From positions 1 through 64,000 of the forward strand of contig CACWZA010000012.1 of the NCBI GenBank assembly GCA_902765215.1: 64,000 nt of DNA, read 5' to 3'. A program made the translations under genes and the position numbers. Under the pieces are notes generated by a model that saw only the letters and a program-made list of their open reading frames with translations, was not told where the DNA came from and did not search any database. This document shows positions 1 to 64,000 of the stretch, piece after piece (positions within the stretch are counted from its first letter, which is position 1; the number at the start of each line of letters is the position of its first letter). The stretch comes from an uncultured bacterium (GTDB taxonomy: Bacteria; Cyanobacteriota; Vampirovibrionia; Gastranaerophilales; Gastranaerophilaceae).

Positions 1-82
1 GATTACGGAGAGTCAGGTCGGAGAGTTTCTTTCGGTACCATTTCTTTGCGGTCAAAGAAATGGTACATCAAACCCATAATCG
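1..82 (-). repeat. Dispersed repeat R1, copy 1 (cut by window edge)
   Basis: Read on the minus strand, this stretch matches 19221-19302 almost base for base, with a few substitutions. It contains an inner hairpin built from ATTTCTTTG and CAAAGAAA and ends in the same TCTCCGTAATC block. The copy touches the window edge, so the true repeat may extend further upstream. It lies just downstream of the activase gene and could act as a 3' RNA structure. No coding capacity is supported. Confidence 0.8.
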
Positions 83-142
83 TTGGTTGTAGACTTACCC
101 CTATTTTTAAAGACAACGAAGTTGTCTGGTAAAAAAAATATT

Positions 143-1156
143 TTAATTAATATCCCATCTTCCGCAGGTTCCGCCCCAACGAGCGATAATGTTACCCTGA
201 ATATCTTTGATGTTTTCAACATGTTGAGGGCCTTCATATCCTTCAACAATTGTGATAACTTCGCAGTTATTCGAGCAGCCGTTGCATTGACAGGTTATTG
301 ACTGGAAGTTCATATTACCGACATTCCAGCCCTTGAAGGTTGTTTCACTTTCTGTATACTGGTGGTTTTCCATAGCAAGAAGTGCTGCCCCTATTGCACC
401 CATAGTCTGGTGGTGATCGGGAACAACTATTTTTGTTTCTAAAGCTTCTTCAAATGCTTTAACCATACCTGTATTTGTTGCAACACCACCCTGGAAAGAT
501 ACGGTTGGTAAAAGTTCTTTCCCTAATGCGAGGTTGCTTAAATAGTTTCTTACCAATGCCTGACAAAGTCCGTATAACAAATCTTCCACAGGATAACCTA
601 ACTGTTGTTTGTGGATAAGGTCAGACTCTGCAAATACACCGCAGCGGCCTGCAATGCGTGCAGGGTTTTCTGATTTAAGTGCGGTTTCACCAAAAATTTC
701 AATAGGAACATTTAATCGTTGCGCCTGATGGTCCAAGAAACTTCCTGTACCTGCGGCACATACGGTATTCATCGCAAAATCGGTTACAATACCATCTCTC
801 AGGATAATAATTTTACTGTCTTGTCCGCCGATTTCGAGAATTGTTTGTACTCCCGGAATATTTGTTGCAGCGGCAACAGCGTGAGCCGTAATTTCGTTCT
901 TAACTATATCAGCACCGACAAGTGCTCCTGCAAGGTTTCTTCCTGAACCTGTTGTACCAACCCCTTTGATATCGTATTCACGGTTGGCAGCATTTGCCTG
1001 TTCGATAATTTTGTTTAAACCTGTTTGTACAGCCAAAACAGGCTTACCTGCCGTTTTGAGCATGTATGAATCTATATATTTTCCGTGTTCATCAACTACT
1101 GCTAATTTAGTTGTAACGGAGCCAACATCAATTCCTAAATATGAAGTTATAGCCAT
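143..1156 (-). CDS. 2-hydroxyacyl-CoA dehydratase activase-like ATPase (BadF/BadG/BcrA/BcrD family)
   Basis: Members of this ASKHA-fold family use ATP to drive an electron from a [4Fe-4S] cluster into a partner dehydratase or reductase. The N-terminal phosphate loop is GIDVGSVTTK (residues 8-17), followed by GTTGSGRN (68-74) and EIGGQDSK (109-115). Cys133 and Cys172 lie 39 residues apart, the spacing of the cluster-binding cysteines in HgdC. At 337 aa it has the single activase domain plus a C-terminal Cys-rich tail (CQCNGCSNNC) that in long homologues leads into a DUF2229 region; here it stops after about 50 residues. GAGGT precedes the ATG. No partner dehydratase lies in the window, so its substrate is unknown. 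Confidence 0.85.
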   Translation of the reverse strand: MAITSYLGIDVGSVTTKLAVVDEHGKYIDSYMLKTAGKPVLAVQTGLNKIIEQANAANREYDIKGVGTTGSGRNLAGALVGADIVKNEITAHAVAAATNIPGVQTILEIGGQDSKIIILRDGIVTDFAMNTVCAAGTGSFLDHQAQRLNVPIEIFGETALKSENPARIAGRCGVFAESDLIHKQQLGYPVEDLLYGLCQALVRNYLSNLALGKELLPTVSFQGGVATNTGMVKAFEEALETKIVVPDHHQTMGAIGAALLAMENHQYTESETTFKGWNVGNMNFQSITCQCNGCSNNCEVITIVEGYEGPQHVENIKDIQGNIIARWGGTCGRWDIN

Positions 1157-1281
1157 TAATATACCTCGTCTTCCATCTCTTTATATAATGGTAACATAAA
1201 GATAAATAATTGTTTATTAGGGTAAATATATAAAACATTCCTCTTCCGCAAAAAGGTTACTATTTTTTATTTACCTCAAAT

Positions 1282-1308
1282 AAAAAGCCCCTGAAGATAT
1301 CAAGGGGC
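1282..1308 (-). terminator. Rho-independent terminator
   Basis: The stem pairs GCCCCTT with CAGGGGC around a short loop and is followed on the minus strand by TTTTTATTT. It lies about 85 nt downstream of the stop of the Gln-rich gene at 1392-1922 and would end its transcript. Confidence 0.75.
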
Positions 1309-1391
1309 GATAGATAAAGGTTTTTTAGCAATATAAAATTGCAATTTAGTTTTAGTATTTTAGTTTATTAAGGTTTTAATTCACAAATTTT

Positions 1392-1922
1392 CTAACTCAC
1401 TGCCTCAAACTTTTGTCCCTGCTGAGAGTTTTGAGAAGGTGTTTGTGCAGTAGCGGGAGTTGTCCCGAAAGTTTGTTGTGCGAAAATATCACCTTCTGCG
1501 AAGCTTGTATTGGAATACATATATGGCATACTGTTATTGTTTGAAAACAGTGAAGCGATTTGATTAGCCATCATGTAATCCTGAATAGTCGGTGCACCAT
1601 AAGTCTGTTGAGGAACTGCCGTTGTTGTGGCTTGAGCCTGTACAGCCGGTGCCGTTTGCGGGGTAACCGCTGCCTGACTTTGATTGATTAATCCCAAATA
1701 TTCCTGGAATAATTGTGACTCAAATGTTCCTGAGCCTATAGGTGCTGCACTTTGTTGTGCTGTTTGTACACTTGGTGCTGATTGCGGAACCTGGGTTTGC
1801 GGATAAATGCTTGTTCCAAATGCCTGAGAGCCGAAGAAATCTTGTGATGCTCCTGTTCCGCCTAAAAAATTCACATTTGTTGCTTGTGTGTTCACTGCTG
1901 ATGCAGGTGTAATTGCTGCCAT
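1392..1922 (-). CDS. Gln/Ala/Thr-rich low-complexity protein, unknown function
   Basis: This 176-residue protein is dominated by Gln, Ala, Thr and Pro, with little predicted globular structure and no signal peptide. Near the N-terminus it has VNFLGGTG (residues 17-24), resembling the Asn-Phe-x-Gly signature seen in several other proteins here. It is a single gene with its own terminator at 1282-1308, divergent from the gene at 2150. The sequence just before its start, AGGTATTTTT-ATG, is identical to that before the gene at 42206-42898, and both genes have TTATCATGGT further upstream. I do not recognise a family. Confidence 0.6.
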   Translation of the reverse strand: MAAITPASAVNTQATNVNFLGGTGASQDFFGSQAFGTSIYPQTQVPQSAPSVQTAQQSAAPIGSGTFESQLFQEYLGLINQSQAAVTPQTAPAVQAQATTTAVPQQTYGAPTIQDYMMANQIASLFSNNNSMPYMYSNTSFAEGDIFAQQTFGTTPATAQTPSQNSQQGQKFEAVS

Positions 1923-1954
1923 AAAAATACCTAACCTAAAACTAATAAACTAAC

Positions 1955-1972
1955 CTTACATTTATATAAAGT
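1955..1972. repeat. 18-bp intergenic repeat CTTACATTTATATAAAGT, copy 1
   Basis: An exact copy lies at 44457-44474, and a diverged one at about 42076-42092. Here it falls in the 5' region of the Gln-rich gene; the other two lie just 3' of minus-strand genes. Its function is unknown. Confidence 0.6.
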
Positions 1973-2010
1973 TTCTCAAACCATGATAATTGCCCGCTCT
2001 TGGGTAATTG

Positions 2011-2028
2011 TTAAGTTTTGTAACAAAA
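2011..2028 (+). promoter_or_regulatory. Palindromic site TTAAnTTTTGTAACAAAA, copy 1
   Basis: The core TTTTGTAACAAAA is an inverted repeat around a central A, preceded by TTAAG. The same 18-mer pattern occurs at 33143-33160 and, inverted, at 49474-49491, always between genes. This copy sits between divergent genes starting at 1922 and 2150. It looks like an operator; the binding protein is unknown. Confidence 0.45.
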
Positions 2029-2149
2029 CCGATTTTAATTGTAAAAAATACGTTACAAAAATCAAAATTTCTGGTACATGTTATATGTGTAGAGAATGAA
2101 TTTCCGTTTATCCTATATCACATGAAGAGTACTACAGAAGGTTTAAAAA

Positions 2150-2593
2150 ATGGTTTCGGCAATCAATTCGGTTAATCAATACCCCATAGACAGAGAGTCG
2201 CTTGAAGTTATGCGCAGACTTCAGTCATTAGGTGTTGTGCCAAGCGGAAATCTGATGTTAGACAGACAACGCTTGCAAACCGCTGAATTGCAAAAGAAAC
2301 AGATTACACTGGCTGCTAATTCTGAGGTGAATTTGACAAAGTTAGAAGGAACGGGTAATGATTTTTCTTCAACTATCAATTTCCTACAAAACAGTCAGCC
2401 AACGAGTATCAAGGGTACCGAACAAAACAATAAAATCGGTTTGATTCGAAGTGCGAACCACGATATGTCTGCAGGGAACGGAGTCGTTCCGTTTGCGGAT
2501 AATTCGGCCGGTAAAAAAGACATGCAGTACAGAATGATTGGAGCTGAACAGCTCGCTGAGTTGAATAAACTCAAACTGGGTCTTATCGCATAG
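2150..2593 (+). CDS. Hypothetical protein upstream of the flagellar cluster
   Basis: This 147-aa protein has no transmembrane segment or signal peptide that I can see. The first 60 residues are helical and charged (RESLEVMRRLQSLG, DRQRLQTAELQKK); the rest is Ser/Asn-rich and probably flexible, with a short C-terminal helix (AEQLAELNKLKLG). It starts with ATG at 2150 after AAGGTTTAAAAA. A terminator at 2617-2649 separates it from fliE, so it is not co-transcribed with the flagellar genes, though an accessory flagellar role is possible from position. No family recognised. Confidence 0.6.
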   Translation: MVSAINSVNQYPIDRESLEVMRRLQSLGVVPSGNLMLDRQRLQTAELQKKQITLAANSEVNLTKLEGTGNDFSSTINFLQNSQPTSIKGTEQNNKIGLIRSANHDMSAGNGVVPFADNSAGKKDMQYRMIGAEQLAELNKLKLGLIA

Positions 2594-2616
2594 AATTTAT
2601 AAACAACGAAATGAAT

Positions 2617-2649
2617 AACGGGTGTCGGAAGATGCCCGTTTTGTTTTTG
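2617..2649 (+). terminator. Rho-independent terminator
   Basis: AACGGG pairs with CCCGTT around a 12-nt interior that includes further pairing, followed by TTGTTTTTG. It ends the transcript of the gene at 2150-2593. Confidence 0.75.
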
Positions 2650-2858
2650 TGGGGGAAAATATCATGTTATTTTTCGTTGACTTTTTAAAAATAATCATTA
2701 AGACATGAGCAAACATCTGATAGTGTCGTAGTAAACAGGGTGGATATGAAATATAACTAAAGCAAATGGAGGATATTTCCTCAAAGTAATTAAAGGTTCA
2801 TTCTGTTTATGACGAAAGTCAAAGCAAAGGTGTAAATAAAAAGAAAAAAGGTGTACAA

Positions 2859-3215
2859 ATGTCAACAAACGGTTTTGCAGCAGGGTTTTACCCGCATTAT
2901 GATTTGAAGCAGAGAATTCAGCATACCAAGTTAGATACGGGTATTGTCGGAATGTATCCTGCAAGAATGGAACGTATTGAAGAACGTCCCGTAGGTGATT
3001 TTAAAGGCGTGCTTTCAGGGTTGGTAGAGCATTTTAACAAAGAGTTGAATGCGCCTGATAACCTGATGAAAGATGTTATGACAGGTAATGAAGATGTCGA
3101 TATTCATGATGTTATGACAGCAATGGCTAAAGCTGAAATTAATGTTAACGTTGCGACTACCGTTGTCGGTAAAATCATTCAAACATACGATAAAATAATG
3201 CAGATACAGGTATAA
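2859..3215 (+). CDS. fliE: Flagellar hook-basal body protein FliE
   Basis: FliE joins the MS ring to the proximal rod of the flagellar basal body. The C-terminal 60 residues carry the family pattern: VDIHDVMTAMAKAEINVNV, then VVGKIIQTYDKIMQIQV to the end, matching the conserved helix that closes FliE proteins. At 118 aa it is of usual length with a slightly long N-terminus. AAAAAGGTG precedes the ATG. It heads the run fliE-fliF; flgB and flgC, often found just upstream of fliE, are not in the window. Confidence 0.85.
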   Translation: MSTNGFAAGFYPHYDLKQRIQHTKLDTGIVGMYPARMERIEERPVGDFKGVLSGLVEHFNKELNAPDNLMKDVMTGNEDVDIHDVMTAMAKAEINVNVATTVVGKIIQTYDKIMQIQV

Positions 3216-3264
3216 TATAGTATTACCACAATTGTGTATAAAACTGGACTAGGGTGTAAAAAAT

Positions 3265-4911
3265 ATGGATTTCAAAGAATTACTAAACAATAAAAACTTT
3301 TTAATAGGTGCACTGGCCGTAGGTGTCCTTATATTTGCTCTGTTAATAACAGTTGCAATCGTAACATCTGTGAGTGCAAACAAAGGCGGCGGTCAGGTCG
3401 TTAAAGAAAAGGTTATTAAAACTCCTCTTGATTTATTAACAACAGATAACCTTGGTAAGGCGATTGAAATTCAGGCACTTCTTGCAAGAGAAGGTATTAC
3501 TGTTGAAAGAAGAGTAGACGGTACAAAATCTACACTTTTCTTACCAAAATATACACAATCTCAAAGAGACAGAGCACTTTTAGCAATCGTAAAAAGCGGT
3601 CTTATGGATCAAAATGTAGGACTTGAAATGTTTGATAAAGGTGACTTTACCTCTACAAAAGAAGATAAAAAGATTCGTTTAGTGAGAGCAATCGATGGTG
3701 AGTTAGCAAGACTTATCAGAAAAATTCCGCCTATCCAAAACGCATCTGTTTTCATATCTATTCCGGAACAAACAATGTTCTCATCTCAACAAAAACCTGT
3801 TACGGCAACAGTTCAGATTGATATGCCGAGCGGGGATAAGTTAGATGCCTTCAAAGTTAAAGCAATTACAAACCTGCTTATCGGTTCTGTTTCAGGGTTA
3901 ACATCAGAAAATGTTGCCATAACCGATACTAACGGTAATGTTTATAACAGCATTATGTCACCGACAGATGAGCAGGAAGAAAGAATGCGTGAACAAGATA
4001 AGTACATGCAGCAAAAGGTTAACGTTCAGTTAGACAGACTTGTAGGTAAAGGTAACTATACTGCAACAGTATCTACTTTCCTGAAACAAGCTCCTACAGA
4101 AAAATTCACAACTTGGTATGATCCTAATACCAAAACTGCAATGAGCGAACAAACCTTCCACGAAGGATTGGGTGACCAAACTGCTGACAGCAACAGAAAC
4201 ACTAACGCTGTATCAGTATATCTTCCAAACGGTTTACCCGGAGGTGGTGCTGATTCTTCTCAAAACAGAAACTATTCAAGAACCGCAAAAGAAGTTCAGT
4301 ATGGTGTTTCAAAAATACAAACTAACGAATATGCAAATTCAGGAACAATTGAAGATATTTCAATCGCTGTAACCTTAGATAAAGCAGCATTACCTCCTGA
4401 TATTTCAATAGAAGAATTAAAAGAATTAGTTGCTCGTGCAGCATCTCCAAAATGTAGAGCAGAAAATGTATCAATAGCGTTCAACGATTCAAATGATCCG
4501 TATCTCGCATCAGATAACCCTGAAAAGTTACCAAAACCTGAAGAAACAGGTAACCCATGGTGGTTAGCGGTAGCACTCGTAGGCTTGAGTTTGATTATCG
4601 GTCACAGATTCGTAGTAAAACGTTTAGCGAAGATGAGAGAACTCCACGACGACGAAATGGAACTCTTAAGAGAAAAAGCAATGATGCAGGAACGTCAGCT
4701 CCAGGATGTAAGCAGACAGGCAGCAGAGTTGATGAGTCAGCAGGATCAAATGCAGCAAAATCTCATCGAAGAAATTCAGGCAAGAGGCATCGGTATGCAG
4801 GGTGTAGACATTTCACCTCTCAGAGATGCACTGGCAGACCTCAAGGAAGAATTCGAAATGATGGAAGAAGAAGAGGGTGCCGAAAAGATGAAGAGCTGGA
4901 TAGAACAATAA
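3265..4911 (+). CDS. fliF: Flagellar MS-ring protein FliF
   Basis: FliF forms the inner-membrane MS ring that houses the type III export gate and carries the rotor. The 548-aa protein has the two expected membrane helices (about residues 12-34 and 431-451), with a periplasmic ring-building region between them: the EIQALLAREGI motif and the VSIFIPE-type segment ASVFISIPEQ. The C-terminal cytoplasmic tail is acidic and methionine-rich (EEFEMMEEEEG), the part that binds FliG_N in characterised systems. It follows fliE by 49 nt. A hairpin with a T-run at 4912-4934 lies directly after the stop and may reduce read-through into the next gene. Confidence 0.93.
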   Translation: MDFKELLNNKNFLIGALAVGVLIFALLITVAIVTSVSANKGGGQVVKEKVIKTPLDLLTTDNLGKAIEIQALLAREGITVERRVDGTKSTLFLPKYTQSQRDRALLAIVKSGLMDQNVGLEMFDKGDFTSTKEDKKIRLVRAIDGELARLIRKIPPIQNASVFISIPEQTMFSSQQKPVTATVQIDMPSGDKLDAFKVKAITNLLIGSVSGLTSENVAITDTNGNVYNSIMSPTDEQEERMREQDKYMQQKVNVQLDRLVGKGNYTATVSTFLKQAPTEKFTTWYDPNTKTAMSEQTFHEGLGDQTADSNRNTNAVSVYLPNGLPGGGADSSQNRNYSRTAKEVQYGVSKIQTNEYANSGTIEDISIAVTLDKAALPPDISIEELKELVARAASPKCRAENVSIAFNDSNDPYLASDNPEKLPKPEETGNPWWLAVALVGLSLIIGHRFVVKRLAKMRELHDDEMELLREKAMMQERQLQDVSRQAAELMSQQDQMQQNLIEEIQARGIGMQGVDISPLRDALADLKEEFEMMEEEEGAEKMKSWIEQ

Positions 4912-4934
4912 GGGGTAATCTTATACCCCTTTTT
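4912..4934 (+). terminator. Intra-cluster terminator or attenuator
   Basis: GGGGTA and TACCCC form a six-base stem with a short loop, followed by TTTTT. It starts immediately after the fliF stop codon, before the fliG-position gene, so it probably sets relative expression rather than fully ending transcription. Confidence 0.55.
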
Positions 4935-4984
4935 GCATAAAATATTTTCTTGCAAAAATTTAGGAAAAGGAACATAATATAGCT

Positions 4985-6070
4985 ATGGCGATAGAAGGAT
5001 TTGATTATAAAGAGTTTGCAGAGATGATGTCATCACAGGCGGGAGAACTTGTTCCGCCCAATTTTAATGACATGCAGAAAGAGTATGTTGTAAAAACTCT
5101 GACAAACTTTACTCTCTTAGCAGGGGAAGCAATCTCAAACGATCCTAAACTTAATTTTAATGCGGATCAGGCTGTATTTGTTACCCAAATTATTGCGGAA
5201 TGGTCATTCCACAAATCAATCGACCTTGTTCATTCGGGAATTATGCCGGAACATTGGGACGGGGTTATGCAAAAGATTGCATTTACAATCTTTGAGATTG
5301 CAAAACAGGCTATCCAAAAAAATATTCCGCAGGATAAAACTTTGCAGTTGATTGAGCACCATGTAGACAAGACCTACAAAGATGCGATTGACGATTTGGA
5401 AAAACGCGGAATTATTTCAAGCGAAATTTCACAACAGGCAGCAAGCCAGTCTAATATTGACGATATGGCAAGACAGGTTCAGGAACAGGAAGCTGCTGCA
5501 CAAGCTCAGGCTCAGGCACAAGCACAGGCACAAGCCCCGGCTCAACCTGCTGCTCAGCCTCAGGAAGGTGAAGCTGCTCCACCGCCTGCTCCGGCTCCGT
5601 CACCTGTTTCAGGCGACAGACCGATGAAGATGAAGGCAATTGCTATGGTACTTAAGCTGCTTGATAAAAAGCGTTCTGAAGAAGTGCTTGCTCAGTTCTC
5701 TGAAGATGTTGCAAACGAATTAAGAAAATTAGCAAAAACTCCTCGTCTTGAAGAACAGGTTGATTTGCGTGTTGCTAAACAATGTCTTGAAGATTTGAAA
5801 GTTATTTTACCTAAGAAGAAAAAATTATCACAGGATAATATGGTCAGAGAAATGGACAAAATCTTTAACAAACACGACATGGAAACTGTCGAACAGATTG
5901 TTAAATCAGAACGACCGTTTGTAAAAAGATTTGTATCACAATCATACGAAGGTGACTACTATCAGGGTGTTCCGCTGAGAGTTGCCAAGATTCTTGTTAA
6001 CTATGTTCAGGAAAATCTAAAACAAAATGCTGAACAGGAAGCTCCGAAAGAAGAAAAACCACAAGAATAA
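4985..6070 (+). CDS. Divergent rotor-switch protein in the fliG position
   Basis: FliG couples the MS ring to the stator, and this gene occupies the place fliG normally has (fliF-fliG-fliH), but the 361-aa product is unusual. Residues 1-150 form an unfamiliar helical domain. Residues 167-205 are an Ala/Gln/Pro-rich linker. Only the C-terminal 150 residues have a FliG-like flavour: AIAMVLKLLDKKRSEEVLAQF resembles the FliG repeat in which short hydrophobic helices precede an Asp/Glu-rich turn. I do not see the FliG_M EHPQ motif or the charged C-terminal torque helix. It may be a remodelled FliG or a different FliF-binding protein; a canonical fliG may exist elsewhere. Confidence 0.45.
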   Translation: MAIEGFDYKEFAEMMSSQAGELVPPNFNDMQKEYVVKTLTNFTLLAGEAISNDPKLNFNADQAVFVTQIIAEWSFHKSIDLVHSGIMPEHWDGVMQKIAFTIFEIAKQAIQKNIPQDKTLQLIEHHVDKTYKDAIDDLEKRGIISSEISQQAASQSNIDDMARQVQEQEAAAQAQAQAQAQAQAPAQPAAQPQEGEAAPPPAPAPSPVSGDRPMKMKAIAMVLKLLDKKRSEEVLAQFSEDVANELRKLAKTPRLEEQVDLRVAKQCLEDLKVILPKKKKLSQDNMVREMDKIFNKHDMETVEQIVKSERPFVKRFVSQSYEGDYYQGVPLRVAKILVNYVQENLKQNAEQEAPKEEKPQE

Positions 6071-6137
6071 TTATTTTAACTGACTTTCTTTATTATTTGA
6101 AAAATTGTAAATAAGTGCCTAATTGTAAGAATTAGTG

Positions 6138-6143
6138 TATAAT
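6138..6143 (+). promoter_or_regulatory. -10 element of a leaderless fliH promoter
   Basis: TATAAT is followed by seven bases and then the fliH ATG at 6151, so transcription would begin at or next to the start codon. No Shine-Dalgarno sequence lies between. It implies fliH-flhA have their own promoter besides any read-through from fliF. Confidence 0.55.
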
Positions 6144-6150
6144 ATCTAGT

Positions 6151-6891
6151 ATGATTATTAAAAAGAAAGCTAAGAATAAAACTCCTGAGGAGATAGCGAT
6201 TCAGGAAGCGGAAAAAGAAGCGAAGAGAATTGCTGAGGAGGAAGAGCGTAAACGCGAGGAAATGCTGAAACAAAAAGAAGAAGATGTAAACATCTTCGAT
6301 GTTGACAGCATTGATTTTTCGCAACGTCAGGAACGCAGAACAGGAAACAGAAGAAGGGGTTACCGTCGTATAGACGACAGAAATCTTGTTTCCCGTGCTC
6401 AGGAAGAAGCGCTTCAGATTAAGCAAAGTGCTTATCAGGAAGGGTATAATGCGGGGCTTCAGCAGGCTCAGGCTGATATGGAGAATTTCAGAAATTCTTT
6501 GGCGGCTTTTATGGGCGCAGAAGATAAAGTTTTCAATGAAGTTGCTCCGAATATTCTCAGTATAGCAATGGAAATTGCTCAAAAAATTATTAAAACAGAG
6601 GTAAAAACAGATCCGCAAATAGTTTTGGAAACGGTTTTAGACATATTAAAAACATTATCCAAAAACGAACCGAGGATAGTTTTAAGAATAAATCCGTTAC
6701 AGGTGCAATATATGAAAGACACTCTGCCTGAACAGGTAAGGTTATTAGGTATGGAAGCAAAATTGTCGATACTTTCAGACGAAGGTATAACAGAGGGCGG
6801 GTGTATCGTTGAAACTAATAACGGGCTTGTAGATGCAAGTATTGAGGCACAACTTGAAATAGTTCAAAATGCACTTAGGAGTATGGAATAG
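6151..6891 (+). CDS. fliH: Flagellar export regulator FliH
   Basis: FliH binds and regulates the FliI ATPase and delivers substrates to the flagellar type III gate. The 246-aa protein begins with a highly charged coiled-coil segment (residues 10-50, Glu/Lys/Arg-rich), then carries a QSAYQEGYNAGLQQAQ stretch typical of FliH, where YxxGxxxGxxxA heptads pack helices. The C-terminal V-ATPase subunit E-like domain contains IAMEIAQKIIKTEV and RINPLQVQYMKD. It lacks an upstream ribosome site and seems leaderless. Its stop overlaps the flhA start by one base. fliI does not follow, so the ATPase must be encoded elsewhere. Confidence 0.85.
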   Translation: MIIKKKAKNKTPEEIAIQEAEKEAKRIAEEEERKREEMLKQKEEDVNIFDVDSIDFSQRQERRTGNRRRGYRRIDDRNLVSRAQEEALQIKQSAYQEGYNAGLQQAQADMENFRNSLAAFMGAEDKVFNEVAPNILSIAMEIAQKIIKTEVKTDPQIVLETVLDILKTLSKNEPRIVLRINPLQVQYMKDTLPEQVRLLGMEAKLSILSDEGITEGGCIVETNNGLVDASIEAQLEIVQNALRSME

Positions 6892-8963
6892 TGGCATCAG
6901 AAGGTAAACCGATAAGTGAAATTTCGCTGGCAATCTTTGTCATCATCCTTATTTTGATTTTACTTATGGAGATGCCTACTTGGGTTATCAACTTTTCAAT
7001 CTCACTGAATATTACTCTAGGGATTGTGCTATTAATGATATCTCTCTATATCCAGAAACCTCTTGAATTGGCAGCGTTTCCGACCATTATTCTTTTGGGT
7101 ACAATGTTCAGGCTTGTATTGTCTATTGCCTCAACCCGTCTTATTCTGGCAAAAGGTGAGGCGGGAGAAGTAATCGATGCTTTCGGACACTTCGTAACAG
7201 GGGGTAACATGATTGTAGGGGGTGTAATCTTCCTTATTATCACCGTTGTACAGTTCATGGTTATCACAAAGGGTGCTGAACGTATCGCCGAAGTATCTGC
7301 GCGTTTCGCGTTAGACGCTATGCCGGGTAAACAAATGACTATTGACGCCGACTTTAACGCGGGGTTGATTTCACCGGAAGAAGCGGTCAAAAAACGTGAA
7401 GACTTACAACGTGAATCAAGTTTATTCGGGTCTATGGATGGTGCGATGAAGTTCGTAAAAGGGGATACCTTAGCGGGTATCATTATTACGATTATCAATA
7501 TTGTAGGGGGCTTGATTATCGGTTGTTTGATGCAGCAAATGCCTGTAGCCGATGCGGTCAGCAAGTATACGATTTTGACAATCGGTGACGGTTTGTGTGC
7601 ACAGGTTCCGTCACTTCTTATGTCTATTGCAGCAGGTATCGTCATGACCCGTGCTTCAGCAGATGCGGCTTCTTTGGGTTCAGATTTGACTCAACAAATT
7701 ATGAACAAACCGTATTCACTGTTCTTCGCGTCAGCGTTTCTGTTTCTTATCACAATTACATCACCTATTACGGGTTTGCCGTTCCTTCCGTTCCTGTTAT
7801 TCTCAATAGGGCTTGCTGTTGCAGGTTTTTCCGTACTTATCAATGCGGACGTTCAATCTCAGTTGGGACAGCTTGAAAATGTAAGACAAAATATGCAGGA
7901 TCTTGTTAACCCTAACAAAATGTATGAACGACTTGGGGTTGATGTATTGAGTTTGCAGGTTGGTGCAGGTCTGCTTGTAATTGCCGATCCTGATCAGGAA
8001 GGTCAGCTGCTTGCTAAAATCGCGGCACTCCGTCAGAGAGTTACTGATGAACTCGGTTACATTATTCCGAATATTCGTATTATGGACTCGTCCGCTTTGG
8101 AATCTAACGAGTATATGATTTCTATTCGTGGTAATACTGTTGCCACGGGTTATGTATATCCGGGTAAATATATGGTTATTGCTGATCAGTGGGATGCTGT
8201 TCGTAAGAATGTTCCTGATGATGCAATTATTGCTGTTGACCCTACATATCAAACACAGGCTTACTGGGTTAGTGCGGAGGATGCACAGGCAACTAAACAG
8301 GTTACCGCAGTTGATGCGACAGATGTTTTGGTTACTCACTTACAGGAATGTGTACGTAAACACGTAGACGAAGTTATGACCAAAACAGATGTACTTAAAC
8401 TTATGGAACTTGTTCGTTCTCAAGACCCTACTCTTGTCAACGACTTAGTTCCTGCTATTATTTCAACTTCAGATTTGAGAAAGATTTTTGTTAACCTTAT
8501 CAGAGAAAAAGTTTCTATCAAAGATATTATATTCGTATTTGAACGGCTTTGTGACTATGCAAGATTTTCAAAAGAACCGGACATTTTGTCTGAACGATTG
8601 CGTGCTGCATTAGGTCGTCAGATCTGTCTTACAAATGTTCAGGAGGAAAATATTCTTTACGCACTTACACTTTCGCCTGAATGGGAAAAAGTACTTGATG
8701 ACAGCTGTCAGAGAACAGAGTTAGGTACAATGTTCCTTTTGAACCCTATGCAGGTTCAGGACTTGATTGAATCAACCGCTATGACTCTTATGCGTGCTCA
8801 CCAAAATATCGGCAAACAACCTGTTATCCTCTGTTCGCCTCGTATAAGACTGCCTTTGTTCCAGTTACTTGAACGGCATATTCCGACAATTGTTGTAATA
8901 TCTTATTCCGAACTTATTACGGATATTCGTGTTGAAGCGGTTGATACTATCGGTGAAGGGTAA
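6891..8963 (+). CDS. flhA: Flagellar biosynthesis protein FlhA
   Basis: FlhA is the nonameric export-gate component that docks substrates and chaperones at the base of the flagellum. The 690-aa product has about eight membrane helices in the first 320 residues, with the conserved cytoplasmic loop between helices 4 and 5 (VSARFALDAMPGKQMTIDAD), followed by a large cytoplasmic domain. The best start is GTG at 6891, overlapping the last base of the fliH stop; it gives the expected N-terminus. It is the last gene of the cluster; flhB, fliP, fliQ and fliR are not present in the window. Confidence 0.95.
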   Translation: MASEGKPISEISLAIFVIILILILLMEMPTWVINFSISLNITLGIVLLMISLYIQKPLELAAFPTIILLGTMFRLVLSIASTRLILAKGEAGEVIDAFGHFVTGGNMIVGGVIFLIITVVQFMVITKGAERIAEVSARFALDAMPGKQMTIDADFNAGLISPEEAVKKREDLQRESSLFGSMDGAMKFVKGDTLAGIIITIINIVGGLIIGCLMQQMPVADAVSKYTILTIGDGLCAQVPSLLMSIAAGIVMTRASADAASLGSDLTQQIMNKPYSLFFASAFLFLITITSPITGLPFLPFLLFSIGLAVAGFSVLINADVQSQLGQLENVRQNMQDLVNPNKMYERLGVDVLSLQVGAGLLVIADPDQEGQLLAKIAALRQRVTDELGYIIPNIRIMDSSALESNEYMISIRGNTVATGYVYPGKYMVIADQWDAVRKNVPDDAIIAVDPTYQTQAYWVSAEDAQATKQVTAVDATDVLVTHLQECVRKHVDEVMTKTDVLKLMELVRSQDPTLVNDLVPAIISTSDLRKIFVNLIREKVSIKDIIFVFERLCDYARFSKEPDILSERLRAALGRQICLTNVQEENILYALTLSPEWEKVLDDSCQRTELGTMFLLNPMQVQDLIESTAMTLMRAHQNIGKQPVILCSPRIRLPLFQLLERHIPTIVVISYSELITDIRVEAVDTIGEG

Positions 8964-8970
8964 TATTAAA

Positions 8971-9891
8971 TTATTCCCCTTTGAAGTCGTCTACAATTGC
9001 TCTCGGGCATGAATAAGATGTACCTTTTTTATTTCCAATACCGACATGCCAAAAACCTGTTGTCTGATTTTCTTCTATATCTTTTGTTGAATTATCAAAT
9101 TTTAATTTGTATCCGTTTGCTGTTTTCTTTAGCGGAATTATTCCGTTCTTCCATTTTTTAACAAGTGAATGATCTGTTGAGTAGTATGCTTTCTTTCCGT
9201 TTTTATCTAAAGCACCTACGGTTATTGAGTTATCTATCAGGGATAAAAGGTTAAAATTTTCTTTTCCGCTGTTGCCCGCTGCAACATATATTTTGGTTCC
9301 TCTTGCAGAGAGTGAGTCCATACAGTTTATGATTTCCGTAATCTCTTTAGCCTTGGTTTTTAAAAAGAAATAGTCTGTTGCTACCGTGTAATCGGGGTTG
9401 TTTATAAGGAAATTTTTTATTTTTCTTCTTTTAGATGCAACATTTTTTGGGGTAATTTCTTCCCCGACCATGTCAGACATATCTTCAAAAGTCATTTCTT
9501 TTCCGAGAGAAAGGTTTACGGCATCATATTTTTTACCCGCTCTCATTTCTTTGAAAAGTGGTGTTGTTACACTGTCTTTTATATGTTCATATTGTCCGAT
9601 AAAAATATCGGGAATACTTTTTTTATAAACATTTGCATTTGGCAGTCCGTCTTCTATTATTTTACTTGTAAGATATCCGTGGGGTATGTCACCTTTCATA
9701 TCTATATCAATATCAATATTGTTATCTTTAAAACAGTCAAGGACGAGGATATCTTTAGCAGGTTTTCCTTTGCTAACCTGTGATACAATTCTGTCTTCCA
9801 TAGGCTGAAGCGGGACAGAACAATGTTTTGGTGCGGTAACAACCAAAGTCCCGTATATGAATGTTCGTCTGAGTACTTTTCCTATCTTCAT
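8971..9891 (-). CDS. Subtilisin-family (S8) serine protease
   Basis: The catalytic triad of the S8 family is intact: Asp52 in ILVLDCF, His71 in PHGYLTSKI and Ser292 in GTSYSCPRA, with the oxyanion Asn207 in VAAGNSG. I place the start at the ATG at 9891, which has AAGGA upstream, giving 306 aa; a longer frame begins at 9969 but would start inside a dispersed repeat. There is no convincing signal peptide or inhibitor propeptide, though residues 8-20 (RTFIYGTLVVTAP) are hydrophobic. It is short for a subtilase. It lies 3' of the flagellar cluster on the opposite strand, seven bases from the flhA stop. Substrate unknown. Confidence 0.85.
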   Translation of the reverse strand: MKIGKVLRRTFIYGTLVVTAPKHCSVPLQPMEDRIVSQVSKGKPAKDILVLDCFKDNNIDIDIDMKGDIPHGYLTSKIIEDGLPNANVYKKSIPDIFIGQYEHIKDSVTTPLFKEMRAGKKYDAVNLSLGKEMTFEDMSDMVGEEITPKNVASKRRKIKNFLINNPDYTVATDYFFLKTKAKEITEIINCMDSLSARGTKIYVAAGNSGKENFNLLSLIDNSITVGALDKNGKKAYYSTDHSLVKKWKNGIIPLKKTANGYKLKFDNSTKDIEENQTTGFWHVGIGNKKGTSYSCPRAIVDDFKGE

Positions 9892-9940
9892 TTTAGAATA
9901 TCCTTGGTTATTATAACGGGTGTGAAAATATTTTTTGACA

Positions 9941-9997
9941 GGGGTAAATGGAAAATGTAACCTCTCCACGGTAGAGGGGTGTTTTTACATTTACCCC
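9941..9997. repeat. MITE-like GGGGTAAAT element E1
   Basis: The 57-bp element begins with GGGGTAAAT and ends with ATTTACCCC, with an inner hairpin ACCTCTCC...GTAGAGGGG. It is the shortest of four such elements (others near 19487-19616, 38128-38235 and 49508-49631). It overlaps the last codons of the membrane-protein gene at 9991-11013. Confidence 0.7.
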
Positions 9998-11013
9998 TTT
10001 CTTGCTTCCTGTTGTTTGTAGTATAGTGCAGAGATGTTATCAATCTGCGGGCCTACAAATTTGTGAACAATAAAGTTTTCAACAAATCTGTCTATCGGTT
10101 TTGCCATTACCGATAATGCAACAAGTCCGCCAATAGATTTGAGAATCCTGTTGTTGAACATTCTGCCCTTTTCCATCTTTCTTACAATATCGAAAGCGTG
10201 GCTTTGCTTTTCTTCAGCAGACATATCTTTTGTTATTTTTTGGAATTTATTAAAGGTTTTTTGAGAAATTCCGTCAGGGAGAACACCGTCAAGCAATTGT
10301 TGTCTTTCGTCAACAAGTCTGTCCGTTACGGAATTTGCATATTTTTTGATATTTTCGCTTGTCGGGTTTTTTATAAGCGGTTTTTTAAAAAGGTTCAGAA
10401 CAATTCTTACAGGGTTTCTGTTGTTTTTGTGGGTGTTTTTATGTTTCAGAATTTCGTCAATTTTTTCAGAAAGCGCCTCTTTGTAAGCATCTTTGTTTAC
10501 TTTTCCCGTTTCATCAAGATAATTTTTGTGTTCCCCTGATTTCATTGAATTGATAATTGTATCAGAAATCTGTTCTCTGCTGTTTATGGAAAGTCCTGTT
10601 TTGCCGTAGGCTGCTCCTAGGTTAACAAGTGACTGCCCTGCTTTGACGGCTAAGGTTGGGAGGAATACACTTGCAAGCAGTTGGGTAATAAACTGTTTTG
10701 AGGCCCTTCCTTTGCTTCTATCCTGATTTGAGAACTCATCCTGTCTGTATTTATCCGCAATATCTGCGCCTATATAACCTATTGCAGGCAGCCATGAAAG
10801 GTTTGCAAGCATAGGGCTTATAGGTCTTATTGCTTCCCCAAGCTCGTTTGTGTAACCTAATGCCCTTATCGGCATCTCTGCATAAATATCTTTTCTCTTT
10901 ATCGGGGTTACAACTTCTTCTTCACCCTTAAAAGAGGTTTTGTTTTGCAAATTTTTGAATCGGTATTCATTACTTCTGCTTATAGAATTTATATTTGCAA
11001 AATTATTAATCAA
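9991..11013 (-). CDS. Hypothetical membrane-associated protein with N-terminal FKG motif
   Basis: The protein (340 aa from TTG at 11013, five bases after AAGGGA; an earlier TTG at 11028 would add five residues) has an Asn/Ser-rich N-terminus ending in KTSFKGEEE, the signature shared with several unrelated proteins of this window. Hydrophobic stretches occur around residues 60-85 (ANLSWLPAIGYIGADIA), 108-130 (FITQLLASVFLPTLAVKAG) and near the C-terminus (SIGGLVALSVMAKP). The middle is charged and helical. It ends inside element E1. I do not recognise a family; membrane association is inferred from hydrophobicity only. Confidence 0.6.
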   Translation of the reverse strand: MINNFANINSISRSNEYRFKNLQNKTSFKGEEEVVTPIKRKDIYAEMPIRALGYTNELGEAIRPISPMLANLSWLPAIGYIGADIADKYRQDEFSNQDRSKGRASKQFITQLLASVFLPTLAVKAGQSLVNLGAAYGKTGLSINSREQISDTIINSMKSGEHKNYLDETGKVNKDAYKEALSEKIDEILKHKNTHKNNRNPVRIVLNLFKKPLIKNPTSENIKKYANSVTDRLVDERQQLLDGVLPDGISQKTFNKFQKITKDMSAEEKQSHAFDIVRKMEKGRMFNNRILKSIGGLVALSVMAKPIDRFVENFIVHKFVGPQIDNISALYYKQQEARKG

Positions 11014-11178
11014 CTTTATCCCTTTCAACCAATATTCATTTCCTGTTTAAAAAATTACTCTGAAAGATTTATTTTGCCTGCAGAAGGACAAAATATTTAC
11101 AAAACAGCCATATTTGTTACATAGGGGTAAATATATGATTTTATTATAGTTAAAATGGCGATTTAACTATATTTCCCC

Positions 11179-12180
11179 TTAGTACATTTTTACAAGTTCG
11201 CGGACTTTTGCAAGTGTCTTTTCGGCTTCAGTTCTTGCTTTATCAGAACCTGTTTTCAGAATATCTTTTACTTCGTCAAGGTGGGTTTCATAGTAATGGC
11301 GTTTTTCTCTGATTTCTGCCATTCGTTCATTGATTTTAGCCCCAAGTTCGCGTTTACACTGTGCACAACCGCGTAAACCCTGTTCACATTCGCTTCTTAT
11401 ATTTGCTATTTCTTCTTCCGAGCCGAAGATTTTCCAGTATTTGAAAGCAACTTCACATTCATCAGGATGTCCGAGGTCATCTTTTCTCAGTCTGCTTCTG
11501 TCTGTAATTGCAGTCATAACTTTTTTTGCAGTTACTTCATCTGTGTCGGAAATCTTGATGTCGTTGTTAAATGATTTACCCATTTTGTTTCCGTCTAAGC
11601 CGCAGATGAGTGAACAGTTGTTCAGTTTTGGCTGCGGTTCGTTGAAGAAATCTGTGTTATATACATTATTAAATCTTCTTGCAATATCTCTTGTAAGTTC
11701 AACGTGCGCAACCTGATCTATCCCGACAGGTACAAAATTGGCATTAAACATTAAAATATCAGAAGTCATCAAGACAGGATAACCCATAAGTCCGTAGCCG
11801 ATTTGGGTGTTCATACCTTCTTTTGACTTTAAGATTTTTGCCATATCTTTTAAGGTCGGGTCGCGTTCTACCCAGTTTTGCGGAGTAATCATACTCAAGT
11901 ACAAATGTAATTCCGCAATAGCAGGAACATGTGACTGTACATATATTGTTGATTTTTCAGGGTCGATACCTGATGCGAGCCAATCCATTGTGACATCAAG
12001 TACATTCTGTTTTAAATCGTCAGTTTTATCATATTTTGTAGTGAGAGCATGCCAGTCAGCAACAAAGAAAAAACATTCAAAATCTTTTTGTAACTGTACC
12101 CAATTATCAATAACACCAAGGTAATGACCTAAGTGAAGTTTCCCTGTGGGACGCATTCCTGATACTATTCTTTCTGCCAT
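11179..12180 (-). CDS. trpS: Tryptophanyl-tRNA synthetase
   Basis: This class I synthetase charges tRNA-Trp. The HIGH-type motif is GKLHLGHYLG (residues 13-22) and the KMSKS-type motif is NKMGKSFNN in the second half. At 333 aa it matches the bacterial TrpS length. GGAG lies a few bases upstream of ATG, and an extended -10 TGC-TATAAT (12202-12210, minus strand) provides its own promoter 41 nt after the upstream gene rimO. It is the ordinary single-copy form as far as can be seen. Confidence 0.96.
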   Translation of the reverse strand: MAERIVSGMRPTGKLHLGHYLGVIDNWVQLQKDFECFFFVADWHALTTKYDKTDDLKQNVLDVTMDWLASGIDPEKSTIYVQSHVPAIAELHLYLSMITPQNWVERDPTLKDMAKILKSKEGMNTQIGYGLMGYPVLMTSDILMFNANFVPVGIDQVAHVELTRDIARRFNNVYNTDFFNEPQPKLNNCSLICGLDGNKMGKSFNNDIKISDTDEVTAKKVMTAITDRSRLRKDDLGHPDECEVAFKYWKIFGSEEEIANIRSECEQGLRGCAQCKRELGAKINERMAEIREKRHYYETHLDEVKDILKTGSDKARTEAEKTLAKVRELVKMY

Positions 12181-12201
12181 AATTTGCTCTCCTTTGTATT
12201 G

Positions 12202-12223
12202 ATTATAGCATAAACAATAATTT
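12202..12223 (-). promoter_or_regulatory. trpS promoter with AAATTATTGTTTA box
   Basis: On the minus strand the 13-mer AAATTATTGTTTA is followed after two bases by an extended -10 element TGC-TATAAT, then by GGAG and the trpS ATG. The same 13-mer is found five more times in the window, two of them also just upstream of extended -10 elements. Confidence 0.6.
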
Positions 12224-13526
12224 AAATTTCCCCGATTAAATCGTACTCGTCACATCCTGTAATTTTGATATTTTCAATATCTCCGGGGATAAGTTGTTCG
12301 TCTGTTTTTATATAAACAACTCCGTCGACTTCGGGTGCATCATTTTGAGTTCTTGCAACTACATAACCATCATCTGTATAGTTCTCTATTATGCATGGCA
12401 GTGTTTTCCCGATAAAACTTTCGTTTATTTTTTTGGATATTCCCTGCTGAAGCTCCATCAGTTTTTTGTATCTTTCGTGCATAACCTTTTTGGTTATCTG
12501 CGGTTTCATAGAGTATGACGGAGTGCCTTTTTCTCTTGAATATTCAAATACTCCCATTTTGTTGAATTTCATATCTTTGACAAAATTATAAAGATGTTCA
12601 AATTCTTCTTCCGTTTCTCCCGGATATCCGACGATGAAGGCTGTTCTTATTGCAACATCAGGGACGCGTTTTCTTATATTTTCAATCATTGGTCTGTAAT
12701 CAAAAGCAGGTCTGTTCATTCTTTTGAGCATATCAGGGTGTGAATGTTGAAGCGGAATATCAACATATTTTACAACCTTATCGCAGTTAGCGATTGTATC
12801 AAGAAGTTCGTCTGTCATTTGGGTAGGGTACGCATACATAACCCTTATCCAGCCTAAACCTTCAATCTCGTTTAATTGTTTTAATAACTCTGATAACATA
12901 GGTTTTTTATACAAATCTATACCGTATCCTGTTGTGTCCTGTGCAATCAGAATGATTTCCGTTACCCCTTTTTTTACCAAATCTTTTGCTTCAGAGAGTA
13001 TGTCCTCAATCTTTCTTGAGTGATAATCCCCTCTTAAATACGGAATAATACAGTATCCGCATCTGTAATTACAGCCGTCTGCAATCTTTATATATGAACT
13101 TGAACCTACGGTTATTTGTTGTCGTTTGATGTTTTCAGGGTATATGTATTCAGGGGTTTTTGTTATTTCTTCTATATATTCCCCGTTGGTTTCTACTGAT
13201 TTTATAACGCTTATCAGTTTTGTAAAATCTGTTGTTCCGACAAGTGCCGATATTTCTGGAATTGCTTTTTTTAGTTCTTCGCCGTGTTTTTGAGCAAGAC
13301 AGCCTGCTATTATCACCTTTTTACCTTCATTTATCATTTCAAGAATAGAGTCAACTGATTCTTTTTCTGCATCGTGAATAAAAGAGCAGGTATTGATTAT
13401 TACAATAGGTGCATCTGTTTCATCAAGGGTTATTTCGTATCCGTTTTCGGACAGTAACCCGAGCATAAGTTCTGAGTCTACAAGATTTTTTGCACAACCG
13501 TGACTAATTAAAGCAATCTTTGTCAT
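12222..13526 (-). CDS. rimO: Ribosomal protein S12 methylthiotransferase RimO
   Basis: RimO is a radical-SAM enzyme that methylthiolates an aspartate of ribosomal protein S12. The N-terminal cluster cysteines are Cys11, Cys47 and Cys76; the radical-SAM motif is CNYRCGYC (Cys152, Cys156, Cys159); a TRAM domain closes the 434-aa protein. CIIPYLRGDYHSR after the motif is the RimO rather than MiaB pattern. On the minus strand TGC-TAAAAT (13533-13541) is followed by six bases and the ATG, with no Shine-Dalgarno sequence, so the mRNA is probably leaderless. trpS lies immediately downstream. Confidence 0.93.
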   Translation of the reverse strand: MTKIALISHGCAKNLVDSELMLGLLSENGYEITLDETDAPIVIINTCSFIHDAEKESVDSILEMINEGKKVIIAGCLAQKHGEELKKAIPEISALVGTTDFTKLISVIKSVETNGEYIEEITKTPEYIYPENIKRQQITVGSSSYIKIADGCNYRCGYCIIPYLRGDYHSRKIEDILSEAKDLVKKGVTEIILIAQDTTGYGIDLYKKPMLSELLKQLNEIEGLGWIRVMYAYPTQMTDELLDTIANCDKVVKYVDIPLQHSHPDMLKRMNRPAFDYRPMIENIRKRVPDVAIRTAFIVGYPGETEEEFEHLYNFVKDMKFNKMGVFEYSREKGTPSYSMKPQITKKVMHERYKKLMELQQGISKKINESFIGKTLPCIIENYTDDGYVVARTQNDAPEVDGVVYIKTDEQLIPGDIENIKITGCDEYDLIGEI

Positions 13527-13532
13527 AACTAT

Positions 13533-13541
13533 ATTTTAGCA
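13533..13541 (-). promoter_or_regulatory. Extended -10 of leaderless rimO
   Basis: TGC-TAAAAT ends six bases before the rimO ATG. No -35 match is visible at the usual distance, as expected for an extended -10 promoter. Confidence 0.6.
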
Positions 13542-13635
13542 CAGATAAGGGGTAATTATACATTTACCCCCCCCTATTGAGTAAGTTTGAAAAATGGGTT
13601 ATAATCATTAAAGTAAAGAATAAGAAGGAAGAATC

Positions 13636-14562
13636 ATGAGTGAGTTTAGCGTAAAATTCAGAGGTGTAAGAGGCAGTTATCCCGTTGCAAACAAGGATTT
13701 TTTGGAATACGGCGGTAATACTTCGTGTGTGGAAGTTAATGTCGGCGGACATTTGATTATTCTTGATGCCGGAACAGGCTTGATAGAGCTGGGTAACGAG
13801 CTTATGACAAAATATATTGAATCAGGTTCGACTATTACCGAAAGAACTCCTGTTCGTGCGACTATCCTTTTGAGCCATATTCATCAGGATCATATTTTGG
13901 GCATACCGTTTTTTAAACCAATGCATCTTGCTTCTACAAAACTCCATTTGTTTGGCGGAGTTGCTCAGGATGAAAAACTTGAAACAGAGCTTTCAAAATT
14001 ATTGTTTACGAAAACTTTTCCGCTTGATTTAGGCGACATAGCTGCGGAATTGAAAATACAGGATTTAAATGAAACTAATTATATTATTTTAAGACATGGC
14101 GAAGAACCTGTTTTAACAAGGGTTTACGACTTTTATTCTTCAGGATGCAGGGAAGATGATGTTGTTATTTCCTGTTATAAATCTTTTGCTCACCCTCAAA
14201 ACGGTGTCTATATTTATAAAATTACATATAAAGGTAAATCCGTAGTTTATGCTTCCGATAAGGAAAGTTACTCAGGCGGTGATAAAAAGCTGACCAAGTT
14301 TGCGAGAAACTGTAACCTGTTGATACACGATTCTCAGTACACAACGGAAGATTACCTGAGTTTATATACCCCGAAACAAGGGTTTGGCCATTCAACTTAT
14401 GAAATGGCACTTGATGCTAAAAAACAAATCGGAGCGGAAAAACTGGTATTTTTCCATTTTGATCCTTCTTATGATGATAATAAACTCAATGAACTAAATT
14501 CTGCCTATGGCAAGGAAGATGCTGTTATGGCGAAGGAAGGTTTGGAACTAAATATTTTATGA
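13636..14562 (+). CDS. Metallo-beta-lactamase-fold hydrolase
   Basis: The 308-aa protein has the zinc-binding HxHxDH motif in LLSHIHQDHILG, an N-terminal GVRGSYPVA and GGNTSCVEV as in the cyclic-nucleotide phosphodiesterase-like branch of the MBL fold, and later metal ligands in VYASDKES and LIHDSQY. It is probably cytosolic. A -10 element TATAAT and GAAGGA precede the ATG. The stop overlaps the start of the following TPR gene by four bases (ATGA), so the two are translationally coupled. The substrate cannot be read from the sequence; a phosphodiester is the best guess. Confidence 0.85.
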   Translation: MSEFSVKFRGVRGSYPVANKDFLEYGGNTSCVEVNVGGHLIILDAGTGLIELGNELMTKYIESGSTITERTPVRATILLSHIHQDHILGIPFFKPMHLASTKLHLFGGVAQDEKLETELSKLLFTKTFPLDLGDIAAELKIQDLNETNYIILRHGEEPVLTRVYDFYSSGCREDDVVISCYKSFAHPQNGVYIYKITYKGKSVVYASDKESYSGGDKKLTKFARNCNLLIHDSQYTTEDYLSLYTPKQGFGHSTYEMALDAKKQIGAEKLVFFHFDPSYDDNKLNELNSAYGKEDAVMAKEGLELNIL

Positions 14563-15131
14563 AAAAATTTGTAGTATTTTTATTATTTACCTCATTATTG
14601 GCGAGTGGTTATGCAAAACCCTATGTATCGGGTTCGTACCAGATAAACGCGTCTAAAAACGCAGTCTTGCATAACTCAATCGGCTTGCGGTATCTTGAAG
14701 AACATTGTTATTATGCTGCGGTGCAGGAGTTCAAAATAGCAATAAGTTTAAATCCGAATACCCAGTCAGCGTCTATTGCATACAATAATTTAGGCAGAAC
14801 TTATATGGAGCTCGGTTTTGCAGAGCAGGCGCAGGACTGTTTTGAACGCGCCATAAGTCTTTACGGACTTAACTTTGAGTATTATAAAAATCTGGCAAAT
14901 TGTTATGCAAAATTGGGTAAAGCAAAAGAAAAAATAGCCGTATACAGAGATGAATCTAACCCGTTGAACAAGGTTATGCTCGGGCTTTTGTATGTTATGT
15001 CGGGTGATAAACGGGCAGGCATGATTACTCTGGACTCTTTCTGTATGTCTGAGCCTGATTTAATCATAACTGGCGGGGTCAGAGAATATTTGCGTGATTT
15101 AACACTCCAGCAGCAGAAACAAGACAAATAG
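14559..15131 (+). CDS. Exported TPR-repeat protein
   Basis: The first 19 residues form a signal peptide (KKFVVFLLFTSLLASGYA, probable cleavage after Ala19). The mature part has two to three TPR helices pairs, for example AYNNLGRTYMELGFAEQAQD and YYKNLANCYAKLGKAKEK, ending in a short Gln/Lys tail. At 190 aa it is a small periplasmic or outer-membrane-facing scaffold. It overlaps the MBL-fold gene and converges on the ABC ATPase gene. Partner unknown. Confidence 0.8.
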   Translation: MKKFVVFLLFTSLLASGYAKPYVSGSYQINASKNAVLHNSIGLRYLEEHCYYAAVQEFKIAISLNPNTQSASIAYNNLGRTYMELGFAEQAQDCFERAISLYGLNFEYYKNLANCYAKLGKAKEKIAVYRDESNPLNKVMLGLLYVMSGDKRAGMITLDSFCMSEPDLIITGGVREYLRDLTLQQQKQDK

Positions 15132-15136
15132 TTTTG

Positions 15137-16189
15137 TTACATTAAAATGTTTTTGCCTGTTTCTTTGTCAAAGAAAAGCATATTATCAGGTGTCAGGGCA
15201 AGTTCGATAGTTTCGCCGATTTCATAATCAGGCGGTAGTTTTGCGGAGCATTTAGCCCCCTGTATATTGAAATACGCGATTTTTTCGCTTCCTAACATTT
15301 CGCTTATATCAACTTCCACATTGAATTTGGTTTCTCCAATAACCATATTTTCAGGTCTTATACCTATTGTGAAATTTGTTTTACCGTTCAGTCTTGAACG
15401 CAATTCATCGTTCACGGGAACGGTTATGCCGTTGAATTTTAGCCCTTCTTCGTCAAGAACTGCATCAATAAAATTCATTTGTCCGATAAATCCTGCAACA
15501 AAAGTGTTTGCAGGGTTTGAATAAATGTTTTTCGGAGTGTCAACCTGCTGGATAACACCTTTATCAAGTACAACGATTCTGTCACCCATTGTGAGTGCCT
15601 CTGTCTGGTCGTGGGTTACATAGATAAAAGTTGTATCAAGTTTTTTGTGTAATTTTTTGATTTCAGATCTCATTTGAACCCTGAGTTTTGCATCAAGGTT
15701 AGAAAGCGGTTCGTCCATTAAGAATACTTTCGGGTTTCTTACCATTGCACGTCCGAGTGCGACTCTTTGTCTTTGTCCGCCTGAAAGCTGTTTTGGTTTT
15801 CTGTCTAAATATTGGGTTAAGTCTAAAACTTCCGCTACTTCTTTTACCTTTTTGTCGATAGTCGCTTTATCAGTTTTTCTCATCTTCAGACCGAAAGCGA
15901 TGTTATCATATACGCTCATGTGCGGATAAAGTGCGTAACTCTGGAATACAAAAGCAATATCTCTGTCTTTTGGGTGAACATTGTTAACGACTTTATCCCC
16001 GATAGAAATTTCGCCTGCCGTTATATCTTCAAGTCCTGCAATCATTCTCAAAATAGTAGATTTGCCGCAGCCTGATGCTCCGACAAGAACAATAAATTCC
16101 TTGTCTGCTATTTCAAGGTTTATGTTGTTAATAATGATTTTTGTCTTGTCGTATGATTTACAAAGATTTTTAAGACTAACATTACTCAT
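15137..16189 (-). CDS. ABC transporter ATP-binding protein, MalK/UgpC/MsmX type
   Basis: It energises import by an ABC permease of the CUT1 sugar or glycerol-phosphate class. Walker A is GASGCGKST, the signature is LSGGQRQRVALGRA, Walker B is VFLMDEPLSNLDAKLR and the His-switch lies in YVTHDQTEA. The C-terminal 110 residues make the TOBE-type regulatory domain (GIRPENM). At 350 aa it is of family length. No permease or binding protein is nearby, so like MsmX it may serve several importers. Its start overlaps the upstream kinase-like gene by eight bases, which is unusual for a MalK gene. Confidence 0.92.
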   Translation of the reverse strand: MSNVSLKNLCKSYDKTKIIINNINLEIADKEFIVLVGASGCGKSTILRMIAGLEDITAGEISIGDKVVNNVHPKDRDIAFVFQSYALYPHMSVYDNIAFGLKMRKTDKATIDKKVKEVAEVLDLTQYLDRKPKQLSGGQRQRVALGRAMVRNPKVFLMDEPLSNLDAKLRVQMRSEIKKLHKKLDTTFIYVTHDQTEALTMGDRIVVLDKGVIQQVDTPKNIYSNPANTFVAGFIGQMNFIDAVLDEEGLKFNGITVPVNDELRSRLNGKTNFTIGIRPENMVIGETKFNVEVDISEMLGSEKIAYFNIQGAKCSAKLPPDYEIGETIELALTPDNMLFFDKETGKNILM

Positions 16190-17291
16190 TATGTGCGATC
16201 TCTCTCGGTATTACAATATTGTATACAAGTCCTTTCATAGGAAGAATTTCAGCCCATATAACCCCGCCCAATTTCTTTGCAATATTAGATGCAGTCCCTA
16301 AAGCAAGTGCTCTTGAAATGGTGTTTTTGTTGGAACTGTCAATGATTGCATAAGGGTTAAATAATGTGCTCAATTCCGTTTCTAAAACTGTTGTATTGTT
16401 GCTTGATACCGTTATTAAAATAGAAGAATCTACAGGGAGATTTCTTGCAGTTAAAAATTCCTGATCAGCGTCAGCAATTGTGACATAGATGTTCCCCATA
16501 TCAATATCTCTTGCCATAACTTCAACAAGATTTTGCATCATCAGTTTAAAATTCGTTTCCTTTTGGTATACGGAACGCTTCAATTGTTTATCCGGTTCAA
16601 AGTTTATGTTAATTGCTTTTTCCGAATAAAGGTTTTTATTTGCCTTAACGATTGAATCGAGTGCATCAATAATATCGAAATATTTGTCGCTGTCTTCAAT
16701 CAAATCACCTTCTGTCTGAGAAAGTTCAACCAGTCTGTTGAAGAAATAGAGCAAATCTGATGAATTCTTTTTGATAATGTTGATGAATTTTGCCTGTTTT
16801 TCGTTAACATTACCGCCAAGTCCGTCAATCAGACCTTGTGAAAATCCGATAATTGATTGCAGAGGTGAATTAAACTTGTTAGAAAGTTTGACTAAGAAAC
16901 TGTTTTTGTCGCTGTTTACTTTCTGCGAATTTTCCTGTTCTTCAAGGATGTTGGATATGCGTTTGTAGTTTTGGGTAGAATCTCTGAGGGCAACAACATG
17001 TCCGCCTTCGATTTCACGAGATGTGATTTCAAAATATTCATCACCCTGAGTTGATTTTGCGATAAGTGCTTTGTGTGTATTTGCGGAATTTACTATCAGA
17101 TCGTAGCCGTTTTCCAGAATATCATTGATTGACTTTGAAAATAAAAGTCCTTCTTCCATTCTGAATAAATCGTGTGCCACATCATTAGCCCACTGAATAA
17201 TTCCGTTTGTACCGACAAAAACCACCCCGTCAGGCAGATTTCGCTGCACATCAATATTTTTTTGAATTGATAATATTTTACGAATATCCAT
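16182..17291 (-). CDS. PAS domain protein with degenerate histidine kinase module
   Basis: The 369-aa protein starts with a PAS-like sensor domain (residues 16-110, GVVFVGTNGIIQWAND) and a short coiled coil. The dimerisation helix that follows reads FLVKLSNKFNSPLQSIIGFS: Asn138 stands where histidine kinases have the phosphorylated His, and the rest of the H-box is well kept. The C-terminal ATPase region is weak: no clear N-box, and the G-box is replaced by polar sequence. No membrane helix. It is translationally coupled to the MalK-type ATPase, which suggests a regulatory, non-phosphorylating role. An unusual active kinase using another residue is less likely. Confidence 0.75.
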   Translation of the reverse strand: MDIRKILSIQKNIDVQRNLPDGVVFVGTNGIIQWANDVAHDLFRMEEGLLFSKSINDILENGYDLIVNSANTHKALIAKSTQGDEYFEITSREIEGGHVVALRDSTQNYKRISNILEEQENSQKVNSDKNSFLVKLSNKFNSPLQSIIGFSQGLIDGLGGNVNEKQAKFINIIKKNSSDLLYFFNRLVELSQTEGDLIEDSDKYFDIIDALDSIVKANKNLYSEKAININFEPDKQLKRSVYQKETNFKLMMQNLVEVMARDIDMGNIYVTIADADQEFLTARNLPVDSSILITVSSNNTTVLETELSTLFNPYAIIDSSNKNTISRALALGTASNIAKKLGGVIWAEILPMKGLVYNIVIPREIAHNE

Positions 17292-17360
17292 TAAAACACC
17301 TCTTTGGTTATTCTAGCATAAAGTTTTGAAGGGGTAAAGTGGTATAAAGTGTACACAAAA

Positions 17361-17390
17361 AAAAAGACCGGTTAATACCGGTCTTTTTTT
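17361..17390. terminator. Bidirectional terminator downstream of hpf
   Basis: AAGACCGG pairs with CCGGTCTT around TTAATA, with an A-run on one side and a T-run on the other. It ends the hpf transcript on the minus strand. Confidence 0.8.
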
Positions 17391-17403
17391 TAAGCCTGAA
17401 ATA

Positions 17404-17772
17404 TTATACTTCTGCTTCTTCAGGTTCTTCTTCTTTTGTTTCTATAACGTTACGGATAGAACCTTTGTCAGAAGATAATGATTTATCTTTGAACTTCTTA
17501 ACCTGTCTGTCCAATTTATCAGCAACTAAATCAATACTTGCATACATAGATTCATCTTCAGAAACTTCAACGTGAATGTTTTTACCGTTCAACTTACATG
17601 AAACTTCTGCTATATACTTACCTGATGCAGACGGATTCTTGATTACAGTCAAAATAACATCAATAGCTGTAATTTGATCGTAATGATTTGCTACTTTACC
17701 TAATTTTTCTTTCACATACGCTTTGATAGCATCTGTAATTTCAATGTTTTTACCATTAACGTGAATATGCAT
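17404..17772 (-). CDS. hpf: Ribosome hibernation-promoting factor (HPF/YfiA family)
   Basis: HPF binds the decoding centre of idle 30S subunits. MHIHVNGKNIEITDAIKAYV at the N-terminus and VEVSEDESMYASIDLVADKL in the middle are family hallmarks. At 122 aa it has only the S30AE domain plus an acidic tail (EEEPEEAEV), so it is the short form and lacks the dimerisation domain of long HPF. It is transcribed alone, with a terminator directly after it. Expression in stationary phase would be expected from the family; no special control element is evident. Confidence 0.92.
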   Translation of the reverse strand: MHIHVNGKNIEITDAIKAYVKEKLGKVANHYDQITAIDVILTVIKNPSASGKYIAEVSCKLNGKNIHVEVSEDESMYASIDLVADKLDRQVKKFKDKSLSSDKGSIRNVIETKEEEPEEAEV

Positions 17773-17865
17773 TTAAGCCTCCTAATAAACTACCATATCC
17801 ATTATACAACACTTTAACCGATTTTTAAAGTATTAGTATAAGGAAAATAAAAAATCTTTTAAATA

Positions 17866-18108
17866 CTAATCTTCGAGAATTTGAGCTGCCCCATCTTCAA
17901 TATATTGAGGTATCTCAACATTCGGGGTACCGATAGATCTCACTAATTCAAGAACGGACGCTTTCATTTGACATTTTTGCGAGGAACCGCTGAAAAATTC
18001 GCTGTAAAAACAGCCCGTACAATTGCAGCCTCGTTTGTAGCAATCTACAGCTGCAGGTGTCCATCTTCTGACTGCAACTGCTCTCCCCATATCACGACTT
18101 CTAAACAA
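17866..18108 (-). CDS. Small five-cysteine protein, family CysA (copy 1)
   Basis: The 80-aa protein (start TTG at 18108, five bases after GGAGG) contains DCYKRGCNCTGCF followed by KCQMK: the spacing is C-x4-C-x-C-x2-C-x12-C. The gene at 38473-38685 encodes a clear paralogue with the same cysteines and the same flanking W..xA.DCY and MKxxVxxL..IGxP. The clustered CxCxxC suggests a metal or Fe-S site. There is no signal peptide. The family is not one I can name. An ATG at 18090 is an alternative start. Confidence 0.7.
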   Translation of the reverse strand: MFRSRDMGRAVAVRRWTPAAVDCYKRGCNCTGCFYSEFFSGSSQKCQMKASVLELVRSIGTPNVEIPQYIEDGAAQILED

Positions 18109-18503
18109 TATATCCTCCAAAATTATATAATCAATTATTCTTTAATTTATCAACTATCCCGAGGGCCATCTCCTCTATCCCACTAGGTTTGCCCTCTCCA
18201 TATTTTCATTATATAGATTAAGGTCCTTATTACAAGAGGTTTGTAAACGATTATTACAAGTGTTTCAAATACACGCAAAACGACATGGTGTCTGTAATAC
18301 AGGCAAATCAAAGTCCTGTACATGAGATTATGACATGGTTTGCATGGTGTCGAAACATGGAAACCCATGCATGGTGCATGTTTTCATGTTTTTAAAAAGT
18401 GTTAACTTTTGTAAAAAAGTTAGCATGTTGCCAGTTTTCATGCCTGTTTTAAAAATCAAGATTTAAATAAATTATTGTTTAAAGGCATTGAATTACAACA
18501 GAA
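18109..18503. other. Intergenic region with CATG-rich dyads
   Basis: No coding sequence is supported here. Between about 18285 and 18395 there are repeated ATGG/CATG words forming small dyads, among them GACATGGTGTC, CCATGCATGG and CATGCATGGTGCATG. A copy of the 13-mer AAATTATTGTTTA lies at 18469-18481. No promoter or terminator is clear. The short frame at 18183-18368 on the minus strand is not convincing. Confidence 0.5.
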
Positions 18504-19112
18504 TTACAGCGGTTTTACATCCGCATAAATCAAACTTGACCAGTCATCAAAGAAGCTCACCTGAGTAAGACTGCCTGTTTTTATCAGTATTCTGAACTGG
18601 TCTTCCGGCGATACTTTTAAAACTTGTGCTACTACTGATTGGATAATCATAGGGTAGGTGACAACTATCAGTCGTGAATTTTTGTTCTCGCCGACAAGTT
18701 TCATTACTTCTTTGTGCACTCTCTCATTGAAGTCAACCAGTAATTCGCACCCCTCAACATCTATATTTGCTATTGTCGGGAAATCATCCGAATACTGTTT
18801 TGCAACGGCTTCAAAAGTTTTTCCGTTCAGGGTGCCGCATTTTCTTATGTGGAGGTTGTCTACTACTTCAAAGTCCTGACGGAACATCTTTGCAATAGGT
18901 TTTACCGTTTGTATGCATCTTGTTGCAGGACTTGTGAAGATTTTATCGTTCTTAACCCCGCGAACTTTTAAATATTCGCATACTTTTTCGATTTCTTCCT
19001 GTCCGTTTTCTGTCAACGGAGGATATTTTTCGGAATCAGATATTCTGTTTTCCTGTGTGTATACGGTTTCACCATGGGATATAAATGTTATTTTGCATTT
19101 TCTCTTTAACAA
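18504..19112 (-). CDS. Histidine phosphatase-superfamily protein, probably inactive
   Basis: The 202-aa protein has the phosphoglycerate-mutase fold pattern (PLTENGQEEIEKVCEYL, then TSPATRCIQTVKPIA) but departs from it at catalytic positions. The RHGE motif reads SHGE (Ser12-His13), the conserved Glu after the second helix is not seen in LHIRKCGTLNG, and the second catalytic His is Tyr153 in VVTYPMIIQ. The start is TTG at 19112, seven bases after GAGG, with an upstream TATAAT. His13 is kept, so residual activity cannot be excluded, but a binding or regulatory role is likelier. Confidence 0.75.
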   Translation of the reverse strand: MLKRKCKITFISHGETVYTQENRISDSEKYPPLTENGQEEIEKVCEYLKVRGVKNDKIFTSPATRCIQTVKPIAKMFRQDFEVVDNLHIRKCGTLNGKTFEAVAKQYSDDFPTIANIDVEGCELLVDFNERVHKEVMKLVGENKNSRLIVVTYPMIIQSVVAQVLKVSPEDQFRILIKTGSLTQVSFFDDWSSLIYADVKPL

Positions 19113-19161
19113 AGTAGTACCTCTTTTTTCTTATTATAACATGGTTCTTTATTATTTGCAT

Positions 19162-19174
19162 AAATTATTGTTTA
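19162..19174. promoter_or_regulatory. AAATTATTGTTTA 13-mer
   Basis: One of six exact copies in intergenic DNA (others at 12211-12223, 18469-18481, 19502-19514, 19619-19631 and 43029-43041). It lies upstream of the phosphatase-like gene. Confidence 0.5.
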
Positions 19175-19220
19175 GAGGTGAACGAAGTTCACCTTGAAAT
19201 AAGGGAAAATATAAAAATAA

Positions 19221-19302
19221 CGATTACGGGTTTGATGAACCATTTCTTTGACCGCAAAGAAACGGTTCACAAAGAAACTCTCCGACCTGACTCTCCGTAA
19301 TC
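19221..19302 (+). repeat. Dispersed repeat R1, copy 2
   Basis: It matches 1-82 in inverted orientation over its full length with a few substitutions. The inner hairpin formed by ATTTCTTTG/CAAAGAAA is kept. The following 100 bp (19303-19400) may belong to the same repeat, but its counterpart lies outside the window. Confidence 0.8.
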
Positions 19303-19410
19303 ACTCATCTGTTAGGATTTCACATCGGTCGTTCAAACTCGCGATTTTACAGATGTTTTTAATGTTAGTGTAAAATCCAACATCTGCGGATTACTACGAA
19401 AAGGTCGGAT

Positions 19411-19494
19411 TAACCCCCTCCCTGCCTCCCCCTTTTCATAGGGGGAGGGCAATCACATATTTTCCCCTCTCCTAAAGAATAGGAGAGGGGAAAA
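19411..19494. repeat. GC-rich hairpin pair
   Basis: Two strong hairpins in tandem: one pairs GCCTCCCCCT with AGGGGGAGGGC (about 19421-19450), the other pairs TTTTCCCCTCTCCT with AGGAGAGGGGAAAA (19460-19494). They abut element E2. No gene is supported in this block. Confidence 0.65.
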
Positions 19495-19616
19495 TATTAA
19501 ATAAACAATAATTTTAAAAATGAAATAACCTCTCCGCGGGAGAGGTCGAATATCTTATGATTTGCCTGCAAATTATTAGATATTCGGGTGAGGGGTGTTT
19601 TATATATTTACCCCCC
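19487..19616 (+). repeat. MITE-like GGGGTAAAT element E2
   Basis: The right end is TATATATTTACCCC and the inner part holds CCTCTCCGCGGGAGAGG and a hairpin GAATATCT...AGATATTC. The inner 80 bp match element E3 (38128-38235) in inverted orientation nearly base for base. The left boundary is less certain (GGGGAAAATATT). Confidence 0.7.
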
Positions 19617-19618
19617 TC

Positions 19619-19654
19619 TAAACAATAATTTGTCTTTGTGCTAAAATCAATTTG
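19619..19654 (+). promoter_or_regulatory. Promoter of the zinc-ribbon gene
   Basis: TAAACAATAATTT, the inverted form of the recurrent 13-mer, is followed by an extended -10 TGC-TAAAAT at 19640-19648, a spacer and GGAG before the ATG at 19685. Confidence 0.5.
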
Positions 19655-19684
19655 CAAATTGGATATTAGAAAAAGGAGAATATT

Positions 19685-21415
19685 ATGTTTTGCCCTAATT
19701 GTGGAAAAGAAATAAATGATAATTCAAACTTTTGTTTGTATTGCGGACACAAGTTTGCAGACGAAAATGCTGAGAATGAGGAAATTTATTCTCATTCTTA
19801 TTACAAAGATTCATACAAGAAAAATGTTCAGCACGAAAATAAGGAATTTTCTTTTGTCGATACCTTCTTCAAAGGTGTTGCGGCAATGTTTATACTTATA
19901 CTTTGTGTGTTTGGATTTTTCTTTATAAAGAATTATGTTGCAGGTGATTTATTCAGCTTTGACAAAGTCAACTATGAAAAGTATGTTGAAGATCCGTCAC
20001 TGATTCCTGAATTAACCCAGCCTGAGACATTAGAGGGGTTAATCTCTAACCTTAAAGATGTTCAGAACTTCCTTGAACTCTATCTGAAAGTTTCTGATGA
20101 TGATTCCGAAACAAAGCTTGAAACTTTTGACAGGTACAGAAAAGAGCTTTTGAAACTTCAAAACTTCAATAATACCAATATTTTAAATGGTGATGTTCAG
20201 TTCAGAACTCCGAGAACGGAAAAAGAGTTTAAGAAGCTCCAAAAACAATATTCAAAAATTCTGGACAAAGTCGGCTTGATGATTGTTGCTGACGAAAGTT
20301 ATTCAAAATATCACTTAGAAGAAGATGCAAGATTTACAAGCAGAAAATTTGGGAAATATCTCCCTGACGATATTGCAAAGTATCTGAAACTTAGAGCAGA
20401 CAATTACAAACCTTGTATGTATAAAGACGAACTCTTAATTAAGCCGTTTGATTTGGCTAAGAGAATTGCTGATTATGAAACCTTTATGAATGAAAACAAA
20501 GATTTCAGATATATTGATGAAGTCAGAGATTTGCTGTTCTCATATACATTTGTATATGCGTTCACTTCTGACAGAACAAATGTAATTTATATAAACAAAA
20601 AGACCTTTAAAAAGAGTGATAAAAAGTTCATGAAAAAATACCCGATATCACAGCTGAGAGAACTTGTTTCTCACCTTTTATCATCAGCAAACGGTATTTC
20701 TTCAAAACAATTTGACGAAATGTACCCTTATGAATACCAAAAAGGTTTAGATGCAATAAAACCTGAAAAGTCTGAGTTATCAGATATTTTCACTACTGTA
20801 AGAAAAAATATAATGAAACTTCGTTCAGATGATAATTTTGAATATATGTACATATCATCAACAGATACTTGGAGTGCTTATGATGCATCAAAACCATTGA
20901 AGAAGGGCGACTTCATTTTGGCACACTCAGGAAGCGGATACGAAGTTTATGATTATAAATATAAAAAGACAAATCAGACTTTACAGTTGGAAGATAATGC
21001 CAAGTTCTTTATTAAGAATAATCAGCTTTTTGCATATTCTGCTAACCACCTTCAGATACAGGTACTGGAAAGTTCATACGGAAGTTTCAGTTTCCGAACG
21101 GTTTCCGTAAAAGGAATTAAGAAAATATTCCCTGATATCCTGATTATCAATATAGATACTTTTGGGGAATATTCTGTTCAGATAGATAAACCTGTAGGCC
21201 CGAAAACATATATGTTGATTTCAACCTCAGGCGGTAATTATGAAGGTTACAGTCTTTCAGGTAATATGCAGCCGGGTGAATTAAGTAATATCTTTACTGT
21301 GTCATCTGATTCTGCTCAGGTAAACTGGCTTCCTTCAGGTGAGGGCGACAGTTATCACATGTATTTTGTTACTCAGGGCGGACAGCCTGCGAATACGGAA
21401 CAGACTGCCGAATAA
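19685..21415 (+). CDS. Zinc-ribbon membrane protein, unknown function
   Basis: The 576-aa protein opens with a zinc ribbon (Cys3, Cys6, Cys17, Cys20: CPNCG and CLYCG), then a Ser/Tyr/Lys-rich linker and one membrane helix at about residues 63-82 (GVAAMFILILCVFGFFF). The remaining 490 residues would face the periplasm; they contain a helical region rich in Lys/Glu and a C-terminal beta-rich part with Ser/Gly patterns. Similar zinc-ribbon-plus-helix proteins exist in many bacteria with diverse outer domains. AAAAGGAG precedes the ATG, and a terminator follows at 21437-21466. It forms a single-gene unit. Confidence 0.75.
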   Translation: MFCPNCGKEINDNSNFCLYCGHKFADENAENEEIYSHSYYKDSYKKNVQHENKEFSFVDTFFKGVAAMFILILCVFGFFFIKNYVAGDLFSFDKVNYEKYVEDPSLIPELTQPETLEGLISNLKDVQNFLELYLKVSDDDSETKLETFDRYRKELLKLQNFNNTNILNGDVQFRTPRTEKEFKKLQKQYSKILDKVGLMIVADESYSKYHLEEDARFTSRKFGKYLPDDIAKYLKLRADNYKPCMYKDELLIKPFDLAKRIADYETFMNENKDFRYIDEVRDLLFSYTFVYAFTSDRTNVIYINKKTFKKSDKKFMKKYPISQLRELVSHLLSSANGISSKQFDEMYPYEYQKGLDAIKPEKSELSDIFTTVRKNIMKLRSDDNFEYMYISSTDTWSAYDASKPLKKGDFILAHSGSGYEVYDYKYKKTNQTLQLEDNAKFFIKNNQLFAYSANHLQIQVLESSYGSFSFRTVSVKGIKKIFPDILIINIDTFGEYSVQIDKPVGPKTYMLISTSGGNYEGYSLSGNMQPGELSNIFTVSSDSAQVNWLPSGEGDSYHMYFVTQGGQPANTEQTAE

Positions 21416-21436
21416 AATAATGAACATAAAGCAATA

Positions 21437-21466
21437 AAAAGGGGGACATTTCGTTCCCCTTTTATT
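21437..21466 (+). terminator. Rho-independent terminator
   Basis: AAAAGGGGGA pairs with TCCCCTTTT around a short loop, then TATTTACT. It follows the zinc-ribbon gene. Confidence 0.75.
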
Positions 21467-21535
21467 TACTGAAAAGTTATTCATATTTACCCTTTTTGCT
21501 AATTAATGATACAATTAATAAAAACGGAGAGAAAA

Positions 21536-22096
21536 ATGGCTGTAAAAAAGATTGTAACATATGGTACTCCGTCTTTGAGAGAACCATCAAAAGAAGTACA
21601 TAAGGTATCAAGTAAGATAAAGACTCTTGTTCAGGACTTGTTTGATACAATGTATATGAATAACGGGGTAGGGCTTGCCGCACCGCAGATTGGGGTAAAT
21701 CTGAGGGTGTTTGTTGTTGACTGTTCTACGGCGGATGAACCTCTAAAACCGATGGTTTTCATCAACCCTAAAATTATAAAAAAAGAGGGGGCGACTTTGT
21801 CGCAGGAAGGGTGTTTGAGTTTCCCTGATGCATATACGGAAGTAAAACGATATAACGATGTTATGATAAAAGCATTGGACAGAAACGGAAAACCATTTGT
21901 TATGGAAGCAAAAGGCGGAACACTTTTGGCAAGATGTCTTCAGCATGAGAATGACCATTTAGACGGTATTCTTTTTATAGACCATACAACTAACAGATTT
22001 GAGGCAGATAAGGTTCTTTCCGAACATAATCTTCCTCCTGTTGAAGTTGACAGAATTTTAGATGAACCTGAATTAGACAAAGAACTTGGTAAATAG
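21536..22096 (+). CDS. def: Peptide deformylase
   Basis: Def removes the formyl group from nascent proteins. All three motifs are present: GVGLAAPQIG, EGCLSFP with the metal-binding Cys, and QHENDHLDG with the HExxH-type ligands and catalytic Glu. I choose ATG 21536, which follows GGAGAG and gives 186 aa; a frame start at 21506 has no ribosome site. It begins an operon def-fmt-aroH-response regulator; fmt, which adds the formyl group, follows directly, the classic pairing. Confidence 0.95.
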   Translation: MAVKKIVTYGTPSLREPSKEVHKVSSKIKTLVQDLFDTMYMNNGVGLAAPQIGVNLRVFVVDCSTADEPLKPMVFINPKIIKKEGATLSQEGCLSFPDAYTEVKRYNDVMIKALDRNGKPFVMEAKGGTLLARCLQHENDHLDGILFIDHTTNRFEADKVLSEHNLPPVEVDRILDEPELDKELGK

Positions 22097-22109
22097 CGGA
22101 AAATTAAAA

Positions 22110-23039
22110 GTGAAAGATTATCCTGTAAAAGTTATATTTTTTGGAACGCCTGATATTGGGCTTAAGTCGTTGGATTATTTGTATAATTCCGACAAGATTG
22201 AAGTTGTAGCGGTTGTAACTCAGCCTGATAAACCGGCAGGGAGAGGGAAACATTTAAGACCTTCTCCGATAAAAGTCTATGCGCTTGAAAAAAATCTGCC
22301 TCTTTATCAGCCAAAATCAATCAGAAAAGAACCTGATATAATAAATGCACTTAAGGAATATAACCCTGATTTCTTTGTGACATTTGCATTCGGGCAGATT
22401 TTATCTCAGGAGGTTTTGGATATTCCAAAGTATGAAACTATTAATTTGCACGCATCACTTTTACCAAAATATCGCGGTGCAAACCCTATCCAAAGATGCA
22501 TTATAAACGGTGATACCGAAACAGGTATATGCACTATGATTACTGAACTGGGACTTGATTGCGGGGATATATGCATGCAGTCAAAAATTGATATTCCTGA
22601 CAGTATGACCTGTGAAGATTTATGGTTAAGGATTTCAGACGATTCACCTGAATTACTGGAAAAGACAATAATCGGGCTTTATGAAAATACAATAACTCCT
22701 TGCAAACAGTGTGAGAACGGGGTTTGTATGGCAGAGAAACTCAAAAAAGAGGAAACCCTTATTGACTGGAATAAGCCTGCTAAAGATATCCACAATCTTG
22801 TCAGAGGGGTTTATCATTCACCGAGCGCATATTTTATCCATAACGATAAAATAATTAAAGTGCTTAAAACCGTTGTTGAGGATAATTCTAACGACCATAA
22901 AGCAGGTGATATGGTTAAATCGGATAAAAACGGTGTTGTTATGCAGACGGGGGACGGACTTATCCGTTTGATTACGGTAAAACCCGAAGGAAAAGGTGAG
23001 ATGTCTGCACGCGACTGGGCAAACGGTTTAAAGGGGTAA
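22110..23039 (+). CDS. fmt: Methionyl-tRNA formyltransferase
   Basis: Fmt formylates initiator Met-tRNA with 10-formyl-THF. FFGTPDIG, then the catalytic NLHASLLPKYRGANPIQR (Asn, His) and ITELGLDCGD are diagnostic. The start is most likely GTG at 22110 (309 aa), four residues before VKVIFFGTP; a TTG at 22086 inside def is possible. It lies 13 nt after def. A C-terminal domain of about 100 residues for tRNA binding is present (WANGLKG at the end). Confidence 0.94.
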   Translation: MKDYPVKVIFFGTPDIGLKSLDYLYNSDKIEVVAVVTQPDKPAGRGKHLRPSPIKVYALEKNLPLYQPKSIRKEPDIINALKEYNPDFFVTFAFGQILSQEVLDIPKYETINLHASLLPKYRGANPIQRCIINGDTETGICTMITELGLDCGDICMQSKIDIPDSMTCEDLWLRISDDSPELLEKTIIGLYENTITPCKQCENGVCMAEKLKKEETLIDWNKPAKDIHNLVRGVYHSPSAYFIHNDKIIKVLKTVVEDNSNDHKAGDMVKSDKNGVVMQTGDGLIRLITVKPEGKGEMSARDWANGLKG

Positions 23040-23056
23040 AGAAGGTGGAAACGGTT

Positions 23057-23407
23057 ATGATTACAAAAGGTATCAGAGGGGCAATAACAGTAGATTTTAA
23101 TACTGAAGAAAGCATAAAAGAAGCGACTTTAGAGCTTCTTAAAGAAATGGTTGAAAAGAATAATATTGATAAATCAAAGATATCTCATGCAATATTTACG
23201 CTTACGGATGATTTGAATGCAGTTTTCCCTGCAAAGTTTGCAAGACTTGATTTCGGTTGGGATAAGGTTGCAATGATGTGTTATCACGAGCTTGATGTTC
23301 CAAATTCTTTAAAAATGTGTTTAAGAGTTTTGATTGTTCTTAATTGTGAAGAAGATTTTGAGCCTCAGTTTGTTTACTTAAAGGGTGCTTCAAATCTGAG
23401 GAAATAG
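23057..23407 (+). CDS. aroH: Chorismate mutase, AroH class
   Basis: This monofunctional enzyme converts chorismate to prephenate. ITKGIRGAITVD at the N-terminus, FTLTDDLNAVFPAKFAR in the middle and CLRVLIVLN near the end match the AroH trimeric fold, including the Arg in GIRGA and the FPA segment. The ATG at 23057 gives the usual 116 aa and has GAAGGTGG upstream; GTG at 23045 is an alternative. It sits between fmt and a receiver-domain gene with only a few bases between each. Confidence 0.9.
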   Translation: MITKGIRGAITVDFNTEESIKEATLELLKEMVEKNNIDKSKISHAIFTLTDDLNAVFPAKFARLDFGWDKVAMMCYHELDVPNSLKMCLRVLIVLNCEEDFEPQFVYLKGASNLRK

Positions 23408-23409
23408 TT

Positions 23410-23823
23410 ATGAAAAGAGTATTGGCCGTTGATGACAGTCCTGCGTGGAGAGCGTTTCACAAAAGGAATATTGAGGAAATATTTATAGAACTTGGAATTG
23501 CTGAGGAAGATTATAAACTGGACATAGCCGAATCTGCCCGTCAGGGTTACGATTTAGTTATGCAAAATAATGATACCCCTTATGATGTTATTATTACCGA
23601 TTTACAGATGGAGTCTGATTTTGAGCCGTTGCTTGCGGGGGAATGGCTTACCGAACAGATTAAAACTTTTGATAAATACTTCAATGCAAAAATTATTCTG
23701 TGTTCGGGAATGTACAATATAAAACATATTGCCCAAAACAATAATGTTGATTATATACCTAAAAGGGTTGCGGTTGCCGATATAAACGAATATAAAGACT
23801 TGGTTTTAGGTTATCTGAATTAG
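23410..23823 (+). CDS. Stand-alone response-regulator receiver protein
   Basis: The 137-aa protein is a lone receiver domain: the acidic pair is in VLAVDDSP (Asp8-Asp9), the phospho-acceptor Asp in VIITDLQME, the conserved Ser in ILCSGMY and the Lys in YIPKRV. There is no output domain, so it works through partners, as CheY or Spo0F do. There is an insertion between the second helix and third strand compared with CheY. It ends the def operon, overlapping convergently by four bases with an acetyltransferase gene. No cognate kinase is nearby. Confidence 0.88.
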   Translation: MKRVLAVDDSPAWRAFHKRNIEEIFIELGIAEEDYKLDIAESARQGYDLVMQNNDTPYDVIITDLQMESDFEPLLAGEWLTEQIKTFDKYFNAKIILCSGMYNIKHIAQNNNVDYIPKRVAVADINEYKDLVLGYLN

Positions 23824-24542
23824 TCCTTCTGTAATCTTTTGCATTTTGCACAAATTTCGTACCAGCGCGGTCTGCTCTCTTGTATAATTCTTGTTAAAAA
23901 GCTGGTGTATTTCGGGTAGTCAGGGCGTTGTTTTGCGATATGGTTTATAATTTTTGATTCGTCGGCATTATCAGGGTTTAAATCCCGAAATCCTAATTTT
24001 TTATAAAACCCGTCTGCAACTTTTTCACCTGTGAGAAAAACATCGGTGAAAATATAACGGTTTGCATCTATTGATTTTTCAAGCATTAATCTTGCAAGAC
24101 TGTTCCCTCTGTAGTCTTTGTTGACGGCAAGAGAATCTATATAAAGAGTATTGTATCTTGCTTTTGGTACATCTTCGCAACCGTAGGACAGGCATGCACC
24201 CTGTATGTTTTTCTTTGAGTCTGTTGCGACAAGCATAGTCAAATGTTGATTGCTTTCATCACGGATACTGTTCCCGTAAAAATTTTCAAAGGTATCAAGA
24301 AAATCTTTCTTTTCACTTTTTGAAAGTTTGTTGTAATTCAGCCATGCGGGATCGTTTGTATCGTGAGAAAAGTTTTCACAGAAAAATTCGGTTATTTTTT
24401 TGATAAATTTTTTGGTTACTTTATTGTAATTTACTTCAGCAACATCGAGAACCCCTTTTGCTGTCTGAACTTTGAACGGTTCAATCGGGTTAAGTCTTGA
24501 AGTATATGCAGGGCTGTATCTGTTGTTTGAAAAAATTTGCAT
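23820..24542 (-). CDS. GNAT-family acetyltransferase with Asn-rich leader
   Basis: Residues 90-190 carry the GNAT core: LYIDSLAVNKDYRGNSLARLMLEKS is the acetyl-CoA-binding segment, although the usual RxxGxG/A reads RGNSLA, and VADGFYKKLGFRDL is the closing motif B. The first 25 residues (Asn/Ser/Tyr-rich, ending in EPFKVQTAKG) resemble the N-terminal leader of several other proteins in the window. At 240 aa it is longer than typical GNATs. Before the ATG there is TATTAA six bases away and no ribosome site, so it may be leaderless too. Substrate unknown. Confidence 0.75.
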   Translation of the reverse strand: MQIFSNNRYSPAYTSRLNPIEPFKVQTAKGVLDVAEVNYNKVTKKFIKKITEFFCENFSHDTNDPAWLNYNKLSKSEKKDFLDTFENFYGNSIRDESNQHLTMLVATDSKKNIQGACLSYGCEDVPKARYNTLYIDSLAVNKDYRGNSLARLMLEKSIDANRYIFTDVFLTGEKVADGFYKKLGFRDLNPDNADESKIINHIAKQRPDYPKYTSFLTRIIQESRPRWYEICAKCKRLQKD

Positions 24543-24651
24543 ACAGTTTTAATAATCAAACATGAAAAAATTTGCTAATAAAAACAGTTTTCTTGTTCAT
24601 TATAATTGGTTTTATCTTGTCAGAAAAATATGTTCATGTTTAAATAAGAAT

Positions 24652-24728
24652 ACTGAGGATAACCTCTAGTAAAAAGAAAGGTTTGAGGGGATAAAACCTC
24701 TCGGAAGCTGAAGATAAATTCAGCTTTA
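24652..24728 (+). promoter_or_regulatory. Three-hairpin leader of ispH
   Basis: Three short hairpins follow one another just before the ispH start: GAGG-ATAA-CCTC, GAGG-GGATAAAA-CCTC and AAGCTGAA-GATAAA-TTCAGCTT. All have A-rich GATAA-like loops. It is not a riboswitch class that I can name. It may regulate translation, because ispH lacks a clear ribosome site. Confidence 0.45.
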
Positions 24729-24737
24729 GATAAAAAA

Positions 24738-25613
24738 TTGATTAAAGAACGAAATATAAAACTAGCGAAATTTGCCGGATTCTGTTACGGTGTCAAACGG
24801 GCTGTTGATACTGTTAAAAAATTAAAAGCAGACAATCCTGATAAAAATATTTATGTTTTAGGCGAATTGATACACAATACCCAGGTCATTCAGGAGCTTG
24901 ATGAAATGGGTATAAAAACGATTAATGAATTACCTGAAAAAGGTGAAGGTATCTGTGTTATAAGAAGTCACGGGGCATCACCTGAGGTATTTGAAAATAT
25001 AAAAAATGCGGGATTTGAAATAGTTGATTTGACTTGTTTAGATGTTAAAAAAGTGCAGCAACAGGCGATAGAACTTGCCAAAGAAGATTATTTTCTTGTT
25101 ATTGTAGGCAAACCTGAACATCCTGAAGTCGTTGCTATCAAAGCAAATGCAGAGTTGTACGGTGACAATGTTGTTGTTGCAAGCACACCTGATTTACTCC
25201 AGCCTTATGAAGAACAAATTAAAAAACACAAAAAAGTCGGGGTTGTTGTCCAGACCACTCAAAGACTTGAAAACCTGCTTGAAATTGTGAAATATTTAAC
25301 CCCAATTTCAAAAGAGTTAAGAGTAAAAAATACAATCTGTCAAAGTACTTCAATGCGTCAGACAGAGGCAAGAGAACTTGCAAAGGAAAATGATTTGGTG
25401 ATTGTTGTCGGCTCTAAAAAGAGTGCAAACACAACACATTTAGCAGAGATTTTATCGGGTATTACCCAAACAATTCATATTGAGAATGATGAAGAATTAA
25501 AGAATTACAAAGATATTATAGAAAAATCAAATGATATAGCAATAACGGCAGGGGCATCTACTCCGCAATCCGTCATCGAAAAAGTTGTAAACGAATTACA
25601 AGGAGGAATATAA
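24738..25613 (+). CDS. ispH: 4-hydroxy-3-methylbut-2-enyl diphosphate reductase
   Basis: IspH is the last enzyme of the MEP isoprenoid pathway, an iron-sulfur protein. The three cluster cysteines are in AGFCYGVKRAV (Cys16), VDLTCLDVKK and VKNTICQSTSMRQ; ELIHNTQVI and IRSHGA are also conserved. The frame has no ATG near the start; TTG at 24738 gives 291 aa and the right N-terminus, but no ribosome site is visible. rpsA begins three bases after its stop with a strong AAGGAGG inside the last ispH codons. This ispH-rpsA pairing resembles the fused IspH-S1 proteins of clostridia. Confidence 0.92.
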   Translation: MIKERNIKLAKFAGFCYGVKRAVDTVKKLKADNPDKNIYVLGELIHNTQVIQELDEMGIKTINELPEKGEGICVIRSHGASPEVFENIKNAGFEIVDLTCLDVKKVQQQAIELAKEDYFLVIVGKPEHPEVVAIKANAELYGDNVVVASTPDLLQPYEEQIKKHKKVGVVVQTTQRLENLLEIVKYLTPISKELRVKNTICQSTSMRQTEARELAKENDLVIVVGSKKSANTTHLAEILSGITQTIHIENDEELKNYKDIIEKSNDIAITAGASTPQSVIEKVVNELQGGI

Positions 25614-25615
25614 TT

Positions 25616-26671
25616 ATGGTAACAATGGAAAAAACATTAGATGAATTCGAACAATTACTGGAAGATTCATTGTCAAAACAACACGCAGTAGCTGATATCG
25701 TTGAAGGTACTGTTATTAAGAAAGAAAACGATGGTTATTTGGTAAGCGTTAAGGGTGCTAAAATGGAAGCATTCTTGCCTGAAAAAGAAGTTTCTTCCGA
25801 AGAAACTTTGGAAGTAGGCGACATAAAAGAATTTTATGTTTTAAGAGAAGAAGATAACGAAGACTCTATGATGCTTTCATTAAAGAGAATTGCATTTGCT
25901 CAGGCTTGGGCACAACTTAATGATGCAAAACTTCAGGGTGACACAATCCTTGCTAAAGTTGAAAAGACAGTTAAGGGCGGTGTCTTGGTTGATGTTGCAG
26001 ACCTTAAAGGTTTCATCCCTTCATCTCAGTTGAGAACAGGTGTTCCTTTCGACGGGCTTGTTGACACAAAAATTGAAGTTAAAGTTCTTGAAGCAGATCC
26101 TAAGAAGAACAAACTTATCTTATCTCAAAGACAAGCTGTTGCTGAACAACGCGATCAGGTTGTTGATAATGTTCTTTCTTCATTGGAAGAAGATTCAGTT
26201 GTATCAGGTACAGTTGTAAGAATTACTGATTTTGGTGCATTTGTTGATATCAACGGTATCGATGGTTTGCTTCCAATCTCTGAAATTTCTTGGCAAAGAA
26301 TTAAACACCCTTCAGATGTTCTTACTTTGGGTGATACAATTGAAGTTAAAATCATCAAGATTGATACTGAATTAAAGAGAATTTCTTTATCATTAAAGAG
26401 AATGGGCGAAAACCCTTGGCAGCAAATTGAAGGTCAATTTGAAGAAGGTCAGGTTGTAACAGGTACTGTTAATAAAATCACTACATTTGGTGCATTTATC
26501 AATATCTTCCCTGGCGTTGAAGCATTATTGCCTGTTGCTGAAATGAGCGAAGAAAATGTTAATCCGTTCAACATGTTCAAAGTCGGTGATGAAGTAAAAG
26601 TTCTTATTAAGAGATTTACTCCGCAAGAACACAGAATCGCATTGAGTATTAAAGATATTCCGTCAGCATAG
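25616..26671 (+). CDS. rpsA: Ribosomal protein S1
   Basis: S1 helps mRNA bind to the 30S subunit. The 351-aa protein has four S1 (OB-fold) repeats at about residues 24-90, 105-172, 190-258 and 277-345; the third has DFGAFVDINGIDGLLPISE, a textbook S1 segment. The count of four repeats matches the shorter S1 of Firmicutes and Cyanobacteria rather than the six of E. coli. The ATG follows AAGGAGG, the strongest ribosome site in this region. A terminator follows at 26692-26720. Confidence 0.93.
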   Translation: MVTMEKTLDEFEQLLEDSLSKQHAVADIVEGTVIKKENDGYLVSVKGAKMEAFLPEKEVSSEETLEVGDIKEFYVLREEDNEDSMMLSLKRIAFAQAWAQLNDAKLQGDTILAKVEKTVKGGVLVDVADLKGFIPSSQLRTGVPFDGLVDTKIEVKVLEADPKKNKLILSQRQAVAEQRDQVVDNVLSSLEEDSVVSGTVVRITDFGAFVDINGIDGLLPISEISWQRIKHPSDVLTLGDTIEVKIIKIDTELKRISLSLKRMGENPWQQIEGQFEEGQVVTGTVNKITTFGAFINIFPGVEALLPVAEMSEENVNPFNMFKVGDEVKVLIKRFTPQEHRIALSIKDIPSA

Positions 26672-26691
26672 GCTTTCGGTATTATAATAAA

Positions 26692-26720
26692 AAGGGCAGA
26701 CATTCTTTGTCTGCCTTTTT
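26692..26720 (+). terminator. Rho-independent terminator of ispH-rpsA
   Basis: GGCAGACA pairs with TGTCTGCC around TTCTT, followed by TTTTTT. Confidence 0.85.
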
Positions 26721-26729
26721 TCTTGCTAT

Positions 26730-26758
26730 TTGACACGCGGGTCAAAATGTTTTATTCT
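26730..26758 (+). promoter_or_regulatory. Consensus promoter of a leaderless gene
   Basis: TTGACA at 26730-26735 is separated by exactly 17 bases from TATTCT at 26753-26758. The ATG at 26766 is seven bases after the -10, so the transcript should begin at the start codon. Confidence 0.75.
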
Positions 26759-26765
26759 TAATTGT

Positions 26766-27071
26766 ATGGAAACTAATTTTAAACAACGCTGGTATGATTT
26801 GGATCCGACAATGAGTTTGGCGGTTAGTCTTATGCATGATGCTGCTCCTGAACAGCAGTCAGAATGTGCAAAAATGATTATCCAAAAAGCGAAAGATTTT
26901 AATATCCACATACCTCAAAAAAAATTGGAAGAAGCATTTAATTATTTCTGTAAGCGTTGGTACGATAAGGACAAAGAACTGGCAGATGCTTTTCAGTATC
27001 TGAAGATTATGCCGTTTGAACTCCAGAAAGAAGTTTCTTTGGAAATAATTGAAAAGTTAGAGCAGGCATAA
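26766..27071 (+). CDS. Hypothetical 101-aa protein coupled to a transporter
   Basis: The protein is all-helical by appearance, with Trp/Tyr-rich segments (KQRWYDLDPTMSLAV and YFCKRWYDKDKELADAFQYL) and no membrane helix. I start it at ATG 26766 rather than the upstream frame start at 26730, because a perfectly spaced promoter would lie inside the longer version. Its stop overlaps the start of the following transporter gene (TAATG), so the two are co-translated. No family recognised; a cytosolic accessory to the transporter is conceivable. Confidence 0.65.
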   Translation: METNFKQRWYDLDPTMSLAVSLMHDAAPEQQSECAKMIIQKAKDFNIHIPQKKLEEAFNYFCKRWYDKDKELADAFQYLKIMPFELQKEVSLEIIEKLEQA

Positions 27072-28381
27072 TGTCAGAAATAATTTTTAACCCCGTAATA
27101 CTCTCAATAGTATGTTTGTTTATCCTTTGTCTTTTAAGGGTAAATGTTCTGTTATCAATAATTATTTCTACAATAATCGGTGGTTTGACCTCAGGCATGC
27201 ATATAACAGAAATAATGAATACATTTATTTCGGGTATGGGCGGAAACTCGGAAACGGCTTTGAGTTATATTCTGCTCGGTGCGTTCGCTGCGGCTATGAA
27301 CCATACGGGTTTGACCGACATTGTATCTGATGGAATTATAAAATTCGTGAACGGTAAAAAGCGGATATTGTTTACTATATTGATTTTGATATCAATGGCA
27401 TCACAAAACATTATTCCTATCCATATTGCGTTCATTCCGATATTGATACCGCCTTTATTGCATACAATGAATGTTATGAAGATTGACAGGCGTGCAATAT
27501 CCTGCGTGTTGGCTTTTGGTTTAAAAATGCCGTATATAGTTATTCCTGCGGGGTTTGGGCTTATCTTCCAAAATCTGATTGCGGAAAATATGGTTCAAAA
27601 CGGTATGATGATGGCAAAAACAGATGTCTGGAAATCAACATGGATATTGGGTTTGGGTATGTTCTTCGGTCTGCTTGTTGCACTCTTTATTTCGTATAAA
27701 AAACCAAGAGAATATAATGACGATGTTGTTTCAGGCGAGGTTAACGAAACTTCTGAGAAGTTGAATTATAAACATTATATAACTATTTTGGCGGCACTTG
27801 TAACCTTCGGAGTGCAGATAATTACTCATTCGCTTCCGCTCGGTGCGTTATGCGGGCTGGGTATAATCTTTTCTCTGGGTGCGGTTAAACACTCTAAAAT
27901 GGATAAACTTATGGATGAAGGTATTTATATGATGGGATATGTTGCATTTATTATGCTTGTAGCATCAGGGTTTGCAACAGTGCTGAAATCAACGGGCGGA
28001 ATAGAAACTTTTGTTAACTCCGCAATATCTATATTACCTGAAAGTCAGATTATAACCGCTTTGATTATGTTATTTGCAGGGTTGATTATAACAATGGGAA
28101 TAGGAACATCTTTCGGTACAATTCCTATTTTGGCGGTTGTGTTTATTCCTGTATTTTTAAAAATGGGATTTAATATTCAGCAGACGGCGGTAGTTTTGGC
28201 TGCGGCTGCGGCTTTGGGTGATGCAGGTTCTCCTGCTTCCGATACAACTTTAGGCCCTACGGCAGGTCTTAATGTTGACGGTCAGCATAACCATATTTGG
28301 GATACCTGTGTTCCGACATTTTTACACTATAATCTTTCATTGATATTGTTTGCACTTATTGGGGTTATGATCTTCAGATAA
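27071..28381 (+). CDS. Na+/H+ antiporter-family membrane transporter (NhaC/YuiF-like)
   Basis: The 436-aa protein has about 11 to 12 membrane helices. Features of the family are LGAFAAAMNHTGLTD, NIIPIHIAFIPILIPPLL, GMGIGTSFGTIPILAVV-like segments near residue 340, and DAGSPASDTTLGPT near the C-terminus, which is typical of the YuiF/NhaC-like group. Members move Na+/H+ or amino acids; the substrate is not decided by sequence. It is coupled to the small gene upstream and ends against the convergent DciA-like gene with three bases between. Confidence 0.85.
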   Translation: MSEIIFNPVILSIVCLFILCLLRVNVLLSIIISTIIGGLTSGMHITEIMNTFISGMGGNSETALSYILLGAFAAAMNHTGLTDIVSDGIIKFVNGKKRILFTILILISMASQNIIPIHIAFIPILIPPLLHTMNVMKIDRRAISCVLAFGLKMPYIVIPAGFGLIFQNLIAENMVQNGMMMAKTDVWKSTWILGLGMFFGLLVALFISYKKPREYNDDVVSGEVNETSEKLNYKHYITILAALVTFGVQIITHSLPLGALCGLGIIFSLGAVKHSKMDKLMDEGIYMMGYVAFIMLVASGFATVLKSTGGIETFVNSAISILPESQIITALIMLFAGLIITMGIGTSFGTIPILAVVFIPVFLKMGFNIQQTAVVLAAAAALGDAGSPASDTTLGPTAGLNVDGQHNHIWDTCVPTFLHYNLSLILFALIGVMIFR

Positions 28382-28384
28382 GAA

Positions 28385-28720
28385 CTATTTATCTGCAGAC
28401 CATTTTTTAACATCAAAAACCATATCCTTTAATTCAATATTTAATGGTTTGACATAAGGTGCATATTTTTTTATAATTTGTTTTTTTCTTAAGGTTAGCT
28501 CTTGTACGACGGCTGCACTTTCGCAGGCAACAACCATTGTTGTGCCCTGTATCATACCGTGGGGTTTTGATTTTTCATCAAAAGGTTTCCCGACAACTTC
28601 TGCCCAAAATTTGTACAGGGTTGCCCGTTTCATAGCTTTCTGGAGTATTTCATCCTGCCCTAACATATTGGCAATAACTCCGTCTATTCCTTTAAAATCA
28701 GTGTATAAAATTTCTTTCAT
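28385..28720 (-). CDS. DUF721/DciA-like protein
   Basis: The 111-aa protein fits the DUF721 pattern: RATLYKFWAEVVGKPFDEKSKP, then GTTMVVACESAAVVQELTLRK. DciA proteins load the replicative helicase in bacteria that lack DnaC, which would suit this lineage; the assignment to that function is inference. It is divergent from the NrnA-like gene with 39 bp between the start codons, sharing a symmetric -10 element. Confidence 0.75.
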   Translation of the reverse strand: MKEILYTDFKGIDGVIANMLGQDEILQKAMKRATLYKFWAEVVGKPFDEKSKPHGMIQGTTMVVACESAAVVQELTLRKKQIIKKYAPYVKPLNIELKDMVFDVKKWSADK

Positions 28721-28744
28721 ATAATAGCAATAAACCTTAGTTTG

Positions 28745-28760
28745 TTGTATAATTATACAA
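28745..28760. promoter_or_regulatory. Symmetric bidirectional -10 element
   Basis: TTGTATAATTATACAA is a perfect 16-bp palindrome that offers TATAAT on both strands. On the plus strand it leads to a leaderless nrnA-type ATG at 28760, six bases after TATAAT; on the minus strand it leads to the DciA-like gene through a leader of about 25 nt. Confidence 0.6.
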
Positions 28761-29728
28761 TGAATTTCAGCAATACGGAAGATATCTTTAAGAACTCTAA
28801 AAAGATTTTAATAATATCGCATGTGAACCCCGACGGGGATGCATTGGGTTCTACCTGCGGGCTTTATAAGGCTGTTTATAACAGGTTTAAAAAGAAAGCA
28901 GATATGTGTGCTCTGACTTATTTGTCTCCGGTTTATAATTTTTTACCCAATATAGGTCTGGCAAAGCATTCCTACGATACTTCTCTTGTATATGATTTGG
29001 TTGTAACGGTTGATGTTGCTGATATTGACAGAATTTGTGATATGAAAGTTTTGTTTGATAAGGCAAAAACGACAATTAATATTGACCACCACAAAACAAA
29101 TAATAATTTTGCAGACTACAACTATGTCGTACCGGAAGCAAGTTCTACAGGCGAAGTTTTATTCAATATGTTCAAAAATTCAGGTTGGGAGATAGATAAA
29201 GAAACTGCAGAATGTTTGTATACGGCAATCTTGACTGATACGGGCGGGTTCAGGTTTGATAATACGACTGAAGATGTGCTTTCAGCGGCTGCAAACTTAG
29301 TAAAACTGGGGGCTAACCCAAGTCAGATATTTGCTAACTGCTACGAGTTTAAATCAAAGAATTTTGTAATGTTCCAAAACTATTGTGTGGGAAAATCAGT
29401 CTTTACTGAGGATGATAAGATAGCCTACACAACAGTTTATAAAAGAGATTTAGAAAGATTTAACGGAAAAGATGATTTTACGGAAGGACTGGCAGAACAG
29501 TTAAGAGCGATTGATACTACTGATTTGGCTTTTGTTGTAAAAGAAGTAGAGCCGAATAAGGTTTGTAAAATATCTATGCGAAGCAAAAAATATGATGTTT
29601 CAAAGATATGTTCGGCATTTGGAGGCGGCGGTCACGCAAGAGCAGCGGGCTGTACAATAAAATCGTCAGTGGATAATGCCGTCAGTAAAATTATTGACGA
29701 AATAAAAAGGAATGATTATGGGGAATAA
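28760..29728 (+). CDS. DHH/DHHA1 nanoRNase/PAP phosphatase (NrnA-like)
   Basis: NrnA-type enzymes degrade short oligoribonucleotides and pAp. The DHH domain has SHVNPDGDALGS, VTVDVADIDR, INIDHHKTNNNFADYNYV and TAILTDTGGFRFDNTT; the DHHA1 end has AFGGGGHARAAGC. Metal-binding Asp and His residues are all present. The ATG at 28760 (322 aa) follows the -10 by six bases; the TTG upstream lies within the promoter. It overlaps the YihY gene by 11 bases. Confidence 0.9.
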   Translation: MNFSNTEDIFKNSKKILIISHVNPDGDALGSTCGLYKAVYNRFKKKADMCALTYLSPVYNFLPNIGLAKHSYDTSLVYDLVVTVDVADIDRICDMKVLFDKAKTTINIDHHKTNNNFADYNYVVPEASSTGEVLFNMFKNSGWEIDKETAECLYTAILTDTGGFRFDNTTEDVLSAAANLVKLGANPSQIFANCYEFKSKNFVMFQNYCVGKSVFTEDDKIAYTTVYKRDLERFNGKDDFTEGLAEQLRAIDTTDLAFVVKEVEPNKVCKISMRSKKYDVSKICSAFGGGGHARAAGCTIKSSVDNAVSKIIDEIKRNDYGE

Positions 29729-30653
29729 AACATATAATTTTTTGAAAAATACGATTATTTCCATAATTGATAATGACTTTTCCGGCATGGCGGCAGAGAT
29801 GAGTTATATGCTTGTAATCGGGATTTTTCCGTTCCTGCTTTTCTTAATGTCATTGTTTACTTTGTTAGGCAAAAATTATTATATGACCCCTTTATTTATG
29901 TTTTTGGAAAAGGTTATGCCTGCAGATACTCTCTCAATGATTCACTCTGTTGTCAATCAGGTGTTGAGTTTTGCAAACGGTCGTTCTGTTGCGGTATTTG
30001 GTTTACTGGTAACTTTCTTTATGTCAATAAATGCGTTAGCAGTTATCATAAAAGGGCTTAACAGAGCGTACAAGGTTGATGAAACAAGGGCATTTCTTTA
30101 TACAAGACTGTTATCTTTGATGATGGTTATTGTTAATACTCTTATTTTAACCCTGAGTGTTAACCTCATTATCTTTGGTCGTGTCATTATAAGATTTTTG
30201 ATTGCATTTGTTTCACTCCCTGTTGATACGGCGAATTTGCTCCTCGTAATAAGATGGCCTGTTGCATTCCTGGCATTGTTTGTTATGGCATTTTTGCATT
30301 ATTATATTTTGCCTGATGTATCGTGGAGTGAGGAATTAAAATGTAAGAGTGCTATTCCGGGGACCTTGTTCTTCTGTACAATATGGCTTATTGCATCGGG
30401 CGGTTTTTCAATGTATGTAAACACTCTGCATACATATAACCTTGTATATGGTTCAATTGCCGCATTTGCGATGCTTATGATTTGGTTTTACTTTACTTCA
30501 ATGCTTGTTCTTATCGGCGGGGAAATAAATTCTCAGGTTCACGATAAACTTGAAAGAAACAAAATTCTTGAAGTGCTTGAACATCAGGAAGAAGTTGCAA
30601 AAGAAACAGGTTTCTACGAAGAATATAAAAAAGATAATAAAGAATCTCAATAA
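29718..30653 (+). CDS. YihY/BrkB-family inner membrane protein
   Basis: The 311-aa protein has six membrane helices. MAAEMSYMLVIGIFPFLLFLMS near the N-terminus, NRAYKVDETRAF in a loop, and YGSIAAFAMLMIWFYFTSMLVLIGGEIN near the C-terminus are the family signature. Formerly called ribonuclease BN by mistake, the family has no agreed function. The ATG at 29718 has AAAAGGA eight bases upstream; the ATG at 29712 is too close to it. It is translationally coupled to the NrnA-like gene. Confidence 0.88.
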   Translation: MGNKTYNFLKNTIISIIDNDFSGMAAEMSYMLVIGIFPFLLFLMSLFTLLGKNYYMTPLFMFLEKVMPADTLSMIHSVVNQVLSFANGRSVAVFGLLVTFFMSINALAVIIKGLNRAYKVDETRAFLYTRLLSLMMVIVNTLILTLSVNLIIFGRVIIRFLIAFVSLPVDTANLLLVIRWPVAFLALFVMAFLHYYILPDVSWSEELKCKSAIPGTLFFCTIWLIASGGFSMYVNTLHTYNLVYGSIAAFAMLMIWFYFTSMLVLIGGEINSQVHDKLERNKILEVLEHQEEVAKETGFYEEYKKDNKESQ

Positions 30654-30656
30654 ATA

Positions 30657-30684
30657 AAACCCTGAAACGAGTTCAGGGTTTTAT
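30657..30684 (+). terminator. Rho-independent terminator
   Basis: AAACCCTGAA pairs with TTCAGGGTTT around ACGAG, then TTATAAT. It also has an A-run upstream and may work for the convergent ligase gene. Confidence 0.8.
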
Positions 30685-30707
30685 AATATCTGTTTGTAAA
30701 CAACCAA

Positions 30708-32378
30708 CTATTTAGCAATAAGTTCTTCTTTTATTGCATTTCGTTTGAGTTTGTTTGTTGTTGTTTTAGGAAGTAATTCACTTCTTATCATAATTTTTAC
30801 AGGTCGTTTGTAACTTGCAAGTCTGTTAGAAAGTTCTTTTACTTCTGCTCTGACAGCCTTTTCAAGTTCTTCCTGAGTCGGGTATTTTGCTCTGAAATCT
30901 TCGTTAGGAACGATAACCGTAACGATTTCTTCGCAACCGTCTTTTTCCCCGCCATGTCGTTTCATACCGACAACACAAACTTCTGCGAAATTAGGGCTGT
31001 CACCTAAAACATTTTCGACTTCTTCAGGGAATACCTTTTTACCGCCTGATAAAACAATCATATTTTTAAGTCTGCCTGTGATATAGAGGTTTCCCTTTCT
31101 TATTTCTGCTTTATCGCCTGTGTGGAAGAAGCCGTCTTCGTCTATAACGGTTTTTGTGAGTTCTTCCTGCTTGTAGTATCCTTTCATAACAGAAGGCCCT
31201 TTGAGAAGTAATTCACCGTTGTCATCAATTTTTGCCTCGAAAGAGTTCAGGATAGGGCCTACTGAGGTCAAATCATAGTTTTTGCCTCTCTTACATACTG
31301 AAACAACAGGACTTGTTTCAGAAAGCCCGTAACCTTGGTAAACTCTGACTCCGATTCTGTCAAAGAATGAACCTACAGCCTCATCTAACGGAGCACCGCC
31401 TGATATACAGCCGTAAAGTTCAGCACCGAACATTTTATGTACGGATTTAAAGAATGCCCTTCTGCATACTCTCGGCATAAATCTCGCAATATGATATCTT
31501 ATATTAAAGAAGAATTGATATATTGCAGATTTTTTGCGAATATCAGATTCTGCAGATGTCTTGAGAAGTTTAAGGAAGGCAGGTACTGTTACAAGGAATT
31601 TAATTCTTTTTTCTGCCATAATCTCAAGAATATCTTTCGGTTTAAGACTCTTTGTATAATAAATTGTATAACCGTGAATTAACATTGCAAAGAAGCCGAC
31701 TGTCATTTCGAACAAGTGGTTCATAGGCAATATTGAGAGCAATCTCACATCATCTTTTGGCATAATATTTGCAAACACAGGTCTGAGATCATACATTTGA
31801 GTCAAAATGTTTTTATAAGTTGTCTGGACACCTTTTGGCGCACCAGTTGTCCCTGATGTGTAGATAATAAATGCAGTTGCGCTCAGCGGGCGTCTTCTCC
31901 ATTTTGCCTTGTAATTTTCAGGTATTGAATACAAGCTTGGAATATCTTTATTATCCAGTAATGCTGCGTCCATTAATATTATATGTTTAATAGAAGGGAC
32001 TCTTTTTTGGATTTCTTTAGCTTTTTCCAAATTAGCACCCGAACAAAGCATAACCGTAGGTTCGCAGTTAGATAAAATTGATTCTAACTCATAAATTGTC
32101 AGCTTATTATCCAGAGGAACGGTAACAAGTCCTGCAAGAGCAGAACCAAATACACATGGAGCGTATTCAGGTTTAGATTCTGACAGGATTGCAAGTCTTT
32201 CCCCTTTTTCTATTTGTAAGTCGTTGATTAAGTATGCACCGAGTTTTTGAGCCATAAGACTTAAACCTTTGTAGGTACATTCTCTCCAGCCCCATTTAGA
32301 TTTCATTGCCAGTGCAACTTTGTTGCTGTTTTTATTTGCAACTTTTTCAAATAAAGTAAATATATGTTCGTATTTCAT
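30708..32378 (-). CDS. AMP-forming acyl-CoA synthetase
   Basis: The 556-aa protein activates a carboxylic acid, probably a fatty acid, through an acyl-adenylate. The P-loop-like motif is YTSGTTGAPKGVQTTY; GYGLSETSPVVS, FHTGDKAEI and KNMIVLSGGKKVFPEEVE follow in the expected order, with Lys near the C-terminus in KTTTNKLKRNAI. The length and the RHY-type middle region resemble long-chain fatty acid CoA ligases. GAGGA precedes the ATG. It is a single-gene unit. Confidence 0.92.
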   Translation of the reverse strand: MKYEHIFTLFEKVANKNSNKVALAMKSKWGWRECTYKGLSLMAQKLGAYLINDLQIEKGERLAILSESKPEYAPCVFGSALAGLVTVPLDNKLTIYELESILSNCEPTVMLCSGANLEKAKEIQKRVPSIKHIILMDAALLDNKDIPSLYSIPENYKAKWRRRPLSATAFIIYTSGTTGAPKGVQTTYKNILTQMYDLRPVFANIMPKDDVRLLSILPMNHLFEMTVGFFAMLIHGYTIYYTKSLKPKDILEIMAEKRIKFLVTVPAFLKLLKTSAESDIRKKSAIYQFFFNIRYHIARFMPRVCRRAFFKSVHKMFGAELYGCISGGAPLDEAVGSFFDRIGVRVYQGYGLSETSPVVSVCKRGKNYDLTSVGPILNSFEAKIDDNGELLLKGPSVMKGYYKQEELTKTVIDEDGFFHTGDKAEIRKGNLYITGRLKNMIVLSGGKKVFPEEVENVLGDSPNFAEVCVVGMKRHGGEKDGCEEIVTVIVPNEDFRAKYPTQEELEKAVRAEVKELSNRLASYKRPVKIMIRSELLPKTTTNKLKRNAIKEELIAK

Positions 32379-32543
32379 ATAAAGTCCTCTTTTTTATTTA
32401 TCCAAAATATTCTAACCCAAACAAGGTAAATAATCAAATACTCACTGATTTATAAGTGTTTTGTGAAATTTTTTGGTAAATAAAAAGAGTTGAAGAAACT
32501 TCAACTCATCTAGTGTTTATAATAATAAATTGTTTTGTGTTGG

Positions 32544-32780
32544 TTACGCAATATAGTTTAAGTCTTGCGTTTTAGGAGTTTCATGCTCAGCAAGGAAACG
32601 GAAAGTTCTGTAGAGTTTGTAACCGAGTGAAGTCACAGGGTTCGCATCTACGGAATCCGCTCTTTGAGCTATAAGTAGTTCTTTTTCGAAGTTTACTTTA
32701 TTTTGTTGTTGTTGTGAACGCGGTGCGATTGTTGGTGTGTTGGCTGTAAACTTTATATTATTTATTGTATTAACTTTCAT
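32544..32780 (-). CDS. Small protein with Asn-rich N-terminal leader
   Basis: The 78-aa protein begins MKVNTINNIKFTANTPTIAP, the short Asn-rich start with a Phe that recurs in other proteins here. The rest is Gln-rich (RSQQQQNKVNFEKELL), then a mixed helical segment (LGYKLYRTFRFLAEHE). GAGG lies before the ATG. Its promoter region holds three AAGTGY-N7-ACACTT palindromes (32807-32948), so it may be tightly regulated. Function unknown. Confidence 0.6.
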   Translation of the reverse strand: MKVNTINNIKFTANTPTIAPRSQQQQNKVNFEKELLIAQRADSVDANPVTSLGYKLYRTFRFLAEHETPKTQDLNYIA

Positions 32781-32806
32781 TTTAACCTCTGTAAGTTTTT
32801 TATTTT

Positions 32807-32825
32807 AAGTGTTACTTATACACTT
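32807..32825. promoter_or_regulatory. Operator-like palindrome AAGTGT-N7-ACACTT, site 1
   Basis: Six-base inverted arms with a seven-base spacer. It lies 27 nt upstream of the small gene at 32544-32780. Sites 2 and 3 follow 60 and 123 bp further on. Confidence 0.55.
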
Positions 32826-32866
32826 CTTTTGTTACTTTTATTATGATACAAGTTAAAATATTTGTC

Positions 32867-32885
32867 AAGTGTTATTTTTACACTA
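32867..32885. promoter_or_regulatory. Operator-like palindrome, site 2
   Basis: AAGTGT-TATTTTT-ACACTA: the same spacing as site 1 with one mismatch in an arm. Confidence 0.5.
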
Positions 32886-32929
32886 ATTCATATTTGCCTC
32901 AAACCCAATAGTGTCGCATATCTTGTATT

Positions 32930-32948
32930 AAGTGCATTTTGTACACTT
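32930..32948. promoter_or_regulatory. Operator-like palindrome, site 3
   Basis: AAGTGC-ATTTTGT-ACACTT: the same architecture with one arm mismatch. The regular spacing of 60-63 bp between the three sites suggests cooperative binding. Confidence 0.5.
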
Positions 32949-33142
32949 AATCATATTGTCATGCTAATTTTTTAAAATAGTCCACATGGAGGAGGCAGAT
33001 TTTGGGAATTTTTTGTGGAAAATGCGGTTGGGGTGTGGATTTTAGGGGTTTTGTTCCGGGGCGGCAGGGATATTATATTAGCATGCATTTTCTTGATTTA
33101 TGAGGCTAAAATGCTTATATAGGTTGAAATTTTATAAATATA

Positions 33143-33160
33143 TTAACTTTTGTAACAAAA
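33143..33160 (+). promoter_or_regulatory. Palindromic site TTAAnTTTTGTAACAAAA, copy 2
   Basis: Matches the pattern at 2011-2028; identity with the copy at 49474-49491 extends to 24 bp. Confidence 0.45.
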
Positions 33161-33184
33161 AATACCTCTCTTGAAATCAGAGGT
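33156..33184 (-). terminator. Orphan minus-strand terminator-like hairpin
   Basis: ACCTCT pairs with AGAGGT, and on the minus strand a run of six T follows. The nearest minus-strand gene upstream, ycf23, has its own terminator at 33594, so this hairpin may belong to a non-coding transcript from the repeat block at 33340-33590. Confidence 0.45.
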
Positions 33185-33339
33185 CTTATATATACTTTAT
33201 ATATATGTAAGCGATATACAAGAGAGAGTAAAATCGCTACAGACAAAAGATTTAAAACGACACACAAATTTATTTTAACCTATATACCCTAATTCCCTTC
33301 CTAATTCTAGATTTAGCCTTCCTTGCGAAAGGCTTTTTT

Positions 33340-33590
33340 TTTGCCCCGAGCAGAGTCGAATTTTCGGTAGGGCGACGACACGCAAAGCGTGGCTAGCCCG
33401 TAACGTGGAGCAGAACCACGCTTCTGCGACCAGCCGAATAATTCGAAAAGACTTTTTATGTATTTGGGATTCATATATAATATTTACCCCTCCGTTTAAC
33501 GCGAGGGGCAGCCCCGCCAGAGGAATGAGCAACGCAGTTGCGAAAGGTGAGCAAGAATAAATCAGAACCACGCTTCTAATGAATACAAAT
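33340..33590. repeat. GC-rich mosaic repeat block, copy 1
   Basis: Within about 860 bp without a supported gene (32781-33643) this block stands out for its high GC. Positions 33361-33442 match 50168-50245 in inverted orientation; 33492-33507 (CCGTTTAACGCGAGGG) recurs at 50021 and 50087; CCCGAGCAGAG recurs near 49940. A 98-codon frame on the minus strand has no ribosome site and follows the repeat, so I do not call it a gene. Confidence 0.75.
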
Positions 33591-33593
33591 TAA

Positions 33594-33625
33594 AAGAGGT
33601 TTGAAGTATCTTCAAACCTCTTTTT
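33594..33625 (-). terminator. Terminator of the Ycf23-like gene
   Basis: AAGAGGTTTGAAG pairs with CTTCAAACCTCTT around a tiny loop; T- and A-runs flank it so it can act on both strands. Confidence 0.8.
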
Positions 33626-33643
33626 AGTAATATTATTAAAATA

Positions 33644-34402
33644 CTATACTAATTCGTGAACTCTGTGAGTATTTCTGTTAGCGATTTCTACCAATGATTT
33701 AGAAACAGCAATCATAGAAATTTCAGAGTCTAACTTGTTAACACAAGAACCGCAACCGATAGCCCAAGCACCTGATGCAAATGCCAATGAAGCAGTTGTA
33801 GGGTTGATGCCTGTTGCTGTCATAATAGGAATTTCAACATTTCTTGAAAGTTCGATTGTGTTAGAAAGTGTCAATTCTGCTCTTTCGATTAAACCGCGAA
33901 CGCCTGAAGGAACTTCTTCAGATGAGTAATGACCTTCTGTTTGGATAAGGTCAATACCGAGATGTTCGAGTTCTCTAGCCATAGCGATTTGTTCAGAAAC
34001 TTCTAATGAACCAGGGATTGTAACGCAGAAGAAAACATCTTCTTTGTTGATAAGGCTCAAAGTTTCGTGAACTAAATCCATAACTTGGTTATAGCTGAAA
34101 GAAAGACCGTTTTTGTATAATGCGTCAAAGTTACCCAATTCAATAGCATCTGCTCCAAGTGCGATAGCCATTGCTAATTCCTGAGGTTTAACTGATGAAA
34201 CAAATACCGGCATATCTGTCATACTTCTTACCATTGAAATGATTTCTCTGTCTGCACAGATATCAACTGCTGATGCACCTGATTGTTCTGCTGCAATAAC
34301 TACATTTTTAACTCTGTCTGCATCAAAATTATCAATACCTGCGATAATTTTAACTGCTCTTCTTTCGCTTAATGCTTGTTTGAATGAGTCTATTCTTGAC
34401 AT
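33644..34402 (-). CDS. Ycf23/DUF561 TIM-barrel protein
   Basis: The 252-aa protein matches the Ycf23 family known from cyanobacteria and plastids: RRAVKIIAGIDNFDADRVKNV, SGASAVDICADREII, GADAIELGNFDALY and GGINP-like TATGINPTTASLAFASGAWAIGCGS at the phosphate-binding end of the barrel. The biochemical function is not established; a TIM-barrel phosphate binder is inferred. The start is ATG 34402 after AGGAG; a longer frame to 34444 lacks a ribosome site. It is the gene most indicative of a cyanobacterial-phylum origin. Confidence 0.85.
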   Translation of the reverse strand: MSRIDSFKQALSERRAVKIIAGIDNFDADRVKNVVIAAEQSGASAVDICADREIISMVRSMTDMPVFVSSVKPQELAMAIALGADAIELGNFDALYKNGLSFSYNQVMDLVHETLSLINKEDVFFCVTIPGSLEVSEQIAMARELEHLGIDLIQTEGHYSSEEVPSGVRGLIERAELTLSNTIELSRNVEIPIMTATGINPTTASLAFASGAWAIGCGSCVNKLDSEISMIAVSKSLVEIANRNTHRVHELV

Positions 34403-34589
34403 AAAATTCTCCTTTTTATAACTATTCGGATTGAACTTCCACAACCCGACCTACCTTTAATTTACCCCATTATAGATTAAAATTATAATATTTACAATAT
34501 GGGGTAAATATATAACTAAAACGGGGGGTATTTTTTCGGGGCAAAACGGCTAATATTAGAGCAGGGAAAATTCAAAAGAGGATAACAGA

Positions 34590-35228
34590 ATGAAGAGAGT
34601 GGTTTTATCGTTGGTTTTGTTTATGAGTGCGTTTATTCCGGCTTTCAGTTATGACAGTGATGAGATAACAAATATCAGTGTATACGAAAAAATTAACCCT
34701 GCGATAGTGGCTATTGATGCAAAAATAAAAAACGGAACCTCAAGCGGTTCGGGGTGTATTGTCAGCTCTAAGGGGCTGATATTAACGAGTTCTCATGTTG
34801 TATTAGAAAGTAACGAGATTACGGTCAGAACATCTGACGGGAGCGAATATAAGGCAGAGGTTGTAAAAAAGACGGGTAAGGATAACGATTTAACCCTTTT
34901 AAAGATTAATTCCGATAAGCCTTTTAAGACGATTGTTTTAGGAAATTCCGCCGCTGTAAAAGTGGGGCAGAAAGTCCTTGCAATCGGAAACCCGTTCGGG
35001 TTTAACGGAACTCTTACTCAGGGAATAGTGTCGAGGATTGATACCAAAAGGAACAAAATTCAGACAGATGCTGCAATAAACCCTGGTTCATCGGGCGGGC
35101 CTTTACTGAATACATCAGGCGAAGTTATAGGTATAAATCAGGCGATATATAACCCTGACAACAACACATCGAACATCGGGATAGGTTTTGCCATTCCGAT
35201 AAATGAGGCAAGAGAAGTTTTAAAATAA
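34590..35228 (+). CDS. Exported trypsin-like serine protease (HtrA/DegP-type, no PDZ)
   Basis: A signal peptide occupies residues 1-20 (KRVVLSLVLFMSAFIPAFS). The S1C catalytic triad is His in TSSHVV, Asp in KDNDLTLL and Ser in NPGSSGGPLL, all intact. The 212-aa protein ends just after the last beta-strand (IGFAIPINEAREVLK), so the PDZ domains that regulate DegP and HtrA are missing. It is expected in the periplasm for protein quality control. GAGGA precedes the ATG, and a terminator shared with the sigma-factor gene follows. Confidence 0.9.
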   Translation: MKRVVLSLVLFMSAFIPAFSYDSDEITNISVYEKINPAIVAIDAKIKNGTSSGSGCIVSSKGLILTSSHVVLESNEITVRTSDGSEYKAEVVKKTGKDNDLTLLKINSDKPFKTIVLGNSAAVKVGQKVLAIGNPFGFNGTLTQGIVSRIDTKRNKIQTDAAINPGSSGGPLLNTSGEVIGINQAIYNPDNNTSNIGIGFAIPINEAREVLK

Positions 35229-35258
35229 AAACAGAGGCGATTGCCTCTGTTTTTTTTA
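35227..35258. terminator. Bidirectional terminator
   Basis: ACAGAGGC pairs with GCCTCTGT around GATT, with A- and T-runs on either side. It separates the convergent protease and sigma-factor genes. Confidence 0.85.
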
Positions 35259-36251
35259 TTTGAAATAGCTTTTTAAATCTGAGCTTAAAGATTTTTGTTT
35301 TGCCAGTTTTTTGAGTTTAGACAAAGCACGGTTTTCGATTTGTCTTATTCTTTCTCTTGATACCCCAAAATAGGTGCTCACCTGCTCTAAGGTTCTTTTT
35401 TGACCTGAAGAATCAAGTCCGTATCTTAAAATAAGAACATCTCTTTCTTTCTGGCTCAGGGTTTCAATCATTTTTGTTATATCAATTTGCATATTTTCGT
35501 CTGTTACCATAGCATCAGGAGTGTTCAACGATTCGTCAACTATATTATCAATAATTTTGATTGTATCGTCTTTTTGGTTTGACGGGTTATCAATACTTAT
35601 AGTTGTCTGGGTAGATTTATTGATTTCTGCAAGTTTCTTTAATGATATTCCGATTTCATCTGCAACTTCCTGTTTTGTTGGAGTTCTGCCTAGTTTGGAA
35701 ATGAGCATAAGTGATGTTTTTTTGATTTTGGTTAAAGTATCAATAAGGTGCATCGGGAGTCTTATCATTCTTGATTTATCAGCAATTGCCCTTGTGATAG
35801 ATTGTTGTATCCACCATGTTGCATAGGTTGAAAACTTATAACCTTTTTTGTAATCAAATTTTTCTGTTGCTCTTATTAGCCCCATATTTCCTTCCTGAAT
35901 TAAATCAAGGAAGGTAAGTCCGCGTCCGACATATCTTTTTGCAATACTTACAACAAGTCTTAAGTTTGCGTTGATAAGTGTTTTTCTTGCAAGTTCTCTT
36001 TTGACATCGTTATCGCTTTCTTTTATGTCTTTTGCGATTTGCAGTTCATCGTCTTTAGTCAAAAGAGGAATTTTGCCGATTTGCTGGAGATATAATTTAA
36101 CAGAATCATCTGCATTTATATCTTCAAAATCTTCGTCAGATTTTTCATCAGAATCGATATCTTCAATATCCTGAATTTGTTCAAGATCTATATCTTCGTC
36201 TGAAATATCGTCAATACTTAAACCGATTTTTTCGTCATTTTCTTTTGTCAT
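35256..36251 (-). CDS. RNA polymerase sigma-70 family factor (RpoD/SigA type)
   Basis: The 331-aa protein has an acidic N-terminus, region 1.2 ([17 protein letters not shown]), region 2 ([26 protein letters not shown] and [18 protein letters not shown]), region 3 and region 4 ([13 protein letters not shown], then [17 protein letters not shown]). It is group 1 or 2; its shortness and the lack of region 1.1 resemble cyanobacterial group 2 factors or small SigA. ATG 36251 follows GGAG and lies two bases after the rlmB stop; GTG 36257 is an alternative. Confidence 0.93.
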
Positions 36252-36253
36252 TA

Positions 36254-37105
36254 TCACTGTTCTCCGCCTTTCGTCAATCTTTGACGAACGCTTTCATAAA
36301 CTATTATACTCATAGCATTGGAAACGTTCAAGGAATTGAAATTTTTTAACATTGGTATTTTAACCTGGAAGTCTGACATTTTCATGAGAGTTTGTGAAAC
36401 TCCGCTGTGTTCCCCGCCCATTACTATAGCAAAGTTCATATTATTATAATCAATGTCATAGTAATTTTGATTTGATTTTGCATCGGTTACAATTACCCAC
36501 CAGTTGTTATCCTTCAGGGTTTGTATTGCAACCGGCAGACTATTAACCTTTATGATATCAATATGGTTAACTGCTCCGGCACTTGTTTTTTCAACAACCG
36601 AAGTTATTTGGCAATTTCTTCTTGACGGAATAAGGATACCGTCTACCCCTGCACAAACGCAGGTTCTTATGATAGCACCGATATTGTGAACATCTTCCAC
36701 CCCGTCTAATACGACAAGTGATGATGAGTTGCTGTCTTTGTGTTTTTCAAGAAAATCTTCAAGCTCAACATATTTTATTGGAGCAATCTGTGCAATAACC
36801 CCCTGATGATTTAGCCCCTGATACGGTGCAAATTTTTCTTTTCCGACAAACTGAAAAATAATTCCCTTCGCTTTTGCGAGCTCTTTTATATCTTCCATTT
36901 TGTTATCGGAATGGTTTGTTTTTGAGATAAGAATTTTGTTTATTTCTCTCTCGCCTGTCAATGCTTCCATAACAGAATTTTTGCCGTAGACAATATCTGT
37001 TGTGTCAACTGTGATTGGGGTTGATGCCATATTTTCTTTAAGATTATTGTTAGATTTTTCTGATTTACCCCTGCGATGATATTTTGCATTGTTTGTGTTC
37101 TTCAA
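36254..37105 (-). CDS. rlmB: 23S rRNA 2'-O-methyltransferase RlmB (TrmH/SpoU family)
   Basis: RlmB methylates G2251 of 23S r[15 protein letters not shown] begins the substrate-binding domain; [25 protein letters not shown] and [13 protein letters not shown] are the three SPOUT motifs. I place the start at TTG 37105, five bases after GAGGTGG (283 aa), with GTG 37114 as alternative. The basic N-terminal 30 residues are extra. It sits between nadA and the sigma factor with very short gaps, so the three form one operon. Confidence 0.88.
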
Positions 37106-37121
37106 AATAACCACCTCAATT

Positions 37122-38039
37122 CTATTTTGCTGCTAATGATGCCTCAAGCATTCTGTTTATACATTTAACAGCTTTTTCAGCAATCTTTTCGTCCACATTA
37201 ATTTCATGTTGTTCATATTCAAGTGCATCACAGATATCCTGAAGGGTATGCCATTTCATGTTAGGACATATCACACTATTTTTAATGAGAAAAAATTGTT
37301 TGTCATTATAATCTCGTTGAAGTCTGTCAACAACTCCTTTTTCTGTTGCTATAATAAACTGTTTTTCGTCACTTTCAATAGCATATTTCATAATACCTGT
37401 TGTACTTCCGACATAGTCTGCAAGTTTTACGACTTCCTGATGACATTCAGGGTGTGCAAGAACTTTTGCATTAGGATATTTTTCTTTTGCCTTGATAATA
37501 TCTTCAGGTTTAATCTGAAGGTGAGTAGGACAGAACCCCGGATAGGTGGTTACTTTTACATCACCTAATTGTCTTTCTACCCATTTGCCCAAGTATGTAT
37601 CAGGTAAAAATAAAACTTCTTTTACTCCCATGCTTTTTACTATTCTTATTGCGTTTGAACTTGTGCAGCACATATCACATTCTGATTTTACTTCCGCTGT
37701 TGAGTTTATATAGCATACAACAGGGATATTAGGGTGTTTTGATTTGAACTCTTTTACCTGTTCTAAATCAATCATATCTGCCATGCGGCAGCCTGATTCC
37801 AGTCTTGGGAGCAATACTTTTTTATCAGGTGATAAAAGTTTTGCGGTTTGTGCCATAAAATATACTCCCGCAAAAACGATTATGTCTGCGTTTGTTTCTC
37901 TTGCCCTTTGGCTGAGATATAAAGAATCGCCAACAAAATCAGCAACTTCGTCAATTTCGGCATTTTGATAACAGTGTGCTAAAACTACGGCATTCTTTTC
38001 TTTCTTTAGTCTGTTTATTTTCTCAATTAATTCGTTCAT
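37122..38039 (-). CDS. nadA: Quinolinate synthase A
   Basis: NadA condenses iminoaspartate and dihydroxyacetone phosphate to quinolinate using a [4Fe-4S] cluster. VLAHCYQNAEIDEVADFVGDS near the N-terminus, GCRMADM, DMCCTSSNA, GFCPTHLQ and VICPNMKWHTLQDI are family segments that include the cluster cysteines. At 305 aa it has normal length. It is the first gene of the nadA-rlmB-sigma operon; nadB and nadC are not in the window. Confidence 0.95.
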   Translation of the reverse strand: MNELIEKINRLKKEKNAVVLAHCYQNAEIDEVADFVGDSLYLSQRARETNADIIVFAGVYFMAQTAKLLSPDKKVLLPRLESGCRMADMIDLEQVKEFKSKHPNIPVVCYINSTAEVKSECDMCCTSSNAIRIVKSMGVKEVLFLPDTYLGKWVERQLGDVKVTTYPGFCPTHLQIKPEDIIKAKEKYPNAKVLAHPECHQEVVKLADYVGSTTGIMKYAIESDEKQFIIATEKGVVDRLQRDYNDKQFFLIKNSVICPNMKWHTLQDICDALEYEQHEINVDEKIAEKAVKCINRMLEASLAAK

Positions 38040-38127
38040 GTTATCTTTTCAAGGATAATTTTTAGTCTAACCCTTTATACGATTATATAACAAACAGTTT
38101 TTGGGTAAATAGATAAATTAATGTTAA

Positions 38128-38235
38128 GGGGGTAAATGTATAAAATACCCCTCACCCGAATATCTAATAATTTGCAGGCAAATCATAAGATATTCGACCT
38201 CTCCCGCGGAGAGGTTTATATTCTTTATTTACCCC
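38128..38235 (-). repeat. MITE-like GGGGTAAAT element E3
   Basis: The element begins GGGGGTAAATG and ends TTTATTTACCCC. Inside, GAATATCTAATAATTTGCAG and the reverse arm form a hairpin, next to CCTCTCCCGCGGAGAGG. It matches E2 in inverted orientation over about 85 bp. It lies in the 430-bp space between nadA and the Cys-rich gene, where no gene is supported. Confidence 0.75.
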
Positions 38236-38252
38236 AAAACAATAATTAAGCA

Positions 38253-38281
38253 TAAAAAAAAAGACCTTGTTATCAAGGTCT
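38253..38281 (-). terminator. Terminator of the second Cys-rich gene
   Basis: AGACCTTG pairs with CAAGGTCT, followed on the minus strand by a run of ten T. Confidence 0.8.
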
Positions 38282-38472
38282 GTCCGTTTAAATAAGAAGA
38301 GAGAGCTTTATACTTTTATAAAGTATGATAATTATAAAAATTTGCCTTTTTTGATATATATCTGTAATATTTCTTTACAATAAAGAATTAAGTGAAACCC
38401 ATGCCTTGAGAGGGTTGAAGTAAGGTTGATATAAAATATTATCCCCAATGGGGTTATATACTTAGTATAACA

Positions 38473-38685
38473 TTATGTAAGGTGGATTTTCGGCGGATGC
38501 CCGATTTTTTCCAGTAAATACATAACATAATATTTCATCATACATTTATCGTTATTTTCTTTAAAATAGGTTTTGTAAATAAAACATTTTTCGCACTGAC
38601 ACTTAAGTTCGTAACAGTCTGTTGCGGTTTTGTTCCATAATTTTACATTGTCCCTGATAGGGAGTGATGGGGTATTGTTGTACAT
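38473..38685 (-). CDS. Small five-cysteine protein, family CysA (copy 2)
   Basis: The 70-aa protein contains DCYELKCQCEKCF and KCMMK, giving C-x4-C-x-C-x2-C-x13-C; it aligns with the product of 17866-18108 through Trp-x4-DCY, the four clustered Cys, KC-x-MK and the C-terminal IGxP. AGAGG precedes the ATG. It is divergent from the S24 repressor gene, and the 205 bp between them hold two operator-like sites, so that repressor may control it. The family is unnamed here; a metal or Fe-S site is a guess from the Cys pattern. Confidence 0.7.
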   Translation of the reverse strand: MYNNTPSLPIRDNVKLWNKTATDCYELKCQCEKCFIYKTYFKENNDKCMMKYYVMYLLEKIGHPPKIHLT

Positions 38686-38802
38686 TTTTAAGCCTCTTTC
38701 TTAACCCAAGTCTAAAAAACAAGAAGTATTATATTATTTTGGGAGGTCAGACTCTTAATCTTTGGAGATATAAGATTGACTATTTTGTTTAAATGTGTTT
38801 AA

Positions 38803-38823
38803 ATGTAAATTGAAAACTTACAT
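38803..38823. promoter_or_regulatory. Operator-like site TGTAA-N9-TTACA, site 1
   Basis: ATGTAA and TTACAT face each other across nine bases. It overlaps the end of two tandem GTTTAAATGT repeats (38787-38806). It lies 68 nt upstream of the repressor start. Confidence 0.6.
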
Positions 38824-38836
38824 TTTATATTTTAAT

Positions 38837-38855
38837 TGTAAGATGATAGTTTACA
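38837..38855. promoter_or_regulatory. Operator-like site TGTAA-N9-TTACA, site 2
   Basis: Same half-sites and same nine-base spacer as site 1, about 34 bp (three helical turns) further on. The adjacent S24 repressor is the obvious candidate to bind both. Confidence 0.6.
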
Positions 38856-38890
38856 TATGTCAAGTAGTATGAAATAAAATTTACAAAATT

Positions 38891-39505
38891 ATGAAAATCA
38901 CAGAGTTATTAGATTTAGTACAGAATAAGATATCTGAAGGGGTGAACCAAAGCATGATTGCGAAGGCTTTGGGGGTTACGCGTCAGACAATATCAAACAG
39001 GATAAGAAATAACAGCGAAATAACAATATCAGAGTTAGAAAAAATTCAGGACTTTTTTAAGGTAAAGCTTATCTCTGATGCTCCAGTTTCAGACGGCATG
39101 GTTCAGGTCGATTATTATCCTGAGGTTTTTGCAAGCTGCGGAAACGGAACTGTTACTTTTTCTGATGAAAAAGAGCTTGTTGAGTTCCATAAGTCTATGC
39201 TGCCCGATTATTCCAAATCAAAAAAATATTCCATGATTTGTGCGAGAGGGGACAGTATGTCGCCTTATATTAATAGTGGTGACAAGCTGATTATTGAACA
39301 TTGGGAAAATAATCAGATAATAGATAATAAGGTTTATGTTTTTTCATACAAATCTGAAATTTTCGTGAAAAGGTTATCCAAAAATTTAGACGAAATAATC
39401 ATTAAATCTGATAATCCGAATTATAATATCAGGGTTATCAAGGGTGAAGATATGAACGACATAAATATTATCGGTCGTGTAGTTAGTGTATTGAGAAGTA
39501 TATAA
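38891..39505 (+). CDS. XRE-type repressor with S24 (LexA/CI-like) autoprotease domain
   Basis: Residues 8-60 form a helix-turn-helix (QSMIAKALGVTRQTISNRIR). Residues 70-204 are an S24 peptidase domain: Ser122 in ARGDSMSPYINSGD and Lys160 in IFVKRLSKN are the catalytic dyad. A probable cleavage site is Cys83-Gly84 in FASCGNG, the same dipeptide that UmuD cuts. The protein should therefore inactivate itself when RecA filaments form after DNA damage. Two TGTAA-N9-TTACA sites precede it, suggesting autoregulation. No phage genes are nearby, so it is probably a cellular stress regulator. No ribosome site is visible before the ATG. Confidence 0.85.
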   Translation: MKITELLDLVQNKISEGVNQSMIAKALGVTRQTISNRIRNNSEITISELEKIQDFFKVKLISDAPVSDGMVQVDYYPEVFASCGNGTVTFSDEKELVEFHKSMLPDYSKSKKYSMICARGDSMSPYINSGDKLIIEHWENNQIIDNKVYVFSYKSEIFVKRLSKNLDEIIIKSDNPNYNIRVIKGEDMNDINIIGRVVSVLRSI

Positions 39506-39807
39506 TGACGGTTGAAGATAACATAATTTTTAAAGAAGATGGTGTCCTTTTGAAGATAAGGATATCCCCTAATGCGTCAAAAAATCAGATAGCTGTTGAT
39601 GGGGAAATAATCAAACTCAAAATAACCGCTCAACCGATAGAGGGTAAGGCAAATAAGGCGGTAACAGAGTATTTGTCAAAACTGTTAAAGGTTCCAAAAT
39701 CGTCAATTGATATTGTAAAAGGTGATACTTCAAAAGATAAAACTCTTTTCATTAAGGTATCAGACGATAATAAAAAGAGTTTTATCAAAGAAACTTTATT
39801 AGGTTAA
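39505..39807 (+). CDS. DUF167/YggU family protein
   Basis: The 100-aa protein matches DUF167: LLKIRISPNASKNQIAV, LKITAQPIEGKANKAVTEYLSKLL and VKGDTSKDKTLFI. The family is widespread, small and of unknown function. It overlaps the repressor gene (TAATG), so the two are co-translated, which is not the usual YggU context (next to yggT). Confidence 0.85.
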   Translation: MTVEDNIIFKEDGVLLKIRISPNASKNQIAVDGEIIKLKITAQPIEGKANKAVTEYLSKLLKVPKSSIDIVKGDTSKDKTLFIKVSDDNKKSFIKETLLG

Positions 39808-39814
39808 CGGAAGA

Positions 39815-40669
39815 TTATTTTATCAATATTACCCCGATAAGTAACCAGATTGAATAAAGCAGAGCATCATTAGGCGTTTGTGCCTGAGTTATAATGCCGT
39901 ATGCGGCATATAAGCAGAGGAATGCTCCGAGGGTGAAAGTTATCCCTTTCCAGAAGGTTTTTACATAGCCGAAAAGTCCGTTTGGAGAATAACTTTTCAC
40001 TGTTTTTATTTTATCTTCTTCGTAGTATTCTTCATCTGTATCGTCATATTTTGCTGCATAAATCTGAGGATTTTCTTCTTCTGCAATTTCTTCTTCTTCA
40101 ATCTCGTCGTTTTGGTATTCCTCAGGATCGCAAGCATCATCATTTATTTTTTCGTAGTATACGGGTTCGTCGTATAATACAGTTTTTGGCTGTTCTTCCT
40201 TTTCAGGTTCTCTTTCCGGTTCTTTTTCATGAACAGGTGTTGAGTAAGTTGTATTTTCGGTTTTTTCTTCTGTTACTGTTGCAACAGGAGTGTCAAATGT
40301 CACCTCTTCCGCATCTTCGTTTTCTGTTTCGTGTGCGGTTGTTTTATAGTTTGTTGAATATGCGTAATTAGTTGCCTGTCTTTCTGCCATTTCCTGATAG
40401 ATATTTTTTTCTGCTCTTGGTAAAACGGTTTGTTTGTCTGCGTTTGCAAACTTTGGTTTTGCTTCGTCGAAGAACTTAGGTTTTTCTATTTCCTGTCCGG
40501 GCAGGATAACTTCTTCTTTTTCTTCCGTTTCATCATCGGTTGAGCCTGCATTTGCTAAAATATCACGCAATTTGTAGTCGTTTTCCGCATCATTGGATAC
40601 GGTTTTTGCAAATATAAATGCGCAGATTGAAAAAATAACTACTAAAAATATCATAAATGGTACTGACAT
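39815..40669 (-). CDS. Membrane protein with long acidic cytoplasmic or periplasmic linker
   Basis: One membrane helix opens the 284-aa protein (PFMIFLVVIFSICAFIFA), and two more close it (ITFTLGAFLCLYAAYGII and ALLYSIWLLIGVILI). Between them lie about 190 residues rich in Glu, Asp, Lys, Thr and Tyr, with no clear fold. AAAGGA precedes the ATG. It converges on the DUF167 gene. No family recognised. Confidence 0.7.
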   Translation of the reverse strand: MSVPFMIFLVVIFSICAFIFAKTVSNDAENDYKLRDILANAGSTDDETEEKEEVILPGQEIEKPKFFDEAKPKFANADKQTVLPRAEKNIYQEMAERQATNYAYSTNYKTTAHETENEDAEEVTFDTPVATVTEEKTENTTYSTPVHEKEPEREPEKEEQPKTVLYDEPVYYEKINDDACDPEEYQNDEIEEEEIAEEENPQIYAAKYDDTDEEYYEEDKIKTVKSYSPNGLFGYVKTFWKGITFTLGAFLCLYAAYGIITQAQTPNDALLYSIWLLIGVILIK

Positions 40670-40758
40670 ATATTTTCCTTTATTTTACTAATCTGTACCA
40701 TTTTAACATTTTTTTCAAACTAATCACATACATTATTTGGTGTATGATTTAGCGAAAA

Positions 40759-41793
40759 TTATTTTCTTAAATCAGCAAGTTTTTTATACAATTTTATTTC
40801 TTCATCGGATAAATCTTTAGGAATTATGATTTTCATTTTTGCTTTTAAATCGCCGTATTTGCCGTTCTTGTCAGGCAAGCCGAGTTCTTTCAGTCTTAAA
40901 GATTGACCTGAAGAAACTTTTTCAGGAATTTTGATACTTATTTTCCCGTGCAGGGTTTCTATTTCTTTTGTTGTTCCTAAAACTGCTTCGGAAGGTGTTA
41001 TTTCAACTTCTTTAATAAGGGTTGTGCCGTCGATTTCGTACTCTTTATCTTTAATATGAATGATAAGGTACATATCCCCTTTTCTTCCGTAGGAATCAGT
41101 TTTGCCTTTCCCTTTTAATTTAATTTTTTGTCCTTCGGTTGCGTTTTTAGGAATTTTAATTTTTACGGAAGACGAGTTGTTTACATATCCTGTTCCGCCA
41201 CAATGTGAACAGAACCCGTTCGGAGGGCATTGGGTACATTTTTCAAGATTACTGAATTTAACTGTAACGGGTTTCCCTTCAAAAAGTTCTTTTACAGTTA
41301 AATCGAGAGTTTTTGTAATATCAAGTTTTTCTGATTTTGGAGGTCTTTGCTGAGTTCTCTGAGCTTGTCCCTGCCCAAAATCAAACCCGCCAAAACCTGC
41401 GTTACCATAGGCGCTGCCTGTTTGACCGCCTGCCATAAAATCACCAAACAGCGAACTGAAGAAGTCTGAGAACCCTCCTGCTCCCTGATTGAAGTTAAAG
41501 CTTTGTGCTCCGCCCTGATTGAAATTAAAACTAAAGTTTTCAAACCCCGGCGGTGGAGTATATTCTGCTCCGCCCTGCCAGTTCGCACCAAGACTATCGT
41601 ATCTTTGGCGTTTTGCATCATCACCTAATACTTCGTAAGCTTCGTTTATATCTTTAAACTTTGCTTCTGCTTCCGGGGTTTTATTTACATCAGGGTGATA
41701 TTTGCGTGCGAGTTTTCTGTAGGCAGATTTGATTTCTGCTGCAGTTGCCTCACGCTTTACGCCTAATATTTCATAATAGTCTTTGTATTGCAT
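40759..41793 (-). CDS. DnaJ-like co-chaperone with a reduced zinc centre
   Basis: The J domain (residues 4-70) has the HPD motif in KYHPDVNK, followed by a Gly/Phe/Asn-rich linker (about 75-150). Where DnaJ has four CxxCxGxG repeats, this 344-aa protein has only [18 protein letters not shown], enough for one zinc ion. The two C-terminal substrate-binding domains are present ([20 protein letters not shown], then [20 protein letters not shown]). It is thus between DnaJ and CbpA types. dnaK and grpE are not adjacent. GGAG precedes the ATG. Confidence 0.88.
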
Positions 41794-41919
41794 AGTCTTC
41801 TCCTATTCTAAATATAATACAAAAAATCAGAGTTTTTAAAAAACTTAATTATTTTTTAATTGTTGAAGATATTTACACCGCTTTAAAAATAAACCCAAAT
41901 ACATTTACCCCTTACATTT

Positions 41920-41962
41920 CCCCCCCCCCCCAAAAAAAAAAGTTTGTCGAGTAGCGACAAAC
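41920..41962 (-). terminator. Hairpin with homopolymer tracts (12 C then 10 A)
   Basis: GTTTGTCG pairs with CGACAAAC (41942-41962); on the minus strand it is followed by ten T and then twelve G. It can end the transcript of the gene at 42206-42898, whose stop lies about 240 nt away. Such long adjoining homopolymers are rare and may vary in length. Confidence 0.6.
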
Positions 41963-41977
41963 ATTAAATAAACACGA

Positions 41978-42205
41978 GGATATTAAGAGAGAGTATAAAA
42001 AGAATTTTTTGTTTAGCCTTTATCTTTCGATAATCGACTCTTTCATCCTCGATTCAACTATTAAATTTTAATTCCCGTACTTATATAAAGATTTTTTTTC
42101 TGACAGAATTGCTTTTTTTGATTGTTTTTTTCTATTTTTGTTACAGTCTGAAACATAGTATATACTTAGGATATACCGAATTTGTTTTATGATTTCAGCA
42201 TGATA
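41978..42205. other. Untranslated region 3' of the Gly-rich gene
   Basis: No gene is supported. CGAGGAT (41978-41984 region) and ATCCTCG (about 42046-42052) can close a structure of about 75 nt. At 42074-42120 lies a diverged copy of the element also found at 44452-44497 (CCCG, TTATATAAAG, AATTGCTTTTT in order). Confidence 0.4.
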
Positions 42206-42898
42206 TTATACTCGGCTTGTGATATCTAATCTTTGACCAACCTGAGGGGTTTGGATGAACGGGTTATTTGCTGCCTGAGCTTCCTGTTTTGCTGCTTCGG
42301 CAGCGGCTTTCTTGTCTCTGTAAGAAGAACCGAGGATAGCGTTAGTCAGGGTACCTGCAACCAGCGGGAGAATGAGTCCCCAGCCGAGTCCGAAGGAAGC
42401 ACCTATACCTGCTGCTAATGATATTACGCCCATATTAGCGAGAGATTTTCCTGTTTCTTTTATTCCGCCCCAGATACCTTCATCTTTTGTTCGTTGTACG
42501 ATATCAGGAACGAATTGGAGCATCCATAATGCGTTCATTGCGAACGGCATCATTTTCCCAAGAGGTTTGAGAGATTTTCCGAGGCTTGAGAAGAATTTTG
42601 AAACGGCATTTTTGCCTGTTCCTGTTTCCCAACCTGCTTTCATGTTTGCAGGTAATTGGCCGAAGGCTTTTTTCATGCTTTTGAAGAACCCGCCTGCCTG
42701 AACCATCTCTGCATTTGATTTTGTAAACCCGTCAGTCATACCTTTTCCGAAAGATTTTAAAAGACTGACATTATTTGTTTTGCGTGCTTTTATTGATTCG
42801 GCAATTGATTTACCAACTGTGGTAGAACCCGTACCGAGTAAAAAATTTGCACCGTACTTGCCATAACGTTTTGCGACTGAAACAACATTGCTAACCAT
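42206..42898 (-). CDS. Hydrophobic Gly-rich protein, unknown function
   Basis: The 230-aa protein has a basic, Gly/Ser-rich first half with phage-tail-like or toxin-like composition (SLLKSFGKGMTDGFTKSN), and a second half with two hydrophobic stretches (MMPFAMNALWMLQFVPDIV and MGVISLAAGIGASFGLGWGLILPLVAGTL). The C-terminus is Ala-rich. It shares its immediate start region AGGTATTTTT-ATG and TTATCATGGT further upstream with the Gln-rich gene at 1392-1922. No family recognised; membrane insertion is plausible. Confidence 0.6.
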   Translation of the reverse strand: MVSNVVSVAKRYGKYGANFLLGTGSTTVGKSIAESIKARKTNNVSLLKSFGKGMTDGFTKSNAEMVQAGGFFKSMKKAFGQLPANMKAGWETGTGKNAVSKFFSSLGKSLKPLGKMMPFAMNALWMLQFVPDIVQRTKDEGIWGGIKETGKSLANMGVISLAAGIGASFGLGWGLILPLVAGTLTNAILGSSYRDKKAAAEAAKQEAQAANNPFIQTPQVGQRLDITSRV

Positions 42899-43028
42899 AA
42901 AAATACCTAATATAATTTATAACCTACACCATGATAAAGTAAATTTTTTCGGAAAATTTGCCAGTTTTTGATGAGAATGTAACAAATGTAACATTATTAT
43001 TTATCAGTGTTGAGGATACCTGTGCCGT

Positions 43029-43054
43029 AAATTATTGTTTATCCATGCTATCAT
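43029..43054 (+). promoter_or_regulatory. rarA promoter: 13-mer box plus extended -10, leaderless
   Basis: AAATTATTGTTTA (43029-43041) is followed by an extended -10 TGC-TATCAT (43046-43054) and, six bases later, the rarA ATG at 43061. No ribosome site lies between. Confidence 0.65.
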
Positions 43055-43060
43055 GTAACT

Positions 43061-44293
43061 ATGGCTAATTTGTTTACGGAATTGGAAAAACAGAATAAAC
43101 AGGTGCCGTTGGCGGAACTTTTAAGACCAAAAACTCCGGAGGAGTTTTTAGGTCAGTCAGATGTTATCTCAAAAAATTCACCGCTGATGAATCTTATAAA
43201 ATCGCAAAGACTGTTTTCTCTGATATTGTGGGGGCCTCCGGGGTGTGGTAAGACCACCCTTGCAAGACTTATTGCAAATCAGGTGAATGCACAGTTTGTT
43301 GAATTGTCTGCGGTATCATCAGGGATAAAGGATATTAAAGAAACTGTAGAAAAGGCAAATGAAGCTTTGAGATACGGTCAGAAAACGATATTGTTTATTG
43401 ATGAAATCCATCGATATTCAAAAACTCAACAGGATGTTTTACTTCCTTATATAGAGGACGGGACATTATATCTTATCGGTTCAACAACGGAAAACCCATC
43501 TTTTCAGGTTGCTCCTGCACTTATATCCAGAGTTCAGGTAATAAGACTTGATTATATTGATGATGAGAATATGGCAAAGATTATCAATAACGGGTTCAGT
43601 TATCTTGAGAAAAATCATCAGCCGATAGAGTACGACGAAGAAGTAACAAAGTTTATTATTAATAATGCAAGAGGGGATGCGAGGACTGCGCTCAATATGG
43701 TTGAGAACGCATATTTTGCAAGTAATTTTTCTAATAATTTCAGACAGTTGAATGTAGAAGTGCTGGAAAGTATCACCCAAAAAAGAAACACAAGATATTC
43801 AAGGCAGGAGCATTATGATTTTGCTTCCGCTTTTCAGAAAAGTTTAAGGGGAAGTGACCCTGATGCTGCTATATATTACCTTGCAAAAATGATTGAGGCA
43901 GGTGAGGATCCGAGATTTATAGCAAGACGATTGATTGTCTGTTCTGCGGAAGATGTCGGTAATGCCGATCCTCAGGCGCTTAATGTGGCAATTAATGCCC
44001 ATAAAGCGGTTGAAATTCTGGGTTTACCTGAGGGCAGAATACCTTTGGCTCAGGCGGTTATCTATGTTGCAAAAGCGCCAAAATCCAATCAGGCATGTGT
44101 TGCGATTGATTCTGCTCTGGCAGATATCCATAGCGGACTTGATTTCCCTCCGCCTATGCATTTGCGTGATTCTCATTATAAAGATGCGGAAAAATACGGC
44201 TTTGGGGTTGGATATGTATATTCACACGATCACCCTGATGTCGAACAGCAATTTTTACCCGATGAGCTGAAGGACAGGAAATATCTGAATTAA
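43061..44293 (+). CDS. rarA: Replication-associated recombination protein A (RarA/MgsA AAA+ ATPase)
   Basis: RarA is a clamp-loader-like ATPase that acts at stalled replication forks. LAELLRPKTPEEFLGQ near the N-terminus, Walker A GPPGCGKTTLARLIA, Walker B TILFIDEIHRYSKTQQD, sensor 1 GSTTENPSF and the C-terminal QKSLRGSDPDAAIYYLAKMIEAGEDPRFIARRL are diagnostic. At 410 aa it has normal length. It has no Shine-Dalgarno sequence and is probably leaderless. A terminator follows. Confidence 0.95.
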   Translation: MANLFTELEKQNKQVPLAELLRPKTPEEFLGQSDVISKNSPLMNLIKSQRLFSLILWGPPGCGKTTLARLIANQVNAQFVELSAVSSGIKDIKETVEKANEALRYGQKTILFIDEIHRYSKTQQDVLLPYIEDGTLYLIGSTTENPSFQVAPALISRVQVIRLDYIDDENMAKIINNGFSYLEKNHQPIEYDEEVTKFIINNARGDARTALNMVENAYFASNFSNNFRQLNVEVLESITQKRNTRYSRQEHYDFASAFQKSLRGSDPDAAIYYLAKMIEAGEDPRFIARRLIVCSAEDVGNADPQALNVAINAHKAVEILGLPEGRIPLAQAVIYVAKAPKSNQACVAIDSALADIHSGLDFPPPMHLRDSHYKDAEKYGFGVGYVYSHDHPDVEQQFLPDELKDRKYLN

Positions 44294-44298
44294 TGCGA

Positions 44299-44329
44299 AA
44301 AAGACAAGCGCTGGCAACACTTGTCTTTT
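44299..44329 (+). terminator. rarA terminator
   Basis: AAAAGACAAG pairs with CTTGTCTTTT, with an 11-nt loop. Confidence 0.7.
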
Positions 44330-44456
44330 CAATCCGTTAATATGAAATATCAAAGAAACATTCAACTTAATTTTTCTAACTTAGTTTAGCATCTGTAAAC
44401 TGAATCAGGTTCTTACTTAACTTTTTTTCTCAACTAAAATTTACCCTTAAATCCCG

Positions 44457-44474
44457 CTTACATTTATATAAAGT
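44457..44474. repeat. 18-bp intergenic repeat CTTACATTTATATAAAGT, copy 2
   Basis: Exact match to 1955-1972. It lies about 90 nt 3' of the AAA-like gene on the minus strand, in a larger similarity with 42074-42120. Confidence 0.55.
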
Positions 44475-44565
44475 ATTTCATTCAGAAAGAATTGCTTTTT
44501 AAACCAGCATGTATTTTACAAAACTTAATATAACCCCAAATATCCCATTATAGCAGGGTTTTGGA

Positions 44566-45819
44566 TTATACATTTTCTATGAACGGATTGTCATCGTTAA
44601 CAAAAAGTCCTCTTGGAATATACATTTTTACGGGGTTTTTTACAGGTTTTACAACTGTGTTGTTGTTATATTTTGCGACATAATCAACACCCATCATGAG
44701 CTGCATGTTGTAGATAGGTGCTTTGTAGGTGCCTTTGCTTTTGGTTGAGTAGTCTTCTGACATGCGAAGTTCGTCATCTGCAAATTTTACTATTTGCTTG
44801 ATTTTTTTAGGGGTAATAGGAATTTCGCTGTCTCTTGTATAGTCCAGAATATATTTCTGGTCGAATAAGCACTCTCTGTTTGTTTGTGAGATAAAATGCT
44901 GATAGAGGGCAATAGACTCTCCTTCGGTTTTTGCCTTATCAAATCTAACGAACAGACCTGTTCTTTGCGGGTTGAAGAACGGCTGAGTAATATCATTTGC
45001 ATCATCAACAGTTCCAATCCAAGTAAAACCGTCTTTTACGGGGTCTTTTGTGTATTCAACAAACTCTTTGTTAAGCGCTTTGCTGTTTTCCGCCGTAAAA
45101 AGTTCATTCATTCTGTCTATTAAGATTACGGTGTGTTCTCCTTTTTGCCCTTTTTCTTCTGCTTCATTAAAACCGTTTCTCAGAGCACTTATGTTTTCAG
45201 GGGTATCACCCTTCCACCATTCTCCTTTTATATGAACGGTGTTGATTGGTAAATTTTCGTTTTGTGCTTTTATATTTAAGTGTTCAAGAAGTGACCCTGC
45301 GGCAAAGTATTTCCCTGAACCGCTGCGGCCGTATAGTATAATACCTCCCGGAGCTTTGATTGGGTTTTCTGACGGGATACCCGTTTTCTTTGCTTTTGCA
45401 GTGTCCATTATCGGAACTACAATTCGTTTAAGAAATTCCAGTTTTTCAAGGGAGTATCCGACAACCTTGTTAAGTCCGACTTCTTTGCCGTCATATTTAG
45501 GGGGAATTCCGCCTGTTTTTATTGCATCCCCAAAATTTTTGTTTACGGCTTCTCTTGAAATTCCTTCTCTTGCTGCCAGCAAGCCGACATCATCAAGCAC
45601 CTGTTTTCTCATCTCTCTGACCTGATGTTCTATTTGGGTTGCCTTGCTTTGGTTCATCTTTTTTATTCCCCAGTGAACGATATTGTCGATAATGAATCGT
45701 CCAAAATTAGGGGAATTATTTCCCGCCACATTATATACAACACGGTCAGGCGTGCTGATATTGTTGCTCTTCTTGTTGGTATTTATATGGTTTGTATAAG
45801 TGACAGGTGATATTTTCAT
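44566..45819 (-). CDS. AAA-like ATPase with Asn-rich N-terminal leader
   Basis: The 417-aa protein begins with about 35 Asn/Thr/Ser-rich residues ending in SPNFGRFI, the leader type shared with the gene at 59854-60451. An AAA core follows: Walker A GRSGSGKYFAAGSLL (usual GxxGxGKT, here Tyr instead of Thr), Walker B TVILIDRMNEL (Asp kept, catalytic Glu replaced by Arg), and FFNPQRTGLFVRF with a candidate arginine finger. The changes suggest ATP binding with weak or no hydrolysis. AGGAA precedes the ATG. It is a single-gene unit; partner unknown. Confidence 0.7.
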   Translation of the reverse strand: MKISPVTYTNHINTNKKSNNISTPDRVVYNVAGNNSPNFGRFIIDNIVHWGIKKMNQSKATQIEHQVREMRKQVLDDVGLLAAREGISREAVNKNFGDAIKTGGIPPKYDGKEVGLNKVVGYSLEKLEFLKRIVVPIMDTAKAKKTGIPSENPIKAPGGIILYGRSGSGKYFAAGSLLEHLNIKAQNENLPINTVHIKGEWWKGDTPENISALRNGFNEAEEKGQKGEHTVILIDRMNELFTAENSKALNKEFVEYTKDPVKDGFTWIGTVDDANDITQPFFNPQRTGLFVRFDKAKTEGESIALYQHFISQTNRECLFDQKYILDYTRDSEIPITPKKIKQIVKFADDELRMSEDYSTKSKGTYKAPIYNMQLMMGVDYVAKYNNNTVVKPVKNPVKMYIPRGLFVNDDNPFIENV

Positions 45820-46034
45820 CTTATTTCCTATGGAATAAAATAATTTTTCTTAATGATACAACCAACAATCAAAATAATACAGCATGACTTTCAATAATAA
45901 TCATAAATTTTACATAATTTAATATAGTATGTTGTACACATATTGGTAAACTTTTGTAAATAATGAAGATTTTAGGGTTAATTATTTATGCCCAAATCTC
46001 TTTATTTAAATATAATGGTGTGTAGGAGTCATTT

Positions 46035-46334
46035 ATGTTTGACAATTTAAAAAGATCATTAAAGAAGGTTCAGCATATTAATCCAAAGGCATTGTGGATG
46101 AGTTTCGCTCAATCGCAAAAGGTTAGCCGCAGAGATTATACAGATTTATTGACTTCAAATACAGAATTACAATCAGTAGCCGACAACAGAAGGCTGGAAG
46201 CGATGGTTGGCGAACAGATAAAGACTGATTTCCCTGAAATAAGTGATAAGTCTTTTGAATTACTTGTAGATGCAACAATGCACTACATCAGAAAAAAACA
46301 GCTTCAGGCCATGGATGACATTTGCTTTAAATAG
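46035..46334 (+). CDS. Hypothetical 99-aa helical protein
   Basis: The protein appears all-helical and charged (SLKKVQHINPKALWMSFAQS, then NRRLEAMVGEQIKTDFPEIS), with no membrane helix or signal. TAGGAG lies before the ATG, with TATAAT further up, and a strong terminator follows at 46363-46397, so it is a well-formed single-gene unit. No family recognised. Confidence 0.65.
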   Translation: MFDNLKRSLKKVQHINPKALWMSFAQSQKVSRRDYTDLLTSNTELQSVADNRRLEAMVGEQIKTDFPEISDKSFELLVDATMHYIRKKQLQAMDDICFK

Positions 46335-46362
46335 TCATCAGGGAAAATTAATTCCAAAGTTC

Positions 46363-46397
46363 AAAAAGTCGGATATTATTCCGACTTTTATTTTTTT
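46363..46397 (+). terminator. Rho-independent terminator
   Basis: AAAAGTCGGA pairs with TCCGACTTTT around TATTAT, then ATTTTTTT. Confidence 0.85.
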
Positions 46398-46401
46398 GCA
46401 T

Positions 46402-46428
46402 AAAAAAAAGCTATGTTAGTACATAGCT
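46402..46428 (-). terminator. Orphan minus-strand terminator
   Basis: AGCTATGT pairs with ACATAGCT around TAGT and is followed on the minus strand by eight T. No minus-strand gene lies upstream of it for 2.6 kb, so a short non-coding transcript from 46430-46657 is possible. That 230-bp stretch otherwise shows nothing but the promoter of the next gene. Confidence 0.5.
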
Positions 46429-46657
46429 GTTGATTAGGGATATGTGTATCGTCATTTGTTTTTTAAGGAGTATACGGTTATATTATCAGTTGTTTTTTAA
46501 AATAAAATCGTTAAAAATTACGAGATTATTTTTTAGAAATAATACATTAAGAGTATTCTATCGCTAAAACCACGATAAACAGGGATGTTGGGGTTATGGG
46601 TTATTGTTCAATTTCCCCCTCTATCTGTTTGACATATAATAAAGAAAAGAGGGAATT

Positions 46658-47899
46658 ATGATATCAGAAAGAACAAATAACCATATAAAGCAGACCGAAA
46701 CTGAACTTAGAGAACAGTTTGAATATATTGAGGATGTAAGAGATTATAATCAGGAAAAGGTGCTTCAGGCGTTTATAGACAACAAGGTTGCGCCCGAACA
46801 TTTTTATACCGTATCCGGTTACGGGCATGATGATTTGGGTAAGGAAGTGCTGGATAATGTATTTGCACAGACATTTAAGGCAGAGTCTGCTTTTGCGAGA
46901 ACTCATATAGTTTCGGGTACGCATGCTCTGTCATGTGTTTTGTTCGGGAACCTGAGAGCGGGTGAAAAGCTTGTATCGGTTACGGGAACACCTTATGACA
47001 CAATGCAGGAGGTTATTGGTATAACGGGCGGCGGAAAAAGAGAGTCGCTTATCGGGCATGGCGTTTTGTATGATGAAGTTGACTTGCTGCCTGACGGAAC
47101 GGTAGATTTTGACGGGATAGCAAAGAAGATTGATAAGACAGTTAAGATGGTTGAGATACAGCGTTCGAGGGGTTATTCTCTCAGACCGTCGATTGATATT
47201 GATACAATAGGAAAAATAGTTGATATAGTGAAGTCAAAAAATCCTGACTGTATCTGTTTTGTGGATAACTGCTACGGCGAATTTGTTGAAAAAAGAGAGC
47301 CGTTAGAGGTTGGCGCAGATATAATTGCGGGTTCTTTAATCAAAAACCCGGGCGGAGGTATTGTAGAAACAGGCGGATATGTTGCAGGTAAGTCCGAGTA
47401 TGTTGAACAGGCAGCAATGAGTCTTACGGCTCCGGGGATAGGTCGTGAGGGTGGTGCGATGCTTAATCAGCACAGACTTATATTTCAGGGCTTGTTCATG
47501 GCACCGTCTGTTGTATGTGATGCGGTTAAGGGTGCTGTGCTTGCAGCAAAGATATTTGAGGATATCGGGTTTGTTTCAACCCCTAAATATGATGAAAAGC
47601 GGACTGATTTGATTCAGACGATTGCTTTCAATAAACCTGAACCGTTAGAACAGTTTTGCCGTACAATTCAGGCATTGTCGCCTGTTAATTCTTATGTTGC
47701 TCCTATTCCTGATGATGTTCCGGGGTATGAGGACAAAATCATCATGGCGGCAGGCACATTTATTGAGGGCTCAACTATTGAGCTGTCGGCAGACGGCCCT
47801 ATGCGTCCTCCGTACGCTGTTTATATGCAGGGCGGTTTGACTTATTCGCATGTTAAATATGTTTTGAAGAATATTTTTGAAAAGGTTAATAATCACTAA
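46658..47899 (+). CDS. PLP-dependent Met-gamma-lyase/aluminium-resistance family protein (YnbB-like)
   Basis: The 413-aa protein matches the PF06838-type family: VSGYGHDDLGKEVLD, ARTHIVSGTHALSCVLFGNLR and the Schiff-base Lys in GSLIKNPGGGIVETGGY. Such enzymes belong to the cystathionine-lyase fold; the true reaction is not settled, despite the aluminium-resistance name. GAGGG precedes the ATG, with a TTGACA-like box and TATAAT close upstream. It is followed 39 nt later by spmA, which has its own promoter. Confidence 0.9.
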   Translation: MISERTNNHIKQTETELREQFEYIEDVRDYNQEKVLQAFIDNKVAPEHFYTVSGYGHDDLGKEVLDNVFAQTFKAESAFARTHIVSGTHALSCVLFGNLRAGEKLVSVTGTPYDTMQEVIGITGGGKRESLIGHGVLYDEVDLLPDGTVDFDGIAKKIDKTVKMVEIQRSRGYSLRPSIDIDTIGKIVDIVKSKNPDCICFVDNCYGEFVEKREPLEVGADIIAGSLIKNPGGGIVETGGYVAGKSEYVEQAAMSLTAPGIGREGGAMLNQHRLIFQGLFMAPSVVCDAVKGAVLAAKIFEDIGFVSTPKYDEKRTDLIQTIAFNKPEPLEQFCRTIQALSPVNSYVAPIPDDVPGYEDKIIMAAGTFIEGSTIELSADGPMRPPYAVYMQGGLTYSHVKYVLKNIFEKVNNH

Positions 47900-47923
47900 T
47901 ATTTAGGCTAACTTAAAGAGTTA

Positions 47924-47932
47924 TGTTATAAT
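47924..47932 (+). promoter_or_regulatory. Extended -10 of leaderless spmA
   Basis: TGT-TATAAT ends six bases before the ATG at 47939. No -35 match at 16-18 bases. Confidence 0.6.
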
Positions 47933-47938
47933 GGGTGC

Positions 47939-48559
47939 ATGAATTATATTTTTTATTTTTTAGTTGTATTTTCAATAATATTCGGGATAATAAACGGCAG
48001 GACACAAGAGGTTGTGAATGCTGTATTAGAGGGTGCAGATATTTCCGTAAAGATTGCGTTATCGTTAATCGGGATAATGGCATTTTGGCTCGGGATAATG
48101 AGGATAGCGGAAAAATCGGGTTTGGTGCAGTTGCTGGCAAAGGCAATTAAACCTGTAACGAAGTGGTTGTTTAAAGATGTTCCGCCCGAAAACCCGGCGA
48201 TTGGTAATATTGCCTTGAGTGTTTCTGCGAATGCATTGGGGCTGACTAATGCTGCAACTCCAATCGGGTTAAAGGTTATGCAGGAGCTTCAGGATATAAA
48301 TAAGGAAAACGGCGGGAAAGAGGACACGGCAACTGATGCAATGTGTATGTTTTTGGGTATGAATACGGCAGGATTTCAGATTATTCCTGCGACTGTTATT
48401 GCGGTGCTTGTTGCTGTCGGCTCTAAAAACCCTACGGAGATAATTGTACCGACTTTAATTGTTACTTCGATTGCGTTTGTTTCGGCTATTTTAATGGCAA
48501 AGATTTTTCAGGTATTTTGGGGTAAAAAACCGGCAGAAAAGGGGGTAAATAATGATTGA
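47939..48559 (+). CDS. spmA: SpmA-like nucleoside-recognition (Gate) membrane protein
   Basis: The 206-aa protein has four to five membrane helices and the Gate-domain pattern GNIALSVSANALGLTNAATPIGLKVM (Asn/Thr-rich helix), with FLGMNTAGFQIIPATVIAV. In Bacillus, SpmA and SpmB act in spore-core dehydration, but many non-sporulating diderms carry the pair, so the general role is probably solute transport. It seems leaderless and overlaps spmB by eight bases. Confidence 0.88.
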   Translation: MNYIFYFLVVFSIIFGIINGRTQEVVNAVLEGADISVKIALSLIGIMAFWLGIMRIAEKSGLVQLLAKAIKPVTKWLFKDVPPENPAIGNIALSVSANALGLTNAATPIGLKVMQELQDINKENGGKEDTATDAMCMFLGMNTAGFQIIPATVIAVLVAVGSKNPTEIIVPTLIVTSIAFVSAILMAKIFQVFWGKKPAEKGVNND

Positions 48560-49088
48560 TATGCTCTCTTTATATGCGTTACCTTTTATTATACTTGTTA
48601 TTCTGACAGTAGGGTTAGTAAAGAAGGTGCCTGTTTATGAAGAATTTACAGAAGGGGCAAAGGACGGGTTTCATGTTGCTGTTAATATAATTCCTTATTT
48701 GGTTGCAATAATTGTTGGTATATCGATGTTCAGAGCGTCGGGGGCGATGGATAGTATTGCGGCGGTTTTGGCGCCGATGCTTAGCAAGTTGAATATCCCT
48801 GTGGATGCACTTCCTGTGATGATTACGCGTTCTCTGTCGGGGTCTGCTACTTTGGGATTATTTACCGAAATAGCACAAAAACTTGGCCCAAATGCATATG
48901 CGACCAAGTTATGTGCAGTCATTGTCGGTAGTTCCGAAACAACTTTTTATGTATTATCTGTATATTTTGGTGCGGTTGGAATCAAGAAATTCCGTTACGC
49001 ACTCTTGGTGGGGTTGTTAGCTGATTTTATCGGAATAATTGCAGCAGTTTTGGTATGTTCGTGGATTTTTCTTCCCAACATTGGGTAA
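48552..49088 (+). CDS. spmB: SpmB-like nucleoside-recognition (Gate) membrane protein
   Basis: The second half of the Spm pair, 178 aa with four or five helices. VYEEFTEGAKDGFHVAVNIIPYLVAIIVGISMFRASGA and ITRSLSGSATLGLFTEI are typical, and the ILPTVVGSSETTFYVL-type segment is VIVGSSETTFYVLSVYFGAVG. A GGGGGTAAATA sequence just before the ATG doubles as ribosome site. Its last 62 bases overlap the convergent zinc-ribbon gene in antisense. Confidence 0.88.
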   Translation: MIDMLSLYALPFIILVILTVGLVKKVPVYEEFTEGAKDGFHVAVNIIPYLVAIIVGISMFRASGAMDSIAAVLAPMLSKLNIPVDALPVMITRSLSGSATLGLFTEIAQKLGPNAYATKLCAVIVGSSETTFYVLSVYFGAVGIKKFRYALLVGLLADFIGIIAAVLVCSWIFLPNIG

Positions 49089-49404
49089 CATCTTCCATTG
49101 GTGGTTCTTCGTGAACAACTGTTTTTACTAATACTGCATAGTTAATATCTATAAAATTGATTTTTTCTAATTTTTCAACGATGTATTCGTGACCGCCGCA
49201 GTTACGGCAGAAATTGTCAACAGGGATAATTTCACCGTTCTTTATTATTGCTTTTTGTTTGATACCGCAGCAGGCACAACGCGTGATAAACCATTCGTTT
49301 TCTATTAACTCACCACAATCAGGGCAATAGCTGTATTGCTGGTCAATTGCTACATGTTTGTGGGTACAAGTCTGCTGATGTCTGAAAAAATCAATTAAAA
49401 ACAT
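49027..49404 (-). CDS. Zinc-ribbon protein with three CxxC pairs
   Basis: The 125-aa protein has CPDCGEL, CACCG and CRNCGG plus Cys/His near the N-terminus (CTHKH), enough for two zinc sites. There is no membrane segment. GAGGTG precedes the ATG. The 3' end overlaps spmB by 62 bases on the opposite strand, which is unusual in this window, where convergent genes usually end apart. A TTTTGTTACAAAA palindrome lies 70 bases upstream. No family recognised beyond the zinc ribbon. Confidence 0.7.
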   Translation of the reverse strand: MFLIDFFRHQQTCTHKHVAIDQQYSYCPDCGELIENEWFITRCACCGIKQKAIIKNGEIIPVDNFCRNCGGHEYIVEKLEKINFIDINYAVLVKTVVHEEPPMEDVTQCWEEKSTNIPKLLQLFR

Positions 49405-49473
49405 AAAAACACCTCAAAATTCTAACACTATTTATTTAATGATGGTTTTTAGGAAGTCAAAAATATGATTTAT

Positions 49474-49491
49474 TTTTGTTACAAAAGTTAA
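49474..49491 (-). promoter_or_regulatory. Palindromic site TTAAnTTTTGTAACAAAA, copy 3
   Basis: Inverted relative to the copies at 2011 and 33143. It lies about 70 bases upstream of the zinc-ribbon gene on the same strand as that gene. Confidence 0.45.
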
Positions 49492-49507
49492 TATATAGGA
49501 GATTATT

Positions 49508-49631
49508 GGGGGTAAATATATAAAAGAAAAATAACCTCTCCGCGGGAGAGGTCGTAGTTGTTTAAATTTGCGAGCAAATTTATTACAAATACGGGAGAGG
49601 GTTAAATTATTAAAATCATTTTTATTTACCC
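49508..49631 (+). repeat. MITE-like GGGGTAAAT element E4 and neighbouring hairpins
   Basis: Starts GGGGGTAAATATATAAAAG and ends TTTTTATTTACCC. The block CCTCTCCGCGGGAGAGG is identical with E2, whereas the second inner hairpin has a different sequence but again pairs (AAATTTGC-GA-GCAAATTT at its tip). Directly after it, 49638-49713 holds three more small hairpins (AAATTTCT/AGAAATTT, TCTCTCC/GGAGAGA, TCGGC/GCCGA). No gene is supported in 49405-49772. Confidence 0.7.
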
Positions 49632-49732
49632 TCTCTCAAATTTCTAAATTCACTGTACGCAGTTCATTAAGAAATTTTTCTCTCTCCAAGGAGAGATAAA
49701 TCGGCGTTGCCGATAAACATTTTTCCCCCTGC

Positions 49733-49760
49733 TTGCAGAAAAAACTTGATTTGCTATAAT
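49733..49760 (+). promoter_or_regulatory. tRNA-His promoter
   Basis: TTGCAG is followed after 16 bases by TATAAT, the latter preceded by TGC (extended -10). Confidence 0.65.
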
Positions 49761-49772
49761 GGACATACTGAT

Positions 49773-49849
49773 GGCGGGTATCGTCAAGTGGTTAAGACCA
49801 CGGATTGTGGTTCCGTTATGCGTGGGTTCGAATCCCACTACCCGCCCCA
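49773..49849 (+). tRNA. tRNA-His (GTG anticodon)
   Basis: The cloverleaf folds fully: the seven-base acceptor stem GCGGGTA/TACCCGC, D arm, anticodon stem ACGGA/TCCGT with loop TTGTGGT (anticodon GTG), T arm GTGGG-TTCGAAT-CCCAC. The extra 5' G pairs with the discriminator C, the identity element of tRNA-His. CCA is encoded (49847-49849). A terminator follows. The 3' end is repeated at 50053 and 50250. Confidence 0.96.
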
Positions 49850-50267
49850 TAAAAAGGACAATGACTTTTGTTATTGTCCTTTTTATTTTGTGATTGGGAT
49901 GAGAACCACAAATCGAAGATTTGTCTAGGTTCGGACAAGCCCGAGCAGAGGCACGACTGTAAGGAGAGTTGAAAAATTATAAATCAAAACCACGCTTTTG
50001 ATTTTAATTTTGAAACGGTGCCGTTTAACGCGAGGGCGCAGTTGTTGAAAACAATCCCACTACCCATAATTAGAGTGCGAACGGTTCCGTTTAACGCGAG
50101 GGCGCAGTTGTCTAAAGAAAACAAAACTCTGTGAGCGTGGAGGAAATCCAAGACAATCCTGTATCGGATTATTCGGCTGGTCGCAGAAGCGTGGTTCTGC
50201 TCCACGTTACGGGCTAGCCACTTCGTGTCGTCGCCCTACCGAAAATCCTCCACTACCCGCCCCATAA
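49835..50267 (+). repeat. tRNA-His 3'-end duplication enclosing a GC-rich mosaic block
   Basis: CCACTACCCGCCCCATAA at 49835-49852, the tRNA 3' end plus three bases, is repeated exactly at 50250-50267; a partial copy (AATCCCACTACCC-ATAA) lies at 50053-50069. Between them are two tandem copies of CCGTTTAACGCGAGGG plus CGCAGTTGT (50021 and 50087) and a 78-bp segment (50168-50245) matching 33361-33442 inverted. It resembles the attL/attR scar of a very small or deleted integrative element. No integrase or gene is visible. Confidence 0.7.
49851..49887 (+). terminator. tRNA-His terminator
   Basis: AAAAAGGACAATGAC pairs with GTTATTGTCCTTTTT around a four-base loop. Confidence 0.85.
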
Positions 50268-50274
50268 TAAAAAG

Positions 50275-50302
50275 AAGCACCCTTTATGGGTGCGTTTTTT
50301 GT
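50275..50302 (+). terminator. Terminator-like hairpin after the mosaic block
   Basis: GCACCC pairs with GGGTGC around TTTAT, followed by GTTTTTT. It lies just after the second copy of the tRNA 3' end, as though a transcript crosses the block. Confidence 0.7.
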
Positions 50303-50460
50303 TGTGAATGCAGTGGGAAGAGACCCCCACCAAACGAAGTAAGCAAGGTGCGAAACATCGCACCCTACTTGCTGAATCTTATTACATTAAACATTTTTAT
50401 CTCCTTTTAATTTATCTTTACAAATCTTTTAAAGGGGGTTTAAAAGTTTGTAAAATAGGG

Positions 50461-50568
50461 TATAATATTAATATAGAGTAACGGATAGTCCAAATAATTC
50501 GTATATGGCTTTGTTTTTTATAATGGAGTTATAGGTATTAACGACACCACCGTTACTTTATTTTTTTG
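50461..50568 (+). ncRNA. Candidate small RNA with paired ends
   Basis: TATAAT at 50461-50466 would start a transcript near 50473. AGTAACGG (50477-50484) pairs with CCGTTACT (50550-50557), which is followed by TTATTTTTTT, so a molecule of about 95 nt with its ends closed by an eight-base stem and a Rho-independent-like tail is expected. No frame with a start and ribosome site is present. It is not a known RNA family that I recognise. The remaining sequence 50303-50849 shows nothing else. Confidence 0.45.
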
Positions 50569-50849
50569 TATTTTGTTTTGTCATTCATGTTTGAATGTTT
50601 TACCTTGCCGACAGTTGTATCTTTGTTTACCAATTGTTGTCTATTTTTTGTTCTGATTCTGTTTTGGTTGAGGTGTTTTTGCTAAAATTTATTTTACTTT
50701 GCGCTTTTAGCTTACAGCACTCTAAAATGGGGTTAATTTCAAAAATTCCAATATTATAAAATGTGTAGATAATCTTTTTATACGATTTGTATATTAAAAA
50801 TGAATATTTATTTGGGGTTAATTTTACCTGTATACTGCCAGTATATTGT

Positions 50850-51272
50850 TTATCCCTGCATTGCACCAATGCCCCGAAGAATACCAATCATACCTTCTGC
50901 TGCTATATCGTTTGTAACTTTACCGTCTTTATTGAAATAGTAGAAATTCATTACACAAACTGAAATCTTTTTGTTTGTAGGAGCAATCCCCATAAAATTA
51001 CCATCGTGAGTTCCTGTTAAATCCCATTTTACAGCAACTTTATCAACATCAGCAACCATGTCGGTAATGTGCCATTGAACATCTGAAAAACCTTCTCTCA
51101 TCCAATGAACAACTGATAAATATCCTGTTCCGCCATAAAGAGGTTCAGGACTTGCCGGGGTATAAAACTTCGCATCTGCGGCAACAAGTTCTTCTGCTAA
51201 TTTTTCATCAGCCGTATTTATCATAGTTTCAAATTTTTTCATTAATTCTTTATTTCGTTCAGTCAAATTCAT
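50850..51272 (-). CDS. SnoaL-like (NTF2-fold) protein
   Basis: The 140-aa protein fits the SnoaL/ester-cyclase branch of the NTF2-like fold: NKELMKKFETMINTADEKLAEELVAADAKFY, then WHITDMVADVDKVAVKWDLTGTHDGNFMGIAPTNKKI. These small cone-shaped proteins bind hydrophobic ligands and have varied functions. GGGGAAA precedes the ATG. It is a single gene next to the candidate small RNA. Confidence 0.8.
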   Translation of the reverse strand: MNLTERNKELMKKFETMINTADEKLAEELVAADAKFYTPASPEPLYGGTGYLSVVHWMREGFSDVQWHITDMVADVDKVAVKWDLTGTHDGNFMGIAPTNKKISVCVMNFYYFNKDGKVTNDIAAEGMIGILRGIGAMQG

Positions 51273-51377
51273 AAATTATTTTCCCCATACTAAACACCCT
51301 TTTTACTATCCTATCATAAAACTATTTGTTAATATATTCAATTTTTATGACTTATACAAATAAAAAGTAACTCATTA

Positions 51378-51413
51378 AAACCGCGTTGAAATTATTAGTT
51401 TTCAACGCGGTAT
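51378..51413 (-). terminator. Terminator of the PTPS-like gene
   Basis: ACCGCGTTGAAA pairs with TTTCAACGCGGT, with T-rich sequence after it on the minus strand. Confidence 0.75.
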
Positions 51414-51476
51414 TTATTAATATAAGAGTCCTTGTTAAACTCGCTTAAATATCAGGATAATATTTAAACTAAACTT

Positions 51477-52043
51477 TTAGTTCTTTCTGTATCCGCATTT
51501 AGAGCATACACCATCCTCGCTTAAAGCAATTCCGCATAACGGACAACGATCCATTGTGCCGCTAATTTTATAGTCCTCAGTTGCGGTATTTGCACCGCTT
51601 GTGAATGTGATTTTGGAAATATTCAGTTTGTCTTTTAATAATTCATACACAATTTTTATCATTCCTTCAGTTGTCATAGTTTCTTTTGTTACGACTATAC
51701 GACAGTCAGGATATGCCGTTGCAAGTTCGGTTTTAAATGCTTCACCTTTCATTGTATTTTGGGGAGCACCATTTTTAATGCCTTGTTCTTCATAAACTTT
51801 AAGAACCGCAGGCAGTAACGGGTCGTCTTCTCTTAAAATCAGTGCGTGATCGAAATTTTTTAGTATATTCCATGCGGTTTTCTGGATTTCATTGCATGGG
51901 AATACCATATTCACTCCCGTATTTATTGTATCCTCAACTTCAATAGTCAAACTCCCTGTATGTCCGTGTAAATATTGGGCTTCCCCCTTAAAACCATAAA
52001 AACGGTGTGCATATTGTATGTCAAATTTTGCAACAGATTTCAT
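51477..52043 (-). CDS. PTPS/QueD-fold protein with C-terminal zinc ribbon, catalytic Cys absent
   Basis: Residues 1-160 have the 6-pyruvoyl-tetrahydropterin synthase/QueD fold, with the zinc ligands His13, His26 and His28 (YAHRF, LHGHTG). The nucleophilic Cys of QueD lies four residues before the first His of HGH; here that position is Ala22. The last 25 residues form a zinc ribbon (CPLCG and CSKCG), which normal QueD lacks. At 188 aa it is longer than QueD (about 120-140). It may have a different reaction or only bind a pterin. No other queuosine genes are near. GGAG precedes the ATG. Confidence 0.75.
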   Translation of the reverse strand: MKSVAKFDIQYAHRFYGFKGEAQYLHGHTGSLTIEVEDTINTGVNMVFPCNEIQKTAWNILKNFDHALILREDDPLLPAVLKVYEEQGIKNGAPQNTMKGEAFKTELATAYPDCRIVVTKETMTTEGMIKIVYELLKDKLNISKITFTSGANTATEDYKISGTMDRCPLCGIALSEDGVCSKCGYRKN

Positions 52044-52280
52044 AATTCATTCTCCTTTTTTAGATTTACTCAATTAATTTATAAGTATTCTGTAATATTT
52101 TGTCATTTACCCTGTCAGATTATTTTTCAGGTTATTTGGTTTTGTTTTTAATATCCATGTAAATTTAAATTATAGAACTATGCAAGAAAAATCAATATTT
52201 TTTAAGATATATTAATAATAAGGACATCTTATAATATTACTGTATAATAAATCTAGTAATTTATGTTGGGGAAGAGAAGT

Positions 52281-53477
52281 ATGAAAATAGACTGGAAATC
52301 AAAGAAAACAAGAAATATTATTATTATTTTGGCAGTTATTATTGTGCCAATACTTTTTAATCAGATAAAATCATTAACGACAGGCATTATGATGATGATG
52401 GCGATGTCACAACCTCAGGTAGTAGAGGTTGCAAAACCTCTGGAAACAGAAATTTATCCTGAACACGAAACGACAGGTAGGGTAGAAGCAGCGCTATCGG
52501 TTGATGTTATTGCCAGAGTTAGCGGCTGGCTTCAGAAAAAATATTTTGAAGAAGGCGACAGGGTAAAAAGAGGTCAAAGACTTTTCCTTATTGAACCTGA
52601 AGAATATATCCTTGCTGCAAGAAGTGCAAGAGCAAGAGTAAACGAAAATTCAGCTGTTTATAGAAATTCTCAAATAGATTTAGGAAGGGCAACAGAACTT
52701 TTGAAACAGGATTTGGTTAGCCGTGAGTATTATGACAATGCCCTTACTGACAGAAACAGAAACAAAGCGGCACTTGATGGCGCAAGAGCAGAATTAGCCA
52801 AGGCAAATCTTAATTTGAGTTATACAAATATTACCTCTCCAATGGATGGCAGAATCGGGAAAGCCCAAGTTTCTGTCGGAAACTTTGTAACTCCTAGTTC
52901 AGGTGTTATTGCCCAAATTTACAGCACTAACCCTATGAGAGTTATTTTCCAGCTTAAGAGCGGTGATTTTATAGAAATTAAAAGATATTATCTCTCAAAT
53001 CAGAATGACGATACTACTGTATCAGTCTTATTAAAATTAGCAGACGGTTCTATGTATGAATCTGAAGGTAAAATAGAATTTATCGACAACAAGGTTGATG
53101 AAGATACAGGAACTGTTACATTAAGGGCTCTTTTTGATAACCCAAACGAAATACTTGTTCCGGGTGACTATGTAAACATTACAATAAGAGTAAATAAACC
53201 AAGAAAAGTTATGCTAATTCCTCAATCTGCTACAAAAACAGATGTCGGTACAGGTTATTATGTTTGGACAGTTAAAAAAGGTAAAGCCGTTAAAAAAGAG
53301 GTTGTCGTAAGTGAAAGTTACAACAACTGCTGGATAGTTGAAAGCGGACTGGATCCTGACGATGTTGTTGTAATGCAGGGTATTCAAAACATCTATAAGT
53401 CAGGACAAAAAGTTAAAACTAAACCTTATAAATTTGAATTAGTTAAGAACGACAAGAAAAATGAGGTTAAAAAGTAA
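52281..53477 (+). CDS. RND efflux periplasmic adaptor (membrane fusion protein)
   Basis: The adaptor bridges inner-membrane pump and outer-membrane channel. The ATG at 52281, after GGGGAAGAG, gives 398 aa; residues 11-33 are a membrane anchor ([15 protein letters not shown]). The lipoyl halves are [27 protein letters not shown] and [20 protein letters not shown]; a coiled-coil hairpin and beta-barrel ([24 protein letters not shown]) complete it. TATAAT lies upstream. It is the first gene of a three-gene pump operon. Confidence 0.93.
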
Positions 53478-56400
53478 TGGCTATTAAAAAAGAAGATTTG
53501 TACTTTTTCATAAAAAAACCTCGTTTCGCAGTAGTAATATCATTAATAATCGTAATATTAGGTTCTATCTGTTTATTCGGTTTACAACAAGAAAAATATC
53601 CGAATATTACACCGCCACAAGTTACTATTTCGGCATCTTATCCGGGGGCAAGTGCCTCTGTAATAGAATCTTCTGTTGCATCAATGCTTGAATCACAACT
53701 GAACGGTGTTCAGGATATGATATATATGTCCTCTACAAGTTATGATAATGCGTATAATTTAAATATCTTTTTTAAAACAGGAACTAACAATGATGTAAAC
53801 CTTATGAATGTACAAAACAAACTTCAACAGGTTCAGTCAATGCTTCCGCAAGAAGTTATACAACAGGGGCTTACTGCAAAAAATCAGGTTGGTGGTATTG
53901 GGGCTATTATTCTTAATCTATCATCAGAAAATGATTCCTGGAATCAGTTAGACCTGACAAATTATGCAAATATTTATATTAAAGATGCTATAAAAAGAAT
54001 TAATGGAGTCGGTGAAGTTAATATCTTTGGTGCAGACGATTATAGTATGAGAATTTGGCTTGATCCTGCAAAACTTACAAGTTATAAAGTTTCTGTCTCA
54101 GAGGTTCAAAATGCCATAAGAAATCAGAATGCTCAACTTTCAACAGGTGCTTTAGGTGTTCTTCCGACAGACAAACCTGCAAGTCTGCAATTATCACTTT
54201 TGACGAAAGGAAGATTATCAACACCTGAAGAATTTGAAAATATTATTATTCGTTCAAATTCTGACAGTTCAAAAATCAGACTAAAAGATGTTGCAAGAGT
54301 TGAATTAGGTGCAAAATCTTATTCTCTTTTCGGTTTGGTTAACACAAAACCTGCCGTACTTATTCAGGTAATGCCGCTGCCGGGGGCAAACACTATAGAA
54401 ATTGTAGAGAATGTTAATAAGGAAATGCAGAAACTTGATAAAACATTACCTGATTCTTTAAAGGTTTCAACTATGATGGACGGTGCAATCTTTATTATAG
54501 AATCAATGGATGAGGTTGAGTTTACTATTCTTTTAACTTCACTTATTGTAATTTTGGTTATCTTTGCATTTTTAGGTGATTACTATGCAACAATCATTCC
54601 TTGTGTTGCGATTCCTGTATCGCTCGTCGGTACATTTATTGCCTTAAAAATGCTGGGGATGTCGCTTAACCTGCTGACGCTCTTTGCACTGGTTCTTGCC
54701 GTTGCGGTCGTTGTCGATGACGCTATTGTTGTAATTGAAGATGTTAAACGGCACATGGAAGAAGAAGGTATGACTGCCGTTGAAGCAACGCAAAAAACTA
54801 TGCACGATGTAGGCGGTTCACTTGTTGCAATGGCTGCCGTTCTTGTTGCTGTATTTGTTCCGATGTGTTTCATGTCAGGTTTGTCAGGGACTATGTATAA
54901 ACAATTTGCAGTATGTATTGCTGCATCAATTTCGTTCTCTGCAATTTGTGCGCTTACGCTTTCTCCTGCGTTGTGTTCAATATTATTGAAAGAGAAGAAA
55001 ACGAAAATTAAATTACCTGAATCAGTTCAGGAAATTCTTGATGATGCAAACACTTATATTACCAAATTCTTAAAAATTTTTAATGAAAAATTTGATTTGT
55101 TAACCAAATTTTATCTTGAATATGTAAAGAAATTCGTATTTGATAAAAAATTGACAATTATAACCTATGTTTCAATAATTATACTTATGTTAGGTTTGTT
55201 TAAAATAGTTCCTACAGGATTTATTCCTGATGAAGATCAGGGTTATGTCATAACATCAATAACACTTCCTGACGGTGCGTCTTTAAACAGAACGGAAGAT
55301 GTAGTTGTCAAATTTATAAAAATGATTGAAGATATCGATGGTGTCGATAAAGACAGAATCGTTGCTTTCGGCGGTATGGGCCCGTCTAACCAGGCAACTG
55401 TTGTTATTCAGTTAAAAGAATGGGGTGAAAGAAAAGTTAACCCTATTAGTTGGGTGTTCAGGCTTGTAACAGGCAGAGCAACCAGCATGTCACATGATAC
55501 AATAATAAATGAAGTAAATAAACGCTCAAGACAGATAAGTGAAGCATCTATTTTCACTTTCTCCCCTCCTGCTATTGACGGTTTGGGTATGATGGGCGGT
55601 TTTGAGTATCAACTGTTATCTACAGGAAATGATACAATACAAGACTTATCAAAATTTGCAAATACATTTATCGGGAAAGCAAATGAGGATAAAAACCTGA
55701 TGAATGTTTATACACAATTCCAGGCAAATGTTCCTCAATACATTTTGCATATAGATTATGATAAAGTTTTGGCTCAAAGCATAGATGTCGCAGAATTACA
55801 TAATACTTTGGCATCAACTTTATCTTATGCTTATGTAAATGATTTCAATAAATTAGGCAGAGTCTTCAGAGTGTTTATGCAGGCTGAAGGTGATTACAGA
55901 AATAAAATAGAAGATTTAGAAAAAATCAGAGTTGCAAACACAAAAGGACAGATGGTGCCTATTATGACTGTAATCAGACCTGAACAAGTTACGGGGGCAG
56001 TTTCAATAACAAGATTTAATCAGTTCCGTTCTGTTCAGATACAAGGTATGCAGGCAAGCGGTAAATCATCAGGTGATGCTATGAAAGCGATGGAAAGACT
56101 CTCCGATAAGTATTTAACTCGTGATTATACTTATCAATGGTCGGGTACTTCGCGACAAGAAAAAGAATCATCAGGACAAACAGGTCTTGTAATAGGACTT
56201 GCGCTGCTGTTTGTATATTTGTTCCTTGTTGCACTTTATGAAAGTTGGATGATTCCGGTTGCAGTATTACTTATATCGCCTGTGGCGGTAGTCGGAGCAT
56301 TGATATTCCAGCTTATGATGGGACAATCACTTGACCTTTATTCACAAGTCGGGTTAATCACTCTGATTGGTCTGGCGGCAAAACAGGCAATTTTGATTGT

Positions 56401-56710
56401 AGAGTTTGCCAAAGTCGAACACGAAGAACACGGCTTGAATATTCATGATGCGGCTGTTAAAGCAGCAGATTTAAGATTTAGGGCGATTATGATGACAGAG
56501 GCGGCCTTTATTTTAGGTATATTGCCATTATTATTTGCATCAGGTGCAGGGGCAAACAGCCGTATTTCTGTCGGTTGTACCGTAATCGGTGGTATGATTA
56601 CTGCTGCATCTGTCGGGGCTGTTATGACTCCTGCATTCTATGTTATCGTTCAGGAAGTTATAGATAAGTATTTTAATAACAAAAGAGAGAAAGATGATGA
56701 AATTATATAA
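53477..56710 (+). CDS. RND multidrug efflux permease (HAE1/AcrB type)
   Basis: A proton-driven trimeric pump. The 1077-aa protein has helix 1 followed by [23 protein letters not shown], twelve membrane helices and two large periplasmic loops. The proton-relay Asp pair is in [19 protein letters not shown]; the second half begins [20 protein letters not shown]. The start overlaps the adaptor stop (TAATG). Its closest counterparts are AcrB-type drug exporters; substrates cannot be read. Confidence 0.96.
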
Positions 56711-58091
56711 AAAGATTATTTTAACATTATTTATATTTGTTTTATGTGTACAGAGTTCGTATGCAATAAATTTGAAAATTAAAAAGACACAAAAGCAAAA
56801 TGTTCAGCAGAGTGAGGTAGCAACCTTCAATAATGATGTTCATTCCGTATTTTCTCTTAAAGACTGTGTCAATATTGCAGTAGACCATAATCCAAGCATT
56901 AAAGCATATCTCTGTGACGAGCAGGTTTATAAATCAAGAATCGGTCAGGCATGGGCAAACTATTTCCCACAAATAAGTGTGGGGGTTGATGTCGCAAGAA
57001 CCCGTAATCATTATTCAGGTAATGCTGTTATGAAAAGAATGTCTATGACAAATTCGATGGGGTATTTTCCACAAGTATCAGCAGGTATGTTGCTTTTTGA
57101 TTTCGGTAAAACAAAGGCCGATGCTGATTTTGCAAAAAGAATGTACGAATCAAAACAGGCAGATACAAAAGAATATATTAACGATATTATTTATAATATA
57201 AAATCTGCATATTTTAATATACTTTTTGCAAAAGCACAGGTTCAGGTGTATGAAGATACGGTAAAAGATTATGAGATGCAGTTGAGTCAGGCAGATGCTT
57301 TCTATAAGATAGGTAAAAAGGCTAAAATTGATGTTGTAACGGCTGAGTATAACCTTGGTAAAGCAAAATTAAATTTGGTCGCTGCTAAAAATACCTTGAA
57401 GGTTGCTTATGTTCAGTTAGCACAAATTATGGGTATTCCTGAATACACAAATTTTGAATTATCTGATGAATTAACATTGAATGATTTTGAGGAAACTTTT
57501 GAACAATTAATTAAAACCGCTTATGATGTAAGACCGGAATTAATTTCATCACAGAAAACGGTTGAAGCGGCAAAAATGAATTTAAGATCGGCAAGAAGGG
57601 ACTTCACTCCTAATTTAAGTGCTTACGGTGGTTTTTCAAACGGCAGAGGTAATGAGTATAATTTAAGTTCAGCGCAGATTGGACTTCAGTTAAGTTATTC
57701 AGAACTTAATTTGATGAGAGTTAAAAAACAGGTTGATGAGGCGAAAGCAGAATACAGTAAGTCTATTGCTGACCATGAATATACGAAAAATACAATATAT
57801 TTAAATGTCAGAAAGAATTATCTTGATTTGCAGACAGCAAAAGAATCTATTATCATTGCAAAACTTGCTCTTGACGAAGCAAAAGAACAATACCGTCAGG
57901 TAACGGGAAGATACAAAGCAGGTGTCAGTGATGCAATCGAATTAAAAGATGGTGAAAATACTTATCTGAATGCACGACTGGATTTTTATAATGCAATGTT
58001 AAACTACAATACAAAAGCCGCAAGTCTTGAAAAAGAGGTAGGGGTTCCGTTAGTTTTTTCTAAAAAAACTATCTTTGAAAAAAATAAATAA
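56694..58091 (+). CDS. TolC-family outer membrane efflux protein
   Basis: A signal peptide ([18 protein letters not shown]) is followed by two OEP repeats: [24 protein letters not shown] with a long helix and YPFPQISVG-type strand [14 protein letters not shown], repeated later as [38 protein letters not shown]. The 465-aa length is normal. It overlaps the pump gene by 17 bases. Its presence demonstrates an outer membrane. Confidence 0.95.
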
Positions 58092-58174
58092 GTTATTTTA
58101 AAAGTTGTAAAGAATCTATCGCCATAAAGCGGGGCTTTATGCTATTATAAACTTAGGTCAAACAGGAGGTGTTT

Positions 58175-58843
58175 ATGTCAAAAAAAGTCGTTGTTTTAAA
58201 TACAAGTCCGAGAAAGAATTTCAATACTGCACAAATGCTGAAGGAAGCGCAAAAAGGTGCTGAATCTGTTGGTGCGGAAGTAGAATATATAGATTTGTTT
58301 GATGTTAATTTTAAAGGCTGCAGAAGTTGTTATGCCTGTAAAACAAAAGGACATCATACAAAAGGGTTGTGTGCAATTAAAGACGATTTAAGACCGATTT
58401 TGGAAAAAATATTAAACAGTAATGCCGTTATAATCGGCACTCCTATTTACTGCGGAGATGCTACAGGGGCATTCAGAAACCTTGCAGAAAGAATGATTTT
58501 TGCCGCAATAAAATATATGAAAGATGAACACACAGGCATGATGCAGAGAGAATTAAGCCACGATATCCCAATCGGGATAATCAATACAATGGGGGCAACT
58601 GAAGACCAGTATAACCGTTCATATCTGCCTCATATGGTTGAAATGAATGAATTTCTGATGAAAGCGGCCTTCGGTCATTGTGAAACTCTGAATGTTTTTG
58701 ACACATCTCACTTTATAGATTATTCAAAATATGAGTGTGATATTTTTGACATCGAACATAAAAAACAAGTAAGAGAAACACAATTCCCTGAAGATTTGCA
58801 TAAAGCATTTAATTTTGGCAAACGATTGGCTGAAAGAGGTTAA
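58175..58843 (+). CDS. NAD(P)H-dependent FMN reductase/flavoprotein
   Basis: The 222-aa flavodoxin-fold protein has the FMN phosphate loop NTSPRKNFNT near the N-terminus and GTPIYCGDATGAFRNLAERM, characteristic of the NADPH-dependent FMN reductase or iron-sulfur flavoprotein group. The motif CRSCYACKTKGHH could hold an Fe-S cluster, though family members with only this Cys set often do not. ATG 58175 follows AGGAGG. It is a single gene with a shared terminator downstream. Confidence 0.85.
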   Translation: MSKKVVVLNTSPRKNFNTAQMLKEAQKGAESVGAEVEYIDLFDVNFKGCRSCYACKTKGHHTKGLCAIKDDLRPILEKILNSNAVIIGTPIYCGDATGAFRNLAERMIFAAIKYMKDEHTGMMQRELSHDIPIGIINTMGATEDQYNRSYLPHMVEMNEFLMKAAFGHCETLNVFDTSHFIDYSKYECDIFDIEHKKQVRETQFPEDLHKAFNFGKRLAERG

Positions 58844-58867
58844 GTTAATACTTTAAATAAACATAAT

Positions 58868-58900
58868 TAAATAAGGTGCGTTATTTTAGCGCACCTTATT
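58868..58900. terminator. Bidirectional terminator
   Basis: AAATAAGGTGCG pairs with CGCACCTTATTT. It separates the convergent flavoprotein and patatin genes. Confidence 0.85.
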
Positions 58901-59744
58901 TAATTATATATTCTTTTATTTTGTCCAATTTCTTCATACAGTCGGAAACACCTAAATCGTACATTCTTTGCAGTTTTTTTCGGTCTTTTTCTACCCGTTT
59001 CATTTTGACTGTTTCTGACGGACGAAGAACAATAATCTTGTTTTCAGATTCATATTTTTCTATTAAGTCCATAGTTTCGTTATATTTTTTGTAAGAGTTT
59101 TTTGCTGTTTCAATAAAGTTCGGGAATTTGCCGTAGAACAGTTTATATGGCATAGGGGTGTATTTCTTTCTGTAACCTGCTGGTCTTGTTAATACAACAA
59201 TAATTTTTTCATAATTTGAGTCTAATACTTTTTTAAACGGTACGGCATCACTCACTGCCCCGTCTAAATAGAAATTTCCGTCTATTTCAACAGGTCTTGA
59301 AACAAAAGGCATAGACCCCGATGCTCTGAAATATTCCAAATCTTTATCCGCATCATCAATTTTGATATATTCAGGGTTCCCTGACTGTAAATTAGTGACA
59401 ACGGCATAAAAATCAACGGGGGTGGTTTTGTAGGTTTCAAAATCGAGCCTGTCCAGTTCATAGACAAGTTTCTTGAAACAAAAATCTCTGTTCATTATGT
59501 CGCCCGTTGTGATGAGTGAATATAACCCCATATAATTTTTTTCGTGTGCATATTTAAGGTTATATCTTAATGCACGACCTATTTGATGAGATTTATAATT
59601 TAAACCAAACAAAGCACCTGCCGATACCCCGTAGATTGTATCAACATTAATATTGTTCTGCATAAAAATATCGAGAACCCCTGCTGAATACAGACCTCTC
59701 ATTGCTCCGCCTTCTAATACTAATGCTGTTTTATTTTCTGTCAT
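58896..59744 (-). CDS. Patatin-like phospholipase
   Basis: The catalytic Ser-Asp dyad of patatins is present: GVSAG (Ser in TIYGVSAGALFG) and DGA in NFYLDGAVSDAVP, with the oxyanion GGAMRG at the N-terminus. The 282-aa form starts at ATG 59744 after AGGAAG. It is the short bacterial type, cytosolic or membrane-associated, possibly acting on phospholipids. No partner genes are adjacent. Confidence 0.9.
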   Translation of the reverse strand: MTENKTALVLEGGAMRGLYSAGVLDIFMQNNINVDTIYGVSAGALFGLNYKSHQIGRALRYNLKYAHEKNYMGLYSLITTGDIMNRDFCFKKLVYELDRLDFETYKTTPVDFYAVVTNLQSGNPEYIKIDDADKDLEYFRASGSMPFVSRPVEIDGNFYLDGAVSDAVPFKKVLDSNYEKIIVVLTRPAGYRKKYTPMPYKLFYGKFPNFIETAKNSYKKYNETMDLIEKYESENKIIVLRPSETVKMKRVEKDRKKLQRMYDLGVSDCMKKLDKIKEYIIK

Positions 59745-59802
59745 AATATTACTTCCTGTCACCTATTTTATAATAAAAAAAGGTGATTTACTTCATTAGA
59801 AT

Positions 59803-59835
59803 AAAAAATGCGGTAATTGAAAAATTACCGCATTT
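59803..59835 (-). terminator. Rho-independent terminator
   Basis: AAATGCGGTAATT pairs with AATTACCGCATTT and is followed on the minus strand by TTTTTTATT. It follows the frameshifted gene. Confidence 0.8.
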
Positions 59836-59853
59836 ATATTATATATTTTTTGT

Positions 59854-60451
59854 TTATACTTTTAAGTCATTACCGATGTCACTTTTTAATTGCGGGTCTA
59901 AATTTTTAAAGACCTTGGCTTGTAGTCTGTGTCTTGTACGATAACCTTCTTCCAGCATATTAAGTTCAATCTCTTTTTGTTTTAAACTTTCAATAGGAGT
60001 GAGTTGAAAATTTTTGTTTATTATTGTTTTTTGATTTTCATTATAATTTTCAAAAACTTTTTCTGCTCTTTTCGGGGAGCTGAATTTTAAATCTTCAACC
60101 AAATTTTCTGAAATATTTTCATCCCCGTAGATTATAGAATAAAAACTTATTGTATTATCTTTTTTTCTGTACGGATAGATGCCGTCTGTGATAACTCCGT
60201 GTCTGTTTTTTTTTGTTGATAAAATGGAATTTTAATTCATCAAATTTATTTCCGATAGCGGATATTTTCATATCCCAGAATTTTGTTTTTGATAATTTTT
60301 TTTCTATTTTTTTAAATTCAATTTTATCCGTTTCTGACATCTTGTTAAGAATCGGTAAAAATGATTTGTCTTTAATCAGTCTGCCAAAATTTTGATTTTT
60401 ATTATTTTGACAGCCGTTATTATAACTGGTGTTAATTGCGTTTATGTGCAT
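59854..60451 (-). pseudogene. Hypothetical protein with N-terminal QNFGRLI leader, interrupted by a frameshift at an A9 run
   Basis: Two frames on the minus strand, 60451-60155 and the one ending at 59854, become one continuous protein of 198 aa if one A is dropped from the nine-A run (plus-strand T run 60206-60214). The total span is 598 nt, one more than a multiple of three. After correction the reading continues NKKNRHGVITDGIYPYRKKD and joins the lower frame with no stop. The start has an Asn-rich leader ending in NQNFGRLI like the AAA-like protein at 44566. It may be a sequencing error, a slippage-expressed gene or a true mutation. Function unknown. Confidence 0.7.
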
Positions 60452-60571
60452 AACGATTAATCCCCTTAATATCCCTAGTGTGTTGTCTTGAATGTTAAAT
60501 CATGAGGTATGTATATATCACATAATTTTCAACATTCTTATTCTAATATAAACATGTGTTAATCTCAATAA

Positions 60572-61579
60572 TTATTTGAGAATTGAAGTGTACAGCCTTG
60601 CAAATTCTATAAATATTTCAAATGCTCCGCCTACTGCATCATCTTCCCCTGAATACCATAAATTATCACTATTTGTGCCTGATATTCGTAAGCCGTTGTA
60701 ATCCCATTCTCTGTCGTTCCCTGCAATTGGCATGAATTGAGTATTATGTTTTTTCATCCGTCTTACATTAGCGCCGCGTCGTTCAAATGATAAATGTTCA
60801 ATAGGATGGCGTCCTTCTATCATTTGTCCGTCTTTATTAAACAGAGCATCAAACAGAGTATCGCTTGATTTATCAGAGTGTCTTCTTCCGAGAACTAAGT
60901 GTGTTTTATTATCTCGTCTGTCTACCGAAAGAAGAATGTCTGTGCCTTTATCTAAGGTTTTGTTATCGTGTTTTCCGATTTCGGTCATTATTTTTGCGTT
61001 ACTGATACTTCCGTTTTCGCCTGCCAGTCTTACATATTTGCGTATTCCGGAATACAGTTGTTTTGCAGATTCTCTCTTGAAGGAATCTGTTGATATCTTA
61101 ACCAATCTTTGCCCGTCTGCAGGAATTGTATTTATTATTGGTTTTGTAATTCCTGTCGGTTTTGGTGCGGGTTTTGTTACCGCAGGTTTTGTTGCAGGTT
61201 GAACCTTTACTTCAGGTTTTTTCTCTGCCGGCTTTGGTTCTGTCGGAAGATTATTTGAAGTTTCTTTCTTTGGTTCTGCTACTTTAGGTTTTGCAACCGA
61301 GCCTTTTTTTCTGCCGCGTTTTGATTTTGGCGGTTCAATACCCAGTGTCGGTTGTGCTTCGCTTCTTGCAATTCTGCGTTCAAATGTGTCATAAACAAAT
61401 TCAGGTTTATTTTTTTCGCCGTATCTTACGACTGTTTTTATAAGTCCTTTTTGTTGGGCATGCTTATTTGCCGATTTAGAAAAATCTACTGATTTATATA
61501 ATCTGCCGTTTTCAACATATCTTGTGACGACAGTTCCCATCCTTGTAATTACGGGATTCCCAATTCTAATAATATCCAT
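60572..61579 (-). CDS. Basic, linker-rich protein with possible AT-hook
   Basis: The 335-aa protein has a small N-terminal domain (residues 1-75), an AT-hook-like KSKRGRKKGSVAKPK (about 84-98), a Pro/Lys/Thr-rich linker (100-150, like histone H1 or TonB), and a C-terminal domain of 180 residues (GTDILLSVDRRDNKTHLVLG; DREWDYNGLRISG). DNA binding is plausible but not shown. AAGGGGAA precedes the ATG. It is divergent from the tandem AAA gene with 160 bp between. No family recognised. Confidence 0.65.
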   Translation of the reverse strand: MDIIRIGNPVITRMGTVVTRYVENGRLYKSVDFSKSANKHAQQKGLIKTVVRYGEKNKPEFVYDTFERRIARSEAQPTLGIEPPKSKRGRKKGSVAKPKVAEPKKETSNNLPTEPKPAEKKPEVKVQPATKPAVTKPAPKPTGITKPIINTIPADGQRLVKISTDSFKRESAKQLYSGIRKYVRLAGENGSISNAKIMTEIGKHDNKTLDKGTDILLSVDRRDNKTHLVLGRRHSDKSSDTLFDALFNKDGQMIEGRHPIEHLSFERRGANVRRMKKHNTQFMPIAGNDREWDYNGLRISGTNSDNLWYSGEDDAVGGAFEIFIEFARLYTSILK

Positions 61580-61739
61580 CTGTTTAAATTCCCCTTGTAT
61601 TTGTTATAAAACCCGTAAAAATAAAATTTGCGGGGTGGCGGGAAATAAAATAAAAAATATTTTTTAACCCCGACCAAATGTGACGCATTTACCCCTTATT
61701 ATGAAAGTGTAAATAGAATAGGTGAAGGAGTAAACTATC

Positions 61740-63743
61740 ATGAATATTTATGAAAAACATTTGTTTATAAAGTATTTAAACAAGTTATTACCGTCTGTTG
61801 ATTTTGATTGTTATAATTTTGGAAGGGTATTTGATATTATTGTCGAAGAATTTAATTTAGACAAAAGTATTTTTGAGTTTGATAAGTACGGTAATATCAA
61901 AGTTGAAAACTTACGACAGGTAAAAGAGTTTATTAAAAAACTGAAACGGGAACTCAAAAAGTATGAAAAAACTCATAAGCCGAAGAGTTGTCCGTTTGAA
62001 AAGAAAATGAAAATACTAAGCGATATATATAAATTAACTGATACAGAGTATGAGCTTGTATTGTTTTTCGCTATAAAAGAAATAAACAGACGATTCGATA
62101 CATTTTTTGATACTCTGAGAAATGATTCATTAGATATTTTCACAAACAAATATTTAGGTTTGCGTCAAAGCCGTGCAGAGAGAATGATGAATGATCTTGC
62201 AATGAGAGGGATTGTATCAAAGCTAAGAAGGGGCGAACATTCAATCAATCCTAAAATTATAGAAGTACTTGATGATGAGAATTGTAATACACTCACAAAA
62301 ATTGTTAATGTTTTACTGGGTGAAAATCTGAAAACTACACTTTGCCTGCAGGATTTTGAACATTTGAAGAAGGAAAAAGAAAAGACGATTAATATACTAA
62401 AATCGGCTGTAAAGACAGGAGCAAAAGGGATTAATATATTACTCTACGGTGGAGTCGGAACAGGCAAGACTGAGTTTGCCAAGCTTATTGCAAACACTGC
62501 TAAATTTCCTATTTATGCTGTTGCAACGGAAAAGGACGATCTCTATGAAGAGGCAAGCCGTAAAGACAGGCTCGTAGACCTTTATTCAAAGCAGCTGATT
62601 TTATCAAGAAAGGGGAATGCCTGCATACTTTTTGATGAGGCAGAAGATGTTATGAACAGAGGTTTCTCTGAGTTTGGAAGTGCTTCAAAAGGGTATATGA
62701 ATAAGTTGCTTGAAGAAGCATCATTACCGATTATTTGGACTACGAATAATATTCACGGGGTTGATCCGGCTTTCCTCAGACGAATGACTTATTGTATAAG
62801 GTTTGAAAAACTGACTGATGAAGTCAGGTTGAATATATGGAACAAGGTTTTAAAGAAGAATGACCTTGTTATCAGCCCTGAAAAGGTTGAAGAACTGAAT
62901 AAAAATTATGATATCCCGCCTTCTTTGATTGCTAATGCTGTTCAGACAACAAAGATGATTGGCGGTGATGAAAACGATTTTGAAGAATTTATAGAAAATG
63001 TTGCTCAGGCTGTCAGTAAAAAGAGTTCTGTTAAGAACAAAAAAGAGTTTGAGATGAAAGAGTATGATGAATCACTCGTAAATACGGATATAAATATTCA
63101 AAATCTGACATCAAAGATTAAATCATGCGGGAAGCTCAATTTTTCACTCTGTCTTTATGGTGAACCGGGGACAGGAAAGAGTCTGTATTTAAGATATTTG
63201 GCAGACCAACTCGGTCTAAAGGTTATTATGAAACGCGCGAGTGATTTAATATCAATGTGGGTAGGAGGAACTGAGCATAATATTGCCGAAGCTTTTGCGG
63301 AAGCAAAACAGAAAAAAGCTATGCTGATTTTTGATGAAGCGGACAGTTTCCTCCAGAACCGGAGTAATGCAGTCAGACGCTGGGAAGTTTCTCAGGTTAA
63401 TGAAATGCTGACATGGATGGAATCTCACGAATATCCGTTTGCCTGTACAACCAACCTGATTGATACTTTAGACGAGGCAAGTTTGAGAAGATTTACTTTT
63501 AAAATAAAATTTGATTTTATGACTCCCGAGCAGGTTACCAAAGGGATAGAACATTTCTTTAGCGGGGTAAATACAGAAGGGAAAAAAGTAAATATCAATG
63601 GTTTGACCGCAGGTGATTTTGCGACAGTCAAAAAGAAAACCGACTTTTTGGGGATAAATGATTTATCGGAAATTGTCAGTATGCTCGAGGATGAGGTAAA
63701 AATTAAAAAATCGAAATCTTTGAAAAACGCAGTGGGGTTTTAG
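61740..63743 (+). CDS. Tandem AAA+ ATPase with N-terminal winged-helix-like region
   Basis: The 667-aa protein has an N-terminal helical region, part of which (residues 95-175, LRQSRAERMMNDLAMRGIVS) looks like a winged helix, and two AAA modules. Module 1: Walker A GGVGTGKT (237-244), Walker B LFDEAED (297-303), sensor WTTNN. Module 2: Walker A GEPGTGKS (474-481), Walker B IFDEADS (530-536), pore-loop MWVGGTE (506-512), Arg pair in DEASLRRFTF. Both look active. There is no protease domain, so it is a Cdc48/SpoVK-like remodelling ATPase. GAAGGAG precedes the ATG. Confidence 0.85.
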   Translation: MNIYEKHLFIKYLNKLLPSVDFDCYNFGRVFDIIVEEFNLDKSIFEFDKYGNIKVENLRQVKEFIKKLKRELKKYEKTHKPKSCPFEKKMKILSDIYKLTDTEYELVLFFAIKEINRRFDTFFDTLRNDSLDIFTNKYLGLRQSRAERMMNDLAMRGIVSKLRRGEHSINPKIIEVLDDENCNTLTKIVNVLLGENLKTTLCLQDFEHLKKEKEKTINILKSAVKTGAKGINILLYGGVGTGKTEFAKLIANTAKFPIYAVATEKDDLYEEASRKDRLVDLYSKQLILSRKGNACILFDEAEDVMNRGFSEFGSASKGYMNKLLEEASLPIIWTTNNIHGVDPAFLRRMTYCIRFEKLTDEVRLNIWNKVLKKNDLVISPEKVEELNKNYDIPPSLIANAVQTTKMIGGDENDFEEFIENVAQAVSKKSSVKNKKEFEMKEYDESLVNTDINIQNLTSKIKSCGKLNFSLCLYGEPGTGKSLYLRYLADQLGLKVIMKRASDLISMWVGGTEHNIAEAFAEAKQKKAMLIFDEADSFLQNRSNAVRRWEVSQVNEMLTWMESHEYPFACTTNLIDTLDEASLRRFTFKIKFDFMTPEQVTKGIEHFFSGVNTEGKKVNINGLTAGDFATVKKKTDFLGINDLSEIVSMLEDEVKIKKSKSLKNAVGF

Positions 63744-63771
63744 TCTGAGTTTTGAAATACAGACATTAGCG

Positions 63772-63806
63772 GCAGGAAAACAGTTACAATGGCTTTGTTT
63801 TCCTGC
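63772..63806 (+). promoter_or_regulatory. Perfect 11-bp hairpin between the AAA gene and the next
   Basis: GCAGGAAAACA pairs with TGTTTTCCTGC around a 13-base loop. No T-run follows, so it is not a standard terminator; it may be an RNA stability or control element. Confidence 0.5.
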
Positions 63807-63862
63807 TACGACCTAATCTGACGCCCGAATATTTTATCATAAAATAAAACAGGAGCTTTCAG

Positions 63863-64000
63863 ATGAAAAGAAATGCTAAACTTGATAAAATTGCAGGTTT
63901 GGTTTTAAAAATAACGGTTGAAAAAAATATGCCGACAGTGGTATTTTTTTCCAAAATACAGGAACCCGATTTAATAAAAAAATTGTTCTCATTAAAAACA
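63863..64000 (+). CDS. Partial gene running off the window
   Basis: ATG at 63863 follows AGGAGC and opens 46 codons without a stop up to the window end. The visible part has a basic start (KRNAKLDKIAGLVLKITVEK) and no recognisable motif. It lies 119 nt after the tandem AAA gene on the same strand. Confidence 0.55.
   Translation, partial: MKRNAKLDKIAGLVLKITVEKNMPTVVFFSKIQEPDLIKKLFSLKT

Follow-up and report, generated by a model that had tools for sequence, protein, structure and literature searches.

Which protein fills the place of fliG in this locus, and what kind of machine does it serve? The window is the whole stretch of DNA that was analyzed, 64,000 nucleotides in length. A preliminary description placed one of its genes exactly between fliF and fliH. 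That position holds. The open reading frame at 4985-6070 is flanked by genes for a YscJ_FliF/YscJ_FliF_C protein and a FliH protein. We refer to its product as G2 and to the gene set around it as system 2. The window contains the following features.

2859..3215, + strand: fliE of system 2 (Pfam FliE, 6.5e-17), located 5' of fliF in most complete loci
3265..4911, + strand: fliF (MS ring) of system 2 (YscJ_FliF, 1.5e-35; YscJ_FliF_C, 7.1e-16)
4852..4908, + strand: FliF C-terminal tail ending in ...GAEKMKSWIEQ, which corresponds to the FliG-binding tail of canonical FliF
4985..6070, + strand: fliG-position protein G2, 361 aa, between fliF and fliH
4985..5464, + strand: G2 N-terminal domain (N-domain), residues 1-160, all-helical
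5468..5608, + strand: G2 disordered Ala/Gln/Pro linker, residues 162-208
5612..6022, + strand: G2 C-terminal domain (C-domain), residues 210-346, of FliG_N/FliG_M/MgtE_N type
6151..6891, + strand: fliH of system 2 (Pfam FliH, 3.6e-24)
6891..8963, + strand: flhA of system 2 (PF00771, 4.4e-218), below the curated cut-offs of the FlhA and SctV models

The gene order in the window is fliE-fliF-G2-fliH-flhA. The same order is seen at 80 loci in GTDB, within the reach of their contigs. Upstream of it, loci of the order-level families encode short rod proteins as well as a lytic transglycosylase. The window FliF scored 113.9 bits against TIGR00206 (fliF), which is under the cut-off of 129.75. G2 is a real gene, with a conserved start and 470 encoded relatives in the GTDB collection. 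The named relatives come from Candidatus Gastranaerophilales or Melainabacteria MAGs (rumen, gut, and faeces). Public MAGs labeled Acinetobacter or Ruminococcus (L146, L174, L184, and L192) carry a Gastranaerophilales-type operon, and their labels are probably wrong. In genome G100, three ORFs of 168, 226, and 101 aa (L104:1640-3141, +) separate fliF from the G2 homologue; none of them has a Pfam match. Two ORFs adjoin fliE in the window, at 1392-1922 (-) and 2150-2593 (+), also with no Pfam match. The first is Gln/Ala/Pro-rich. Both could be candidate export substrates.

The AF2 model of G2 was built on 71 homologues and had a mean pLDDT of 88. It contains a helical N-domain (helices at 8-182), a disordered segment (187-209, pLDDT <50), and a helical C-domain (212-352). 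The pLDDT of the N-domain was mostly >93. This domain carries the motifs EWxFHKxxD, QxxAF, EHxV, and SQSNID. Mean pairwise identity across the order (Gastranaerophilales) was 44% for the N-domain and 29% for the C-domain. A novel N-terminal domain, an Ala/Gln/Pro-rich linker, and a faintly FliG-like C-terminal part had been described from the sequence, and all three were borne out. Residues 1-160 have no relative in Pfam or PDB at useful significance, and hhalign gave the N-domain a probability of <1 against each FliG domain. Ala, Gln, and Pro make up 81% of residues 162-208, versus 27% over the whole of G2. The strongest Pfam FliG match of G2 was FliG_M at residues 217-259 (E = 0.0047); it was partial and under the curated cut-off. 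The EHPQ motif is absent from the G2 sequence, and the Pfam scan found no match in G2 to FliG_C, the torque domain. An internal duplication in G2 was rejected, as hhalign of the N-domain against the C-domain gave a probability of <1. Foldseek matches to the full G2 model were dominated by generic helical bundles.

The C-domain was compared with FliG in several ways. Among 33 homologues it had weak Pfam matches to FliG_M (12/33), FliG_N (9/33), and MgtE_N (20/33). The best PDB match by profile was A. aeolicus FliG (0.0088). The hhalign probability of the C-domain was 54% for FliG_N, 36% for FliG_M, and 3% for FliG_C, with control families at ≤0.5%. The full-length G2 profile reached a probability of only 5.7% against FliG, and a domain-wise split was needed. 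In a fold search with the C-domain model alone, the top match was again A. aeolicus FliG, at an E-value of 1.6, which is not significant. FliG chains made up 8 of the 45 matches, all of which had E-values >1 and low TM-scores. The preliminary description had raised a comparison of the predicted structure with FliG. FliG ranks first for the C-domain at that E-value, and the Pfam scan of the protein showed no FliG_C.

In the canonical flagellum, the C-terminal end of FliF co-folds with FliG_N (PDB 5tdy). The FliF proteins of system 2 (in the order, f10, and f12) have a conserved K-x-W-I/L-E/D-type tail, comparable to ...VIRQWINNDHE of E. coli. The signals from the C-domain are individually weak. 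Jointly with the gene position, they favor descent of the C-domain from FliG. G2 probably retains one FliG-type domain. Alternatively, the C-domain may be an unrelated helical adaptor, SctK-like in function, that took over the slot, with the N-domain as the main functional part. This would agree with the weakness of the similarity to FliG, the higher conservation of the N-domain, and its occurrence in paralogues (below). It would not explain why FliG_N/FliG_M/MgtE_N-type matches recur in many members, why FliG is the top match by both profile and fold, or why FliF retains a FliG-binding-type tail. We regard it as unlikely.

The content of the slot varies among families. In f10 and f12 it is a standalone protein of 123-150 aa that matches the C-domain only. 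These proteins scored 20-31 bits against the full-protein HMM (shuffles, ≤10) and 1e-12 to 1e-42 against the domain profile. In f9 and f14 the protein between fliF and fliH has two domains and 350-399 aa. The f7 genomes G093 and G098 have an additional standalone N-domain (187 aa) between fliF and the G2 homologue. This variation shows that the C-domain is a module of its own in the FliG slot and that the N-domain was gained or lost as a unit. The f11 genomes G113, G118, G123, G128, and G137 carry FlhA, but they have no canonical FliG and do not match the single-domain-FliG profile strongly. The occupant of their slot may be more diverged still.

Some paralogues of the N-domain stand alone (159 aa), some carry C-terminal hydrophobic segments, and some are fused to the cytoplasmic domain of FlhA. 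The following were located outside the operon in Gastranaerophilales.

L257:2613-3092, N-domain paralogue
L258:2830-3309, N-domain paralogue
L259:2674-3378, N-domain paralogue
L262:2543-3232, N-domain paralogue
L263:2513-3205, N-domain paralogue
L264:2282-3406, N-domain paralogue
L268:2621-3607, N-domain paralogue

At L261:2722-4806 (+) and L266:2633-4411 (+), the N-domain is followed by a hydrophobic stretch and then the FlhA cytoplasmic domain. These fusions do not contain the usual FlhA export-gate membrane part. No N-domain paralogue was detected away from the operon in the window genome. The FlhA fusions tie the N-domain to the export machinery. The fusions and paralogues are the main ground on which we propose that the N-domain may be a docking module.

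The window genome contained 2.15 Mb in 47 contigs and was 97% complete. It encodes FliE, FliF, FliH, FliI, FlhA, FlhB, and FliO-R. It also contains an SLT transglycosylase gene and five rod/hook-type genes (flgB-like, flgC-like, two flgF/flgG-like, and one FlgE/F/G-like of 278 aa). Its FlhA, FliI, FlhB, FliQ, FliR, and FliF were nearest to flagellar families in NCBIfam, below the curated cut-offs. FliP was the sole protein among those scanned against NCBIfam to pass its flagellar cut-off. A second FlhA-like gene (G000:C2:106828-107835, L272) encodes the cytoplasmic FlhA domain only. It lies in a 507-codon open frame and matches PF00771 positions 321-655 (E = 3e-43). The only SpoA-domain protein found in the window genome is encoded as follows.

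L034:9059-10267, - strand: double-SpoA protein, 402 aa, at the head of fliO-fliP-fliQ-fliR, with two FliMN_C stretches

A genome-wide profile search of the window genome found no FliG_C over the cut-off and no canonical FliG. Flagellin and the MotB plug were not found by searches that were positive in 68-70 relatives and in the E. coli and B. subtilis controls. FlgH/FlgI were not detected by one chimeric FlgH-FlgI-FlgA query that had no positive control. Pfam and NCBIfam scans gave no SctK-family match. The preliminary description had also looked to fliM and fliN. The genome has no separate FliM, and its sole SpoA protein has no FliM domain match. This double-SpoA protein matched the fliN model at 3.8e-18 and the SctQ model at 1.4e-14, both below cut-off. 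Any single absence could be an assembly loss, which the pattern of 54 genomes described next makes unlikely.

We surveyed presence and absence in 146 genomes, 110 of them in the order. G2 homologues were found in 105 of the 110 and in six of the seven sampled families. The family without one (f5) was represented by a single genome, G091, which was 78% complete. Fifty of the 105 G2-bearing genomes also encode flagellin and a canonical FliG at another locus, and 48 of these 50 encode MotB. G2 was present without FliG, flagellin, or MotB in 54 genomes. Across the 146 genomes, FliG occurs together with flagellin and MotB (68, 70, and 68 genomes) with four single discrepancies, independently of G2. 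The canonical FliG at L087 was examined in full and contains FliG_N, FliG_M, and FliG_C, all over their cut-offs. In G097 both systems stand back to back (L086). No genome of the window's genus had FliG over the cut-off, flagellin, or MotB. A canonical fliG elsewhere had been considered at the outset; it is missing from the window genome and present in the 50 relatives.

These results bear on the earlier proposal of an unusual switch in the motor of this lineage. G2 would then act in place of FliG in a functional flagellar motor, as its site between fliF and fliH, its FliG-like C-domain, and the FliG-binding-type tail of FliF might suggest. The proposal is not supported. The window genome has no flagellin, MotB, or FliG_C torque domain, its one SpoA protein has no FliM domain match, and flagellated relatives carry canonical FliG elsewhere. 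We consider such a motor extremely unlikely.

The FlhA tree has 23 rows in a system-2 clade (100/99) and, apart from it, 15 rows in the flagellar clade of the class (100/99). SctV lies outside every FlhA row; the branches of E. coli, Thermomicrobium, Azospirillum, and SctV are long, and their exact joins are unsure. The FliF tree separates 19 system-2 rows (100/100) from 4 flagellar rows. Within the window's genus, which has no flagella, the N-domain had a dN of 0.03-0.05 and the C-domain one of 0.08-0.28, with dS saturated above 1 (above 1.3 in the N-domain). The low dN argues against decay of G2.

Decay has been the published reading of such genes. Di Rienzi et al. (2013; PMC3787301) and Soo et al. 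(2014; PMC4040986) reported that non-flagellated Melainabacteria have partial flagellar gene sets, and attributed these to genome reduction or to a loss of functional flagella. The flagellin, motor, and rings would have been lost, and the remaining genes, this FliG included, would be degenerating relics. Fifty genomes of the order, however, have the same genes alongside a canonical flagellar set. The FlhA and FliF of system 2 form clades distinct from the flagellar copies, 80 loci preserve the gene order, and the dN values are very low. A decaying flagellum is very unlikely.

The two FlhA and FliF clades, the coexistence with canonical FliG, and the absences in the genome place G2 in a second, non-rotary export system. 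It is therefore likely that G2 serves as the adaptor at the MS ring of a second type III export machine, which is non-motile, descended from flagella, and kept in most of the class (Vampirovibrionia/Melainabacteria). The standalone C-domains, the FliF tail, and the selection on G2 agree with this. The preliminary description had offered a different MS-ring partner as its other explanation. That was nearer the mark. The trees show a paralogous FliF/FlhA system, and not a replacement of FliG within a flagellum.

In the proposed machine, the FliF of system 2 would build the MS ring, and its tail would be bound by the lone FliG_N/M-type C-domain. The N-domain would occupy the place of FliG-M and FliG-C. 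The linker may allow it to reach the SctQ-like double-SpoA ring, the FliH-FliI-FlhA platform, or both. Export would proceed via FliPQR-FlhB-FlhA, and it may assemble a rod/hook-type structure or secrete other proteins. Lacking a torque domain, a stator, and flagellin, and with P/L rings undetected, the machine would not rotate.

A broader reading is that this is a third type III machine, distinct from both the motile flagellum and the injectisome, and inherited through most of the class. It would combine an MS ring, FliE, and a single-domain FliG. We hold the chances of this to be even. The same even judgment applies to its further parts, which are rod/hook-type proteins, a ring protein resembling SctQ, and a new domain for docking that also occurs in fusions with FlhA paralogues. 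If true, the third machine would represent a surviving intermediate between flagellum and injectisome, on the flagellar side of that transition. The analysis suggests that the "flagellar genes" of non-motile gut Melainabacteria encode a separate, selected machine and are not the remains of a flagellum. G2 would offer a natural single-domain FliG. Torque and filament would have been lost and rod and MS ring kept, which bears on the descent of secretion machines from flagella. For gut-dwelling bacteria, it would add an unexplored export system and open a search for its substrates.

G2 shares with canonical FliG its gene position, a probable FliG_N/M-type domain, and a partner FliF with a conserved C-terminal tail. 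It differs in having no FliG_C or EHPQ, and in having one FliG-type domain, at the C terminus, where canonical FliG has three. It also adds an N-terminal domain without known relative. System 2 shares the MS ring protein FliF, FliE, and FlgB/C/F/G-type proteins with the bacterial flagellum.

The SctK/SctQ cytosolic complex of the non-flagellar T3SS would be a functional counterpart. System 2 would likewise have an adaptor between the inner-membrane ring and a single-chain double-SpoA ring protein, and would not rotate. System 2 differs from the non-flagellar T3SS in that its FliF, FliE, and FlgB/C/F/G-type proteins are flagellar in type. SctV falls outside the FlhA clade, with long branches, and the best NCBIfam model is FlhA, below cut-off.

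The hat-like inner-membrane structure (Kaplan 2022; PMC9380563) is also non-motile and is linked to proteins of the flagellar T3SS. That structure was reported in species with a flagellar T3SS, to which mutants tie it, whereas in system 2 FliF, FlhA, and the adaptor have genes of their own.

A search of open-licence papers found none describing system 2. In the ACD20 gene list (Di Rienzi; PMC3787301), flhA appears twice and there is a fliF-(unnamed)-fliH-flhA-fliI run, unremarked there. This run fits system 2.

The nearest parallel is the Myxococcales "Myxo" non-flagellar T3SS of Abby and Rocha (2012; PMC3459982). It is likewise vertically conserved and non-motile, has no motility genes, and was once read as a decaying relic. 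It does not contain FlgB/C/E, FliE, or FliG. Because system 2, unlike Myxo, retains FliE, rod/hook-type proteins, and a FliG-like domain, it stands on the flagellar side.
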